From positions 3,100,001 to 3,164,000 of the forward strand of contig NC_089450.1 of the NCBI RefSeq assembly GCF_026210795.1: DNA of 64,000 nt, read 5' to 3'. The position numbers and the translations under genes were made by a program. The DNA comes from Rhizophagus irregularis. Lineage: Eukaryota > Glomeromycota > Glomeromycetes > Glomerales > Glomeraceae. Of this stretch, positions 1-64,000 are shown one piece after another. The first letter of the stretch is position 1, and each line of letters begins with the position of its first letter. The notes beneath the pieces are model-generated. The model was not told the DNA's origin, did not search any database, and saw only the letters and a list, made by a program, of their open reading frames with translations.

Positions 1-318
1 GAAAATTTACTTTTTTGAAAACCTCGTCTATTACTATTACTAACATTTTTTCTTTAATAATATTAGTAAAAAAATTTAAAAATGTAAAATAATAAAAAAA
101 AAAACGAGAACCCGTGTAACTAATTATTCTATTTCAACATAACAACATAACAATTTTGGTAAATAAGTATAAAATTTGAAACAAATTTACAGTACATTAA
201 AACCGAACAAGGGATCTACGGCCGAGTTTTAATATTACCTGAAAATCTTTACTAAAAACGTAATTGTTAACAACAATGTGTAAGTAAAATTTTATTTTCC
301 AGATTTGAGAATTTTTTG

Positions 319-328
319 TATATAAATA
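319..328 (+). promoter_or_regulatory. TATA box of the subtilase gene
   Basis: The sequence TATATAAATA lies about 245 bases before the ATG at 572. Between them is a leader of alternating A-rich and CT-rich tracts (roughly 345-560), a common look for fungal promoters and 5' UTRs. No transcription start can be fixed from sequence alone. Confidence 0.5.
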
Positions 329-571
329 CAAACCAGTTTTGCTTTTCAATTTTCTTCATCCGAAAAACCAAAAATCAAATTAATAAAAAAAAAATCCTAA
401 CCAGAGTCTAATCTCTACTTCCCTCTCATTTTAAATACAATATTTTTTTATCCACCGTGTGGATAAAATAATAAATCATTAAATCATCACCCTTCCTCTT
501 TTATTATATTTATCTCCTTAATTTTATATTATTTTCACCTTAATAAACCACTAATTTCAAATAAAAAAAAA

Positions 572-1852
572 ATGGTTGCTCCACGCTTCGCTAAAATTTT
601 CTCTATCGCTGTAATAGTTACTTTCTTGCTCTCCTCGGCTGAATCAGCAAAAAATGATACTGATTGCCCTAAAGCATTATCAATCAATGCCAAGTCTGAT
701 GGTAAAGGGAAGAAAGTTATTGTTGTCTTTAAAGACAAGAAAGCTGCTGAAAGGCAACATGAGTTATTTAAAAATTGTCTTGATGCAGAAATTGATAGTT
801 TCGAAAAAATTAAATCTCTTAGCAATAAAGGAAAACCCACTTTCGCTAGTTTCGGAATTGTTAATCTTTTTGGACTTACTGGAGAACTGACATCAGAATT
901 TGCAAAGGAACTTGAAAAAATGGATGATGTTGATTATATTGAAGAAGATGGTGTAGTTAAGACTCAATATGTAGTACCATCTCAACTTACTAGACGTGCA
1001 GTAGACAATAAACCAACTTTCAATATTGATCGTATTGATCAAGCTAAACTACCTCTAGATGGAAAATATACTTTCCCCGATTCTGCTGGAGAAGGTGTAA
1101 ACGTTTTTATTGTCGATACTGGTATTCGAACTTCACATAAAGAATTCGGTGGTCGTGCCAAATTCGGAGGATCTTTCTGTGATGGATGCAACAATGAAGA
1201 TGAAAATGGTCATGGTACTCATGTTGCTAGCATTGCATGTGGAGCAACTTTGGGAGTAGCAAGAAAAGCCACACCAATTGCTGTTAGAGTTTTGGACGCT
1301 GATGGTTCTGGATCAAATAGTGGAGTTATCGCTGGATTGAACTTTGTAGGAGAAACACACAGTAAGAGTAATAATAAGAAATCAGTTGTCAACATGTCTC
1401 TTGGAGGTACTAAATCGAAAGCTGTAGACGATGCTGTCAAGCAACTTACCGATGCTGGTGTTCACGTAGCTGTTGCCGCAGGTAACGAAAGTCAGGATGC
1501 TTGTAATACATCACCTGCATCTGAACCTAGCGCTATCACGGTCGGTGCTACCGAAAAAAATAGTGACGCAATCACAGATTTCTCAAACTTTGGAAAATGT
1601 CTTGACATTTTCGCTCCAGGTCGGGACATTCAAGGTGCTAGTTTTAAAGACGATAATGGTAGTGTAGTATTTTCCGGCACCTCTCAAGCTACCCCACATG
1701 TTGCTGGTACCATAGCTCTTATAATTGCCAAGGATGGTAACAAATCACCAGCTGAAATGGCAACGGCACTTAAAACTTTATCAACAAAGGGAGTCGTTAA
1801 AGGTCTTAAGAGTGGTTCTCCAGACAGCTTTTTACGTGTTCCAAGCGCATAA
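572..1852 (+). CDS. Secreted subtilisin-like serine protease (S8, proteinase K type)
   Basis: A single-exon 426-residue zymogen. Residues 1-26 form a signal peptide (hydrophobic core IAVIVTFLL, Ala-rich cleavage region). Residues about 48-132 match an I9 propeptide inhibitor domain, ending in the DDVDYIEEDG segment. The mature protease begins near residue 140. The catalytic triad is visible: Asp182 in VDTGI, His214 in NGHGTHVAS and Ser371 in FSGTSQATPHVAG, with the oxyanion Asn305 in VAAGN. All key residues are present and the length is normal for proteinase K-like enzymes, so it should be an active endopeptidase exported to the wall or outside the cell. The ATG at 572 is chosen because it gives the signal peptide directly after an A-rich leader. 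Compared with its surroundings the gene is GC-richer and has no intron, unlike the kinases in this window. No neighbouring gene shares a pathway with it. Confidence 0.95.
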   Translation: MVAPRFAKIFSIAVIVTFLLSSAESAKNDTDCPKALSINAKSDGKGKKVIVVFKDKKAAERQHELFKNCLDAEIDSFEKIKSLSNKGKPTFASFGIVNLFGLTGELTSEFAKELEKMDDVDYIEEDGVVKTQYVVPSQLTRRAVDNKPTFNIDRIDQAKLPLDGKYTFPDSAGEGVNVFIVDTGIRTSHKEFGGRAKFGGSFCDGCNNEDENGHGTHVASIACGATLGVARKATPIAVRVLDADGSGSNSGVIAGLNFVGETHSKSNNKKSVVNMSLGGTKSKAVDDAVKQLTDAGVHVAVAAGNESQDACNTSPASEPSAITVGATEKNSDAITDFSNFGKCLDIFAPGRDIQGASFKDDNGSVVFSGTSQATPHVAGTIALIIAKDGNKSPAEMATALKTLSTKGVVKGLKSGSPDSFLRVPSA

Positions 1853-2398
1853 AATATATATAGAATACTTTAGATAGACATATAGTAAAATTGTATTTAA
1901 TTACTTTATTATTATTTTTTTTTTCTATTATTTAATTCTTGACTCTGGTTAGGTGTGTTTTAATTAGAAATTCTAAACACTTTCTTTAAAAATCCGCTTA
2001 AAAAAAAGATTAAAAAATAAGCGGTTAAATAATTGTAATTTTGGATAATTGTAAAGAATATAATAACACTAATACATAAATAAACAAATAAAATAATTTT
2101 TCAAAAAAAAAAAATAATGTCTTTAATTTTATTTTTTAATTCAGTAAAATTAACTAAAATTAACTTTCAATTCAATTTAATCAAGTTTTAATTTTTTAAA
2201 ATTCAATTAACTTTTTAATCTTTTTAATTCAATTTACCTTTAATTCAATTCAATCGACTTTTAATTTTTTAATTCAATTTACTTTTAATTCATAATTTTA
2301 TTCATTTTACTTTTCATCTTGAATAATTTTGATTTAATTTTTTTGTTCTTTTTCTTTATTGCGTTTTAAAATAAATCGGTACGACGATACGCACCTCC
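1853..2398. repeat. 3' flank of the protease and degenerate AT-rich repeat
   Basis: Short 3' UTR, then at about 2139-2340 a run of imperfect repeats of a TTTTAATTCAATTTAACT-like unit. This looks like a decayed minisatellite. No coding sequence is visible. Confidence 0.5.
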
Positions 2399-2578
2399 GT
2401 TTTGTGGACATGGTTTTTTTTCATCACGAGCGTGACAAATAGGCATTAGACCATTTTTTAAAAAAAAATCGCCGAGATAAATATACTCTGTGCGTTCTCG
2501 CCAGTCACGTGCATGGTGACAAATAAATGTCACCGATATTAGCAGTCACGTGATATTAGTAAAACCGTGCCACAAAAC
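2399..2578. mobile_element. MITE, GTTTTGTGG family, copy 1 (180 bp)
   Basis: The left end GTTTTGTGG is matched by CCACAAAAC at 2570-2578, and the match extends imperfectly inward (GTTTTGTGG-acatgg-TTTT against the reverse complement of AAAAccgtgCCACAAAAC). The inner part has TGACAAATA twice and two CACGTG sites (2506, 2547). A second copy of the same size class, broken by a retrotransposon, lies at 48194-49612. The element does not encode protein. A clear target duplication is not visible here; the flanking CC/GG extend the palindrome. Confidence 0.65.
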
Positions 2579-4060
2579 GGAAAACAAAGGAAATTAAATT
2601 TTTTCTCTCATGAAACTTTTTTTGTGCATGATTAGAAATGTTAAAAATGAACAAAATAAGATCATCACCGTGCAGTAATCAAACCCTCTCATCTAATGGA
2701 ACTTAATTATTTCTATTAGGTTTATTTATTTACACAACATATATACTGTATAATCATTATATGATTATATTCAACATAATTCCTAATATCGGAAAATGTA
2801 AGTAATCATCAGATTGTATTTTTGACGAAAAATTTCTTATTTATAATTTAATAATTTAATACCTCACTAAAACGCTAATTTATGACAAAGTAATTTTTAT
2901 AAATACATACAAATATTAAATTATGAAAAAGTCAAAATAGGATAAATGGATTAATTATCTGAGTTAAGAAAAAAAATGAAATCTTTTTTTTTTTTACGTA
3001 CTGTACATGGCGTTTCATAAAATAATGTAATAATCACTTATTTAACGCACTACACTAATTGTTACAATTTATAAAAAAAATACGGCAATGTAAACAAAAT
3101 TTCCGAGACAATTTTTAAAAAGGAAAAATCTTTATTGATAACCACAGACTACGATTAAAAATTTTAAAAATAATAATATAAAGTATAAATGATCATGCAA
3201 TAAACCCAAATATTAATGATGGGAAGATTTAAATTTCGTAAATTAACAATTTTAAAAATTCTTAAATGAATATCTTCAAAGCTTAATTCAGGTAAGAATA
3301 TAATGAAAATCTTTCAGGGTCGAATTTTTCGACTATTTGTAGTAACCAAAATTCATAATTTAAAAATATTGCATTTTATTTTATTTTATTTTAAAGAAAA
3401 AATCAATAATAGTAGTACGGAAGTAATATACATTTTGCACCGCCAGCAAATACTTAAAAGGGACATTATTTGAAAGGAATAAGTAAACAAAGTAAACATA
3501 TGATATAACACTAACTCAGAAACTAGTTCTTTATTAACTTTCCAAAAAAGGAAAGTTATGAATGAATTAAATGAGTAAAATGACCCACACAGAAATAGCT
3601 ATATTACTATTTAACCTATTATGAAGTTATAGTGACTATCAAGTATTTATAGTCTTATGATAAGGCTATGATCAGCGCTAATTAAGGTTAATAGTTCTGT
3701 AGTCGTCCATTTTCCCAATTAAAACACCATTTTTTCCCGACTTTAGCCGCATGAATATTTTTTTTTTTTACGATTAAATTTTTTTTATTTTGTACAAAGA
3801 AAATATGAAATAATAAATCAAAAGAACACAAATTTATTAGTATCCTCTCCGTTTCATTATTTTTATACATTTATTGAACATTATAGCGAAGTATGCCATA
3901 TATAATATACCGCCACACTAAAATTTTAATTTATACTCTAAAAAAAATCCAATATTTAGTAATCCCAAATAAAGAAACGATTTTTGTCTATTATTTATTT
4001 AATAAATCAAAAAGTAAAATAAAAACAATAAATACAAAATAAATAAAAATATAAAATAAT
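2579..4060. other. Intergenic, no gene seen
   Basis: AT-rich sequence with homopolymer runs. From 3441 onward it is the downstream part of the segment duplicated at 52041 (shared stretches include GGAAAGTTATGAATGAA). No conserved coding stretch was found in it on either strand. Confidence 0.5.
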
Positions 4061-5855
4061 TTAATAATTTGACAAGTGACAATCCGAAAAATCATCTTTA
4101 ATTTCTTCGCTTTTTAATTCTGCTACTATTTTAATTTTTTCATTTTCATTTTCTTCAAAATTAAAATTATTTTCAGAATCAATTTCGTTAAGCTCTAAAA
4201 TTACTTGACTAGCATCTGGTCTTTCGTCAGGTTCGTGTCGCCAACATTCTAGATTAAATTTGTTAACCCTAATTGAAAAAATAAAAATGATAAAATAATT
4301 TTATACTTACGTTGATAAAGTCTAATAAATTTAACATTTGTGTTTGAAATAAGTTCTTCTCTTAAGCCATTAAGAATGTCTAACGTAATAGAAGCATAAT
4401 CTTTTCTTTTTTCAAAATTGTAAGGAGAGGAACAACTTGTTAATTGCCAGAATATTACTCCCATACTAAATATGTCGGATTTTTTCGTTAAATTATATGG
4501 AATTTTTGGATCAAGAAATTTAGGATCCACATAAGGTATTACACCAAATACTTCGGTATCAACATCCGATTCTTGTAGACATGAACGTCCAAAATCTGCT
4601 AATTTTATTGTATGTCCATGTAATAAGATATTATTGGGATGCTAAATATAAAGAGGAATGTTCAAATAATTAATTATTATAATAGATAAATTATGAAATA
4701 ATATAATTATTCAAACTTACAATATCTCGATGGATGATATCATAATTATGTAAACAATAGATTGCACTTGCGATTTCTTTAGCAAATTTTAATTGAATCT
4801 CTGGTTTAAGAGTTCGTGCGTTTTCTAGATATTTTCCTAATGTTCCACCATCTGCATACTCAAGAACAAGAGAATAGTTTATTTCATCTAAAAATGAAAA
4901 AAATAAAAAAAAAAATATTAATACTCGAATAAATTAATACATATTTATTATCTACATATATTTATCACGTACTTTTTATAATTCCAATAAATTTAATTAT
5001 GTTCGGGTGAAAGTCAACTTTTTTAATTATATCAATCTAAAAAAAAAAAGAAAAAGATGATAAATTAGTTTATAATTTTCTAAATTATTAGAGTCTAAAG
5101 AACAGACCTCATTAATAATTTCTTTTCTCGCCGAAAGTTTAGTTATTTTCTTAATTGCAAATTTTGATGTAGTATTTTTCCAATATGCAGCGTAAACTGC
5201 AGCAGATCCTCCAGATCCAATTTCAGAAAGAATCTTAAAATCCTGATGGTCATATTGACGATAATCTTTGAGTAGCAACTGTTATAATGAGATCGAATAT
5301 CAATCGAGTTGCACAACGGATTATGACAGCATATTCCCAATATAGTAATACAAATTTTGTTGATCAACCAAAATTTTTATTCAATAATACTACTTTTGGA
5401 ATAGACTGTGCGAAAAAAAAAACCATTGTGTTTCGAAAGTTCTTTCGAAATTCTTTCTTCCTTTTTTGGGTTGGGCTGAATTCGGCTATTCCTCTTTTGG
5501 TGTAGCTTGTTTTCTTCAAGCGGAGAATTCTCGCGAGTCCCAATATACGTTCTTTGGATTTTTTTTAACTAGAAACCGATGCTTCTTAAAGTTTTCGCCA
5601 ACAGGCGGTCTTTAAGTTTCTCTTGTACCCTTAAGCTTTTAACACAATTTTTTTAAACTCTTATTTCTATAAATGATACTATAAAAGATATTTGTCAGCA
5701 GGTGGGTTCTATAAAAGTTTTTCTATTTTTAGAGAAATTATACCTACTCAAAATTAATTTGAGTAAGTTTCGTTACTTAGAACGAAAGTAAAAGGACCGA
5801 AATAAAAGTCAGCGATAACCTTATATATAGTAGTTTATAAAATATGCAACTCGTC
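3441..5855. repeat. Segmental duplication, copy A
   Basis: This segment and 52041-54327 are recognisably the same sequence in the same orientation. They share the 3' flank, all five kinase exons, the introns between them and about 500 bases of upstream sequence, including the CTTATATATAG block near 5820/54293. Exon lengths are identical except for the last one. The homology fades at both ends without an obvious transposon boundary. Confidence 0.85.
4061..5278 (-). CDS. Protein kinase (tyrosine-kinase-like family), duplicate copy A
   Basis: Five exons on the minus strand: 5278-5108, 5036-4973, 4887-4721, 4641-4311 and 4248-4061; all joins keep frame. The 306 residues hold a complete kinase fold: glycine loop GSGGSAAV (20-27), Lys42 in FAIKK, HRD at 131-133 with Asn138 in HPNN, DFG at 150-152, and YVDPKFL in place of APE. 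The tail after CWRHEPDERPD is Glu-rich and ends DCHLSNY. The catalytic residues are all present, so serine/threonine kinase activity is expected in the cytosol; no membrane segment is seen. The first codon here is TTG after a splice acceptor, so an upstream exon is needed. The matching region (5410-5600) is open in copy B but carries an insertion and an in-frame stop here, so this copy may lack its true N terminus. Exon 4 differs from copy B by only about one residue in its folded part, indicating recent duplication. Confidence 0.85.
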
Positions 5856-6816
5856 GTAAATTGCATAAGAATGCAGTATCAATGTAGTACATGTACATAT
5901 TTTTATCCATACGGCACATGCCAGAGTAATACGAAAAGGAGTGGACCTAGTAACTCAACAATAAAATACTATGTATAGTAAATAATTATTGTATAATTTA
6001 TTAAACTCTTCTGATAAAATAAAAAAGACTTTCTCGTTCCACGTAAAATATTTCGCTTATAAAATTACTCACTCAAAAGAAAAATATTATCTCCACTCGG
6101 GAAAAAGATTTAGCTTTTAGCATTAAAAGAACATGAACTTGCTTTAAGGAAACGTGAAACAAAAATACAGTAATTGTGATTTGTGAAAAGGAGCGTCAAT
6201 TGAAGTTGGCTAATTAAGAATTAGTATTAATTAAAAATATTTTGAAGATTTTAAAGATTTTAATAAAAAATTCACAATAAAATTTTTTTCAATTTAAAGT
6301 TGGGTATAATTATAAATAAAAAAATATACAGTAAATACAATACTTTTTTCGTTTGATAATAACACTATTACAGTTTTATTATCTAAATCATACTCAATTC
6401 AATATCGATTTCACACCATACTATACTTTTTTGGTTAACTTGACTTGACACTACTCCTTTCGTCTTACCGCACATGCGATTGTAGTGTTTTTTATCAATA
6501 ATTTAAACACCATGCCGGTTTTCTTATTTTTTTTTTTCAGAAATTCTTTGTCATTGTTTAATTTTATTTTTACCTGATACCTATCATACATACCGTAGGT
6601 AATGACGGAAATTAAGTATGCAAACCCTCTACATTATCCATAGATTAAGACTTTATAATATTACGTGAAACAAATAAATTTAATACTAGCTTCATGTTTA
6701 ATTGCACGATTTCCCGACAGGACATTTGCCCGGCAGGTTTGGCCAGAGTTATACAGAGTTATGCACGAACACGTGATCAAATGGCCGGCGTTAGGCTGTC
6801 GGGAAAATGTCCTCAG
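5856..6816. other. Intergenic with a small GACAGGACA-type inverted repeat
   Basis: Mostly featureless AT-rich sequence. At 6710-6812 TTTCCCGACAG is matched by CTGTCGGGAAA, with GGACATTT against AAATGTCC, and the left arm repeats itself (CCCGACAGGACA then CCCGGCAGG). It looks like the remains of a small element next to the hAT-type MITE that follows. Confidence 0.4.
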
Positions 6817-7516
6817 TAGGGATTAGAATCGATTCGACTAAAATTGATTTAATCGAAAATCGAATCGTATCTAATAGAATCGATTAATCGAATCTAAAAA
6901 TCGAATCCCAATAAATCGAATCCCAATAAATCGATTTTTTTTATATTTTGACGCAGAAAATATAATCTTGCTGTTTCTATAACCACGCCACAATGAAAAA
7001 AAATCTCAGAATTAACAAAAAAAAAAATTGAAAAAATTCAACAATTGTGATGGCTTCAGTTTTGACCAATAATAATTGGATATTGGACAATTAGACAATT
7101 GAGAATTTAATCAAACATTATCCAATCAAGTTAATTGCGGCTAATGTTTTAATTATGATAATTAAAAAAAAAAATTTTTAGTTCAGGTGCCTGGATCATC
7201 TTTTGGCCGGAATTAAAGATAATTCTATAATGCGGGCCAAAAATGTCTACTGCATATTTATACATATATTTTTTATTATAATTATAACAAATTTTTGACT
7301 TTTTATATAATAATTACTTTAGCTAATAAATTTTCAGGGTTTTTATTCAGTGCAAAAATAAAATCATTATACTTTTTAATCAAATTTTGTGGGATCATCG
7401 AAAGCGTTGCATCACAAAAATGTTTAACAAATGATTTTTTTGTAAAATTACTGAGAAACGATTAATCGATTCTTAAATCGATTCTCAGGTTTCGATTTCG
7501 ATTGAATCGATCCCTG
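6817..7516. mobile_element. hAT-type MITE, copy 1 (700 bp)
   Basis: The left end TAGGGATTAGAATCGATTC and the right end GAATCGATCCCTG are imperfect inverted repeats, and both subterminal regions are crowded with AATCGAT motifs. The flanks GTCCTCAG (6809-6816) and GTCCTCGG (7517-7524) form an 8-bp target duplication with one mismatch, the size made by hAT transposases. There is no coding capacity inside. It is related to the 415-bp element at 47512-47926. Confidence 0.8.
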
Positions 7517-8009
7517 GTCCTCGGACCGTAAGCGTTACAGAATAACTGATAATAAATTTTGCTAAATTTTATCATAACTGCAAGACCTTTTCATTATTTA
7601 AATAAATTGTTGCTTTTGGTGAAAATTTATAGTCAATTTTATAACTTGGATTCTTGCGTATTTTACATCTATATTAATAATACTTAATAATATTAAAGGA
7701 AAGTGTTAGTAATCCATCATTAACTGTTATTGTAAACCTTAATAAAAAGAGATTGATTTGTGTAAAACTTACTATTTTTTCAGTTAATTCATTAATGAGT
7801 TTTAAAATATTAAATTCACAACGAATATGTCATCTCCGAGGCTTGCGACTCTTTGAGGAATTCTCATCATATTTGTTATTATATTATTGGTAATTAATCG
7901 AATGGTATATAGTTTGCAAACCTCAACGGCTGACATTAACGCTTCTAATTAATTAGTTATGCGAAAAAGTAATGTAAAAATCATTGTTATTGAACCAGAT
8001 TGTTATTTA

Positions 8010-8274
8010 CCCTATAAAAAAAGAATGTCCGGAAATTGTAGCTAAAAACGTCCGGAAAATGTTTATTTGTCTGGAATATGTCCGGAATATTGCAATATTC
8101 CGGACGTTGGAAAATTTCCATTTTCCAGAAAATGTCCAGAAAATGTCTAGGAGGGTTCAGACCAGCGTCCAGAAAGTGTCCGGAATATTGCAATTTTCTG
8201 GACGTTTTCCGGACACACGGACATTTTCCGGATGTTTTTAGCTACAATTTCCGGACATTTTTTTTTTTACAGGG
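8010..8274. mobile_element. PIF/Harbinger-type MITE, ATGTCCGGAAATT family, copy 1
   Basis: About 50 bp of near-perfect terminal inverted repeat: CCCTATAAAAAAAGAATG at the left and the reverse complement of CCCTGTAAAAA...ATGTCCGGAAATTG at the right, both continuing through TGTAGCTAAAAAC. The flanks are TTA (8007-8009) and TTA (8275-8277), the 3-bp target typical of PIF/Harbinger. The inside is made of further GTCCGGA/TCCGGAC motifs, so the element can fold into one long hairpin. Open frames across it come from the palindrome and are not genes. Confidence 0.85.
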
Positions 8275-8502
8275 TTAGTATTATTGAATTATTGAATGGT
8301 CAACTCCAATGACCTTTCGCGTTGAATAAAATTTATTGTATCCGTTCATCGTACAAAAGAGTAAAATATCTCTGTTCTTCAATAAATATAATTAGTTTAT
8401 TATTATATTAAAAGGAATATTATTTGAACTATGTCGTACCAACAAATTTCTCAATGTCCTATTTTCTATCCTCATCACATAAAGCCTAAAATAAAAGAAA
8501 AT

Positions 8503-8648
8503 CGAAACGTTAGTCAACGTTTCGTTCAAATAAAAAAAAAAGAAAAAATGCGGAATTTCGAAGAGTATCTTCAAAATTCCATCTAGACATACGGAAACCG
8601 GAGAGCAAAACCTAAAAAAAAAGAAAATAATAGAAACGTTAGTCAACC
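8503..8648. repeat. Direct repeat pair GAAACGTTAGTCAAC with hairpin
   Basis: GAAACGTTAGTCAAC occurs exactly at 8504-8518 and 8634-8648, 130 bases apart, each preceded by an A-rich AAAAGAAAAT-like tract. The first copy is the left part of a perfect hairpin, CGAAACGTT-agtc-AACGTTTCG (8503-8524). It lies downstream of the small gene at 8771-9133. Confidence 0.55.
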
Positions 8649-8770
8649 GCTCATCTTCTCTCATCCACAATCAATCAAATTAGTGTTATCGAATTATCAA
8701 AGATGAATTCATATAATTATCGAATATGTTAAACTATGATAATATAACAAAAATTATGGAAATGTATGTA

Positions 8771-9133
8771 TCAACGAAATTCGTCAAGTGCTTTCCAAAT
8801 CTCAAAATTCTTTACTTTATCAATACAAAAACGTTGACTATTGAATATGAAGATCGCGCAACATTTCAGTTTACAGTGGCGCTGGTAAAAAATATCCATA
8901 AGCGCAAGTTTTGAATGTGTTTCACCAAAAAATGCATCGATTCTTTCATTTATATATAAGAAAAATAAGTTTAACAATAAAATAGCCTAAAATAATTATT
9001 TATTTAACACTAAAAAAAAATAGCATACCGTCCAAATAAAACCATTGGTAATATAATCAATGTTATTAAATTCTAGCGTTCTCATAAAAATTGACCATGG
9101 CTGTTCTCCAATTAAATCTGATAGTGATGTCAT
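8771..9133 (-). CDS. Small two-exon gene, unknown function (106 aa)
   Basis: The minus-strand ATG at 9133-9131 opens MTSLSDLIGEQPWSIF. Exon 1 (9133-9029) ends TGG ACG before GTATGC, and exon 2 (8986-8771) starts after ATTTTAG and runs in the same phase to TGA. The predicted 106 residues include FFGETHSKLALMDIFYQRH and end KNFEIWKALDEFR. I do not recognise a domain. The product is Phe/Cys-rich with a hydrophobic stretch at the junction (AILLLNLFFLY), which could instead be retained intron sequence. The intron would be 42 bases, short for this kind of genome, so the splice model is the weak point. A TATA box sits 70 bases upstream. Codon choice in exon 1 looks like real coding sequence. Confidence 0.5.
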
Positions 9134-9202
9134 TGTGTTCAAGTATCACAATCAATAACGAGATCAATAGAATTATAAGCTTGGTTTAGCTTGAGCATGC
9201 CT

Positions 9203-9210
9203 CTTTTATA
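9203..9210 (-). promoter_or_regulatory. TATA box of the small gene at 8771-9133
   Basis: TATAAAAG on the minus strand, 70 bases before the ATG, within a plausible core-promoter distance. Confidence 0.5.
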
Positions 9211-9501
9211 GTTTACAACTTTACATAAATTTTTTAAGCTAATTTTATAGTTTTCGTCATGCCTAATAAAAAAATTCAATAAAAAACCTCAATAGTTTCA
9301 AACCCGATTTTTAACGCAATCCCTTAAATGATTTATGAACTTGCAACTTTTATGCAACTTATTGCAACAACAAAGTCAAATATTGGCTCTAAATGAAGCT
9401 ATACGACAAGAAAAAGTAAATACACATTTTTTTAAACTGCAATAGAGGTCTTTATTAATTTCTTTTTATACTAAGGATTCTTCTTCTGTTTATTGTGATA
9501 A

Positions 9502-9702
9502 TTCTCTCCTGAACATGCAACTTCACTTTCACTTTCACCTACACCAATTCGTACTAGCAAACCAAGGGAAAAGGGCCGAATTTGGGATAATATTGTTTCT
9601 AATATACAAACTTCTAATGCTGCAAGCCCTGTTTTAAAAGAACGCTCTAAAGCTTCTATTCAACAAAAGTGGGATGCGGTTTTTCAAAAATATAGATATT
9701 AA
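9502..9702 (+). pseudogene. Myb/SANT-like DNA-binding remnant of a Harbinger-type element
   Basis: An open stretch on the plus strand contains KGRIWDNIVSNIQ, then SPVLKERSKASIQQKWDAVFQK, and stops at TAA 9700-9702. The spacing of Trp residues and the RSKASIQQKW signature resemble the trihelix/Myb-like protein that is the second gene of PIF/Harbinger transposons. No start codon is found in frame because a TAA precedes it at 9499. With the transposase remnant at 9788-10230 facing it on the other strand, this looks like a collapsed two-gene Harbinger element. The assignment rests on motif resemblance and context. Confidence 0.5.
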
Positions 9703-9787
9703 AGAGCGATTTCCTGATTATATTTCTTCACGTTCAAATCCTTGCATTATAGTTGCCAAACTTGCTCCTCGTGGCCATGCAATTCTG

Positions 9788-10230
9788 TTACATTCCAAGT
9801 CCAAGCAATAAAGTTTCTATAAATTTATCAGTAAAATGACTAACTGAACTTTGACTTATCCCTAAAGTTTGTTCTAATGTTCTTATTCCTACTCCATTTG
9901 CCAAACGCCATAATACAATGACAATTTGCTTTTCTTTCCAATCATGTAATAATTGCGTTAAATGTAGGAAAATGTTTTCGAAAAGAATTGTGGTCATCAT
10001 CTGTTAAATATAGGAAAACATCTACCCAAAATCCTTCAGTTTCAGTTTTAGGTCTTTTTTTGCAGGGAAATTTTTGAGTTCAGATAAGTAAAATATGGAA
10101 TAGGGGTATTTTCTATAATTTGAGTAAAAGTTAAAAGGTCAAAGTTTCTATTATTTCTTTTAAATTTTCTTGCATTAAGAATAAAATGATAATTTTTTTT
10201 ATATTGTGAAAGAACTTTCTGAGAACTCAT
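9788..10230 (-). pseudogene. Harbinger-like transposase N-terminal remnant
   Basis: The minus strand starts MSSQKVLSQYKKNYHFIL at 10230, is broken by a frame change near 10050, and resumes with HDWKEKQIVIVLWRLANG followed by GIRTLEQTLGISQSSVSHF and ETLL. The latter is the helix-turn-helix that precedes the DDE_Tnp_4 nuclease domain in Harbinger transposases. The catalytic part is absent: the frame ends at 9788 and the next bases belong to another reading direction. It could be the source family of the 3-bp-target MITEs in this window, but their terminal repeats are not visible around it. Confidence 0.55.
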
Positions 10231-11768
10231 TTTTTGTTATAAAAAAATAAAATAAATTGAAGTGATTGAGCGTCTTCTATCAATTGAAGATCATTGAGGA
10301 AAAAAGGTGGTTTTCAGCTCGCTGCTTTGTTGATCATCAAAATAAGAAAACCTCCGAAATTCTTTGAAACTTTTTGACCAATCAGATCACTCATCAGTCT
10401 TTCAATTGAGGTGCTTAAGAACGCCGTATATTAATTCTGATACGCAGAAGCAGGGAGTATCTAACTTGCAAACTTAAGCAATTAAATGAATTAATCTGCA
10501 TTAATTTAATTTATCTTTATAAAAATACTATAAATGTTACTGATTATAAAAATTATGATGTCAGTTTAATGTATGACAAAGCAGGTGTGTAACATAGCGC
10601 TACAAATCCGAATGATGAAATGTTTGTGTTACCATATTACGTTATTTGAAAAAAAACAAAATTCATTTTTTCCCTCGTTAAATAAACTTTAGAAATTGAT
10701 TTTTATTTTTTTATTTTTTTTTATTAATATTAATGTTAAGAAAATAATATGAACATGTTAAAAGATTGTTAAAAAAAAAATTTTCAAATATTTTGTTTAT
10801 TTCTTTAATAAAATCTTTTTAAGTAGTGAATTAGACGAATCAGAATACGATTTATATATATCAAACCACGGTTCAAATTTAGCTTTTTAATATTCTATAT
10901 TTGTAAGTTGGATATGCATGTATGATTTGTAACAATGTCGCATGATAAATTAATTATGATTATTCATATTATATTTATACGATAACCACTTAAATCTCAT
11001 AAAAGTGGCGTTATTTATATAAGAGGAAATTTTTTCTTTAAGCGATCTTTTTAGTATATGAACTTGACTATAAATTTCTAAATATAATTTGAAACAAAAT
11101 TTTCTAGTAAAAATTATTATTTTCTTTTATTATTCTAGAAAAAGAATTAAAGAATTATTCGTGGCGGGCAGGTCCGGATGCATTTATTTCCTTTTTTATA
11201 TAAAATTTCAAACCTAATCTATATTATCACATAGGATCGACCACTGGTGTAAAATGAATTTTCATTATTCAGGCGTCAAAGAATAAATTTTTTTTTTTGT
11301 AATCAATTGAGACACAAATATGATACCAATGAAGAGGAATAAAAAATCAATTAATAAAAATGAGTTCCTTATTTTATTCTCAAAGGAAGATGGAAAAGAC
11401 GCTAATGCCCGCCCGTAATCAGTGTTCGTACAGATGCGTGTTTATTCTTAATATTAAATTTAGTATGTAGTGAGACATTGATTCATATGTCATGTACATA
11501 ACCAATAAATAAAAACTTTGAATGTGTTGCATATTTAATAACATGTCAGATCCTGTTTCGGAAAATTTTGTTTAAAATGCAAATATTAAAAATTTTGTGA
11601 TCAAATTATAATGTTTATACTTAAAACTCTAATAACTATCGATAATGGTATATACTCGAGTGAGTAGTATACATATTTTATTTAAAAAATATCATAAGAT
11701 ACTAGGATAAATAATGTCCCTATAAAAAAATTCCGGAAAAACTCTCTATTATTCCGAAGAATCTCAGG
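10231..11768. other. Intergenic, nothing recognised
   Basis: AT-rich. At 11718 the sequence CCCTATAAAAAAATTCCGGAAAA resembles the left end of the MITE family at 8010, but no right end is found. No gene seen. Confidence 0.45.
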
Positions 11769-11811
11769 CACGTGATTCATTTTTCAGAAAAATTTGTTAA
11801 AATTATAAATA
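11769..11811 (+). promoter_or_regulatory. E-box plus TATA box before the small basic gene
   Basis: CACGTG (11769-11774, as GGCACGTGATT) lies 30 bases before TATAAATA (11804-11811), which lies 65 bases before the ATG at 11876. The order and spacing look like a compact promoter. Confidence 0.45.
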
Positions 11812-11875
11812 CGTCGGGTTGAAAAATAATTTTTTTTTTTGTATCCTTTTTTTACTGTATATCTTATAAACGAAA

Positions 11876-12067
11876 ATGCCTTCTCAAAAAAGTCAAAAAC
11901 AACTAAGAAGACAAAGAATTATAAGTAGAATATATAGAAGACGTATTCGACTTAACGTACCTATTATTAATAATAGAGATACATTGAGACGCATTGCAAA
12001 CCTTCCTCAGCAAATTACAAATGATCCGTTGACGGCTCAATTCTTTGGTGGATTCTCTTTTCATTAA
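11876..12067 (+). CDS. Small basic protein, unknown function (63 aa)
   Basis: The ATG follows a TATA box by 65 bases and the frame runs to TAA. The start MPSQKSQKQLRRQR is strongly positive, the middle RIYRRRIRLNVPIINNRD is mixed basic/hydrophobic, and the C terminus FFGGFSFH is aromatic. No signal peptide, membrane segment or known domain is apparent. High Arg content using AGA and CGT, a clear promoter and an intact frame in otherwise stop-rich DNA argue for a real gene. It could bind nucleic acid, but that is only suggested by charge. Confidence 0.45.
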   Translation: MPSQKSQKQLRRQRIISRIYRRRIRLNVPIINNRDTLRRIANLPQQITNDPLTAQFFGGFSFH

Positions 12068-14393
12068 CTTCAACAAAATTCATTCAAAATTTTTTATTTC
12101 ATTCCGTAAAATTTCCTTAAATCTTTTTTTTTCATTTTGAAAGTTCTTAACCCGGCCATCTTTGACTTTATTTTTATATGCCATTATTGAACTCATTTAA
12201 TTTCTCAATTAAGATGATGAATATGATTTATGATTCCTTATATATACTTTAATAAGTATTTTGATAAATAAAATATTATCTATGAAAAACTTTTTATTAT
12301 CAAAATCCACCTACTTTATATCGATATGTAAAAGTTTACAAGTTTAATTTTAGATACGATTTAATATGTTTTATATTTCAGTTGTTTAAACTTCAATTGA
12401 AAGAAAAATTTCTTACATTTTTATTTTCTTACATTTTATATGTATACTTCTTCGAATGTTTTTTCATATATTTAAAATTCGATTTAATTCTTTAAGTATA
12501 ATATGTATTCAAAGTGGTTAAAATGGTTGAAATTTATAATTGAAGAGAATATGACTAATTATTCAATTTATTTCGAATGCTTTTTTTTTTATCTCTACAA
12601 ATTTTAATGTTTTTTTTAACATATTATTTTAATAAAATAATTATTTTTTTAATTTTAACAAAATAAAGCACATGAATTTTACAATGTAATGTTAAGCAAA
12701 TTAGCGGAATATTCTTCAAAATAGATTATCCCAAATTCCCAAAATTTCCGAGTAAAACAAATTTTAAAGATAATTAAACATTGTTTGTTACTTACTCATT
12801 TTATATTTCATTTATCAATAAATGCATTGCTTTCATATGCAAAAGTAACAGAATGCATAAATGTTACAAAATATTGATGTTTTCCCGGAATACTTACAAA
12901 TGTTATTGATCGATTGATCTGAAACGAACATAAATCAAATAACGAATCACACGAACGGTTTCTCTTTGATCGCTACTGTTTTGTTTCAGTGTAAATCCAA
13001 TAAATTAATTATGCATATGTTATATCTTGTGTAAACATGCAACCGAAAATCGGAGCAATTAGTGCGAGTGTTGTGCGACAAGGATTCTGTTTCAAAGATA
13101 AATTTTTTATTCGTACTTCTAATGTAATTTTGATATATACATATAGTTAATTTTATATGTATGATAATGATTGGTGAATATTAATCCATTGTAACTGTTT
13201 TATAAATTTTTACAAAGAAGAATTTTATAAATAATGTTCAATATTTTTAAATTCAATTAATAATAATAATTTTATGATTGATTCACCAATTGCAAAGATC
13301 TAAAATCTAAATTAATTTCTACTTTTAGTTTCAATGCAAATTTACTAGATATAAAAAAGAGATCTCACCGAAAATATTATAATTTATTTTTTACTTTAAT
13401 AGGAATAATGGGGGGATTAGAATTTTTTTTTTTATTTTTTGTGTAAAGTAAATAACTTTTGCATTTAATTTTTTGTTACAAAAAGAAATTTCACTTTCAT
13501 TTTGTAGTGAGCGACCTACGTGCGTCAAACTTGATTTCTTGGCGTAATAATTTTGCTATATCGACGCTGACAAATGTCGTTACTTTTTCCGCCTTTTTTA
13601 ACATTTAATTTTCAAATAACTAAATTAAATATCAGCAGTTTGCATGTTCACGCGCCAGTTAAAACATTACTATAAAAAAATTTGTTGATTGGGTGTATCA
13701 TCCAAAATGACTAGTCGGTAAAACTAGTCATGGCATATAAAAACGCACCAATGACATCACACCAATCAAATTCAAGTTTCCCGAATCTATTACTTTGATA
13801 CTTTTCATATATATATACATCTATTCCTGTTTAAAAAAAATCAATTTTCAATCTCGTTAAATATCCCCTCTCAACATTTATCTATTAAAATATATTCATT
13901 TTAACATATCCGATCGTCAGTTATGTGGCGCAGTACTGATTAAAACCGTTCCTACGTAAGAAAAAATAAGTCAAAAATATATAAAAAAAACTTTTTAAGA
14001 CCTCTTCCAAAAAATTCACCTCTTTAACCCGAAACCAGTAGAAGGAGTTTCTAGAAAAAAAAGGAAAAAAATATTATAAAGTTTATTAAAAAAAAATAGA
14101 AAAATTTTCAAAAATCCAGAATATTTAATGATTTAACTAACTGAAAAATAATTAATAATAAATATCAAATAGATTTTAATTAAACAACTAATCAATACAT
14201 AATTTAATAAAACATCGTTATTAACATTTAGAGTTATTTAGATTTTTTTTGAATAATTTTGCTTTCTAAATAAATTTTTTTTATAATCTATAAAAATAAA
14301 TAAAAAAACAGCTCCGAATTGTATCTAATGTAAAATAATTACTAATATACTTCAACTTACTTGATGTAAAAACTAGTTGAAAAGTTGATGGAG
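12068..14393. other. Intergenic with a short palindromic element
   Basis: AT-rich, no gene. At 13682-13771 a small structure has GTTGATTGGGTGT facing ACACCAATCAAAT, and in it a perfect hairpin ATGACTAGT-cggtaaa-ACTAGTCAT (13707-13731). This may be a very short MITE. Confidence 0.4.
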
Positions 14394-14592
14394 CCCTATA
14401 AAAAATTTTTATCTGGATATTTCCATTATTTCTCCGTGTCTTCTGTAAAAATTCCGTGAAAATGATACATTCACGGATATCCGTGTTAGCGAGATGAAAA
14501 TTTCCATGATTTAAGGCTATAAATTCCATTAAAATGATACATTCACGGAAAAAACATGGAAAGATAAAACACGGATCAGATTTTTTACAGGG
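14394..14592. mobile_element. MITE with CCCTRTAAAAAAT ends (199 bp)
   Basis: The left end CCCTATAAAAAATTTTTATC pairs with the right end GATCAGATTTTTTACAGGG. Further inside, CCGTGAAAATGATACATT recurs as a match to the inverted repeat. The same 3-bp sequence GAG flanks both sides (14391-14393 and 14593-14595). The ends resemble the ATGTCCGG family at 8010, so it is probably moved by the same type of transposase, although GAG is not the usual TWA target. Confidence 0.65.
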
Positions 14593-14929
14593 GAGGAGTT
14601 GATGGGGGAATTTAATAGGGAGTTTGCGAAAGAAAAAAATTTTTAACGCTACTTTTTTGTTGAAGTAATTTCTTGATATCTGTCATATGATCATGTGGCA
14701 TAAGTGTGATCATTTTTGCGAAACTTAATTAACCTAATTTATTAAATTATTGTCAAATTCCTTAATTTAGACGAATTTTGTTAATTCCGCAGATCGGCGG
14801 ATATGAATAAATAAATAAATTAACCAAATTTCTCTTGAAATAACTTTTTTTTTTTCATAAAAAACATCTGGTCTTATTGAAAATTTTCTATATTGAAAGA
14901 AATCCGTAAATTTTCTAGCATGTTATTTC

Positions 14930-15584
14930 ATGGATAATAATAATAGCCCTTCACAAAATAATCTCAACAATGATGATTCCTTAAATGGACTCAATAGTCA
15001 CCTCGATTATTTATCACAAACTGTTGATATCCAAGAGGGAAACATGATGCTCCTTGCAATTACATCAATGACTTTCCCATGATGGGCGAAAACGACAATA
15101 TTTCTCCTAATTACATCAATGACCACGTAACTGGCGAAAATGACAATATTTCTCCTAATTACATCAATGACTTCCCCGTGACTGGCAAAAATGACAATGT
15201 TTCCCCTAATTACATCAATGACTGCAAAAAATGACAATATTTCTCCCATACATACGAACGACCCTTTAAACAATGACACTACTAATTCTCCTAAGAATCT
15301 ATTAACGCTAATTCTAATCATCAGTATAACGTTCCGAATAGTGTTCCTAACCATAACTATCAGCAATTCACTACTGCTAATAACTTTTCACTCCACCACA
15401 TCATATTGATCAGAAACTGCCTAGTCCATCTCATGCTAATATATATCCTCCATTCAGCATTAATATTAATTCTTCTCAACCAACTATTATTATTATGCCA
15501 GGAACTAATTTGGACAATCAAAATCAACTTCAACAAATTCTGAATCATTTTTCTTCAACGTCTAATTCACAACGAAGATTATGA
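14930..15584 (+). pseudogene. Asn/Gln-rich repeat protein, frameshifted
   Basis: The ATG at 14930 opens MDNNNSPSQNNLNNDDSLNG, which soon shifts frame. Coding character then continues through other frames: a four-unit repeat (15058-15247) with the motif NYIND...GENDNISP, then NDPLNNDTTNSPKN, NSNHQYNVPNSVPNHNYQQF, and finally PSHANIYPPFSININSSQP with LDNQNQLQQILNHF to a TGA at 15582-15584. At least four indels break it. Low-complexity Asn/Gln/Pro-rich tails of this type are common in transcription regulators, but no DNA-binding domain is present here. The antisense open frames over this region are shadows of the repeat. Confidence 0.6.
15058..15247 (+). repeat. Tandem repeat, 51/48/51/40 bp units
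   Basis: Units begin AATTACATCAATGAC at 15058, 15109, 15157 and 15208. The first three are multiples of three, so they kept a reading frame (17, 16 and 17 residues). The last is shortened to about 40 bases and breaks the frame. Confidence 0.85.
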
Positions 15585-17181
15585 TAAATTCTTTGAATGA
15601 ATCATTTAATGATATATTTTTTTTGATTTCTATATACTTTATTTTTTGTCTTTAATTCGTTACTATTTTATCTTGTCTTAGTGACTTAGTATTTAAATAT
15701 ATAAATTATAAACACTATGCTATATAAATTTTATGAAAAAATCTCTGATAAATGATCAGTTTTTTAAGGTTTATTCCAAAAAAAAAAAAAAAAAAAATTC
15801 GAACACATAAAAAAGTTTTATAAGGCTATTTCATCTTTTCCGCTAAGTGATTATTATTGTTAATCCTCAAATACAAGTATATCATAGAAATTTCAAATAT
15901 GTTTAAACTAAATTTAAGTGATATTTTACTAAATTTTTTTTTTTAAAAAAAATTAGTCATGAGTATTTATTAGGATATTAATTTTATTAGTAAATGTGAA
16001 CATATTAAATATCTATAACAAAAAGGATTTGAAATTTGAGAGTATTTCAAATAGTTTTTTACTTCAAATCATCACCGTTGGCCAGAATTATCAATTTTTA
16101 CCGGCACTATATTTTTTTAATGCTGGTCGATCGTCATAATTTCAGTCACCGGTGATCCGGTGATAGTTAGAAAAATTCTTTTAAATATAATTTGTATTTA
16201 AATTATGTTTTTATGTTTTGAATAAAGCATGATTTTGCTATACTATTCCACATCATACCAATGTTTTGTTTGTTTTATCATATCAAATTTTTTTCATAGG
16301 ATGTTAACAACCATCCAATCTAATACTGCTTACCACACATTGGATGAAAAATAAAATTTTAAAATGTTGCTTAGTTTAGTATTTTTAAATTTTAATAATA
16401 CTGAGATCAATATATATATATATAAGCAACTACTTATGATCATGTGAATATGTGACATAATTTTGATAATTTGTTAACTTTGTTATGCATATACAGTATA
16501 AATACATTACAATTCACCTTTTTTTAGGTTTTTCTAAGCACTTCTTTAACATCTCTTATATAAAGTCATTTTTTGAGATATACTTTATTTAAAGGAAATT
16601 ACCATGCAAAAAAGATAAAAAAAAATAATAAAATTAAAAATAATAAGATAATAATTGTAAAAAATATAAAAAACAATACTATAAAGAAAAATGACAATAA
16701 AATAACATAAAATAACAATAAGATTTATGCAAATAACAATAAAAATAGTAAAAATAATATTAAAATTTACAAAAATAACAACATGATTAGAGAAAATAAC
16801 AATCGCATTAATAAAAATTCATTATTTTACCTCAAATTAGTTTACTAAGTTTAATATACAGTATATATATATAAACCAAAATAATCTAAATCTTATTATA
16901 CATAGTTAGTATCTACTTTATTAACAGATTTTTATAAAATATATAATAAAAGCTAATTACTAATATAACAAATTTCTTTAACTTATTGGATTTTAATTTT
17001 TTCACATACTTATTAAATAGCCTTAAATATTCTATATTTGTCTGTTAAAAAAAAAGATTATTAGTAGTGTGCCAAAATTTCTATTTAGTAATAAAAGAAG
17101 GTACATAGCCAATTCCTCCTCCAGAATTAGCAGACTTTTATCAACAACAAAGTTGGGGCGCCTGAATTGAGAGCTTGGATT
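15585..17181. other. Intergenic AT desert
   Basis: No gene. An A-rich AAT/AAC tract covers about 16600-16810. Near 16143 TCACCGGTGATCCGGTGAT resembles the end of the element at 50892-51297. Confidence 0.45.
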
Positions 17182-17450
17182 GGTTACCAAGGTTGTCAAC
17201 ACAGTAATTCTCCTAAATCAAACCAGTAATTCCTTAACTTACTACCAAAGTTGTCAATGATGTAATTCTTTAAATCAATCCAAAAATTCTTTATCTCACT
17301 ACCAAGATTAATTCTCCTAAATCAAATTCTTAATTTACTACAAAATTGTAATCTTCTAAACCAATGTTAACTTACCAATGTTGTCAATTCAGGATTCTTT
17401 AAGGTTGTATAGTCAATAACTCTTCTAAATCAACAAGGAATTCCTCGACT
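17182..17450. repeat. Degenerate tandem repeat, about 57-bp unit
   Basis: Five to six decayed copies of a unit of the form ACTACCAAAGTTGTCAAT...TTCTCCTAAATCAA. The first two are about 59 and 57 bases; later ones are shortened. No reading frame is kept, so it is probably a non-coding minisatellite. Confidence 0.65.
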
Positions 17451-20208
17451 CGCTTAGGAGTTACCCCAACAATGCAAAATAAAAATTAAAACACACCTTT
17501 CTTTAAAATCTTATTCAAAGTTCAATATTTTCACTTTCTCTATGAAATGAGTGTCCATGCATTATTAATGTCTTTCCAGTTATCTGAAATATTGAATTAA
17601 CAATAATATTATAATAATATTCACCAATATGATAATTTATCTGCCTTCTTTAAAGAGTATTACCATTTTAACCAAAATAGTTCTTAGACGTTCTTTGTTG
17701 GAAGTAAACAAAGAAAATAATTAAAGAATTTAAATAAAAAAAAGTAGTAGTAGATTGATTGTAGTAGAATAAATATAGAAAGGGTATTTATATATAAAAA
17801 ATATTTCTTATAGGCAGTATAATTTGGAATAATTTTTAACAGTAATGAATAAAGAACATTTAATACATTTCAAATATATATTTTTTGTAATTATCCATCA
17901 TATTAGTTATGACTGTATAAAGTATCAATATATCAATCAAAGTCATATTACATATTCTTTGTTAATTATATGAGTCAATATTTTACCATACAGTTAGTAT
18001 TTGTGATAAGTATGACTCAAATTGACATATAGACGTCAAAGTCTATTATAGTCAATCATAGTCAATATGAACAAGTAAACATTAATATACAATAATAATT
18101 TGTCACAAATAGATATATAAAAAGAAATTACTATAGTAATTGAGTAAAAATGATTTTGTTTCAAAATAGTAAATGTAATTATATGACGATTTGCGAATAG
18201 TATTTGATAATTTATGAAATAGTGATAAAATAAATAATAAATAAAAATAATAAGATAAATAAAATAATTATAAGATAAATACAAAAAAAAAATAAATAAA
18301 TAATTCCCAAAAAAGAATAACATTAACAAAAGTTCATGTAGAGAAAATGATGTTGATTTACTCTCTAACATAGCAGAGCACTGTATTAATGAATAGTGAA
18401 ATTTTATTATCATTAATATAATATATTATAACTGAAAAATTTTATTTAATTATTCACATCATTCACCTTCCATAACTGGTGATCATTTTTAGTTTATTTC
18501 TGACAAAAAAAAGTGGTTATGCCCTTTAATAAAGAAAAAAGATATTAGATAGATTTATTATTAAAAATGCATTAAGTTTGCAAAAAAAAATTGTCAATTT
18601 ATTTAATAAAAAAATTAAAAAAATCTTGAATAGTTGTAAATATATTAAATATATTAATTCTACGAAAGAAATTGAATATATCCCGCGGGCTACTTCTAGT
18701 TACAAATTAAAGAAAATTTTATAATATAAAAGACATCTCAAATAAAAAAAAATTTTCTTAATGCTGGCCAAATTATCACGTGATTTTAAAGTAAAATTTG
18801 GCACCTTAATTTTTGGAGTTGCTGGGACTTTATGACTGGAGCTGTATAATAAATTATGTTTATTTTTAACACATTTACCATATTCTGAAATTTTGAGAAT
18901 ATAAAGAACATTCCAGAAAAATCAAATAAGGCTTATTGCTTGTGGATAGATCTTTTTTTTTATTTTGTTTTTTCTATTTTTTCTTTTTTTTCATTTTTCA
19001 CCTCTAAGGTTTGACAATATAATCAAAATAAACTACTTAAAATAAACTACTTTTTTTGTTGAATAAATATGCTTTGTATGATATTAGTCAGGATAAGTAT
19101 ATTTTTTTACTTAAAAATAAAAAACGTGTTAATATTTATAAGATCTAATTTATCTAATTGTTATATTGATTTAAACTCATTTAATACTGTTGCAACGCAA
19201 CAAGCTACAACTAAAAAAAAAATTAATTTATTATCTGTTTCTTTAAGTTTCACGTAATTTCATATAAAGTATAATACTTCAACAGTAAAAACTTTCGGAC
19301 GAAATGTAAAAAAGAAGATAGAATTAATAACCTTATTCGAATATGAAATCAGAATAATCAACTGTTAACACCATGACAATCGTAATTACACAAGGTTTTA
19401 CAGGTCACAGAATACTAGCTTATTAAAGGTCAGTCGTTATACAAGTCATTTCAATGCATCCATTTCGTTGAAAACAACCACGCAAGGCTTTACAGAATCC
19501 TGAAAAGTTGGCTCAATATTTTTTTTTCAGCCACAATAAACTTTACCTAATCTTTACCTTACGAAAATTTGTCAGTAGATTTTTTCTGGAACGGAAAGTA
19601 ATAATTTTATATGGGAGATAAAAAGGAAAAAAGAAAAAAATAATATTTATTTTTTTTCTGGTTTTGACAGATCAAAATGAGCCACTTAAGAAAAAAAGCT
19701 GATAATATCGAAGCGTTATGCAAATACGTAAATGAGATGTTAAGTAATGTCAATATTCTTTAAGAAATTTATTTGTTATGAGGAATTGAGGATATATTAA
19801 AAGTTAAATTAAAATTCACACTTTTCTATAATTCTTGCAAATTTCTATATTAATTATTTTGTTAATTTGTTCCTAGATATTGTTGGGTCAGTTCTTTAAC
19901 ACCTAAAAATATTAATTTAATTATGTAAGCAGAAGGTTTGTATATATTAAACAGTATATAATCAACTGGTATATCGAAAATATCCAATCAAACGTGTAGT
20001 ATAGCACTTTACATCAGCATATACATTCAATCACGAATAAAGGACTTAATACAAATAAACTGTACACTTAAATAATAATCAAAGTTTCCAAAATTTCCAA
20101 AATTTTAAGTTTCCAAAGTTTAATTTAAGCATAGAAAAATTTCTTATTTAAAAAAGGTTTTCCCTTCAATTTAAAAAGATAAAAAAAATAATTTTCAAAT
20201 TAAATTAA
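17451..20208. other. Intergenic AT desert
   Basis: No supported gene. The open frames here are made of A/T homopolymer codons. A CACGTGAT site is at 18777, next to ATGCTGGCCAAATTA, a motif also seen in other repeats of the window. Confidence 0.45.
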
Positions 20209-20427
20209 ATGAAATCTGTTATTTTATACTTTTTTTTTTTATTACATTTATTTGTAATTTTGTTATCGTTAATTCTTTTAATTTTAACTTATGGAGTTAT
20301 TTTAACGTTAAGAATGACAATTCCAAAGAAAAATGTTGGTAGATTATGGTCAAGGTTGTATTCAATATTAACAAGAGGTCATTTTCATGGTGGAGCTTGG
20401 CATGCTTTTAAAAGATTTTTTAAGTGA
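20209..20427 (+). CDS. Small single-pass membrane protein, unknown function (72 aa)
   Basis: MKSVILYFFFLLHLFVILL opens a hydrophobic segment (about residues 4-34), followed by a basic C-terminal region, RMTIPKKNVGRLWSRLYSIL, then GHFHGGAWHAFKRFF and TGA. The codons (AGA, GGT, GGA, TTA) match the genes of this window and not random AT sequence. The N-terminal segment could be a signal anchor or a signal peptide; no cleavage motif is convincing. The short His/Trp-rich tail is unusual. No TATA box is evident nearby. I do not recognise the family. Confidence 0.45.
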   Translation: MKSVILYFFFLLHLFVILLSLILLILTYGVILTLRMTIPKKNVGRLWSRLYSILTRGHFHGGAWHAFKRFFK

Positions 20428-20550
20428 AAGTTGTCTAAACAAAGAGACCGAAAAAAAGGTTTTAAAATCAACGTTTTGCTGTGGCCGATCACATGATTAC
20501 GACTGATTATGGAATTAGCAAATAGTGTATATTTATTGTATATACTACTA

Positions 20551-21050
20551 AAGGTCGTGGCTGACCTAGTGCACTGGCATGGTGTACCCCTCCTATGATT
20601 GTCTAAGACAGGAATGGAGGACGCAGGTTCGATCCGTCCAGCCAACGGATGCTCTATGAATTATACTGCGTGGGCCTATACCATAGGCCTAGAAGGTGTA
20701 GATCGTAGCCCTAGTGGTGGGAAAGTGCGTAGATCATGGTATCACACCGACTTCGGTCACAACCGTGGTATCAACCAATGGTAGACTACCTCGGTAGTCG
20801 ACACCCAGGGGGAGTAATCCTATCCTGGGCTACCAATAGTGCTAAAGCCTTTACTTTGGTTTATTGGGATGTGATGTCGTGTTAGGGACTCCTCCAAGTT
20901 CGTTGAAAGTACCAGAGTGGCGCTGTCCTCGGGCGGTTTGATTATAGCTTAGTATTAGATAGCGTTCGACTTTTGTTTTATCTTTTGTTCTTGTCTATCT
21001 TTCTGTAATCTTGTTCACGTGGTTTTAAAAATAAAAAATAAAATAAAAAT
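20551..21050 (+). mobile_element. tRNA-derived SINE (500 bp) with perfect 16-bp target duplications
   Basis: The element starts with a tRNA-like RNA polymerase III promoter: A box TAGTGCACTGG (20567-20577) and B box GGTTCGATCC (20626-20635), 48 bases apart. A GC-rich body follows, then an A/T-rich tail TTTTAAAAATAAAAAATAAA. The sequence ATTGTATATACTACTA occurs exactly at 20535-20550 and 21051-21066, marking retrotransposition by target-primed reverse transcription. The tail resembles that of the LINE at 48323-49547, the likely supplier of the machinery. The body is much GC-richer than its surroundings and has no coding role. Confidence 0.85.
20567..20635 (+). promoter_or_regulatory. RNA polymerase III A and B boxes of the SINE
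   Basis: TAGTGCACTGG fits TRGYNNANNNG and GGTTCGATCC fits GGTTCRANNCC apart from one missing base. Flanking sequence does not fold into a complete tRNA, so this is a tRNA-derived promoter and not a tRNA gene. Confidence 0.7.
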
Positions 21051-21066
21051 ATTGTATATACTACTA

Positions 21067-21922
21067 TATTATTTCTAACCTTATTTTTTGTATATATTTT
21101 ACATTTAATGTAATAAAGAAGTATGCGTTACTTAAAATAAATAAATAAATTAAGCTTTTTTTCGTTAATTAGAAAAAAAAAATATCGATTAAAAACTCAT
21201 TATCCGGAAATGTATTAACAATGGTAATCACTATGAATGTACACATGACCCGACAGCAATTAAATCATCATAATAATTATGGAATAGATAAGGCGCAAGC
21301 GAATCAACACGTCATCGCAAATTCAAAATTATTCATCTAAAACTCTCCATTACATACGATTTTTTTTTTAAAATATCAGTACTTTCAAATAATATTCTCA
21401 AAAATGGAGATTTGATTGAAATGGGTTACCAGATGGATATTGATTGCAGGATGGAAACCCGAACATAATACCTTATAGTAATAATCAATCAACTCCAAAT
21501 CACTTAAGAAAAAAATATTTATTAATTATTTAATTGTTAATTCGTTTAAGATTTTACTTTTTTAACATTATATGTTCAGGGCGAATTTAACGAAAATTGC
21601 ATAGTTGACAATAAATTCACAAATACTAAAATTGATAACTCAATATTTTTATTAAAAATCTTATGATATTTATAAAAAAAACCCAAAAACATAATATGTT
21701 AAATAATTATAACTAAGAATGACTTTACATTGTACGCGCGTCAGATTTCAATCTCTATATGTATTTTATATATACGATAGTGCCGTTTCTTAGACGGATC
21801 AGCGATTAATATAATTATTTATTATCGGGATGGCTTTTTTTTTTAAACATTCAAAAACTGTTTTTTTGTTTGACAAAACTGTTAATATTAAGTAAAAAAA
21901 AGTTAACATATATAGATAATTA
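21067..21922. other. Intergenic, nothing recognised
   Basis: AT-rich 3' flank of the minus-strand aldo/keto reductase; no gene or repeat structure seen. Confidence 0.4.
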
Positions 21923-23408
21923 TTATTTCCTTACCTTCATACTATCTTCACTATATCTAGTACCAATAATTTCAATAGAATCAATAATTTTTCTAATTTC
22001 TGATAATTCTTCAGAACTAAGATGAATTTTTCTTGCTTCAAAATTTTCTTCCAAATATTTGATTTTTCTTGTACCAGGTATAGTAACAAAGTCATTACCC
22101 TATAAAATATAAAAAAGAAAAAAAAAAATATTATGAATATTATATTATATAATATTTTTTAAGATATTAAGTATATTAACCTGAGCTATAACCCAAGCCA
22201 GACAAAGTTGACCCGCAGTTACGCCTTTCTTACTACCAAATTCATCGAATTTATGTACAATTTCCAAATTTTTATTGAAATTTTCACCTTGAAAACGTGG
22301 AACATCTCTTCTAAAATCATCAGGTTCGAAATCATCAAGAGATTTATATTTTCCCTAAAAAAAGTAATTTAAAATTCATTGTAGTTAGAAAAGTATTCTT
22401 GATTTTCTTTTTTTTTTACATGCAGTATATATACAAATAATTTAAGAGATAATTACTGTTAGAAAGCCACGTCCGAGTGGACTATAAGCTACTATAGTAA
22501 CACCTAATTCACGACAAGCTTCCAAAACTCCATTTGTCTCAATATCAAGAGTCCAAGGACTATATTCCATCTTAAAAAAAAATGATGCTTAATAATTTAA
22601 TAATTAAATAATAATGTTGATATAATAAAAGATTGATATTATTACTTGAACTGCGGCAATAGGATGAACTTTGTAAGCACGTCGAAGACTTTCTGCGGAA
22701 CATTCAGAAAGACCAATATATTTGATTTTTCCTTCTTTAACAAGTTCTGCTAAAGCGCCGACAGTGTCTTCAATTGGTCTATAAAAAATTTAAAATGAAT
22801 AATTAATTTATTATGAAATTTTCAGTAGGAATAAAAAATTTTCTTTACTTACGTATTGGGATCTACACGATGTTGATAATAAAGATCGATATAATTTACT
22901 CCCAATCTTCTTAAAGAATTTTCGCAAGCTTGACGAACATATTCAGGTTTGCCTGATATATTATATTCGCCATTTGGTCCTCGAGAGAATGCAAACTTTG
23001 TACAAAGAAAAACTTCATTACGACGTTCTTTAAGAACTTTTGAAAGAAGGATTTCATTGGCTCCGGATCCATACATATCCTTTACATTTTTTTTAAAAAA
23101 AAGTAATACACCATTATTTATTATTTAAAATAATATTAAAATTTTAAATTTATTTGAAGAGTTTAAATACAAACAGCAGTATCCCAAAAGGTCATCCTAT
23201 ATCAATTGCTCGATTTAATACTTTAATATTTTCCTGTTCATCAGCTGAACCGTAAAATTCACTCATGCCCTACCAAACAAAATATCAGAATCACGTAATA
23301 GGCAAGTAATTATAATTATGAAGTATAAAGTGCAGAGTATACCATGCATCCCAAACCGATTGCAGGGATTTTTACACCAGTTTTACCAAGTTCACGAAGA
23401 AAAGTCAT
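21923..23408 (-). CDS. Aldo/keto reductase, seven exons, one-base frameshift in exon 2
   Basis: Exons on the minus strand: 23408-23343, 23269-23175, 23079-22853, 22778-22646, 22570-22457, 22354-22181 and 22099-21923. All introns are GT-AG. The exons total 986 bases, one short of 329 codons. The product starts [20 protein letters not shown] and has the NADPH-dependent (beta/alpha)8 oxidoreductase signatures: catalytic Asp52 and Tyr57 (TADMYGSG), Lys82 (FLCTKFAF), His124 (YYQHRVDP), plus SPLGRGFL and the cofactor-binding TIPGTRK. It resembles the YakC/AKR13-like group of fungal reductases acting on aldehydes or ketones in the cytosol. In exon 2 the sequence reads GGATGACCTTTTGG where one more base after GGATG is needed to reach FWDTAD. 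Without it there is an immediate TGA. Everything else is intact, so this is either a very young null allele or a sequencing error. Confidence 0.85.
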
Positions 23409-23702
23409 CTCAAAAGAAAAGAAAAGGAAGAAAAAAAATCAAAAAAATAAATTTCTTTGAAGCAAATCAATAAAATTCCAAGTGCTTTTATTTAATTTTA
23501 ATAACAGATAACTGATAAACCCAAATTTTTAATAAACCGGATTTAATCTGGAAAATCATTTATATGTTTTGCGCCAAATTTAATTAATAATATGCATACA
23601 ATATTAAAGTATGTATTTGCAGCGGATTGACTTAGAGAAAACGTTTCTAAAAGGATATTTATTAAATAATCGATACCTCCTAAGTATATTATGCTAGTAG
23701 AA

Positions 23703-25018
23703 GGATGATAACCCATTTGTTTATTACTAAGCATAATAAATAACTTTTTTATCATCCTGGACACGGGCACCTAGTTGATCAGTGATCACCATATAAAATA
23801 AACTATTTTTGTATTTGTGTATTTGTCAGCTTGATATTATGAAAGTGTTTGATATAGAGAGATTCGTGAGTGATTTAGTTTACGTAAGTCCTTTAATACC
23901 GAAGAAACTATTAATAAAATTCGGCAAAGGCAACGAATCAAAAAACTGCTGACTTAAAATTCGTCTAAAAATAAAATAAAAATAAAAATAAAATCCTTTC
24001 CCGTACAACCTTTAAAAGCTCGTGTATTTCTCAGTAGAGAGAAGACCAAAGCAATAGTAAAAAAAAATTAAGATGTGTTCAACTGACGAACCTTATAATC
24101 TGATAGCAAAATATCAAGATAATTTACGTATCGTGCTTTTTTTATTTAGGTTACCATGTATTCTTTTAACTTTTTTAAAAAGAACGTTTCTATATTTTCA
24201 AGATAAAATTATGATAATAATTAAGAAATCATCTTGGCTTTAGTAATATGATAATAAATTCAATAATATTGTATCCTAAATATTGATAAACAGATGGAAT
24301 TATAAGAACTCGTCTTAAATTAGGCGTCACACTTAGACGCAGTTTCTAACGGTTTTATCAAGATCATGTATGCGAAAAAATACAATTTTTATTGAATATT
24401 ATAATTATTAATAAAAATTTTTGGACTTGGTAACACTGTTCTAGAATTTTTTTGATGTCATTTTTACGGCATTTTATAAAACTTTATGTCACACAAATCA
24501 AACTCTTGTAAGGCTGCATAATAATTAATAATTAAACAACTATGAATAATTAAAATATATGAAGTTTCAAGTTTGAAATTTCATCTTAATTTTTACATAA
24601 ATCATGGAATATTATAAAGTTTATAACCTGACAAATGAGAACAATTTTTCATAATATAAAAATGATTGTAAATTTGGACAATTTTTTTTTATTTATGCTA
24701 AAATAAACTTAAAAAAATTCATCACATAACGATATATTTGGTCACTAATGGGCATCTAGTATTATAGTAGTTATAGTTTAATAGAAATAGTTATAATTTA
24801 TTGATTTTTATTGGTTTGCTAATACATTCACTAATATTTATAGCTACATTACAATTAGTGAAATCAAAGAGTCACGACTGAAGTCGTCAAGCTGACAAAT
24901 ACACAAATACACAAAAGTCTAAAATAGTTTAGCTTATATGTTGATCACTGATCAACTAGATGCCCGCGTCCAGGATGATAATTACTATGCTTAGTAATAA
25001 ACAAATGGGTTATCATCC
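23703..25018. mobile_element. Element with 130-bp terminal inverted repeats (1.3 kb)
   Basis: The left arm 23703-23832 (GGATGATAACCCATTTGTTT...GTCAGCTT) is mirrored by the right arm 24889-25018 (AAGCTGACAAATACACAAAT...TTATCATCC). They share GTTGATCACTGATCAACTAG-like and CAGGATGATAA blocks. Each arm also has an internal GGATGATAA...TTATCATCC hairpin. The 1-kb interior has no recognisable gene. Just outside the right arm CCCATTTGTTTATTACTAA repeats part of the arm once more. No clear target duplication was found, so the superfamily is open. Confidence 0.75.
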
Positions 25019-28000
25019 CCCATTTGTTTATTACTAATCATAGTAAATAATTAATACTTATTTGCTAAAAGTAAATATCACGACTCTATTAATAATATCG
25101 AATCTTCATAATCGAATAATAATCGGTTACAGATGTTTTCATAAATGTGTGTACACGTGATATACCGTATTATGTTTAACACTTGCAATACACACAATAA
25201 ACATATAACTATGTAAACAAGTATTAATAGGTGAATATAGAAATTTTGCTTGAGCACTAGGACCCAGAAATACAGAGGTAGGGTACACAGATGCATCGCA
25301 ATCATAGTGGAATTAGACGGAGTAAAGTTTTGATTTGCGTACAATTTAAGAATAGTTAGGTCATCAAGATTGCGTGTTTTTTATCAAAATTTTTATATGT
25401 AAAAAATTAGTTTGCGTATTTTTGGCCTAAATTTGGCTAATCTAATATATATAATATATTTACTGTACGTTAACCGCATTGTAATATTTAGTATTAATTG
25501 AAAGAAATTTCTAAGGGTTAAAAAGTGAAATTTTAGAAAAATATTATTGAAAAAAATGGTAAATTAGGATAAATTCATTAGTATTTGGTTTTATAATAAT
25601 ATAGAAGTCATGATAAAATAATTAATAACTTAATGTCTGAAATTTTATTTGCGTATTTTTGCAGGATTTTCAATATCAGATGTCATATACTGTATATATA
25701 TTTCTATTATTTCTATGAGCTATACGCAGAGATTTTTTATATGTGTAGTACGCATAATTAAGGGTCAGGTGGCGAAAAATTTTCTTACTGGGTCCTTGAA
25801 CACTTATCATCTTGCCAATGATTATTACGACACCATAAAAATTATTTACTATCACAGGATCATAAAAAAAATTAGGTGTCACTAAATAATCACATGATAG
25901 GGATTTTTTATGGTGACGCTGAAGTATGACTTATAACAATGATAATAATAAGGTCGTTCCCAACTTGATTGAGTCGATCTAATATTGTTTCCCAAATTAG
26001 ATAAAAATGCTGATTTTTTTTATCAATCTTTTTTTTTAATTAATCTTAATCTTTTTTTTCGATTATTTTTTTTTAAAAAAAATGTGGTTTTTTAGTAGCC
26101 GTCTATAAAGAAAAAAAAATTATTGAATGAAGATGCAGTGGAAGTAAAATCTACAGAAACTTTTGACGATTTATTTTGGGCTATAATAATAATAGTAATG
26201 GTTCTTTATTAAGGATGACTTATCATAGGCCAATAAAAACAAGTAAAAATAATAGTAAAATAATAATGTAATAATAGAAAATATACTTGTTATCTCATTT
26301 TGTATGAGAGTAATTTATAAAAAAAATCCATTAATGTATACAATATTCATTTTAAAGTCGCAAATAGCCATAAATTATCGTGGTATGAAATATTTTATCA
26401 GAAATTATGGGTAATAATATAATAAAACATGTTAGATATGAGGATAAATTTGAGATACTGTATTTAATTGGCTTAATTTGTGTAACTTGATGGGTAATAA
26501 TTTCTTATAAAAAATCAACTTTACTTTTCTAGAAAATAAAAATTACCCTAAGTAAAAATATACGGTATGATTAATATCCACTTATCCGATATGTTTACTT
26601 ACTGATAATAAATCCTAATATACTTTACAATTGATAATTTTATTTTTCTATAAAATAATGACGATAATCTTTTTCTAAATTATAATTTTTTAAGAAATAA
26701 ATAAGTTGTACAACCACCAAAATTTTAATATTGTCTACCTGTCAGTCCTGTCATGTGCTGCATTGTAAACAAAATAATGATCATCTGATCATACAATATA
26801 GACAAAATAATCCGCAACTTGGATCTTTTATTATTTTTTTTATTGTACATATTTGATGTAAAAACTACAAAGGTACAAATGACGTTAAGGTTAAGCTTTT
26901 GTAGGCTAGAATTATTTTAATTTTGATATTTTTGGAAAAAAACTTATTTTATTAAATCATCATAGAATTCAAAAAATGGAAACTTTAAATTCATAGTAAA
27001 ATAAAATTTAATTGCCATATTTGTGTCTATTATTAATAAATTTCAATGGTAATAAAAAAATATTAAATATTTAATAATGGATTAATTTCTTTCTTTTTTT
27101 TTTTAATAATATCTATTTTAGTTATTAATTAGGATAATTTTTTTTTTATTATTGGCAATTGATGTTTAATGAGCCAAATTTGAAGTTTCGAATGAAAAGG
27201 CGAAATCAAAAATTCAATTTTGATTATAAAGTGCATAATATTTCGATATTTAATGTAATATAGTAACATATTTTCAGGTAAATTTTATTCCCTTTTTCGT
27301 AACATAATGAGCTTATAAAAATTAAAAGTTAACCATGTTTTAGATAATTTTTCTAATCAATAAAACTTTTTTTCAAAAAAAAATTCAGAGATCATCTCTT
27401 AATAATTTTTTGTTGCAGAAAAAAAGAATTATTATAGATTTCATTAAACATTTAAGAGTATAAGACAATACATACTATCCATTTTTTAAATATATCTGTA
27501 TGATATTATTGATGACTATATCTATTTGGTGAGTGACTCTATAAAATGAACCTTATTTTAAACATCGTTTTTATTCGCTTTTCAATGCAAAAAATCATTT
27601 ACTAGGACTTCAGGCCATTAGAAAATTATACTCATCATTTGTGTAAAATTTTTGAAGAATATCCCAATGGTTCACAAGTTTTTTGTAAATTTTCCAAGTT
27701 GTTAAAAATGCACCAATGATTAAATAATTTTTACCTACAACCTTATAATAATGATCACGCTTTTATTATCAGCCAATTTCTTACTTACAATATTATAATA
27801 TTATTTTTTTTATTTAATTTAGTAATTAAGGTGGGATTCGATTTCATTACCGGCAAATAATTAAAAGAACTTTCAAAGTTGTTTAAACTGATAGCAATGA
27901 CGTGAAACATTGTACCATGTTAAAACCAAAAGCAGAAATAGCACATTTTGGAGAAGTTTTATTGGTCTAGCTATCACGTTAATAATGCTGGAATTATTAC

Positions 28001-29821
28001 ATACTGTACCTTTTATATGGATATTTTGCTATAAGTATCGAAAACGTATTTAAAGATTTTCTTAACAAGCAAAAGGGATTTGGTAATTAAACTGCATTAT
28101 TTCGTAACAAATTTATGTTAATCAATTATTACCTTTAAACAAAAAGTAGGCGAAAAATAATCCTTCATTACCTTTTAAACGAAGAAATTTTATCAGCAAG
28201 TGTAAGAGCTATACTAATGAAAACATACTATGTATTCTAACGGTCGTGAAATTTTTACGCCAAGTTTCGCCAGATTTACGAAAAAAAAAATTTTTTTTAA
28301 AAATATGAAATTTGTAGAATATTTCTTTTTTTATGTGGGGAAAAATAGAAATTGTTTATAAATTAATGAATATCAAGTAAATTAGCACATAAAGTCTTGA
28401 TATTTTAGGTTGGAACCGTTTACTCATTATTCACGAGGCGAGTAATAAACATTTAGCTAAAATTAACAAACTTCTACTCAATTCTAGCTGAAAAAATTAA
28501 TTCTAACTAGAAATTGGGATGAATATTTTTACTCAATTAAACTCACCTGGAAAAAAAAATGATTTATAATTACTTTTTATACAAAAATATATTAAATCTT
28601 TATAATTTTTCATAATTTATTTTCAGCATATCAATTTTCCCATAAAAGTAAAATTCTATTTAATTTATTGGATACAAATAATTAAATAAATTATCGTTAT
28701 CTGTTATAATTTCAGTAACACATATCGATAAAACAAGTTATTTTTATTTTTATTATAAGACAAGCACAGAGGTGTACTTTTTGCCAGCACTGTATGGTTG
28801 TAACGGCCACTAAGTATTTTTATTGTTAATTTACTACATTTAATAATTTGAATAAATTTATTAAAATTATTTAAATTACAAACTAAGAATTTTGTAAACC
28901 ATTTTACTACTCTTAGTCTTAGTGTTTAAATAATTCAAAATAAAAAAAAAATAGATAAATAAATGATAATAATTTAAAATATAATAAATATTGTTAATTT
29001 GATTTCAATTATTTCAATTTAAAATCCATCTAAAGATAAAAAATAACAAATTAGTAAATTAGTTGATTGCTTTAAAAAGAAATCTTATTTATTTAAGAGC
29101 TTAACATCTGGAATTTCCAGTTCATCTTGTTTATTATTATGATTTTTAATGTTTAGATGTGGCAATTTGACTTTATATAGAACCCTAAAAAATGGTTTAT
29201 TTTTGTGAACTTGTAAAAAAATGCATAAGTTAAATTTTATCATCTTTATTTTGTTCATTAGGGTTTGAAGTTTCATAATAAAAATAAATAAGTACTGTAT
29301 ATTAAAATGCTTTGTAATGAAGCAGAATATTATGATAAAGAAAATTAATTTATTATATAAAAATTCTGACGTTATTTTTTCGAGGTTTATTTGTGTCTAA
29401 TTTTGGTGATTAGCCACATATCGAACCATACAATTGATGCTAAGAATGCAGATCAATATAACTGCGGAATTATAGGATAATCCAAATCATATTGACAAAG
29501 TTTGTGTTTGGATATAATTTATTTTAAAAAATTGCAGGCAAATTTGCCAGCATTACCATTTAAGGGATAAATAATATTATGTTCAGTCCAATAGGATCCA
29601 TGCAGATTTTCATAGACCAATATTTTTATTAGGCATAGCAATAACGCATGATTGATATAATAAAGTGAAGTAAAAAATATGGTGTAAATGAGAAAAGTTT
29701 AAATAAAGCTAATAAAGTGGATTAAAAATAGCATAGAAATGAAATTTATAGAAAGCTAAATAAAACTTATTTATGATGTTATTAATTATTGCATGATCAA
29801 AAACGTCAAACGATAACACCA
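25019..29821. other. Intergenic AT desert
   Basis: No supported gene. At about 25829-25917 a short hairpin has ACCATAAAAAT facing ATTTTTTATGG with further partial pairing (CTATCACAGG against CATGATAG), possibly a tiny MITE. The remainder is homopolymer-rich. Confidence 0.45.
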
Positions 29822-29943
29822 TTATTAGATGTGGGGCTATATCGGTCACAAAGATTTTTATTGATTGGCGAAAATGGCTACTACATGCCCATTTTCATCA
29901 AATAATTAGGTCCTGTGACTGATATAGCTCCTCCATCCAATAA
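29822..29943. mobile_element. Hairpin MITE (122 bp)
   Basis: The left end TTATTAGATGTGGGGCTATA faces the right end TATAGCTCCTCCATCCAATAA. A second inner pair is TTGGCGAAAATGGC against GCCCATTTTCATC. The whole forms one imperfect hairpin with GGTCACAAAG/CTGTGACTG near the middle of each arm. No coding capacity; target duplication not resolved. Confidence 0.6.
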
Positions 29944-30593
29944 CTATTATTTATTTGTTGTTACTTTTCTAAAGGGCTACTCCGTTTAAAAAATTCTTTT
30001 TTTAAATGCAAATGGTGGAATGATTTGAATGGAGGTAGTTGATATTTAATAATCATTGATAAAATAAACGTAAATTATTTAATTTATTGTGAAAGATTAG
30101 GATTTACATTATGAAATAAAAATCAATTAGGTTAATTGAGAAAATCAAAAGAAAGTGAAGGAAAAATAACATGTCTGCTTATTACGCTTATATAATTTGA
30201 TAGAATATCATCTTATTAATTGTAATCCTTTTCATCTCAAAAAGAAAAAAGAATTTTAATTAACCTAATCTAACTACTGTACCTTAAGTATTAACCAAAA
30301 CCATTTATTTATTTAATTATACATAAAATGATATAATCAAATGAAATTTCACCAAGAATTTGTAACAATTATCATTGAGCGAAGATACATTGAGCAGAAT
30401 ATTTGATACTTACTGTGTTTAAAATCTTCATTTATATAGAATATTCTTAAATATAAAATCAAATAAATCTATATGCACTATATATTATAAAAATTTATAA
30501 AGTATAAATGAAAGAAAAATAGAAGTAAACTAACTTCAATACACGAATTAATATTTAAACTATTTGACTTTAACTTTCACATAAAAAGAAATT
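29944..30593. other. Intergenic, nothing recognised
   Basis: AT-rich 3' flank of the kinase gene that follows on the minus strand. Confidence 0.4.
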
Positions 30594-32588
30594 TCATTCA
30601 ATATTACTATGTTCAATATCTTGACAAATTTCATTTAATTCTATAAAAAGAATAAATTAGATATAGAATATCAATAAAATTATATATAATAATAATAAAT
30701 TACCTGATTCACTTAATTGAACATCTAAGCATTCTGAAACTGTATATTATGTATTTATAGTATTTAGACGTTAATAAATTTAAATAAAATAATTATAATA
30801 ATAAAAGGGAATACTTACTTGGATTTGCTGATGTTGATTGAGTAGTATAACTAGTGTCTATTAAAAAATAAAAATAACATTAATAATGTAAAATGGATTA
30901 TATGATAAAACAAAATTAAATTCAGTTACCTGAACTGAATTGAAAAGATGATAAATCTGAAGAATTTACTGGTTTTGGAAGATTTTTGAAATTTAAAAGT
31001 CTACTAGTATAAATTGCTTGTGGATGCGTTTTGAAGCTTTTGGATTTATCTTCATTTGACCTGTTTTTGAATTTTTCTTTTCTAATTTTATCACATTCTT
31101 TTATTTGAAAATATATTTCACTATTTTGACTATTGCTACCATTTTTACTATCTTCATCTTCATTATCTTCACCATCTTCACTATCTTCGCCATCTTCTTC
31201 ATCATCACTATATTTACTATATTCACTATATTCACTATCTTCACTATCTTTAATTTCATCATTCCATTCATTTAGTGTTTGATACAACTCTTTAGTGGTT
31301 GGTCTATTTTTTATTTCAGCATCCCAACATTTTATTATCAAATCTGCAAGTAACTTTGGTATGTCATTAGAAATTGTTGGTCTAAGTCCTTTACATATTT
31401 TAATAGATAAAAATTCATCATGAGGAATATCATTAAAAGGAATTTCTTCAGAAAGAAATTCATTCATTATTATTCCGAATGAGTAAATATCTGCTGCTTT
31501 TGTATATTGTTGTCCACGTAAAACTTCTGGTGCCATATATGGTAATACTCCATAAATTCCTTCTTCTTTATCTGTTTGTTTTATATTTGCTGGTTGGCAC
31601 ATTCCAAAATCACTTATAAATGGAACATCACCATAAAATAATATATTACCTGAATGAAAATCTTTGTGAACTTTTTCAGCATTATGAATATCTAAAAGTC
31701 CTCTTGCAATTTGTTGTAATTCATTAATTTTTGATTTATAATCTATATAATTTTTAGATTCATTTAAATAATTTCTCAAATTTCCATCTTTACAATATTC
31801 TATAACCATCATATACTCTTTATTATTTGGATCTTGAGTAATTCCAAAACATTGAACAATATCTACAAGATAAATCTGAAGTTGAAATTTAATCTAATTA
31901 TCATCAAAAAGGAAAAATTTTATTAATAAATAAATGCAAATAACAATCTTTATATATAAGAAAAAGTAAGTTTAAATTACCTCATTTAAAAAATCTGAAC
32001 ATATATCAGAAGAATTATTCAAACTTTTCAATGCATATTTACTATATGAATTTCTATTCCATTTTTGATTTTCAATATCCCAACAATAAATATATCCTTC
32101 AGGCCATTCAGCCGAATAAATCTTACCAAAACCACCTTCCGCAATATAAGAGATATTTTGAAATTTCTCAAAAGGTATCCATTCAAGATATTTCAAATAA
32201 TGTACAGCATTAAGTTGTGATTGCTGTATAAATTCATCAATAACTTTATTTCCACTAGTCCAATTTTTAAAGTTATCTTTAAATCTTTTAGCATTACAAG
32301 ATTGACACCATCTTTCTCCTGTGCCAGGTTCTCTACATTCTCCACATATTCCATACGCTTGTTTTCTTTTTTCTAAATCTCCTATATAAACTACTCTTTC
32401 ATTTACTTTTTCTGATTCAATAGTTGAATCAATAGTAGGAAATGTAACATGGAACTTTTAATAGACAAAAAATTATTAATATTTTTAACTACAAAAATTC
32501 AACAAAATAATTATAATTATTAAATTGCCATTACCCGATATTTACTTAAATCAGTACTCTTCCATAAATCTTTAGGGGTTTCATCCAT
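30594..32588 (-). CDS. Zinc-ribbon protein kinase with acidic tail (531 aa)
   Basis: Six exons on the minus strand: 32588-32535, 32454-31981, 31875-30930, 30857-30819, 30739-30704 and 30640-30594. They total 1,596 bases (532 codons) and stay in frame with GT-AG introns. Residues 55-71 form a CxxC-x9-CxxC zinc ribbon (Cys55, 58, 68, 71). The kinase domain follows: glycine loop AEGGFGKIYS (123-132), Lys161 in YALKS, HKD in place of HRD (246-248) with Asn253, DFG (265-267) and MAPE (290-293). Between the kinase and the last exons is an acidic Ser/Glu/Asp stretch (about residues 344-385). The short last exons end HSNIE. The HKD variant keeps the catalytic Asp, so activity is plausible. No membrane segment is seen. 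It is the intact relative of the pseudogenes at 33949-34835 and 36658-38508, on the same strand, which points to local amplification. Confidence 0.9.
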
Positions 32589-33948
32589 ATTAATTGAGCT
32601 GTGGATTATAATTTTAATTTTAGTTATATAAATAAATAACTACGTTACTCAAAATAAATTTCAGAATTATTATAGGCAAAAGAAAAAAATTATGAATTGA
32701 ACGAAGTTCAGTAAATTGCGCACATTTGTATTATTTATTTGTATTACTATTTTTGTAACAAAGAAAATCAGCTCATTCAGCTGATCATCATAAAAATAAA
32801 TCTAACCCGAAATGGTTAAAATGAAAAATGCGAAGTAAAATTATTTCGGTAATGTTGATCATATAAATTTTTTCAAAAAAATAAATAGCAATAAGCCTAT
32901 AATAGAAAAATCATTGCCAAATTATATATCAAAAATAAATTGGTTTGGAAAAAAATTTTAATTAATATACTGTATTTTAATTAACAAAAATCATTGGATA
33001 CAGATTACATGAGCTTTTTTTGTCTTTACGCTAGTGAGGAAGATACAATATATAATAATTTTGAAAAGTTTATTATGCAATTTTAAATTGAGTAAATTTT
33101 AAGCAAAAAGAAAAACGATATTTATTTAATTATGTATCAAGAGATATATTTTTTGAATTGAGACCATATCTTCCATATTACCTTTGCATTAATCATATTA
33201 ATATTTGATGAGGCGTAAAAAATTAAGAATGACTAAAGTGTGAAAATTATGGTCAAGTAGTAAATAGCTCTTGTATTAACAAATCCATTTCTACGATAAA
33301 AATATTAATAAATGTTTTTAAAAAAGGACAATCTAACGGACTACAGGTTTCATGAAGATAAATAAAAGCATTATAAAATAATTAAATATTTCAAAACACA
33401 ATGTAATATTTAAGATGATGATTTGTACTCCTTCATAAAATACCCCATGATATAATACTCCCCTTTATAATATCCTACCATCCACAATACCCATTATCAC
33501 ACAAAGTACTCACAGGTAAAATATAATGTTTAAATCAGGTATTTTGTATACGATAATAACCGAGATATTATGTACAGTGCAGTACGGTACAAGGTCAACC
33601 CCGATATTTGTATTACTTACTATATGGTAACTGTGAAATAGTTTAAAATTTTCAAAAATTTGACGAAATATTTGGTAAATTACGCGAATTTAAAATTTTA
33701 ACATGAAATTTATTATGCCACTATATGAATATTTTTGAGTTGTTTATTACTTACAGCATTTTTAAAAATAGCTAGAGTAAAAAAACAGCGCGTATTCATT
33801 ACTTATTAATTTTATGTGTTGTTTTAGTAAGTTATTTCGCAAAAATTCTTTGGTATATTCATAAATTAATGAAAACTCAAAATCGGTATAAACAATAATT
33901 CTTCATTATATTCGTTAAAAAATCAGAATAAATTCGTTAATATTTATT
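32589..33948. other. Intergenic, nothing recognised
   Basis: AT-rich sequence between two minus-strand kinase copies. It holds the promoter of the 30594-32588 gene, but no clear TATA box was identified. Confidence 0.4.
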
Positions 33949-34835
33949 TTAATCCTTAGCTGGTGGTCTTTCAATTGAATTAGAATTCATACATTTATAA
34001 GCAAATTCCACTACATATGACTAAGTTTTTATTGTAAAAAGATAGTTTTCCTGATGATAATAATTCAGTCATAACTACACCTAGACTATAAATATCAGAT
34101 GGTGATGTATATGGTTCTCTATTTAAGACTTCTGGTGCAATATATGGATAGCATTACTCCATATACTTTATCATCTGATCTTTGTTCATTTGCTAGTCCC
34201 GATAGTTCAAAATCTGAAATATAAGATATATCCTCATCAGCTTGTAAGATATTTTCACTATGAAAATCTTAAAGTATTCTAATTCATGTAATTGCATTAA
34301 TTTTATTGATATTTGATGCAGTAATCCAATTTTATCTATCCATAAAAATATTGTCAAAATTATTTGAAAGACGATTTCACAAATTTCCTTATCAATAAAT
34401 TGTATAATCATCATAAATTCTTTAGTTTCTGGATCTTTAGTTATTCCGTACAATGTTAATCCATATTCTTTAAACGCATTCCAATGTATTTTAAGCTATA
34501 ACTTTTAAATAAATTATCATTAATAAAGATATAATGAATTAAATTAATAATAACATTATAAAAAATATACTAATTTTGATTTACCATATGTCCATATTGC
34601 AGAATATATTTCAATTTCTTTTATATTTGTTAAATTATCAAATGAAACCGTTCAAGAAATTTATAATCATCTTTTCTTGCATTATATATTGTATCTTTTA
34701 TAAACTTGTCAACGCTACTGATACATCCTTCCATCATTCTAAGTGAGTCACAATTTTTACACCATGATTCTTCAATAAAAGGTTTACAATATGAACAATG
34801 TTTAGTAGAGTCTCCATTTGAGATATTGTGTCATT
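33949..34835 (-). pseudogene. Decayed zinc-ribbon protein kinase
   Basis: Several frames in a row on the minus strand show parts of the same kinase type. They are the ribbon CSYCKPFIEESWCKNC (about 34800-34750), DKFIKDTIYNARKDDYKFLE, then GITKDPETKEFMMIIQF, HSENILQADED, ISDFELSG, YIAPEVLNREPYTSPSDIYS, and KCMNSNSIERPPAKD to TAA at 33949. Frames change at least four times and in-frame stops occur between the blocks. The glycine loop and the VAIK lysine region are lost. It is an older relic than the copy at 36658-38508. Confidence 0.8.
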
Positions 34836-36657
34836 TTCGCAAATCAAATTTTGATATAAATATATTACTATAAATAACGGGAAGTCTCTAGTATATTTTG
34901 TAAATCATTGATTTTCACGTTAGTATAAACTGCGCTTTGTACTGTGGATATTGTAATGCCGGAATTTACCTAATAAATTATTAAATGTGGGCGCAGTACC
35001 ATATTAAAAAACCTCAAGCACATCCCTGATAAAAATATTAATAAACTTATTAATTTCCACGGTGTAACCGTCAAAAAAAGCCCAAGCACGTGATTCAATG
35101 AACGTGTGATTTCGTCACCAGAAATTCTTCAATCACGTGACAAATTTTACCGTAGTTTAGATATCATAGATATCATATTACCATTATAGAATCTAATCAA
35201 ATTTTCATTATAAGCTTCTGTTGTACTATCTCTAGCCACTTTTTTTATCAATTAATCTTCTTACAATGCTATCCAATTTACTAGAATCAGTTTATTTTTA
35301 TTATGTATAGTTAATCACTTAATCTATATATATTTTACTTTTCTAAACTTAAATATTATTCTTACCATATATTAATAAATAGTTTGCAGAATTATGATTT
35401 TTATAGAATTTTATGGTATTGTAGTTATTAAGTATTCTTTAGCTTAATAATCAAAAATTATCACTTTTTTAAAATTTAAAAATTACAAATTGAAATATAT
35501 AAGAAAAAAGATTTATTAATAATAATGATTCTCTGATAATGGAAATACAATTTTATGAATAAAATCAACAATAATTCACATTAAAAACTTTTATATTCAT
35601 TATTTTTTAATTGGTAAGTATTGAATTGTTTCTATCCCACCACCATTTCAAAAATCCTTTGTTATTTGAGAATATGGGAAAATAAATTTCTAATATTTTT
35701 AATATTTTTAATTTATGAACTCTTAAACGTGCATACTGTAGAAATGTGTAATCTCTTTCTAAAATATTAAACGTGACATCAAATTTTTGTAATTAACTGA
35801 GAAAAATTCTCAATAACAAAAATGCTATATTCTCTATAAATTTATTATGCATCTTTTAGCTTACATCTTTATAACAATTAATTGTTAAAATACTTCATTT
35901 TTGAAAAAAAAAAGAAACTGAATTTTGTATAAAATAGAATTGTATTTGTTGCAACTTGATAAGCAATTCACATATTATCATCAAACTATACATAAAATAA
36001 ATCATTTTTTTTTTAATTATATAAAATAGTAAAAAAAAATTTCCTGGATGAATTAGCTGTTTGATATTTTCCATTACTGTATAACTACCGAATTGACAAT
36101 ATTAATGTTACAAATTATATTTCTAAAAATAAAAGACCATTCACAAATAAAGATAACAACATGGTACAAGATTTCTGGAGAAACAAATTTATTGATTAAT
36201 TCTATAATTTTGTAACTGACCAAAAAACCTAAAAGCAAATAGGACAGTAATAGAATTATATTTAAATTCTTTCAATGCTATCAAGTCATCTATTAGATAT
36301 GGTTAAATCATATTTTAGCCATAAAATATATTTCAGGTGTAGAATTCCTAAAGTTACTCTTGCTTGAAAGATTTGATAAAATTGCAAGAAAATGTTATTC
36401 ACAAATTCATAAATGTTAATTAGATTTAGATAATGGATTTTTGGTTGGTTAAATTGAGTCCTGTTATTTGAAATTGATAGAAAGTAAAATTGATGACAAA
36501 AATAGCATTATAATATTTTAATTTAGATGGTAATACTAGAGTTAATGGACGGATGGTGGCACGAAATTTTACATATTTTCTACACATAAAAAATTTCCTG
36601 ATGAAACACTAACTTATTAAATATGCTCCTTAGTTATTGTTATTTAATCCATTGATT
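34836..36657. other. Intergenic with a possible coding relic
   Basis: On the minus strand near 35170-35250 the stretch KVARDSTTEAYNENLIRFYN reads open and may be a gene relic of unknown type. CACGTG sites lie at 35087 and 35134. The rest is AT-rich with no gene. Confidence 0.35.
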
Positions 36658-38508
36658 TCATTCAATATTATTTTCACCATCTTGATAAATTTCATTTAGT
36701 TCTAAAATAAATAAATACATAAATCAGAAAAAATTACAAATAAATGATAAACTTACCTGATTCATTTAATTGAACATCTAAACATTCTGAAACTATAAGT
36801 TTCATAAAATATTATTTGACCAATTAATAAGTATTAATACAATGATTTATAATAATGATAATTAAAAAGATACTTACTTGGATTCGTTGGTTGAATATCA
36901 CAATTAGCATCTAATCAGAAAAAAATAAAATAAAAAAATGGATTTTCATAACTAAAATAAGTAAATTAAATTACCTGAATTAAATTGAAAAGATGATAAA
37001 TCTGAAGAATTTACTGGTTTTGGAAGATTTTTAAAATTTAAAGCTCTACTAGTATAAATTGCTTGTGGATGTGTGGCGATGTTTTTGGATTTATCTTTGC
37101 TTTGTCTGTTTTCTCTGTTTTCGAAATTTTTCTTCCAATAATATTACATTTTTTTATCTGAAAATAAATTTCACTATTTTCATCATAAATAATCTCGTCA
37201 TTCCATTTTTTTAATATCTGATATAATTCTTTAGTGGTTGGTCTATTTTCTATTTCAGCATCCCAACATTTTATTATTAAATTTGCAAGTAATTTTGGTA
37301 CATCTTTAGAAATTTTTGGTCTGAATCCTTTACATATTTTAATAACTAAAAATTCATCATGAAGAATATTATTAAGTTGAATTTCTTCAGAAAGAAACTC
37401 ATTCATTATTATTCCAAAAGAGTAAATATCTGCTGATTTTGTATATTGATGACCACGTAAAATTTCTGGTGCCATATATGGTATTACTCCATAAATTCCT
37501 TTAACTAATTGCTTTTTATTTGCTGGTTGACACATTCCTAAATCACTTATATATGGATCATTATTATTAAATAATATATTGCCAGAGTGAAGATCTTTAT
37601 GAATATTTCCAGAATTGTGAACATCTAAAAGTCCTCAACTTTTGATCCATAGTCTATATAATTTTCAGATTTATTTATATAATTTCTCAAATCTCCTTTT
37701 TTACAATATTTCAAAACCATTATATACTCTTTAGTATTTGGATCCTGAGTTATTCCAAAACATCGAACAATATCATAAAGATAAATCTGAAGATGAGATT
37801 TAATCTAATTGATAAAAGGAAAATTTTTCAATGAATGAATGAAAGTAACAATATTAAATATAAGATAAAGTAAATTTAAATTACCTCATTAAAAAAATCT
37901 GAACTTATATCAGAAGAATTATTCAAACTTTTCAATGCATATTTGTAATTAACTACCCTATGCTATTTCTGATCTTCAATATTCCAATATTTAATATGAC
38001 CTTCAAGTCTTTCAGCAGAGTAAATTTTACTAAAACCACCTTCTGCCATATAAGTAATATTTTGAAAATTTTCATAAGGAATCCATTCAAGACAATTTCT
38101 ATAATATACAGTATTAAGTTGTGATTGTTGTATAAATTCATCAATATCTTTATTTCCACTAGTCCAATTTTTAAAGTTTTCCTTAAACCTTTTAGCATTA
38201 CAAGGTTGATACCATCTCCGTCCTGTACCAGGTTCATTACATTCTCCACATATTCCATACACTTGTTTTCTTTTTTCTAAATCATACATATAAACTATTT
38301 TTTCATCATCATCGTTTAATTCATTAGTTAAATTGGTAGTAGGAATTGTAGCATGATACTGTTGAATATCAAAAAATTATCATTTTTTAACCATATAAAT
38401 TCAACATTTCTCTAATTATTAATAATAATGTGAATTTATTTATATTACCTGATATTTATATTTCTTGGTATCAATATATTTCCATAAATTCTTTGGCCTT
38501 TCTTTCAT
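36658..38508 (-). pseudogene. Zinc-ribbon protein kinase, disabled paralogue of 30594-32588
   Basis: The exon plan copies the intact gene: 38508-38449, 38358-37885, 37786-36975, 36910-36878, 36792-36757 and 36701-36658. Three lesions are visible. In exon 2, QKW of the intact gene is QK-TAG here (near 37965), a nonsense change just before YALKS. In exon 3 a 22-base block is missing (near 37635, between GATCAAAAGTT and GAGGACTTTTAG), which shifts the frame ahead of HKDLHSGN. Near 37060-37130 a further indel puts the region before the C-terminal exons out of frame. Substitutions also hit motifs: GGFS for GGFG and SDLG for DFG. The acidic tail is much shorter. The zinc ribbon Cys residues are kept. 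The remaining identity is high, so loss of function is fairly recent. Confidence 0.85.
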
Positions 38509-38722
38509 ACTAATTAATTTGAATAATATCAGATATGAATTATAATTTTATATTTAATCTCAATTATATTATAATAGAAAAAAAAATATCAAAATGAACA
38601 ATTGGATGAAGAATAAAAATGTGGCAGAAATAAAAAAAAAACAGGAAAAAATAAAAGAGAAAAAGCAGTACCTATTTATTAATTAGATTTTATACACAAA
38701 TTTGTACTACCACTTAGTATTA

Positions 38723-38920
38723 CAGTCAGACCTCCATAATTGCACACCCCTTGGGACCATATGCATAATTTTCAAAATAGTGCATTTAAAGAGGGTGTGC
38801 ATTTATAGAGGTAAAATAATTAGAGATCATATAAGCTTGGGACCGAACCAGAGGGTGCATTTAGAGAGGGTATACATAGTGGGTGCAATTATGGAGAGTG
38901 CAATTATAGAGGTCTGACTG
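38723..38920. mobile_element. Tigger/pogo-like MITE (198 bp)
   Basis: Terminal inverted repeats begin CAGTCAGACCTCYATAATTG (23 bases per arm, one mismatch: 38723-38745 and 38898-38920) and are flanked by TA on both sides, the Tc1/mariner-pogo target. The inside repeats GTGCATTTA-AGAGGGT motifs. CAGT ends and TA target suggest mobilisation by a pogo/Tigger-type transposase; none is encoded in the window. Confidence 0.85.
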
Positions 38921-39684
38921 TATATAGCAATTTATAAAAAAATACTTTGACTCCGGGATCGACATGTGTAACAAGATAAAAATAGATAAAAATTGGTATC
39001 ACCATACCGCGTTTTTTTTAGCCAATAAAATTAATTTATTATACGCAAATATCTACACATTTTTATTGTTTCTATTGTTTTATTTCAAAAACAGCTGCCA
39101 AACTTTTGTAGAAACGATACCCTCGGCATTTTCACAAACTCCTATAATTTATAACTGATAGTTAATATCGAAGATTCAGGTCGGATACTTTGAAGGTAAC
39201 AGTTTGAATTATAATTCAATTATCAATTAAAGAATCCAACAGATAAAAGCACATTTTTTTTGAATGTAATCTTGTTTGAAAACGGGTTGAGTGGTATTCT
39301 GATACTTGATTGAGATTCTTTTTGGTTACATTATTATTTTTTTCTATAGAACACATCCACGTTATCACGGGTCACCTTTACTGTTACATTACACATATCA
39401 GGTTTGTCCTTTTCCCGTTCTTTACAATTTTCACTCCGGAATTATTAGATTCTCAGGCCAGAGAAAAGGATAATATGCCAGTTGTTGACGGTATTTATAA
39501 ACTGCATCTGTAAATAGTATCATTGACATAATTTTTTGCTTTTTTTATCCATAATAGTATTTAAGTGATATAAATTTGTGGAAATGGAAAGCTAATATAA
39601 AAGATTAATAAAAAAATATCAATTTTACAATGGTATACTTATTATTCCTGCCCACAACTCAAGATTGTTAATAGTGTACGGATA
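38921..39684. other. Intergenic, no supported gene
   Basis: Two plus-strand open frames (38964-39158, 39310-39513) have no start context, promoter or recognisable domain; I do not call them. Confidence 0.4.
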
Positions 39685-41507
39685 TCACCTCTGAGAAGAT
39701 AATATTACTTTAGATTGTTGCCCAGTTCGTCCAGCTCGCCCAATCTCTTGTATACATCTATCTTGAGATATTGGCAAAGTTGTGTGAATTATTAAGGTAA
39801 CATTATTTACGTTTATGTTCATACTAAAGGCTGAAGTTGCTATCATTTTATTTTAATGGCCCCATTCTTCCAATTTGTAGATAAAGCAGTTTGTTCCGTA
39901 CTTTTAAGTTTTCCATGATACATTCCTGTAGTATTTGAATTGAAAGATTTTTTAAGTGCTTTTGTCATATCATCGCACTCTCCAACTGTGCCTCCATAAA
40001 TAATTGCACGTCCCTCAAGATTATTTAGCAATTTAATTACTGTTTGAAACAGTTTTCCTTTTGTTTTTTGGCTTGGATCTGACTTCGAATTCAATTTATG
40101 GACGGTAAATAATTGAAGTTTCAATAATTTTCATATCGGGTCTTTCTAAAATTGATTTAATGACTTTGCATCAAATGGTGAGATAATGCCAGAATAGGAA
40201 TCGTTGGAAAGTCACGTTTTAAAATTCTTAGTTTCTTCCAGTATCTCTATTATGATTTTCAAACTATTTAATTAAATTATTAACATAATAATAAATGAAA
40301 TTTACCGAAATCCTTCATAGGAAACTATGCAATGTGCTTCATCTAAAACAAATTGAAGACCTCAAGTATTGTAAGCAATATGTAGTATAACACTAGCATA
40401 ACACGAAATTGTGAATTCGCTATATATTTTTCTGGTGTGACAAATAATATACATATCAATCCATTTGCAATTTCAGCAAAGATAGATCATTACCTGTACT
40501 AGGGGTTTTTGCGCTGAGGAAGCATACAACATTGCTGCTGGTTTTTCCATTCCTATCATTTTTTCTCTTTGCAAAATAAAGAATTAATAAAGATAAACTT
40601 GGTTCAACAAATTTCAACGTTGACTTTTACTCTAAGAAAAAAAATTAGTTTATTACTTACAAGTTACAACTTGATCATTCATTAAGACTTTTTGAGGAGT
40701 AAATACTACAGTTAATCATCATGATAGTACGCTTGCAACTGCATATATTAAACTCTTGCCACCACCAGTTTTTAATATAATCAGTGTATTTGACCCTATG
40801 AAAATGACATAATGTTTTCCCGTTGCTTTTCACGATATTCAAAAAAATCGGACCTATCTTGCTAGACTCCATACTTTCCGTACTTGATTTAGATGTTGAT
40901 TGTTCATGGTATTGCACATTTGGTATATGGTTTGATAAATTATGCTTCCTTAAATATCCACATAACGCACATAATCCATTAACATACTTTTTTTTGGAAA
41001 GATTAACAGGCTACGCATTTGAGAGATAATTGTAATAAATGGAGCAAAGGATAATTCAAATTTCAAATTTACTATTATTAAACTCTTCTTGAATTTGCAG
41101 ACCATATGGAATCAAATCCTATATAATTTAATAATTATTATATTTTAACAAATTCAAATTAGAATATAAATTATTACAATACCTGTGATCAAACCCTTTA
41201 ATGCTTTTTTTGATTGATAATTTTTTCTGCTTGTATTTTGTTATGCATCTTAATTGCTGGTATATTTACTTCTTTCTTTTGCTCCCTTTGTTTCCAGATA
41301 TTGAATAAAATTTTCTCATCTTGATCAGAAAAGCCAACCAAATTACCTGCAGTACGAACTGTACGTTGAAGTTTCACAAAACCATTATTATTATGAATAA
41401 CTGAAAGTGCATGACGAGCCCGATAAGATTTTGGATAATCTGTTTTCTTTCTGTATAATTTAATTTTACGCTATTAAAGGCTTCATTATAGCTAGTACAT
41501 ATTGCGT
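39685..41507 (-). pseudogene. RecQ-type DNA helicase, decayed
   Basis: Helicase blocks appear in order on the minus strand but in different frames. Upstream: KKTDYPKSYRARHALSV, FSDQDEKILFNIWKQREQK and a C2H2-like CALCGYLRKHNLSNH (about 40960). Motif I: NTLIILKTGGGKSLIYAV (about 40780). RecQ-like LFVTPEKYI (about 40450). Motif II: VLDEAHCIVSYEGFR (about 40340). Then GRAIIYGGTVGE, and motif VI: IQEIGRAGRTGQQ (about 39740), ending at TGA 39685. Stops and frameshifts separate the blocks, and part of the middle is missing. RecQ helicases unwind DNA in repair and recombination; this copy cannot make a full enzyme. A MITE (41508-41753) sits directly at the upstream end of the readable coding region. 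Confidence 0.8.
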
Positions 41508-41753
41508 CCTATAAAAAAGAATGTCCGGAAATTGTCATCAAAAATATCCGGAAAATAAAAAATGTCTGGAAAATTGCAATATTCCAGACACTTACTGGAC
41601 ACCAGGCTCGTGCCCTCCTAAACATTTTCTGGGTATTTTACGGAAATTCACAATATCTCAGCGTCCGGAATATTGCAATTTTCACATTTTTCAGGCACCT
41701 GGACATTTTCTGGACATTTTCGATGACAATTTCCGGACATTTTTTTTTATAGG
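41508..41753. mobile_element. PIF/Harbinger-type MITE, ATGTCCGGAAATT family, copy 2
   Basis: About 48 bases of inverted repeat: CCTATAAAAAAGAATGTCCG on the left and the reverse complement of CCTATAAAAAAAAATGTCCG on the right, both continuing AAATTGTCATC. It is the same family as 8010-8274 but with GTCATC in place of GTAGCT, so a subfamily. The outer C of each end and the target duplication have been lost or mutated. It lies at the 5' end of the helicase relic. Confidence 0.8.
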
Positions 41754-42178
41754 TAAAGAAACTCCATATTCATAATTTCTTTAAGTATATTTTTTCCAAA
41801 AAAAAAAGCCATACGTTGAAAAAAATATTAAGATTTTTAACGTATTGAATTTAGTGAATTTGATCGAGCCAATAATTGATTTGAATCATCAATCACGTGA
41901 TAGCTATCCAATTAGATAAATTACGTGTGATCAATTATTACGACAATTAAATTCAATAATTAAATTTTAAAATTTCAAACGTACGCAATTTATGAGATTT
42001 CCTTAGGTCAGATGTTTTGAGTAAATAACTTCATTAAATAATATTTAATAATATATTTAATATAATACAATGGATGATGCAAAATTCGAATTATTACATT
42101 TTTTTTATCTTGTTATTACTAATTGGTAAAAAATCATGTTAGACAATATAAGACAATATACATTCTATATTAGAGTTA

Positions 42179-42460
42179 GGCCGTTCCAATTTAATCTTTA
42201 GTTTAACGTCCTCCCCCCCCCCCCTATTTTTGAAAAATTCAAGGGTGATTTAAACATATATGTTTGATATGTTTAAATATGCTTAAAACACCCCCTCCTT
42301 TACTAAAATTTAATAGTACCGAGAATTTCCGATTTTACCGAAAATTTCCGAAATTTTTAATATGTTTAATTTTCATGTTTGTTTAAATTATTCCCTCCCC
42401 CCCCCCCTCAAAATTTTTGGCCAGAAAGGACGTTAAACTAATTATTAATTTGGAACGGCC
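42179..42460. mobile_element. MITE with GGCCGTTCC ends, TTA target and C-runs (282 bp)
   Basis: The left end GGCCGTTCCAATTTAATC... TTTAACGTCC faces the reverse complement of GGACGTTAAAC... TTTGGAACGGCC. Both sides are flanked by TTA (42176-42178 and 42461-42463), the PIF/Harbinger target. Just inside each arm is a run of about a dozen C on the same strand (near 42211 and 42395), striking in DNA this poor in GC. The centre has CCGAAAATTTCCGAAA. It has no coding capacity. Confidence 0.85.
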
Positions 42461-42690
42461 TTATAATTGATGTCTATTATGACTTACTTTTTTGTAAACA
42501 TATTCTCCAAATTAAAACTTTTCAAACTTGTTATTTAATAGTTGAATCGGGACTTAATAATAATTTTATTTATTATATGATTCATATTTAATATGTATAT
42601 AATTAATTGACTAAACACGAATAAAATAAAAAGAATGAAAAAAAGAATGAATAAAGACTTATATTCTTTAAGATAATTTAAATATAATAT

Positions 42691-44614
42691 TCAAATATCA
42701 AAATCAATTTCCTGTGAAATATATCCTATTTTTCAAATTAAAGAAATCAAGATTAAAATAATAAAATTATTTGTAAAATTATAAAATAATATTTGCTTAC
42801 TTTCATCATCAATATATTTTTTAGAATAATTTATATCAATGTCCAATTCAAATTCTTGCGTAATATAATCTAAATAAATGAAAATAAATAAATTTTATTA
42901 GGAATTAATACAAAGATACAAAAGTATTATTTTACCATTATCCTCAGTTTCAATTGATCTAATCTTTTTAATAAATTTATCTGAAAATATTTCATTTTAG
43001 TAAATATTGAATGTATTTGCACTTATATACTGTATAATTTTTGACTTTACCGTACCTCCATCAAAACAGTTTTTAGCTTGGTTATCTTCAAACTTCCTTT
43101 TACCTTTAAATATATAAAAATAATTCAATAAAAATAAATCTAAATAGTAATCAAATACGGTCTTACAATTTTCAATTCTGGCCGTTACTATAATTAGTTT
43201 GGGATAGTATCATATAGAACCAATTGTTTCATTATATTTACCAACTTCTGCAGTTATAGACTTGCCTCTTAAACTTCTTGTTGACATTGCAGATTGAATC
43301 ATACCACTTAAATGTCTACTCTTATAAATTGCACCTGGATTATTTGTTGCTACTGGCCCAATATCTGACGATTTTATAATTTTAGTTGGATTCATATTTT
43401 TGCCTTCAATATTGAATATTTCCTGCATTTTGTCTCTTAAAACAGTAGCTTTCGGTCTTTTATTTGGATCAGAATTCCAGCATTCTTTCATTAATTCAAT
43501 ATATCCTTCGGGTGCATTTGTAACAATTGGTGGTCTTAAACCATCACATATTTCAATTATAAGTTCTGTATCATGAATTCTATCCCAAAAAGGTCTTCTA
43601 CCTGTCATAAATTCCCACATAATCATCCCAAAACTGTATATATCTGAGGCTGTAGTATATTTTCGTCCTTGAAAAATCTCTGGCGCCATATAAGGAATAA
43701 TACCATATCTCTCATCATTATTTTCTGTATATTCAATTGCCGATTTACTTATTCCCAGATCACCTATATATGCAAGCATATCTTCAAGCAAGATATTTCC
43801 ACTATGTAAATCTCTATTAATAATATCTTTAAGAAAGATATTTCCACTATGTAAATCTCTATGAATAATATCTTTTACATGTATATAAAAAAGCCCTTGT
43901 GCTATTTCCCATAATCTTTTAGATTTTGTATGCCAATCAATATTATAAAATTCATTACTTAAATAATGTGACAAATCACCCGAACTATAATATGGCATAA
44001 TAATCATAACATCTTTGGTAATAGGATCTTGTGATATTCCTAAATAAGTACAGATGCAAGAAACGTCATTATTTGAAAAAATCTGATAAAATACCTTGAG
44101 CTAAAAAAAGAATAATTAGTTTACCATTGTCATTACATCCATTACATCGAAGATTAAAAATATTACATGTATCATACCTCATTCAGTTCCTTTGGTGTAA
44201 TGTTTTTAGAATTATTAAGATGTTTAAGAACAACTGAATAGTTCTTCTTACGAGCAATATTCCAATTACTAAAACTATAACCTACAATATCCCGCCAATT
44301 AATTGGACCATCAGTCCAAGTAGCTTTATAAACTTTACTAAATCCCCCTTCGGCAATAAATTCTATATTTTTGAATTGATCATAATGAATAACCTCCAGT
44401 TTCCCTCATCATCAACATAATTTCTCTGTGTATGTGTGATAAAATCATCGATAACTTTGTTTCCACTTGACTTAAACAGCATCTTTATTTTGTAGCATAT
44501 GTGGCAAATCTGGTGACTTTCATCTAAAGTTCTTCTTTTTCTCTTACACTCATTACATTTTTTATATATATATTTATTGCGTTGAGCAATTAGCGCCGGT
44601 TGATTTAAATACAT
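42691..44614 (-). CDS. Zinc-ribbon protein kinase with duplicated catalytic loop, one-base frameshift
   Basis: Exons on the minus strand: 44614-44178, 44100-43242, 43103-43056, 42980-42936, 42869-42801 and 42725-42691, totalling 1,493 bases, one short of 498 codons. The N terminus has a CxxC-x13-CxxC ribbon (Cys20, 23, 37, 40). The kinase domain has AEGGFSKVYK, HRDLHSGN (226-233), a second NRDLHSGN (241-248), GDLG (259-262) as the DFG equivalent, and MAPE. The HRD loop is present twice because 45 bases are duplicated in tandem. The frame breaks near 44392, where GGAAACTGGAGG needs one more base to continue into VIHYDQFKNIEF. The four short last exons encode KRKFEDNQ and end YISQEIDFDI; their phases all agree, so splicing there is well supported. 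The frame can also run on to a TGA at 43210 if exon 2 is not spliced. Active kinase output is doubtful. Confidence 0.85.
43786..43875 (-). repeat. 45-bp tandem duplication inside the kinase
   Basis: Units 43875-43831 and 43830-43786 each encode KDII(H/N)RDLHSGNI(F/L)L. They differ at two bases, changing His to Asn and Phe to Leu in the second unit. The length is a multiple of three, so frame is kept. Confidence 0.95.
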
Positions 44615-47511
44615 GTTTTCTGATATTAAAACTCAAATTTATGTATATAGTCCGTTGATTACTATATATCAATTTTTTTTAATCGTTAGCTTAAGAAAAT
44701 TATCCATATATATATATATATTTTCAATAGTAAAAATCGTGTGAAAAAAATTGGCTAAAGAATTCTTTTTCGAATTCTAAGAATTTCGCACAAAGTTCCC
44801 ATGAAAGAAAATTCTAAAAAACTAATCTAGAATTTTATTTTAGAAATACGAGAATTCTTTCGAGAAAGATAGTACAGTTGTGCAGGTGTAATGTTTGTAA
44901 TGATGTGCATGATTGTTGATTTATTCCAATAAAGTATTATTCAGGTATTGGTAATTGTAAAATTTCACTAACTCAAAAAAGAAAAAAAAAAATTAATACT
45001 GAGTTTGGACTTTGGAATATCATCAATGAATATACTATACTACTTTAGTTCTATGACGATCACGAATAACAGACAAATAGCCTTTTCCTATCTGTCGTAC
45101 TCTCTAAAATAGTGTTACAATTTTTTTTTATGACCCATAGACTCCCAGTTAAACGATCATCAACACACTAGTAAAGTGTACTCTTTTTGGTTGTAAATTA
45201 TAGATTTAGGAATAAGAATAATGAATCCTAAATCTAAGAGTATAACTCCCTCCTTATGAATCGATGGCCTATATTTTCATTTTTTTCATGCACTCAACAT
45301 ATTACGCAATATTTACGCAAAAAATAAAAATTATAAAAAAATTTTTTTTTTTATGTGTTGCTCAATATATAATATATTTACGCAAAAATAAAATTAAAAA
45401 ATTTTACGTATTACTCAAAATATACTGTATTACATAATATAAAATTTATCAATTTATAAAAAATAAAAAAAAAACGTGTTACCGCAATATAAAATTTATT
45501 TTTTTCATAAAAATTTTACGCGTTACTCAAAATTAATATATTTCGCAATTTTTTTCATAAAAATTTTACGCGTTACTCAATCAATATATTTTGCAATATT
45601 TTCGCTTTACTCAATCAAATTTCATAATTTACATAAAATAAATGAATCAAATAAATTTGGTTTCTGGAATTTGTAATGAAAATAAAAAACTGGAATAAAT
45701 CTATGCAAAAAAATTTTTGTTTCGCAAATTTTATTTGGCTGTTCCAATTTCCATAAAGGTATAAATGAATAATTACAAAAAGGCAATACATGATCAGATG
45801 ATGTGGCTATAATACATATAATACAAATATTATACGTTAATCAAAATCCAAATATGTAAGTTGTTTATTTGTTATGATAATTTTTTTTCACACCGTTTAA
45901 TTAAAAAAAAAAAAGGTTTAGCGTCTTTGGTAACTCTAGAATCTAACGTTAAGGGTAGAGTATTACTTCATCATATATGCAAAATGTCCAAAGTTTCATA
46001 ATACCAATTTTCAGCAAAATATGAAATCCTGTAATAATAAACATAAAGGGATAAAATTATATGGTTAGAAGCCATTGTTCTGAACTTAATTTTTTTTTAA
46101 TTTAAAATATTTATTCGAAAAAAAATTTTGAGAACCCTTCAAATGAAACTTAAAAAAAGCTGGCGCCATATTATTTCTGGTTAATGGCTAGTTTAATTAA
46201 AAAATACAAATTGTCAAAATTGAAATGTAAAATAATTAAAAATAATTTCTATTTTTAAACAAAGAAAATAGGAAAAAAAAAACTTTCAAAAAAAAAACTT
46301 CTACACATTATACACGTTAAAGAGGACGAAATAATGAATGGTCAAGAAAATATTGATAAATAACATCATTGATATTAATGGAACTCAAAATATAAACTTC
46401 TTTGTAATGCATTATTGAGGAGTTTGAAGTAAACTTAGATACCGAATGTCCACCTTGAACTCCGTATTAAAAGCGGTAATTTAACGATACACATCTTCTG
46501 TTAAACATTAATCTGAGTTTCACAGAAAAATGTTACATTTAACAAGCGTAATTTTTTTTAATAAGACACCTTCTTATTTCTTTGTATTACTTTTTACGCA
46601 GAATACACACATAATTTCGATCAATACAAGAAGTCTATTATAGTTTAAAATTTGACTTATTTAACAGGTAATGCAATCCATGCATATTCTGGACAAATAT
46701 AAATTTTAATTAGCCAATTGAATTATTGAACGAGTGAATAGTATATCATTAAAAGTTGTACAATAAATATATTTGAAATTTTCATGCATGATATTTTGCT
46801 GCTGATTGTGCACATGACCAAAATTTAACGTTAATATGTAATCAAATAAATGGATTTTGAAGAATACGAGACCAGATGATAAAGAAAAATACAAATATAC
46901 ATAAACCGACTTTGCAATTTAATAACTTACTTTTGATACAAATCAATTAAAGAAACGGAAGAAAATAGATAAAAATTTGTTGAAGAGAATTATTACTAGA
47001 CTTTCCATCCTTTAATACAAATAATCCTTCAATATTTATTGATTTTTATTCAATAGTTTAACATTTATTTAAACCCTTTAATTCAAACCAATGCTGAATT
47101 ATTATGTTTAGAGGAGTTTGACTCATAATATTATTATTTTTTTTCTTCGTTATTATGCTATTATGCTTTTTTTTTTATTAAAAGGAAGGTTTTTCGGTGT
47201 ACATAACAAATATTCATTTTAAAAATAATATATAATTTAGTTATTGCAAATAAAATCAAAGATAATATTTTAATCAAAACATAACACGACACGTATACTC
47301 CAGAATAAATAAAATTATTTTTAATTGTAAATAGAGTTTTCATGCGTCATTTATTATTTTAAGGCGTTTTCTTTGAACTCCGTTGATTTAGCACAAAATG
47401 TAAAACAATAAAGTTGTATCGTTTGTTTTTCAGATTTAATCAATCTATTCATCTATTATCTATACTACAAATTCAAAGCTCAAATTATTTTACACAAAAG
47501 AATTGCTTTGA
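44615..47511. other. Intergenic with degenerate tandem repeat
   Basis: At about 45290-45620 a unit containing TTTTACGCGTTACTCAA and ATATTTCGCAATATTT recurs roughly every 50-60 bases with much decay. The rest is AT-rich with no supported gene. Confidence 0.5.
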
Positions 47512-47926
47512 TAGGGATTGGAATCGATTCTAAAAATCGAATTAATCGAAAATCCGATTATCGAATAAAAAATTCGAAATTATAGTGCCAGCCAGAATTA
47601 CGAAATTATAAATTACGTGACATCGGATCTTTATAAAGTTTTAATTCCGACCGGAATTATAATCTTGGCCAGAGTATTCGTCGATCACTGATTATTCGTG
47701 CAATAAACGTTTTATTTTAAATGCAAAATCATAAAATTTAACAAACAAATTGTTCATATGTTAAATTTGTGATCATTGGAAATTTTCCTGCCACAAATTT
47801 AATGATGCACAATCAATTAATCGAAATCGAAAATCGAATTTTAGGATCGAAATTTGAGAAACGATTAATCGCGATTAGTCGATTCTAAAATCGATTCTAA
47901 TTATGGGGAATCGATTCCAATCCCTA
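47512..47926. mobile_element. hAT-type MITE, copy 2 (415 bp)
   Basis: Perfect 19-base terminal inverted repeats, TAGGGATTGGAATCGATTC (47512-47530) and its complement (47908-47926), with AATCGAT clusters just inside. GCTTTGA flanks both sides (47505-47511 and 47927-47933), a 7-bp perfect target duplication. The interior has a CCGACCGGAATT / GGCCAG motif shared with other repeats here. It is the younger relative of 6817-7516. Confidence 0.9.
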
Positions 47927-48322
47927 GCTTTGAAGTATGAAATAAATTATGTAAGACGAAATTAAATAATAAAATGACATGGAATTGACAAAATATTATT
48001 GCTTCATTGCCATAAAATATTCAATTAAGTTTATTAAAAATGATATTTAATTAATTACTATGTACAAATTAATAACAAATAATAATCATTTAATAGCAAA
48101 ATTATTTTTTAAAAAAAAGTTAAAATTATTAAACAGTGAATTTTTTTAAGTTTCTTGTTCTCCGTTAAAAATAAATTCTCTGCTAGCTGGTTAGTTTCGT
48201 GGGCGCGGTTTGTGTCGATCTTCACCATATAAGGAATAAGTGACATTTAAGTGTCACTGATCACGTGCAGTCACGAGTTCAAAAACATTAAGTATCTGAG
48301 GGACTTAGTTTTTTTTAGTGCC

Positions 48323-49547
48323 GAATATATGAGAAAAACTCTTTCTCCTTTCCGTCTGGAATTTTATATTCCGCAGTAATATTATAAAGATTAACCCTTA
48401 AAAACCTTTATATGCTAAAGAGCGTACATAGGTGAGCCCTTTCTGGGCTCGGCGGAAAGGCGAGGTTTGATACCTTACCAGACTACACTCTTTTACACCC
48501 TTATGAACGAAAAAAACTCGGACTTCAACCTTATTCTCAACCCTCCCAACTACGAAAAGATTCTTTTCGGCTTTAGAGAAGAGCGTCTTTTACACAACAA
48601 ATTTTTTGTCTTTCAACTAAGGTTCTCCAACCCAGAAAATATTCTTAAAAAGAAGATAACTTCTTTACACCAAGTCTCTTTACACCACTTGGAACTTTGG
48701 ATAGAAGACTCTTTCGTCCAAACTGACGACCACTCTTGCTTCGAATTCTTGGCGTTGGCATGGTCTCGTGCTCAGCAAGACAATTTTCCTTTTTTGGATA
48801 CATGCAACGTGTATTTTAATTACAAAGATATCCAAACTACACCAATTAAAACTCACGCTACACTAACCAAAATTTTCCTTATCGGGATTAACCTTCACGT
48901 TGACAAGAATCTTCCAGATATTTGGGCAAGACAGTCACGTGATATAGATAAAATTTTTTCTAAGGATGATATATATTCCTTATGGCGTTGGTTATTATTT
49001 CATGACACTTCTGGTTTAAATAAAGGCTCAGGAGTTACCATCATGATTACTGACAAAATAGCAAAAGATTTACAACATACAGAATTTCTCGAAGGACGTA
49101 TCATCAATCTCATCTTCGGTTTTAAGAAATCAAATTAACTGAACGTGACTTGCTGCTACTTACCACCTAGCCCTAAGATAGACATTACCAAATTTAAAAT
49201 CAGCGCTATTTGCGTCAATAGATTTATTTTTTTATTTTTTTTCTTATTTGTTTTTTTTGTTTTTATATAGATATACAATAGTTCTATAAACATATGTCTT
49301 TGACATTAGATAGTTTATTTTTATTTTTTTTTACGTTTCCACTAGTGCTATTAGGCGGGTGTTCTTGGGAAAGTTCTTGGATCTGACTCGTGTTCACCTA
49401 TATCCATAGAGGACAGAATTCGTCACGCTTCGGGGTGGCTTGACGTGTAGTGATAGAATTACATATAGACTCATTTTTATGCTGTCAGCGTAATTGAATC
49501 TACCGTTTCGCTTTTCTGTTTTTTAAAAATTAAAAATAAAAATAAAA
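48323..49547 (+). mobile_element. Internally deleted LINE with perfect 17-bp target duplications
   Basis: TAGTTTTTTTTAGTGCC occurs exactly at 48306-48322 and 49548-49564. Between them lie a GC-richer leader, an open reading frame (48503-49138), a 3' untranslated region and an A/T tail TTTTAAAAATTAAAAATAAA. The open frame ends within an endonuclease-like domain and no reverse transcriptase follows, so the copy lost its middle. It was inserted into the MITE at 48194-49612. Confidence 0.85.
48503..49138 (+). CDS. LINE protein fragment, start of apurinic-type endonuclease
   Basis: From ATG 48503 the frame gives 211 residues (MNEKNSDFNLILNPPNYEK...). The C-terminal part has IFLIGINLHVDKNLPDIW, RWLLFHDTSGLNKGSGVTIM and EGRIINLIFGFKK, the pattern seen in the exonuclease/endonuclease/phosphatase domain of non-LTR retrotransposons (GVxIxI...GRxIxLxF). 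The TAA at 49136 is followed in the same frame by TCCYLPPSPKIDITKF, the next strand of such a domain, so the stop is probably a secondary mutation. Codons end in C more often than in host genes. No cysteine-rich RNA-binding or reverse transcriptase part is present. It is not expected to be functional. Confidence 0.65.
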   Translation: MNEKNSDFNLILNPPNYEKILFGFREERLLHNKFFVFQLRFSNPENILKKKITSLHQVSLHHLELWIEDSFVQTDDHSCFEFLALAWSRAQQDNFPFLDTCNVYFNYKDIQTTPIKTHATLTKIFLIGINLHVDKNLPDIWARQSRDIDKIFSKDDIYSLWRWLLFHDTSGLNKGSGVTIMITDKIAKDLQHTEFLEGRIINLIFGFKKSN

Positions 49548-49947
49548 TAGTTTTTTTTAGTGCCAAAAATTTATTTGTCACCCCATGACACAAAAAACCA
49601 CGCCCACAAAACTTGGGTGCGACTTCACAGTCAAATGATATTTCTAGTGTTTCTTGACCACTATTTTGAAGTTTCTCACACGCTGCTTACAAAGTATTTT
49701 CAACACTAATATTTGCTGCCTGCCATAAAACCTTGAAAAATTCTTCCTGTTTATTAAAATATTGCTGAGGTCCACTTTGTCTTGTAATTCCTAACAATGT
49801 TAACATAGATCGCAATTCTTCTCTATTAACACCTCAAACCAAAGCAGTATCTGCAAAATATTTGGAAAAATCATCTTCTGGTCTTTCGTTATGATATTCA
49901 ATTTCATTATAACACAATAAGCATTTACTTGTAACGCAAACTCCGAT

Positions 49948-50891
49948 TTAAAGTTTCAATATTGTTAGTTAAAAGATATTTCTCTCAATTATTATTATAT
50001 TGAAATACTATTTATTCAGAAATGATTAAAAACAGAATACTATGAAAATCCAAATTTCAAAATATAGCGTCTAGATTACTATATTGTATAGTAAATTTGT
50101 TAAGAAATAAGCCAGGCTGTTTATTCCTGAGTTTGACGAAATGAAAGTATAAACTGACTGAGCTACAGCAAATAATGAGCAATTGGAAAGTCCAATGAGC
50201 ACCATGCGGCTAAAACCTTTGTTTAATAAAACTTTTTGTAAAAAAATATGTAACTAAAATAGTAATTTGAGACGAGTATAAGTAGCTTTTAAGCAAATAT
50301 ATGTAACAATGCCACCCTTAATATTGTTCAAGTTTTAATCAAGTGATAAGATCCAAGTCATCTAAATTATAAAGGTTAGAATTTCTAGATAGATCTTATA
50401 AATTCAACATACTTTACTAATATTATTTAATGATTATTATTGAACTCAAATACAATATTACTGGTATCTACTCTATATTCTAAATTGTAAAGACGAAAAA
50501 TCAAAGATATTTCACTAGTTACTTGTAATAGTAAAATGAGCACATGAGTGATACATGTCGATAATTGAAAATTCTTAGAAAATGATCCAATTTTATAAAC
50601 ATAAAAATTTATTTATTTTAAAATGAAGATGAAAATAAAAGTAATTTAATGATTGATTTTCGACGTAAACAATCTTATTTTTTAAGGGTTGATTATTTAA
50701 CCGCTTTGGTTAATTAACTGAGTTACTCATTTTTCGAAGAAATTCATTAAATTTTTTGAAAAGAACTGAATAAAATCCAAACTGTTTCTAATTTTTTTTA
50801 TGAAAATATTAATAATATATTATTATTAACTATTATTGAATAATTATTAATTTATTATCATGATATATTATGATAGAGAATGTCAAAATTT
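49948..50891. other. Intergenic, nothing recognised
   Basis: AT-rich sequence; no gene or clear repeat. Confidence 0.4.
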
Positions 50892-51297
50892 CACCAGTGG
50901 TGATTGCGATTTTCACCATTCCGATTTTTTAAATTTTATAAGATTAATATTATATTAAATAATTAATTTAATTAATTACACATATTAAACAGTATCCTAT
51001 ATGTAAATTTACGAGATTTGTCTAAGGTCAAAAAGGCTGTTTTTCAGATAATTTTTGAGAAAACATAAAAATTTTGATATTTTAATTTTTTCACTTTATT
51101 TTAATTTTTTTTTTTTTTTTTGACAAAAATTTTAAAATTTGTCATGGTTAACATCAAATCAATATTTGTTAACATATTTATTATTTAAATTTTAGTGATC
51201 AGTATTTTTTAACTCTGGTCAAAATTATAAACCGGCATTTTAAATTCCAACTAAATTATAATTTTTGGTCAGAATTAAGTGGTGATCACCACCGGTG
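50892..51297. mobile_element. MITE-like element with CACCRGTGGTGAT ends (406 bp)
   Basis: CACCAGTGGTGAT at 50892-50904 faces ATCACCACCGGTG at 51285-51297 (12 of 13 pair). Further inside, CTGGTCAAAATTATAA and TTTTTGGTCAGAATTAAG show the GGTCAGAATTA motif also present near 16079, 47590 and 59030. No target duplication is evident. Confidence 0.5.
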
Positions 51298-52621
51298 AGG
51301 TTTAGAAATAAACCATCAAATGCCAAAAATAAATATATTTAAAAGTTCAGTGTTTTTTTGACTCACGCTTTTATTGGTTAATTTGAATTATATATGTGGC
51401 AAAAAGATGGAACTCTGTCTCTGTAATTGGAATTACATTACATCGTCAATGGTTAATTTTTATTAAGTAATGATGAATGATGTTTAAAAGTACTATATTG
51501 ATTATATCACTATAAAAATAATTCCCTAAAGGGGATGATCAAAATTGGATGCGAGAGTTTGATGCATAACCTTAAAAATCTTACAATAGCTGATTAACGG
51601 ATTATAAGGATATTCAATAGGAAGTGATAGAAAAGCATTCATGACGTAATTTATCACGTGAAGCTGCGGTCTTCAACCTCAATTTTAACTTTATAGTCAT
51701 ACTCTTGAATAAAAGTATCTAAACTTGACGGAAACTGGGCACAACTTGGAATTGCATGGGCTCTACCTAACAACAGGTCTATCATAAGCGTCTTTTTGAA
51801 TGATAGACAAATTCTGAAATGAATATTAACGCCAGATTTATTGCATTTTTTTTTTTCAAAAAAAAAAAATTAAATAATTAATTAAGGCTGTAATACAGAA
51901 ATAATCGTTATACGAAATAAGTCTTAATTAGGAATATTAAAAAATTGTACACAAATATTTACACTTCTTTAAATTAAAATACATTTTCACAAAGAAAAAA
52001 AGAACAAAAGAATTTTATGAATGGAAAAAAAAAATAGCTTCGCCAAAATAAGGGGTTAATACTTAAAAGGAACATTTTGAAAAGAGTAAGTAAGTAAATG
52101 AAAATGAATGAAAATGATAGTACCAAATTAAGCCTCATAATGGGTCTTATTTAGTTTACCGAAAAAGGAAAGTTATGAATGAAAATAATGAAAATCAAAT
52201 GGCACCAAATATAGCATTTCTATTCAACAAAGTTAAAGTTATAATGAAACTATTTACAGTATTGACATTTTCGGAGCCATTTAATAAATAAATTATATGA
52301 TAGGATTGTCCTTAATCATTTTAACTTTAACTGCAGGTTCGGATACAATATGATCGGCACAAAATTATAGTAATCCCGAAAGTTAAAGAAATTAGCCAAA
52401 TTAAAATAACCGAATTTATTAAATTCAACACACTTACAAACTACATAAGATTTTTTCATACGAACTAGACAAATTTTGGGCCAAACGTGAATATAAAAAA
52501 AAAGAGACTTAACATATCAAAAAAGTAAAATAAGATAAAATAAAATAAAATAAAAACAAAAACAAAAATGAAATACATAAAATATAAAATATATGAATAA
52601 ACAAATAAAATACGATATAAT
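51298..52621. other. Intergenic, start of duplication copy B
   Basis: No gene. From 52041 the sequence is homologous to 3441 onward (3' flank of the duplicated kinase). Confidence 0.5.
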
Positions 52622-54327
52622 TCAATAATTTGACAAGTGACAATCCGCAAAGTCATCTTCATTTTCTTCATTTTTTAATTCTTCTGCTATTTTAGTTTCT
52701 TCATTTTCACTTTCTTCAGAATTAGAATTATCGATATTATTAAGCTCTAAAATTACTTGACTAGCATCTGGTCTTTCGTCAGGTTCATGTCGCCAACATT
52801 CTAGAATAAATTTGTTAACCATAATTGAAGAAATAAAAATGATAAAATAATTTTATACTTACGTTGATAAAGTCTAATAAATTTAACATTTGTGTTTGAA
52901 ATAGGTTCTTCTCTTAAGCCATTAAGAATGTCTAACGTAATAGAAGCATAATCTTTTCTTTTTTCAAAATTGTAAGGAGAGGAACAACTTGTTAATTGCC
53001 AGAATATTACTCCCATACTAAATATGTCGGATTTTTTCGTTAAATTATATGGAATTTTTGGATCAAGAAATTTAGGATCCACATAAGGTATTACACCAAA
53101 TACTTCGGTATCAACATCCGATTCTTGTAGACATGAACGTCCAAAATCTGCTAATTTTATTGTATGCCCATGAATTAAGATATTATTGGGATGCTAAATA
53201 TAAAGAGGAATGTTCAAATAATTAATTATTATAATAGATAAATTGTGAAATAATATAATTATTCAAACTTACAATATCTCGATGAATGATATCATTGTCA
53301 TGTAAACATAAGATTGCACTTGCAATTTCTTTAGCAAATTTCAATTGAATTTCCGGCTTAAACGTTATAGCGTTGTTTAAATATTCTCCTAATGTTCCGC
53401 CATCCGCATACTCAAGAACAAGCAAATAATTTATTTCACCTAAAAGATAAAAAAAGTATATATACAAGTACTTAAATAAACTATTACCTATAATACTATT
53501 AACATATATTTATCACTTGCCTTTTATGACTCCAAAAAATTTAATTATATTTGGGTGAAAGTCAACTATTTTCATTAGATTAATCTAAAAAAAAAAAGAA
53601 AAGATGATAAATTGGTTTATAATTTTCTAAATTATTAGTCTAAAAACAGACCTCATTAATAATTTCTTTTCCTGCAGAAAGTTTAGTAATTTTCTTAATT
53701 GCAAATTTTGATGTAGTATTTTTCCAATACGCAGCGTAAACTGCAGCAGATCCTCCAGATCCAATTTCAAAAAGAATCTTAAAATCCTGATGGTCATAAT
53801 GACGATAATCTTTGAGTAGGAACTGTATAATGAATATCGAATATTAATCAGATTGCGCAACAGAATATTCTCATTTCTTCCGGTCAAAAGATTCCCTTTT
53901 TGGGAATAGACCGTGCGAAAAAAAAAACCATTGTGTTTCGAAAGTTCTTTCGAAATTCTTCTCCTTTTTGGGTTTACAGGACTGAATTTGGCTATTCCTC
54001 TTTTGATAGCTGGTTCGGAGTCGTTATTTGGATTTCTTTTAACTAGAAACTTATGCTTCTTTAAAGTTTTCGTCAATAGGCGGTCTTTAAGTTTTTCTTG
54101 TACCTTTAAGCTTTTGGCACAATTTTTTAAGCTCTTATTTTTATAAATGATACTATAAATGATACTTCAACGTTTTGTCAGCAACAGGTATCTATAAAGT
54201 TTTTCTATTTTTAGACTTACTCAAAATTAATCTGAGTAAGTTTTGTTGGCTTAGAACAAAGTAAAAGGACCAGAATAAAAGCCAGCGATATCCTTATATA
54301 TAGCGGAATTTAAATTATGTAAATCGC
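52041..54327. repeat. Segmental duplication, copy B
   Basis: Same orientation and gene content as 3441-5855, 48.6 kb away. Introns and upstream sequence are conserved as well as exons. Differences include small indels, a shorter last exon and a changed splice donor. Confidence 0.85.
52622..54076 (-). CDS. Protein kinase (tyrosine-kinase-like family), duplicate copy B
   Basis: The kinase exons on the minus strand are 53822-53652, 53584-53521, 53439-53273, 53193-52863 and 52800-52622 (912 bases, in frame). Motifs match copy A: GSGGSAAV, FAIKK, HRD with HPNN, ADFG and YVDPKFL; the tail ends DCHLSNY but is three codons shorter. Intron 2 begins AAAAG-GCAAGTG, a GC donor, where copy A has GTACGTG. 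Upstream, an open exon-like stretch (from about 54160 to 53911) encodes LKDRLLTKTLKKHKFLVKRN and SPVNPKRRRISKELSKHNGF; joined at GTCTAT (53910) to the acceptor ATTATACAG before 53822 it stays in frame. No ATG is obvious in this exon, so the true start may be further upstream. This copy appears more complete than copy A and may be the functional one. Confidence 0.85.
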
Positions 54328-54716
54328 AAAAAGTGCATTACGATTTTAAAATGAAAATCAATTTTGTATTATCATTTGAATTTTATAATTTGACAGTTAC
54401 ACGATCATTCACAATAACAAAGGCTTGGTTGTTGCTTATTTCAGGAATGGTATATCTAAAACTTAATTAACCTTTTTAAATTAACTATTTTTGTATAAAC
54501 TTATCATTTAGTCGGAAATAAGTTTACTATCGGCGAACAAGCCAATTTTTCTTAACGTATTTTTTAAAAACTTAGTTTAATTACTTCATTTTTGTTTATT
54601 TTAAAGTAACTAAAAGTAAAAAATTAAATAAGATGTCAATTTTATACATTATTCATCCGTTCGGTATATAGAAAACATGTTATGTATACGCCGGATACGT
54701 GGTTATGGACATTTTG

Positions 54717-54971
54717 CAGAAAGCCATTTCACCAAAGGACGTTTCACCGAAAAATAGGGCCAATATTACGCAGCATTATGAATAACTCAGGCGAGGTCAG
54801 CCTGGTGCGTGACATTTTCTTTCCAGACGATTTCAATATCCACAATACTATCCAAGGATATTGCATAATCGAAAGTTGTATAGGTTGTTTATAGTTATTG
54901 CCTTCTTCATAATTATCGTCACTCAGGCCAGAGATTATTTTTCGGCGAAATGGCTTTCGGCAAAATGTTCC
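54717..54971. mobile_element. MITE with GGACATTTTGC-AGAAAGCC ends (255 bp)
   Basis: The left arm GGACATTTTGCAGAAAGCCA faces the right arm TGGCTTTCGGCAAAATGTTCC, and both go on through TTTCRCC...GAAAAATA. Inside the arms the unit GGAC(A/G)TTTYRCCRAA is itself repeated. The body is GC-richer than its surroundings. Target duplication is unclear. Confidence 0.7.
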
Positions 54972-56300
54972 GATACTCGCATACGTACATATTACATTAT
55001 GACTTTATCTATTATATAATAAAATGTACGCGCGTACTGTTTAAAAATCATATGACCGTACATTTATTTTCTAAGAAGAAACAAAAAGAAAAATAAACAC
55101 GATTTGCTTATCATTCTTGATATACACTTATAAAAAAGTACTTACTATTTCATAAATATTCAAACTAACTTGATAAAACACTGATATTTAAGTAATTCTA
55201 TATTTTCTGAACAATTTTACTTAGCCTAGTTATTTTATTTAGTCAAAGTACTAAAATTAAGCCATAAAATTATAAAACAAATGCGGCACAGTAAGTTCAT
55301 TAAAAAAATATTCATTGTTTTCAAATATTTAAGCAATATTAATAAAAAATTATTATTACAATAATATTTGGTTTTTTTCATACTTTTTAAATAACTCTAT
55401 TCAATCTCTCAAGTCCTGTTTCATTTAATTAAAGTGTTAATTAATATTATAAAATTTTAAATTGTTAATTGATCACTTTTTGGGAACTTAAATGAGCAAA
55501 ATGTTTTGCCAGATAAAATATCCGGCATCACTCAATTAAATTATCATGTGATCAAAATCAAAATTGAGTACTTTGATCGGCTTATTGAACGGTTAACCTT
55601 GGTCACCTTATTTTTCGTACAATAAAATAATTTTCTTGGCAAGTAAGCAATACCATAAAAGTATAGTAAACTTTTTGAGGGCGCATATTAAAACTTTACT
55701 AGGCACCAGATACGTTAAACAAGCGATCAAACATTTTTGTTGTTCGGAAAGTTCGGGTTGTTGATCAGGTCACGCAATTTCATCAGCCAATAATTATCAA
55801 CTCAAAACCCGATCAAAATTTCGATTGAACAGGCCATATTAACCAATTCCCATTATCCATCCAGTTATTAGATATAATTTGATGATATAAATAATAGTTA
55901 TTCGGCACGAAGTGCTATATATTGGGTAAATCAAATTTGATTGGTTGATCAGAAGGAGCCCAAGATCAACTGATTCCGATATTATCACGTGATTTATGAT
56001 TAGTAATTTATAATAAATAAATTAAACTATTTTTATACTTTTATGTTTATTAATCAAACTATTTTTAACCATTTTTTTTTTACGAAACAATTTCTTTCTC
56101 ACGTAATTTTCTCTACTAAACATTAAATATTTTTAAATAAATTTCAATGGAAACTCATAATTTTAATGTGTTTTTATAAATTTATTAAATTGCAACTTTT
56201 ATATGGTATTTTTCAATACTAATTTTTGTCAAATATAATATATTCAGTCTTATTTTAAGCCCACAGCTGATGAACTTGCAAGAGCACAGCAAAAAATCGT
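54972..56300. other. Intergenic, nothing recognised
   Basis: AT-rich; a CACGTGAT site at 55986. No gene. Confidence 0.4.
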
Positions 56301-56858
56301 ATTCTATCAAATACTGTCAAATGTACTGAAAAATGTGTTAAAATTATGGACTCTTGGAGAAGTCATCCAAATGTTGACTATACATATTCATTAGAATCAC
56401 TTACTTCTAAAGAATAAATTGAAAAAGAGATGTGTGAATTTATGGCTTCCGATCAAAAAAAAGGTGAACAGTATTCAAGAGATTACGAAGTCAACAGTCC
56501 AAATATTTGATGAATTAGAAGAAGGAGAAGGTTCAAGCCAGGCTAGTCAGTCAAGCCTGGCAATTTGGGAAATTGATGATGATTAATTAATAAATTCATT
56601 TTAATAAAAAAATTTTCATATTATTATAATCATGGCTAATTAATTCACTCAAGAATGCGGTGGATGGAATCATAATCTATTGGACGAGAATAATTTTCCC
56701 AAAATCCATGCTACACTTGATGGTTCTTTAAAGAAATGAAACGGTTGGGAGTAGGTGCAGCAAAACCGCATGATGGCTTAACAAATGAAGAATTAAACTT
56801 ACGACGTCTCCTAATAATTCCAAAGGATTACTCAGAAGGGTTTACTTATGGATTTGTC
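56301..56858 (+). pseudogene. Coding relics of an unidentified repeated protein
   Basis: The plus strand has open blocks separated by stops and shifts: KCVKIMDSWRSHPNVDYTYS then SLTSKE-stop-IEKEMCEFMASDQ (about 56328-56457), DELEEGEGSSQASQSSLAIW then EIDDD-stop (about 56508-56586), and MKRLGVGAAKPHDGLTNEEL (about 56738-56800). The acidic end ...IWEIDDD reads like the C terminus of a real protein. The last block may belong to a Crypton-like recombinase, but this is a weak resemblance. No complete gene can be made from it. Confidence 0.35.
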
Positions 56859-59600
56859 TGTTAGGATGTCCACTCAATATCAATTTTAGCGTCATACTAC
56901 ACTCAGCAAACCGATCCTACTATAACTACTTTTTGCGTTACCATTTTTATTGTGTTCCAACATTAAATGTAACTGTATTTCAGTAAGTCCACAATAAGAT
57001 TGGTTCGTCTACATGCCTATCTTTCAAATTTAGATACAAAGGTCTTGCAATTAAAAGCATGTTACTTGATAATTATGGTCTATATAATACAAAAGAAGCA
57101 CTATTCTAAAAGTACCCCTTGGGCTGAGTGACCGAAGGAAGCGAGTGACAATCCACACCTCTGACACATAAGCAAACACAACCCTGACACATGAGTAGAT
57201 CGAATGGACCGAATGGACATGACAGTCTGCACCAGGATATCTTGTCGAGGTAACTTATCAGGAAAACACAAGCATCTCATTACAAAATAGAATTTGTCAC
57301 ATTCAACAAAGTGTATTTTGACACAGGCGTGGTTGTGTTCTTAATCATGCAATATTTACTATATCACAAATAAGATCATTACCATGGAAGAATTGGAATT
57401 TATCGTTGTAAATAAAAAATTTTCAAATTTTCATTTTAATGATTTTAACATTTTTTACAAGAAAATATATAAAATGAATGGTCCCATAGACCTTTAAGAG
57501 GATTGAATCCTCATGGCAACAACGATGTCCGGTTTAAAAGTGATAGTTATTGGATTCATTTTGATTAGAATTTGTATATTTATTCAAGAAAAGATTTGAG
57601 AATTTGATTTAACTTGCTTGATTCGTTCGATTTAATATGATACGGTATTTTTAAGCATGTAAAATTCATTTGTTCCGATGGTGTTCGATTAGAGAAATCA
57701 GTCGCAAAAAAGAAAAATAAAGTTATTATATCCGCCATTGCTTATTATAGAAATTGTGGCTTTCCTTATGTACCCTATTTATCACTATTATCTCTTTTCC
57801 TACGCATAATGTATTGTTTCATTTTGATATTCTCCTCTTAGTGTTTCAAAAATAATAGTTTATTTTACTATTCGGCGGACATTGTGCGTTGATGTCATAT
57901 TACTTATACATGAATAATTCCGATTACTCAATTAGTCTATTTGTGATATTGGTTAATTGATTTTACAAGACGCCTGAATTATTTAGGGGAATTCTTCAGG
58001 GGAAATTTTTGGGAATTTTTCTTTTACATTATTGACTTTTTGAAAGAATAAGATCAAATTTTATTTTCCTTAAATCAATCATACGAAAATAAACAACGAA
58101 AATAATGAAAATATCACCAATATTTTATTTATTTATTTATTTGAAACCTGCGCCGGATGCGTACGTACAGAATATTTCTACATTGAAATTTTTGCCGATT
58201 TTCAGTTGATTTTTGTAAAATTATTTTATCTCGTCTTTCGAATTTTTAAAAAAATGAAGTGAAGGATAATTGGATAATTTATAAAAATTTTAATAATTAA
58301 TCGAAATTTATTTTTACGTAAAATTAAAAAATCAATTTATCGTTTAATTACAAAATAATATTATATACATATTAAAATCAAACCGATATTCAAAATACAA
58401 ATAAAAATTTTAAAATTACAAGAATTCTTTTACAAAATCTTTTTAAAAATAAAATAAAATAAGTTTTTATAAAGCTATTTATTTAATTGCTTGATATCAT
58501 AAACCATTAGGAGAATTTAAACTTTCATACAGTAATAGCAAAGAAAAAGTTTTTTTGTAGCGGTTAACTATAACAATGGCTGTTGATCCATTTTTGATTA
58601 AATTTGTATATATATGAGAAATAGTTTCTCGAGAATTGATTTGTCTAATTTATTTGTTTGCTTGATTTATTTGATTTGTCTTTCGTTCTGAACTTTATTG
58701 TTTTGATAAGGAAATTTTACAAGGAGAAATAAAGGCGTATTCATGATAAATATATCGAACAAATAAAATTTTGGGCGTTTAAATTGTCGATCATCATCAT
58801 AGGAAAATTTTACATAATTTTACATTGTTTTCTTGTTATATATTGTTATATACCTACCCTTCACCATCATCTTCTTCCTCATGTATTGCAATTGTTTCAC
58901 TTTTAATATCCACCAGGACCCCAAGAAATAAAATACTGAAATAGGTAACAAGAAATAAACGCGTAGAATGGGCCAAAATAACCACGAAAATCTTTCCTTT
59001 TTTAGATAATTTTAGATAATGTTGGTCAGAATTTTATTACTTATTTTTAATATCTGACTGACATTATAATAATTCCGGCCCTGAAAAAATGCTTAGAGCT
59101 AATAGTAAATTTTTGCTAATTTCCTATGACCTATTTATATATTGCTCGGGGTCCTATTCACCCTTGAAGTTTCGAAATTTTAAAGAGCATATATCCATTT
59201 TTAGAAATTATTTAAAGATCTGTAGGTCAATCATTTTTTGAATCCATTTCATGCGCCATTTCCGCCGTATGCATATCGACCGTCTAATCAAAATTTTTGG
59301 CTAAGAAAACTTTTTTCCTAAGGCGTCGACGTACATCAATATCAAATTAACTTTATTTGTACCCATTCGTGCAAAATTTGAAACTACAATTTTTTTTGTT
59401 CTACATTAATGGAGTCATTCAGCGTGATAACGATAGTATATTATTTAAATTAATACTATAAGATTATCAACTGAAAATACAGTATAATGTAACCTTACAA
59501 GGAAAAAATATATAAGAATTATTAAATGAAATGTTCGATATATTCAATGAACCATCTCGCTTTATTTTCAACTGTTAATCAATCTAAATATTGTTCAGAT
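56859..59600. other. Intergenic, weakly repetitive
   Basis: No supported gene. Around 57110-57240 is a GC-richer patch with direct repeats CTGACACATRAG and CGAATGGAC. The stretches near 57540-57860 and 58580-58910 look distantly alike (TTGATTARAATTTGTATATAT and a later TTGTTTCATTTT/TTGTTTCACTTT). Confidence 0.35.
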
Positions 59601-59604
59601 AGCA

Positions 59605-59700
59605 TATTCTATCAGACTATATGGAGCTTCATCAGGAAATGTTTTCCACTTAAAATTCACGCGGAAATCCACATCAAATATGTGGAAATCTGAATAGTTC
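59605..59700. repeat. Dispersed repeat, TTCCAC-TAAAATYCACG unit, copy 1
   Basis: AGACTATATGGAGCTTCATC followed by TTTTCCACTTAAAATTCACG and CGGAAATCCACAT is echoed at 61073-61165. An inner palindrome TCCACAT-caa-ATATGTGGA is present. Probably an old mobile element fragment. Confidence 0.5.
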
Positions 59701-59787
59701 TAATATTTTCCAAATACCCTGTGACAAAAGCATGTGGTATTTTCGGCGGATCAACAAAATTCGATGTGAATCCGTGTAGGATGCTTG

Positions 59788-59958
59788 ATGGTACTTATGT
59801 ACCTGGATCTAGAGCACAGGCCCACGCAGCTACCTGCTAATGCCGCAGTAACTGTCAGACAGGAATTTATTCCTACCCACGATTTATTAGGTGGCGATGA
59901 AGCTCGTAATATGGGAATGTACACATGTTCCGATACAAAGCTATGTGGAATTATGTGA
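59788..59958 (+). other. Short open frame of unusual composition (56 aa)
   Basis: ATG 59788 to TGA 59958. The product includes LPANAAVTVRQEFIPTHDLL and GGDEARNMGMYTCSDTKLCG. GC content is well above its surroundings and the residues are not homopolymer-like, so it may be an exon or a transposon relic. I do not recognise it and no promoter or splice sites are clear. Confidence 0.3.
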
Positions 59959-61072
59959 TGTTTATAACATTATGCGTATTAAAATCCAATCCTACACTTG
60001 ACTGTTTTGAACGATATGGCCGATCACGGGATTCGGGCGATGTAGTCTGGTCCGGTCATTATAGGACAATAACAGATGAATTTCATTGTTAAACCTTCAT
60101 CTCAAAATAAGGGGATTACTAGGGTAAGTGGAAAGGAAGGGAATTAGAATAAGGGAAGGAAGAAATCAGGAATTAGGGTAAGAAAACATTTGTTTGAAGT
60201 TTGAAGTTTTGCCGATCAAAGTTAGGTAAGGAATTAATTGAAACGTGTATTCAGTAATCAATGCAGTGAATAAGAAAAAGGAAAAAAGTTCTTTCTATAT
60301 TACTGTTTATACCAAAGTTTGTATATGAAAGTTTGCCATAATTCATGTAAAGTGTAACAATGATTCAAACTAAGCAATCTTGACGAGTTGACGTGTGAAT
60401 ATTTTATACATATAATCAATTTTTTTTATAATTATTGATTAAATAAATTCCAGCATTAATGATAAATTTCAATATTAGATCAAGTTAGTTATAATGATGA
60501 CAATAATTACTATATACTATTGGTTGATAGAATCGTTCATTTGCGGTCAATCAAAATATATTGTGGATCAATTTGTATCTTCTCTAGTTGTTACTGGACT
60601 TTCTTACGTTATTTATATAAACTCTTTCATTCATAAATATTCTATGAAAAGAAAACAATAATATTTAAAAATAAAATACTAAGATAAAATATCACGACAT
60701 TCAATGGTAATTCTATGCATGTCACCAAGTCACCAACAGAATTATTATTCTTATAAGATTTTATCTCCAAACTTTTCTACGCATCATTTATGCAGACTCA
60801 ACTAGATATCATCTGGAACTAGAGGTTGCTAGATTGTTCATGGCTAAATCACAATTATTAAACGCACAAGTTCTGAATCGAAATGTACTCCTTAACTTGG
60901 CTTTACAGTAAAAACTTAAATTTTCTTAACCGATTTTATAAATCAATTATAGATTATATATGCCAAATCACTTCGCAAAAGAATCTTGTAATTTAAAATT
61001 TTAGGTAGCAATTTATTTTCTTAATCAAAATCAATAGAAATTTTAAATACATTTCAATGTCGCTCAATAGAC
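59959..61072. other. Intergenic, nothing recognised
   Basis: A purine-rich GGAAGGGAATTAG-type stretch at about 60120-60180; otherwise plain AT-rich sequence. Confidence 0.4.
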
Positions 61073-61165
61073 TGTCGGAACGCCCAACATCAGAAAATTT
61101 CTTCCACGTAAAATCCACGTGGAAGGATCCACATATTTCTGAACTAATCCATACGGAATTACGTT
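61073..61165. repeat. Dispersed repeat, TTCCAC-TAAAATYCACG unit, copy 2
   Basis: AGACTGTCGGAACGCCCAAC then TTCTTCCACGTAAAATCCACG and TGGAAGGATCCACAT aligns with 59605-59700 in the same orientation. It contains TCCACGTGGA with a CACGTG core at 61116. Confidence 0.5.
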
Positions 61166-61753
61166 ACCTAAAAAATTTCATGATGCACGTCCTAATTTGG
61201 AATTTGTTGTGAAAATTTTTTCATAAATTCGGAAACGCACAACGTGACTTTCAGGATTCAAATTTATATATATAACGAAAAAAAAAAAAAAAAAATATAA
61301 CGAAAAAATAATTTATTCAATTTATCCGTTACAATAGAATAATTTTTTTTTATATAAAATTAAGAAATTTACTTTTTTTTTATTAAATTTAAAAAACAAA
61401 TTTATCTAGCGATAAAAAAAATATTTAGACCAAAAAAAAAAATTACTGCGTCTTTTCTTGAATTTAATGTAAAAGCCGCTTTTTATGCTTTATCTGCAGA
61501 TCCAGGATAAAAAAATGATTAGTCGGTAGATTCAATACTACTTCTCTATTTTTTTAATTTAATTTAAGAAGTTTTATTTTTAACTGCTTTCTCTCCAATT
61601 TGTGTTTACAGTATCACATTTGATTTGTAGTAGTGCCGTATAGCTTTTTTAAATTTTGTAGCGTCATTATCATTTTGACCGATATCAAAATAAAACAGTG
61701 AAAAAAATTTATTTCGGGGCGTGCTTGTTAATGGTATGATTCTCTGACCCTAA

Positions 61754-61945
61754 GTCCGTAATGAAACAGCCATAATTCAACAAAGAATTGATGCATCTCG
61801 AATTAATTCAGTTCCAAAAATTATTATATCTTGTTGGATACATGTTGCAAAGACTATGAAAGCAGTTTTTAACAAGAAATTTACATCAGATAGCTATGAG
61901 AAATTGCAATAATGTCTCGAAGAAGAGTTTTCAATCCTTCCAAAG
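61754..61945 (+). pseudogene. Exon relic of an unidentified protein
   Basis: VRNETAIIQQRIDASRINSV, PKIIISCWIHVAKTMKAVFN, KKFTSDSYEKLQ, then an in-frame TAA, and CLEEEFSILPK before GTATAG, which could be a splice donor. The amphipathic pattern looks like genuine protein. No start codon is in frame (a TAA precedes at 61751). Possibly part of a transposon protein; family not identified. Confidence 0.4.
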
Positions 61946-62157
61946 GTATAGTAACACATTTGAAATTCGGAATGTGGAATAATTTCAAATAATTAACAAT
62001 ATTTTACTTTATATAGGTTGTCCTAGTCTGTCTTTAGCCGGTGAGTATGTGAGCGGATGCGTCCTCGTCTGTAAATTTTCGCGAATCCGTTCAGGACCTT
62101 TTCAGCAATATTCTCCCTTAGGGTTCTGCATCTAAGAAGTGGAAGATGTCCTATTTA

Positions 62158-62400
62158 TTATTTTTTTTTCTTATAGAACTCCGGTTCCAAGAATGTTACC
62201 GGAATCCTAGGCAAATTTTCACCTTCGAAAACTTGGAAAAAAATTATTTATTTTATTAATTTTTTTCATTTTTTTTTGTAAGTCTCTGTGAAAGCTCTTG
62301 TATTTTTCTTGATTTTTTTTTAAAAAATTTTTTTTTTTTTTGTAGAATTTCGGTTTCAAGATCATTACCGAAATACTTTTGAAACTTTGGAAAAATTTTT
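62158..62400 (+). repeat. Tandem pair of exon-like units
   Basis: GAACTCCGGTTCCAAGAATG...ACCGGAATCC...AACTTGGAAAAA (about 62178-62242) is repeated as GAATTTCGGTTTCAAGATCA...ACCGAAATAC...AACTTTGGAAAAA (about 62345-62400). Each is preceded by a T-run and an acceptor-like TTATAG or TTGTAG, with a run of T and GTAAGT between them. Confidence 0.5.
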
Positions 62401-62428
62401 TAAAAAATGAAACGCCACACTACAGAAC

Positions 62429-62653
62429 ATGTCACTTCTGGAAATTGATATACACACCCAAAGGCATTTATACCGAAATTATGACATCGCTCCACTTAGA
62501 TGCCATCGTAGAGGAATAAACATTCATATTGAAAAAAACTCAAAATCAAAATCAGCAGCAGTGGACTACAGAGTCATAAAGAAATTCCCGTTAATCTTTA
62601 AAATCAGGCAAAACTCCCACGCAATAGAAGTCCTCACTCATTTTACTCAATAA
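62429..62653 (+). CDS. Hypothetical protein (74 aa), codon use unlike host
   Basis: ATG 62429 to TAA 62653. The product includes EIDIHTQRHLYRNYDIAPLR, CHRRGINIHIEKN and KKFPLIFKIRQNSHAIEVL. Codons ending in C (CAC, ACC, GAC, ATC, TAC, TTC, TCC) are more frequent than in the kinases or the reductase, closer to the LINE frame at 48503. It may be a fragment of a retrotransposon gene. No domain recognised. Confidence 0.35.
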   Translation: MSLLEIDIHTQRHLYRNYDIAPLRCHRRGINIHIEKNSKSKSAAVDYRVIKKFPLIFKIRQNSHAIEVLTHFTQ

Positions 62654-64000
62654 TATGTTCCATGGCTTTAAAACGCATCGATATCTGATAACATAGTACA
62701 GTGGATCATGAGCTCCTTCGATTGGACAATAAGTGTAAGTTTCAGTACTTTCGAACATTTTTATTTTTTTCTTTTTTAAGAAACACTTTCCTTCTTTCTT
62801 TTTTGTAAGTTCCAGTCTTCTATTCTTTGAGTGAAAGTGTAAGTTTCGATACTATTAAAACTTCTATTTTCTAAGTTTCAATATGATTTTTTTTCATTTT
62901 TAGGAAAAATTGGGATTCATTCTCTTAGTAGTTTCTAGGTTTCGGTTCTTTGGAGGCTGATTGTATTGTAGTAATACAAATTTTTTATTAGATCCAGTTT
63001 TAAGCACCGATTATATTATCTATCTTCAGACTCTTCAAATTGAGTATGTTGGGTTTCAACGAAACTTACATTTTTTTTTCTAAGAAATGTTTTACAAAAA
63101 TTACGAAACTTTTTTAATAGAAATGTTTAATAATATTTTTTTTTATTTCTTTATAGTTTCAGGACATCGAGCACTTGGAATTAATTTGTGAATTATTGTT
63201 ATTCTTTATCGTCTTTTCTTTTATAATTGTGATTAAGAAAGATTAGTTCAATCAATTATTTGTCAATTTAAAAAATCAGTCTACCGTATATATTTAAATC
63301 ATATAATAAAAACATTACGTTAATGAGGCGAAGTCCCTTGCAAGACGCAAATTCTAGTTAAACTTGTTGTAAATTAATAACAGTTCACATAATTTTGGAT
63401 TTTCTATAATAAACCAAGAAAATAAAATTAAAGAAAAAGAAAAATCGAACAAAAAGCGGTTCAGCCAATAGAATTTTGTTGATTTTGCGCGCCATCTCAA
63501 ATTCACTTTTTAAGATCTAGTATACCGAAATTAGTTAAAATTAAAAAAAAAAATTATTTACGCAATGGATATTGTAGATTATATCCCAAAATTATTTTAT
63601 TGTTGAAAGCATAAACAAAGCACATGAATAAAGCATAAATAAGCATAGGGTAGGATAGGGTAGGTATGGGCACATGCATATGCATATACTTTGTTCAGGA
63701 ATGTTTTTAAAATATATATACAAGCAGCGATAAATCTAACCAAAAATTCTCGTAATATGACACAATATTGCCAATAGTATTTTCTATTTCTTTATGACAA
63801 TAAATTTACATTTAGAAATCTTTGATAATTTCATATGTACTTACCTTTAAACCTCCAACTGAAATTCCTTTATACACGACATCAATAAACGCAACGCCAA
63901 GATTAAAAAATCAAAGATGAATTTGCCGGAAAGAACAATATACAAAATATACTGCGATTATTTATTTTTTCTTCTTTTAGATTTTAAAAATAACAATTCT
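62654..64000. other. Degenerate GTAAGTTTC repeats, then plain AT-rich sequence
   Basis: Between about 62735 and 63070 short motifs of the form GTAAGTTTCRRTAYT recur six or so times with T-rich spacers. A patch GGGTAGGATAGGGTAGG is at about 63648-63666. No gene was found to the end of the window. Confidence 0.4.

Follow-up and report, generated by a model that had tools for sequence, protein, structure and literature searches.

The window analysed here, a stretch of 64,000 nt, covers C22:3100001–3164000 of the Rhizophagus irregularis assembly (146.7 Mb in 32 contigs; L and C numbers denote loci and contigs) and has a GC content of 23–29% in 4-kb steps. Three elements lie nested within one another. 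The outermost, on the minus strand, is what remains of a decayed coding sequence from a repeated gene family; it occupies 49621–49914 before the MITE and resumes after it at 48142–48193 (ASREFIFNGEQE, where the frame was chosen by eye). Both pieces can be assigned to a single repeated family, for which the genome gives 30 matches at E ≤ 1, counting the two in the window. Its nearest relative (L089 on C11, 52%) is continuous across the point at which the MITE lies, in agreement with the original prediction that the pieces form a single family; for the second piece, which is short, the match (ASREFIFNG) was made by eye. At the MITE site the window lacks some five to ten codons that the related copies possess. 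The description of this gene as 'transposase-like' was not confirmed, a 533-aa coding relative having no Pfam match at E ≤ 0.1.

The MITE is split into a left part (48194–48322) and a right part (49565–49620, ending CCCACAAAACTTGGGTGC). As had been proposed, the joined halves (177 nt) can be aligned over their full length with the reverse complement of a related copy at 2399–2578 that lies in the opposite orientation. The alignment has 117 identities in 192 columns and a score of 141, far above that of shuffles (51 ± 8.6, maximum 76 of 300). A genome search with the rejoined MITE gave 41 rows, window included, from the best 40 of 106 candidates scored. The best uninterrupted copies match the rejoined halves over 1–177 at up to 94%, and ten besides the window cover this span at 90–94%. 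In the 13 copies whose structure could be parsed, which excludes L090, the MITE is 185–207 bp long with ends GCACNNNN-GTTTYGTGG, and its 9-bp target duplication agrees at 9/9 positions in seven, 8/9 in four, 5/9 in L095 and 1/9 in L101 (offset by one). The uninterrupted copies mostly end GGGTGC, followed by the 9-bp duplication, and carry 8 extra terminal bases (GCAC plus four variable). The right end of the window MITE is therefore at 49620 and not, as first given, at 49612. On the left side neither the outermost 8 bp nor the 9-bp duplication can be recognised, and this end is truncated or decayed. A 9-bp target duplication is the rule for MULEs. The family resembles Mutator-like MITEs in this duplication and in its terminal inverted repeats, although here it is known without a linked transposase.

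The two MITE halves are separated by an insert that is flanked, as first noted, by an exact 17-bp target site duplication, TAGTTTTTTTTAGTGCC. The first copy (48306–48322) and the second (49548–49564), both on the plus strand, are the sole two occurrences of this 17-mer in the 146.7 Mb, and its reversed control pattern has none. Among 14 uninterrupted MITE copies taken from the 41 listed rows for an empty-site check, 13 contain one target-like 17-mer and L098 contains none (up to four errors allowed); the copies with one such 17-mer represent the empty site of the insert. The three-level nesting is borne out by the 17-bp duplication, the rejoined MITE halves and the read-through of the coding family at C11, and the order of events can indeed be read from the duplication, the MITE alignment, the coding family and the empty-site copies. 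Together they support an order in which the coding repeat came first, then the MITE, and then the retroposon.

The 1225-bp insert and its twin

The innermost piece had been taken for a LINE, a reading that is ruled out by the lack of a reverse transcriptase. The unit (48323–49547, plus strand) is a duplication-bounded, chimeric and non-autonomous retroposon of 1225 bp whose sole long ORF is 211 aa. Like a LINE it has an A-rich 3′ end and a target duplication of the kind that varies in length (17 bp here), and like a half-LINE it shares its 3′ end with an autonomous LINE (the LINE B tail; LINE B and LINE C are working labels). It is set apart from SINEs, which lack coding capacity, by the ORFs of its relatives, with dN/dS of 0.20–0.36.

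All parts of the insert are read on the plus strand, and q denotes a position within its 1225 bp. Between the duplication and the head lies a short leader ending in A (48323–48337), which is unlike the leaders of other parsed copies. The structured RNA head follows (48338–48468), with helices P1 and P3 recognised by covariance model R1 at 45.1 bits (E 8.4e-8). The ORF (48503–49138) is composite: residues 1–164 belong to an orphan retroposon family, and residues 165–210 are a piece of the LINE B endonuclease that corresponds to residues 115–160 of LINE B ORF2 (80% identity over 46 aa). The LINE B ORF2 endonuclease fragment itself extends over 48996–49219 (q674–902, 82–90% to L002–L004). The remainder (49220–49547) consists of a T-rich stretch, the last LINE B ORF2 codons, the LINE B 3′ UTR and an A-rich tail; ahead of this segment a deletion has removed about 5 kb of the LINE. 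This tail (q955–1219) is 91% identical to L002 and 93% to L008, and the genome 3′ rows span 69–93%.

Both junctions can be placed by comparison with other loci. Three loci match the insert over q12–675 only, at 68%, and all stop at q674–675; a fourth matches at q600–675 only, at 79%. Seven LINE loci hold both q674–902 and the 3′ piece (q955/1031–1225), which in them lie 4.9–5.3 kb apart. The joint of the roughly 5-kb deletion is near q897, where 'TC' is shared; splicing was rejected as the source of this deletion, no GT donor fitting the joint (both by eye). The insert is thus a chimera, the first ~674 bp coming from a small protein-coding retroposon and the rest from two pieces of LINE B, a LINE in which reverse transcriptase and RNase H domains are present (L002–L004).

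A near-complete twin was found by genome DNA search at C6:327856–329067, matching q14–1225 at 98%. It is bounded by a duplication of its own that differs from the insert's (AAAAAATTTAGA as found by program; by eye up to 18 nt if the A-run is counted) and is therefore an independent insertion, so that the chimera has moved at least once. The two copies diverge by about 2%, and the ORF of the twin is frameshifted.

LINE tails and the origin of the chimera

One and the same RNA head stands ahead of two orphan protein families that are not related to each other, one of about 211–244 aa (small ORF) and one of 590–720 aa (large ORF), and units of both kinds end in more than one type of tail. Small-ORF units carry a LINE B tail in the window and in L001, and a LINE C tail in L005, where the final codons of LINE C ORF2 (SLRPRIT) close the ORF. 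Duplication-bounded large-ORF units have a LINE B-type tail in L104–L107 (82–85% to the insert's tail) and a LINE C-type tail in L109 and L113 (86–87%), as also in L021, L022 and L023. Within 3 kb downstream of the 63 large-ORF copies tallied, at least 4 LINE B-type and at least 15 LINE C-type tails occur. Judged by these similarities, the tails of the head-bearing retroposons stem from at least two LINE lineages.

Unit boundaries were accepted where an exact duplication of 11 bases or more adjoined the A-rich end. Such a duplication was found for 12/20 heads (12–19 bp) and not for the other 8, and in a further ten loci it was found for eight (15–19 bp) and not for two. L023 has two candidate ends, giving 2523 and 2873 bp. 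In the duplication-bounded copies the leader between duplication and head varies from about 2 to 28 nt, mostly ends in an A-run and often starts with G; a transduced flank, untemplated addition and cap copying are candidates for its origin.

The window also contains a SINE-like unit without an ORF (20551–21049), which has a LINE C-type 3′ tail (95%), a B-box-like GGTTCGATCC at 20626 and an exact 17-bp duplication, TATTGTATATACTACTA, at 20534–20550 and 21050–21066. As this unit has a LINE C tail and lacks an ORF, mobilisation as such does not require one.

The joining of the two parts probably occurred at the RNA level, the LINE reverse transcriptase switching templates from LINE RNA to retroposon RNA. 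A less likely alternative is recombination at the DNA level, in which a small retroposon was joined to a deleted LINE copy and the chimera was retroposed later. The insert junctions share about 0–2 nt (by eye), which is compatible with end joining, and non-homologous recombination was considered the more likely origin by the authors of the hybrid Drosophila SIDEs, in the part of that account consulted here (PMC3414825). However, both ORF families carry tails of two LINE lineages, which favours a recurrent process of RNA and reverse transcriptase without proving it. The SIDEs combine the 5′ module of one element with the 3′ end of another (R2/R1) and seem to move by means of the machinery belonging to the element that gave the tail; they lie in rDNA and have the R2 ribozyme, for which self-cleavage was shown, directly upstream of R1 3′ sequence, no ORF being mentioned (PMC3414825, same part).

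The structured RNA head

The head pattern, with up to 3 mismatches, occurs at 98 places in the genome against 25 for the reversed control. Nineteen of the 98 were loci already included; of the other 79, 51 were sampled by eye, mostly for likeness, and 28 were left out. Model R1 was built from 8 loci on P1 and P3; at a threshold of E ≤ 0.01 it finds 45 of the 51 sampled loci, in a few cases only in part. Compared with the window head, L005 and L006 score only 24–25 bits, and in L007 an R1 match to the head was not found at E ≤ 1.

The alignment comprises 59 heads, with L005–L007, L030, L054 and L080 left out, and is fitted to P1 and P3. Across its 57 distinct rows 98.0% of the P1/P3 cells pair, a value that falls to 41–52% when the strands are slid by 1–3 columns. 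Both sides have changed in 10 of the 16 pairs, again in an alignment fitted to these helices, and this was reached by 0/500 shuffles. Helix P2 lies outside the model. Its cognate strands score 15.54 over 41 unique pairs, against 13.38 ± 0.40 when permuted (0/20000), and 14.30 against 12.68 ± 0.50 when reduced to 23 helices (36/20000 permutations); kinship among the head copies lies outside these covariation and permutation statistics. P1 and P2 cross, and the fold is therefore a pseudoknot, which covariation supports for the head family and which is not clear in the window copy. There P2 scores 7, and no such pairing forms in the 12- and 14-nt stretches that were tested; a post-hoc candidate further out (AAAGAG/CTCTTT), noticed by eye, was left out of the count. 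In L052 and L062 (C16:377782, C2:1776192) a different P3 hairpin (GAGGCC...GGCCTT) is found with the P1/P2 layout unchanged. The L030 head (C1:6127417) has lost the P1 3′ strand; a different sequence follows, in which no long ORF of either family was seen.

A full head shared with an autonomous LINE was sought and rejected, LINE C having about the first 10 nt only (ACTCTTTCCG; model E 0.012 and 0.07). Autonomous LINE C (L083:3478, L084:3511) starts with this pyrimidine-rich sequence as the heads do, and the 5′ end of L003 (LINE B) follows it less exactly. We take this start to resemble a TOP/TCT initiator.

In HDV ribozymes a P1/P2 pseudoknot has P3 placed between its helices. The head shares this topology, with a P1/P2 pseudoknot that encloses the P3 hairpin, and like the Pr77 or R2 heads it stands at the element's 5′ end; if it were an HDV-like self-cleaving ribozyme, it could free that end. 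This identity is nevertheless improbable. Rfam gave no match above chance: none at E ≤ 1 for the heads of four loci, only sub-gathering matches (best E 0.43) in 14 head loci, nothing above gathering in the window, and no HDV-like family among the matches of the heads. By eye no P4 helix is seen between the 3′ strands of P1 and P2, and about 10 nt plus the variable leader stand 5′ of P1. Pr77 is a conserved structured 5′ RNA common to several families, the trypanosomatid L1Tc/ingi and their non-autonomous relatives, and in this respect the present head is alike; as far as the consulted part of its description goes, Pr77 is of the HDV-like type and stands at the front of autonomous L1Tc as well (PMC4035085), while here LINE C shares the first 10 nt or so alone.

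Orphan proteins, selection and mobility

A tblastn search with the L005 ORF gave 16 small-ORF matches at 14 loci, three of them weak (E 0.007–0.03). Six small-ORF loci were parsed as duplication-bounded units of ~1.1–1.2 kb, the window copy and its twin among them. The large-ORF units are ~2.2–2.7 kb long. Here 75 rows were obtained from the best 65 of ~467 first-look candidates scored (a rough count), and the tally of 63 copies leaves out two extra C14 pieces and the last ten rows, which are second pieces of counted copies. In the matched part 38/63 lack a stop, and the frame reaches at least 600 aa in 28 of those 38. The large ORF shows no blastp similarity at E ≤ 1 to the small ORF or to the LINE B/C ORFs. 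Known relatives of the orphan ORFs were found neither in Pfam (E ≤ 1, which includes the 211-aa window ORF) nor in PDB sequences (E ≤ 10) nor in IMG/VR, and the best match in PHROGs had E 0.06. A single-sequence AlphaFold2 model of the window ORF (pLDDT 36.8) is useless.

An ordinary internally deleted LINE, whose ORF would be the LINE's own ORF1 left after removal of ORF2, would account for the large internal deletion and the LINE 3′ end that are both present in the insert, and has precedents in HAL1 and TRE5-A.2. It is an unlikely origin. The comparison of the insert ORF with ORF1 of LINE B and LINE C, the two LINEs compared, is unconvincing (best E 0.016 with 23% over 85 aa for LINE C, none for LINE B) and disfavours it, q1–674 has no match in L002–L004, and L006 and L010 are separate duplication-bounded units of the ORF family in which no LINE coding sequence was recognised. 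HAL1 (half-L1 of mammals) is a non-autonomous LINE derivative that lacks ORF2 and encodes only ORF1p, and TRE5-A.2 of Dictyostelium likewise lacks ORF2 and is mobilised in trans by the ORF2 protein, according to the sections consulted (PMC5753468, PMC5391098). The insert resembles both as a non-autonomous LINE derivative without ORF2. However, HAL1 and TRE5-A.2 derive from their partner LINE, while for the present ORFs no counterpart was found in either LINE B or LINE C, and one head goes with two ORFs that are unrelated.

Values of dN/dS were 0.20 for the small-ORF pair L005/L006, and 0.55 and 0.54 for the window copy with L005 and L006, respectively. Among large-ORF copies they were 0.25 for L022/L023, 0.33 for L022/L113, 0.24 for L023/L113, 0.33 for L028/L108, 0.36 for L104/L105, 0.30 for L104/L107, 0.27 for L105/L106, 0.31 for L107/L106, and 0.31 and 0.41 for the two halves of L028/L031; the distant pairs L005/L010 and L022/L028 are saturated. 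These pairs share sequences and are not independent. The five recent pairs (dS 0.03–0.06) lie at 0.20–0.36, with a synonymous excess in three of the five (P 0.0005–0.012, one site share for all). That both orphan ORFs are host genes retroposed repeatedly is unlikely, since the low dN/dS could come from a selected source gene but the five recent pairs still show it, the duplication-bounded copies start at or near one head motif (through which most were found), and they end in an A-rich LINE-type tail, several of LINE B or C.

The favoured explanation is a chimera of two retroelements, which template switching would have made. Directly observed are the two junctions, the target duplications and the twin, together with a head common to both ORF families, tails that differ and low dN/dS. 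Movement of the chimera would be driven by the LINE 3′ tail, which would recruit the LINE endonuclease and reverse transcriptase for target-primed reverse transcription, with the head and the orphan protein acting together in cis and the protein serving as an ORF1p-like RNA-binding partner. The element would thus supply part of its own machinery and borrow the enzyme from the LINE. We consider this explanation as a whole likely. Weighing against it are the missing database matches of either protein, the SINE-like unit that has a LINE C tail but no ORF, the frameshifted ORF of the twin, the dN/dS of 0.54–0.55 for the window copy, the unformed P2 of that copy, the weak or missing R1 matches of L005–L007, and the loci for which no exact duplication was found. 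In the window ORF the C-terminus has been replaced by LINE sequence, and the window copy may therefore be tail-driven only.

A broader proposal, whose chances appear evenly balanced, is that these elements form a semi-autonomous class of retroposons with one pseudoknotted 5′ RNA, two unrelated orphan proteins and tails swapped among LINE lineages. The head would be a packaging, translation or 5′-processing signal read by the element's own protein, the LINE would give only endonuclease and reverse transcriptase, and the window insert would represent one tail exchange that moved afterwards. The nesting in itself is ordinary; what is unusual is a LINE-dependent retroposon class with a selected protein, a folded head and changing tails. 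Precedents cover parts of this arrangement, namely HAL1, TRE5-A.2, the hybrid SIDEs and the Pr77 heads, and nothing in the open-access literature listed by the searches was recognised as describing these elements. Before curation about two thirds of R. irregularis transposable elements were unclassified, and that curation added SINE and several LINE families, as stated in the part of the report consulted (PMC11075540); some head-bearing elements may be listed in its library by different names. For a coding repeat family of some size (~467 first-look candidates, a rough count) the analysis supplies a structure and a partner as well as a mechanism that can be tested, and the question is raised of why tail-driven parasites retain a selected protein gene when the same-tailed SINE-like unit manages without one.

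The internal stops of the large-ORF copies are mostly TGA. Two TGA stops of L021 are CGA in L022, and TGG and CGT in L023; one TGA of L027 is CGA in L105, and a TGA of L031 is Arg in L028. The TGA stops at Arg codons fit C-to-T change at CpG.
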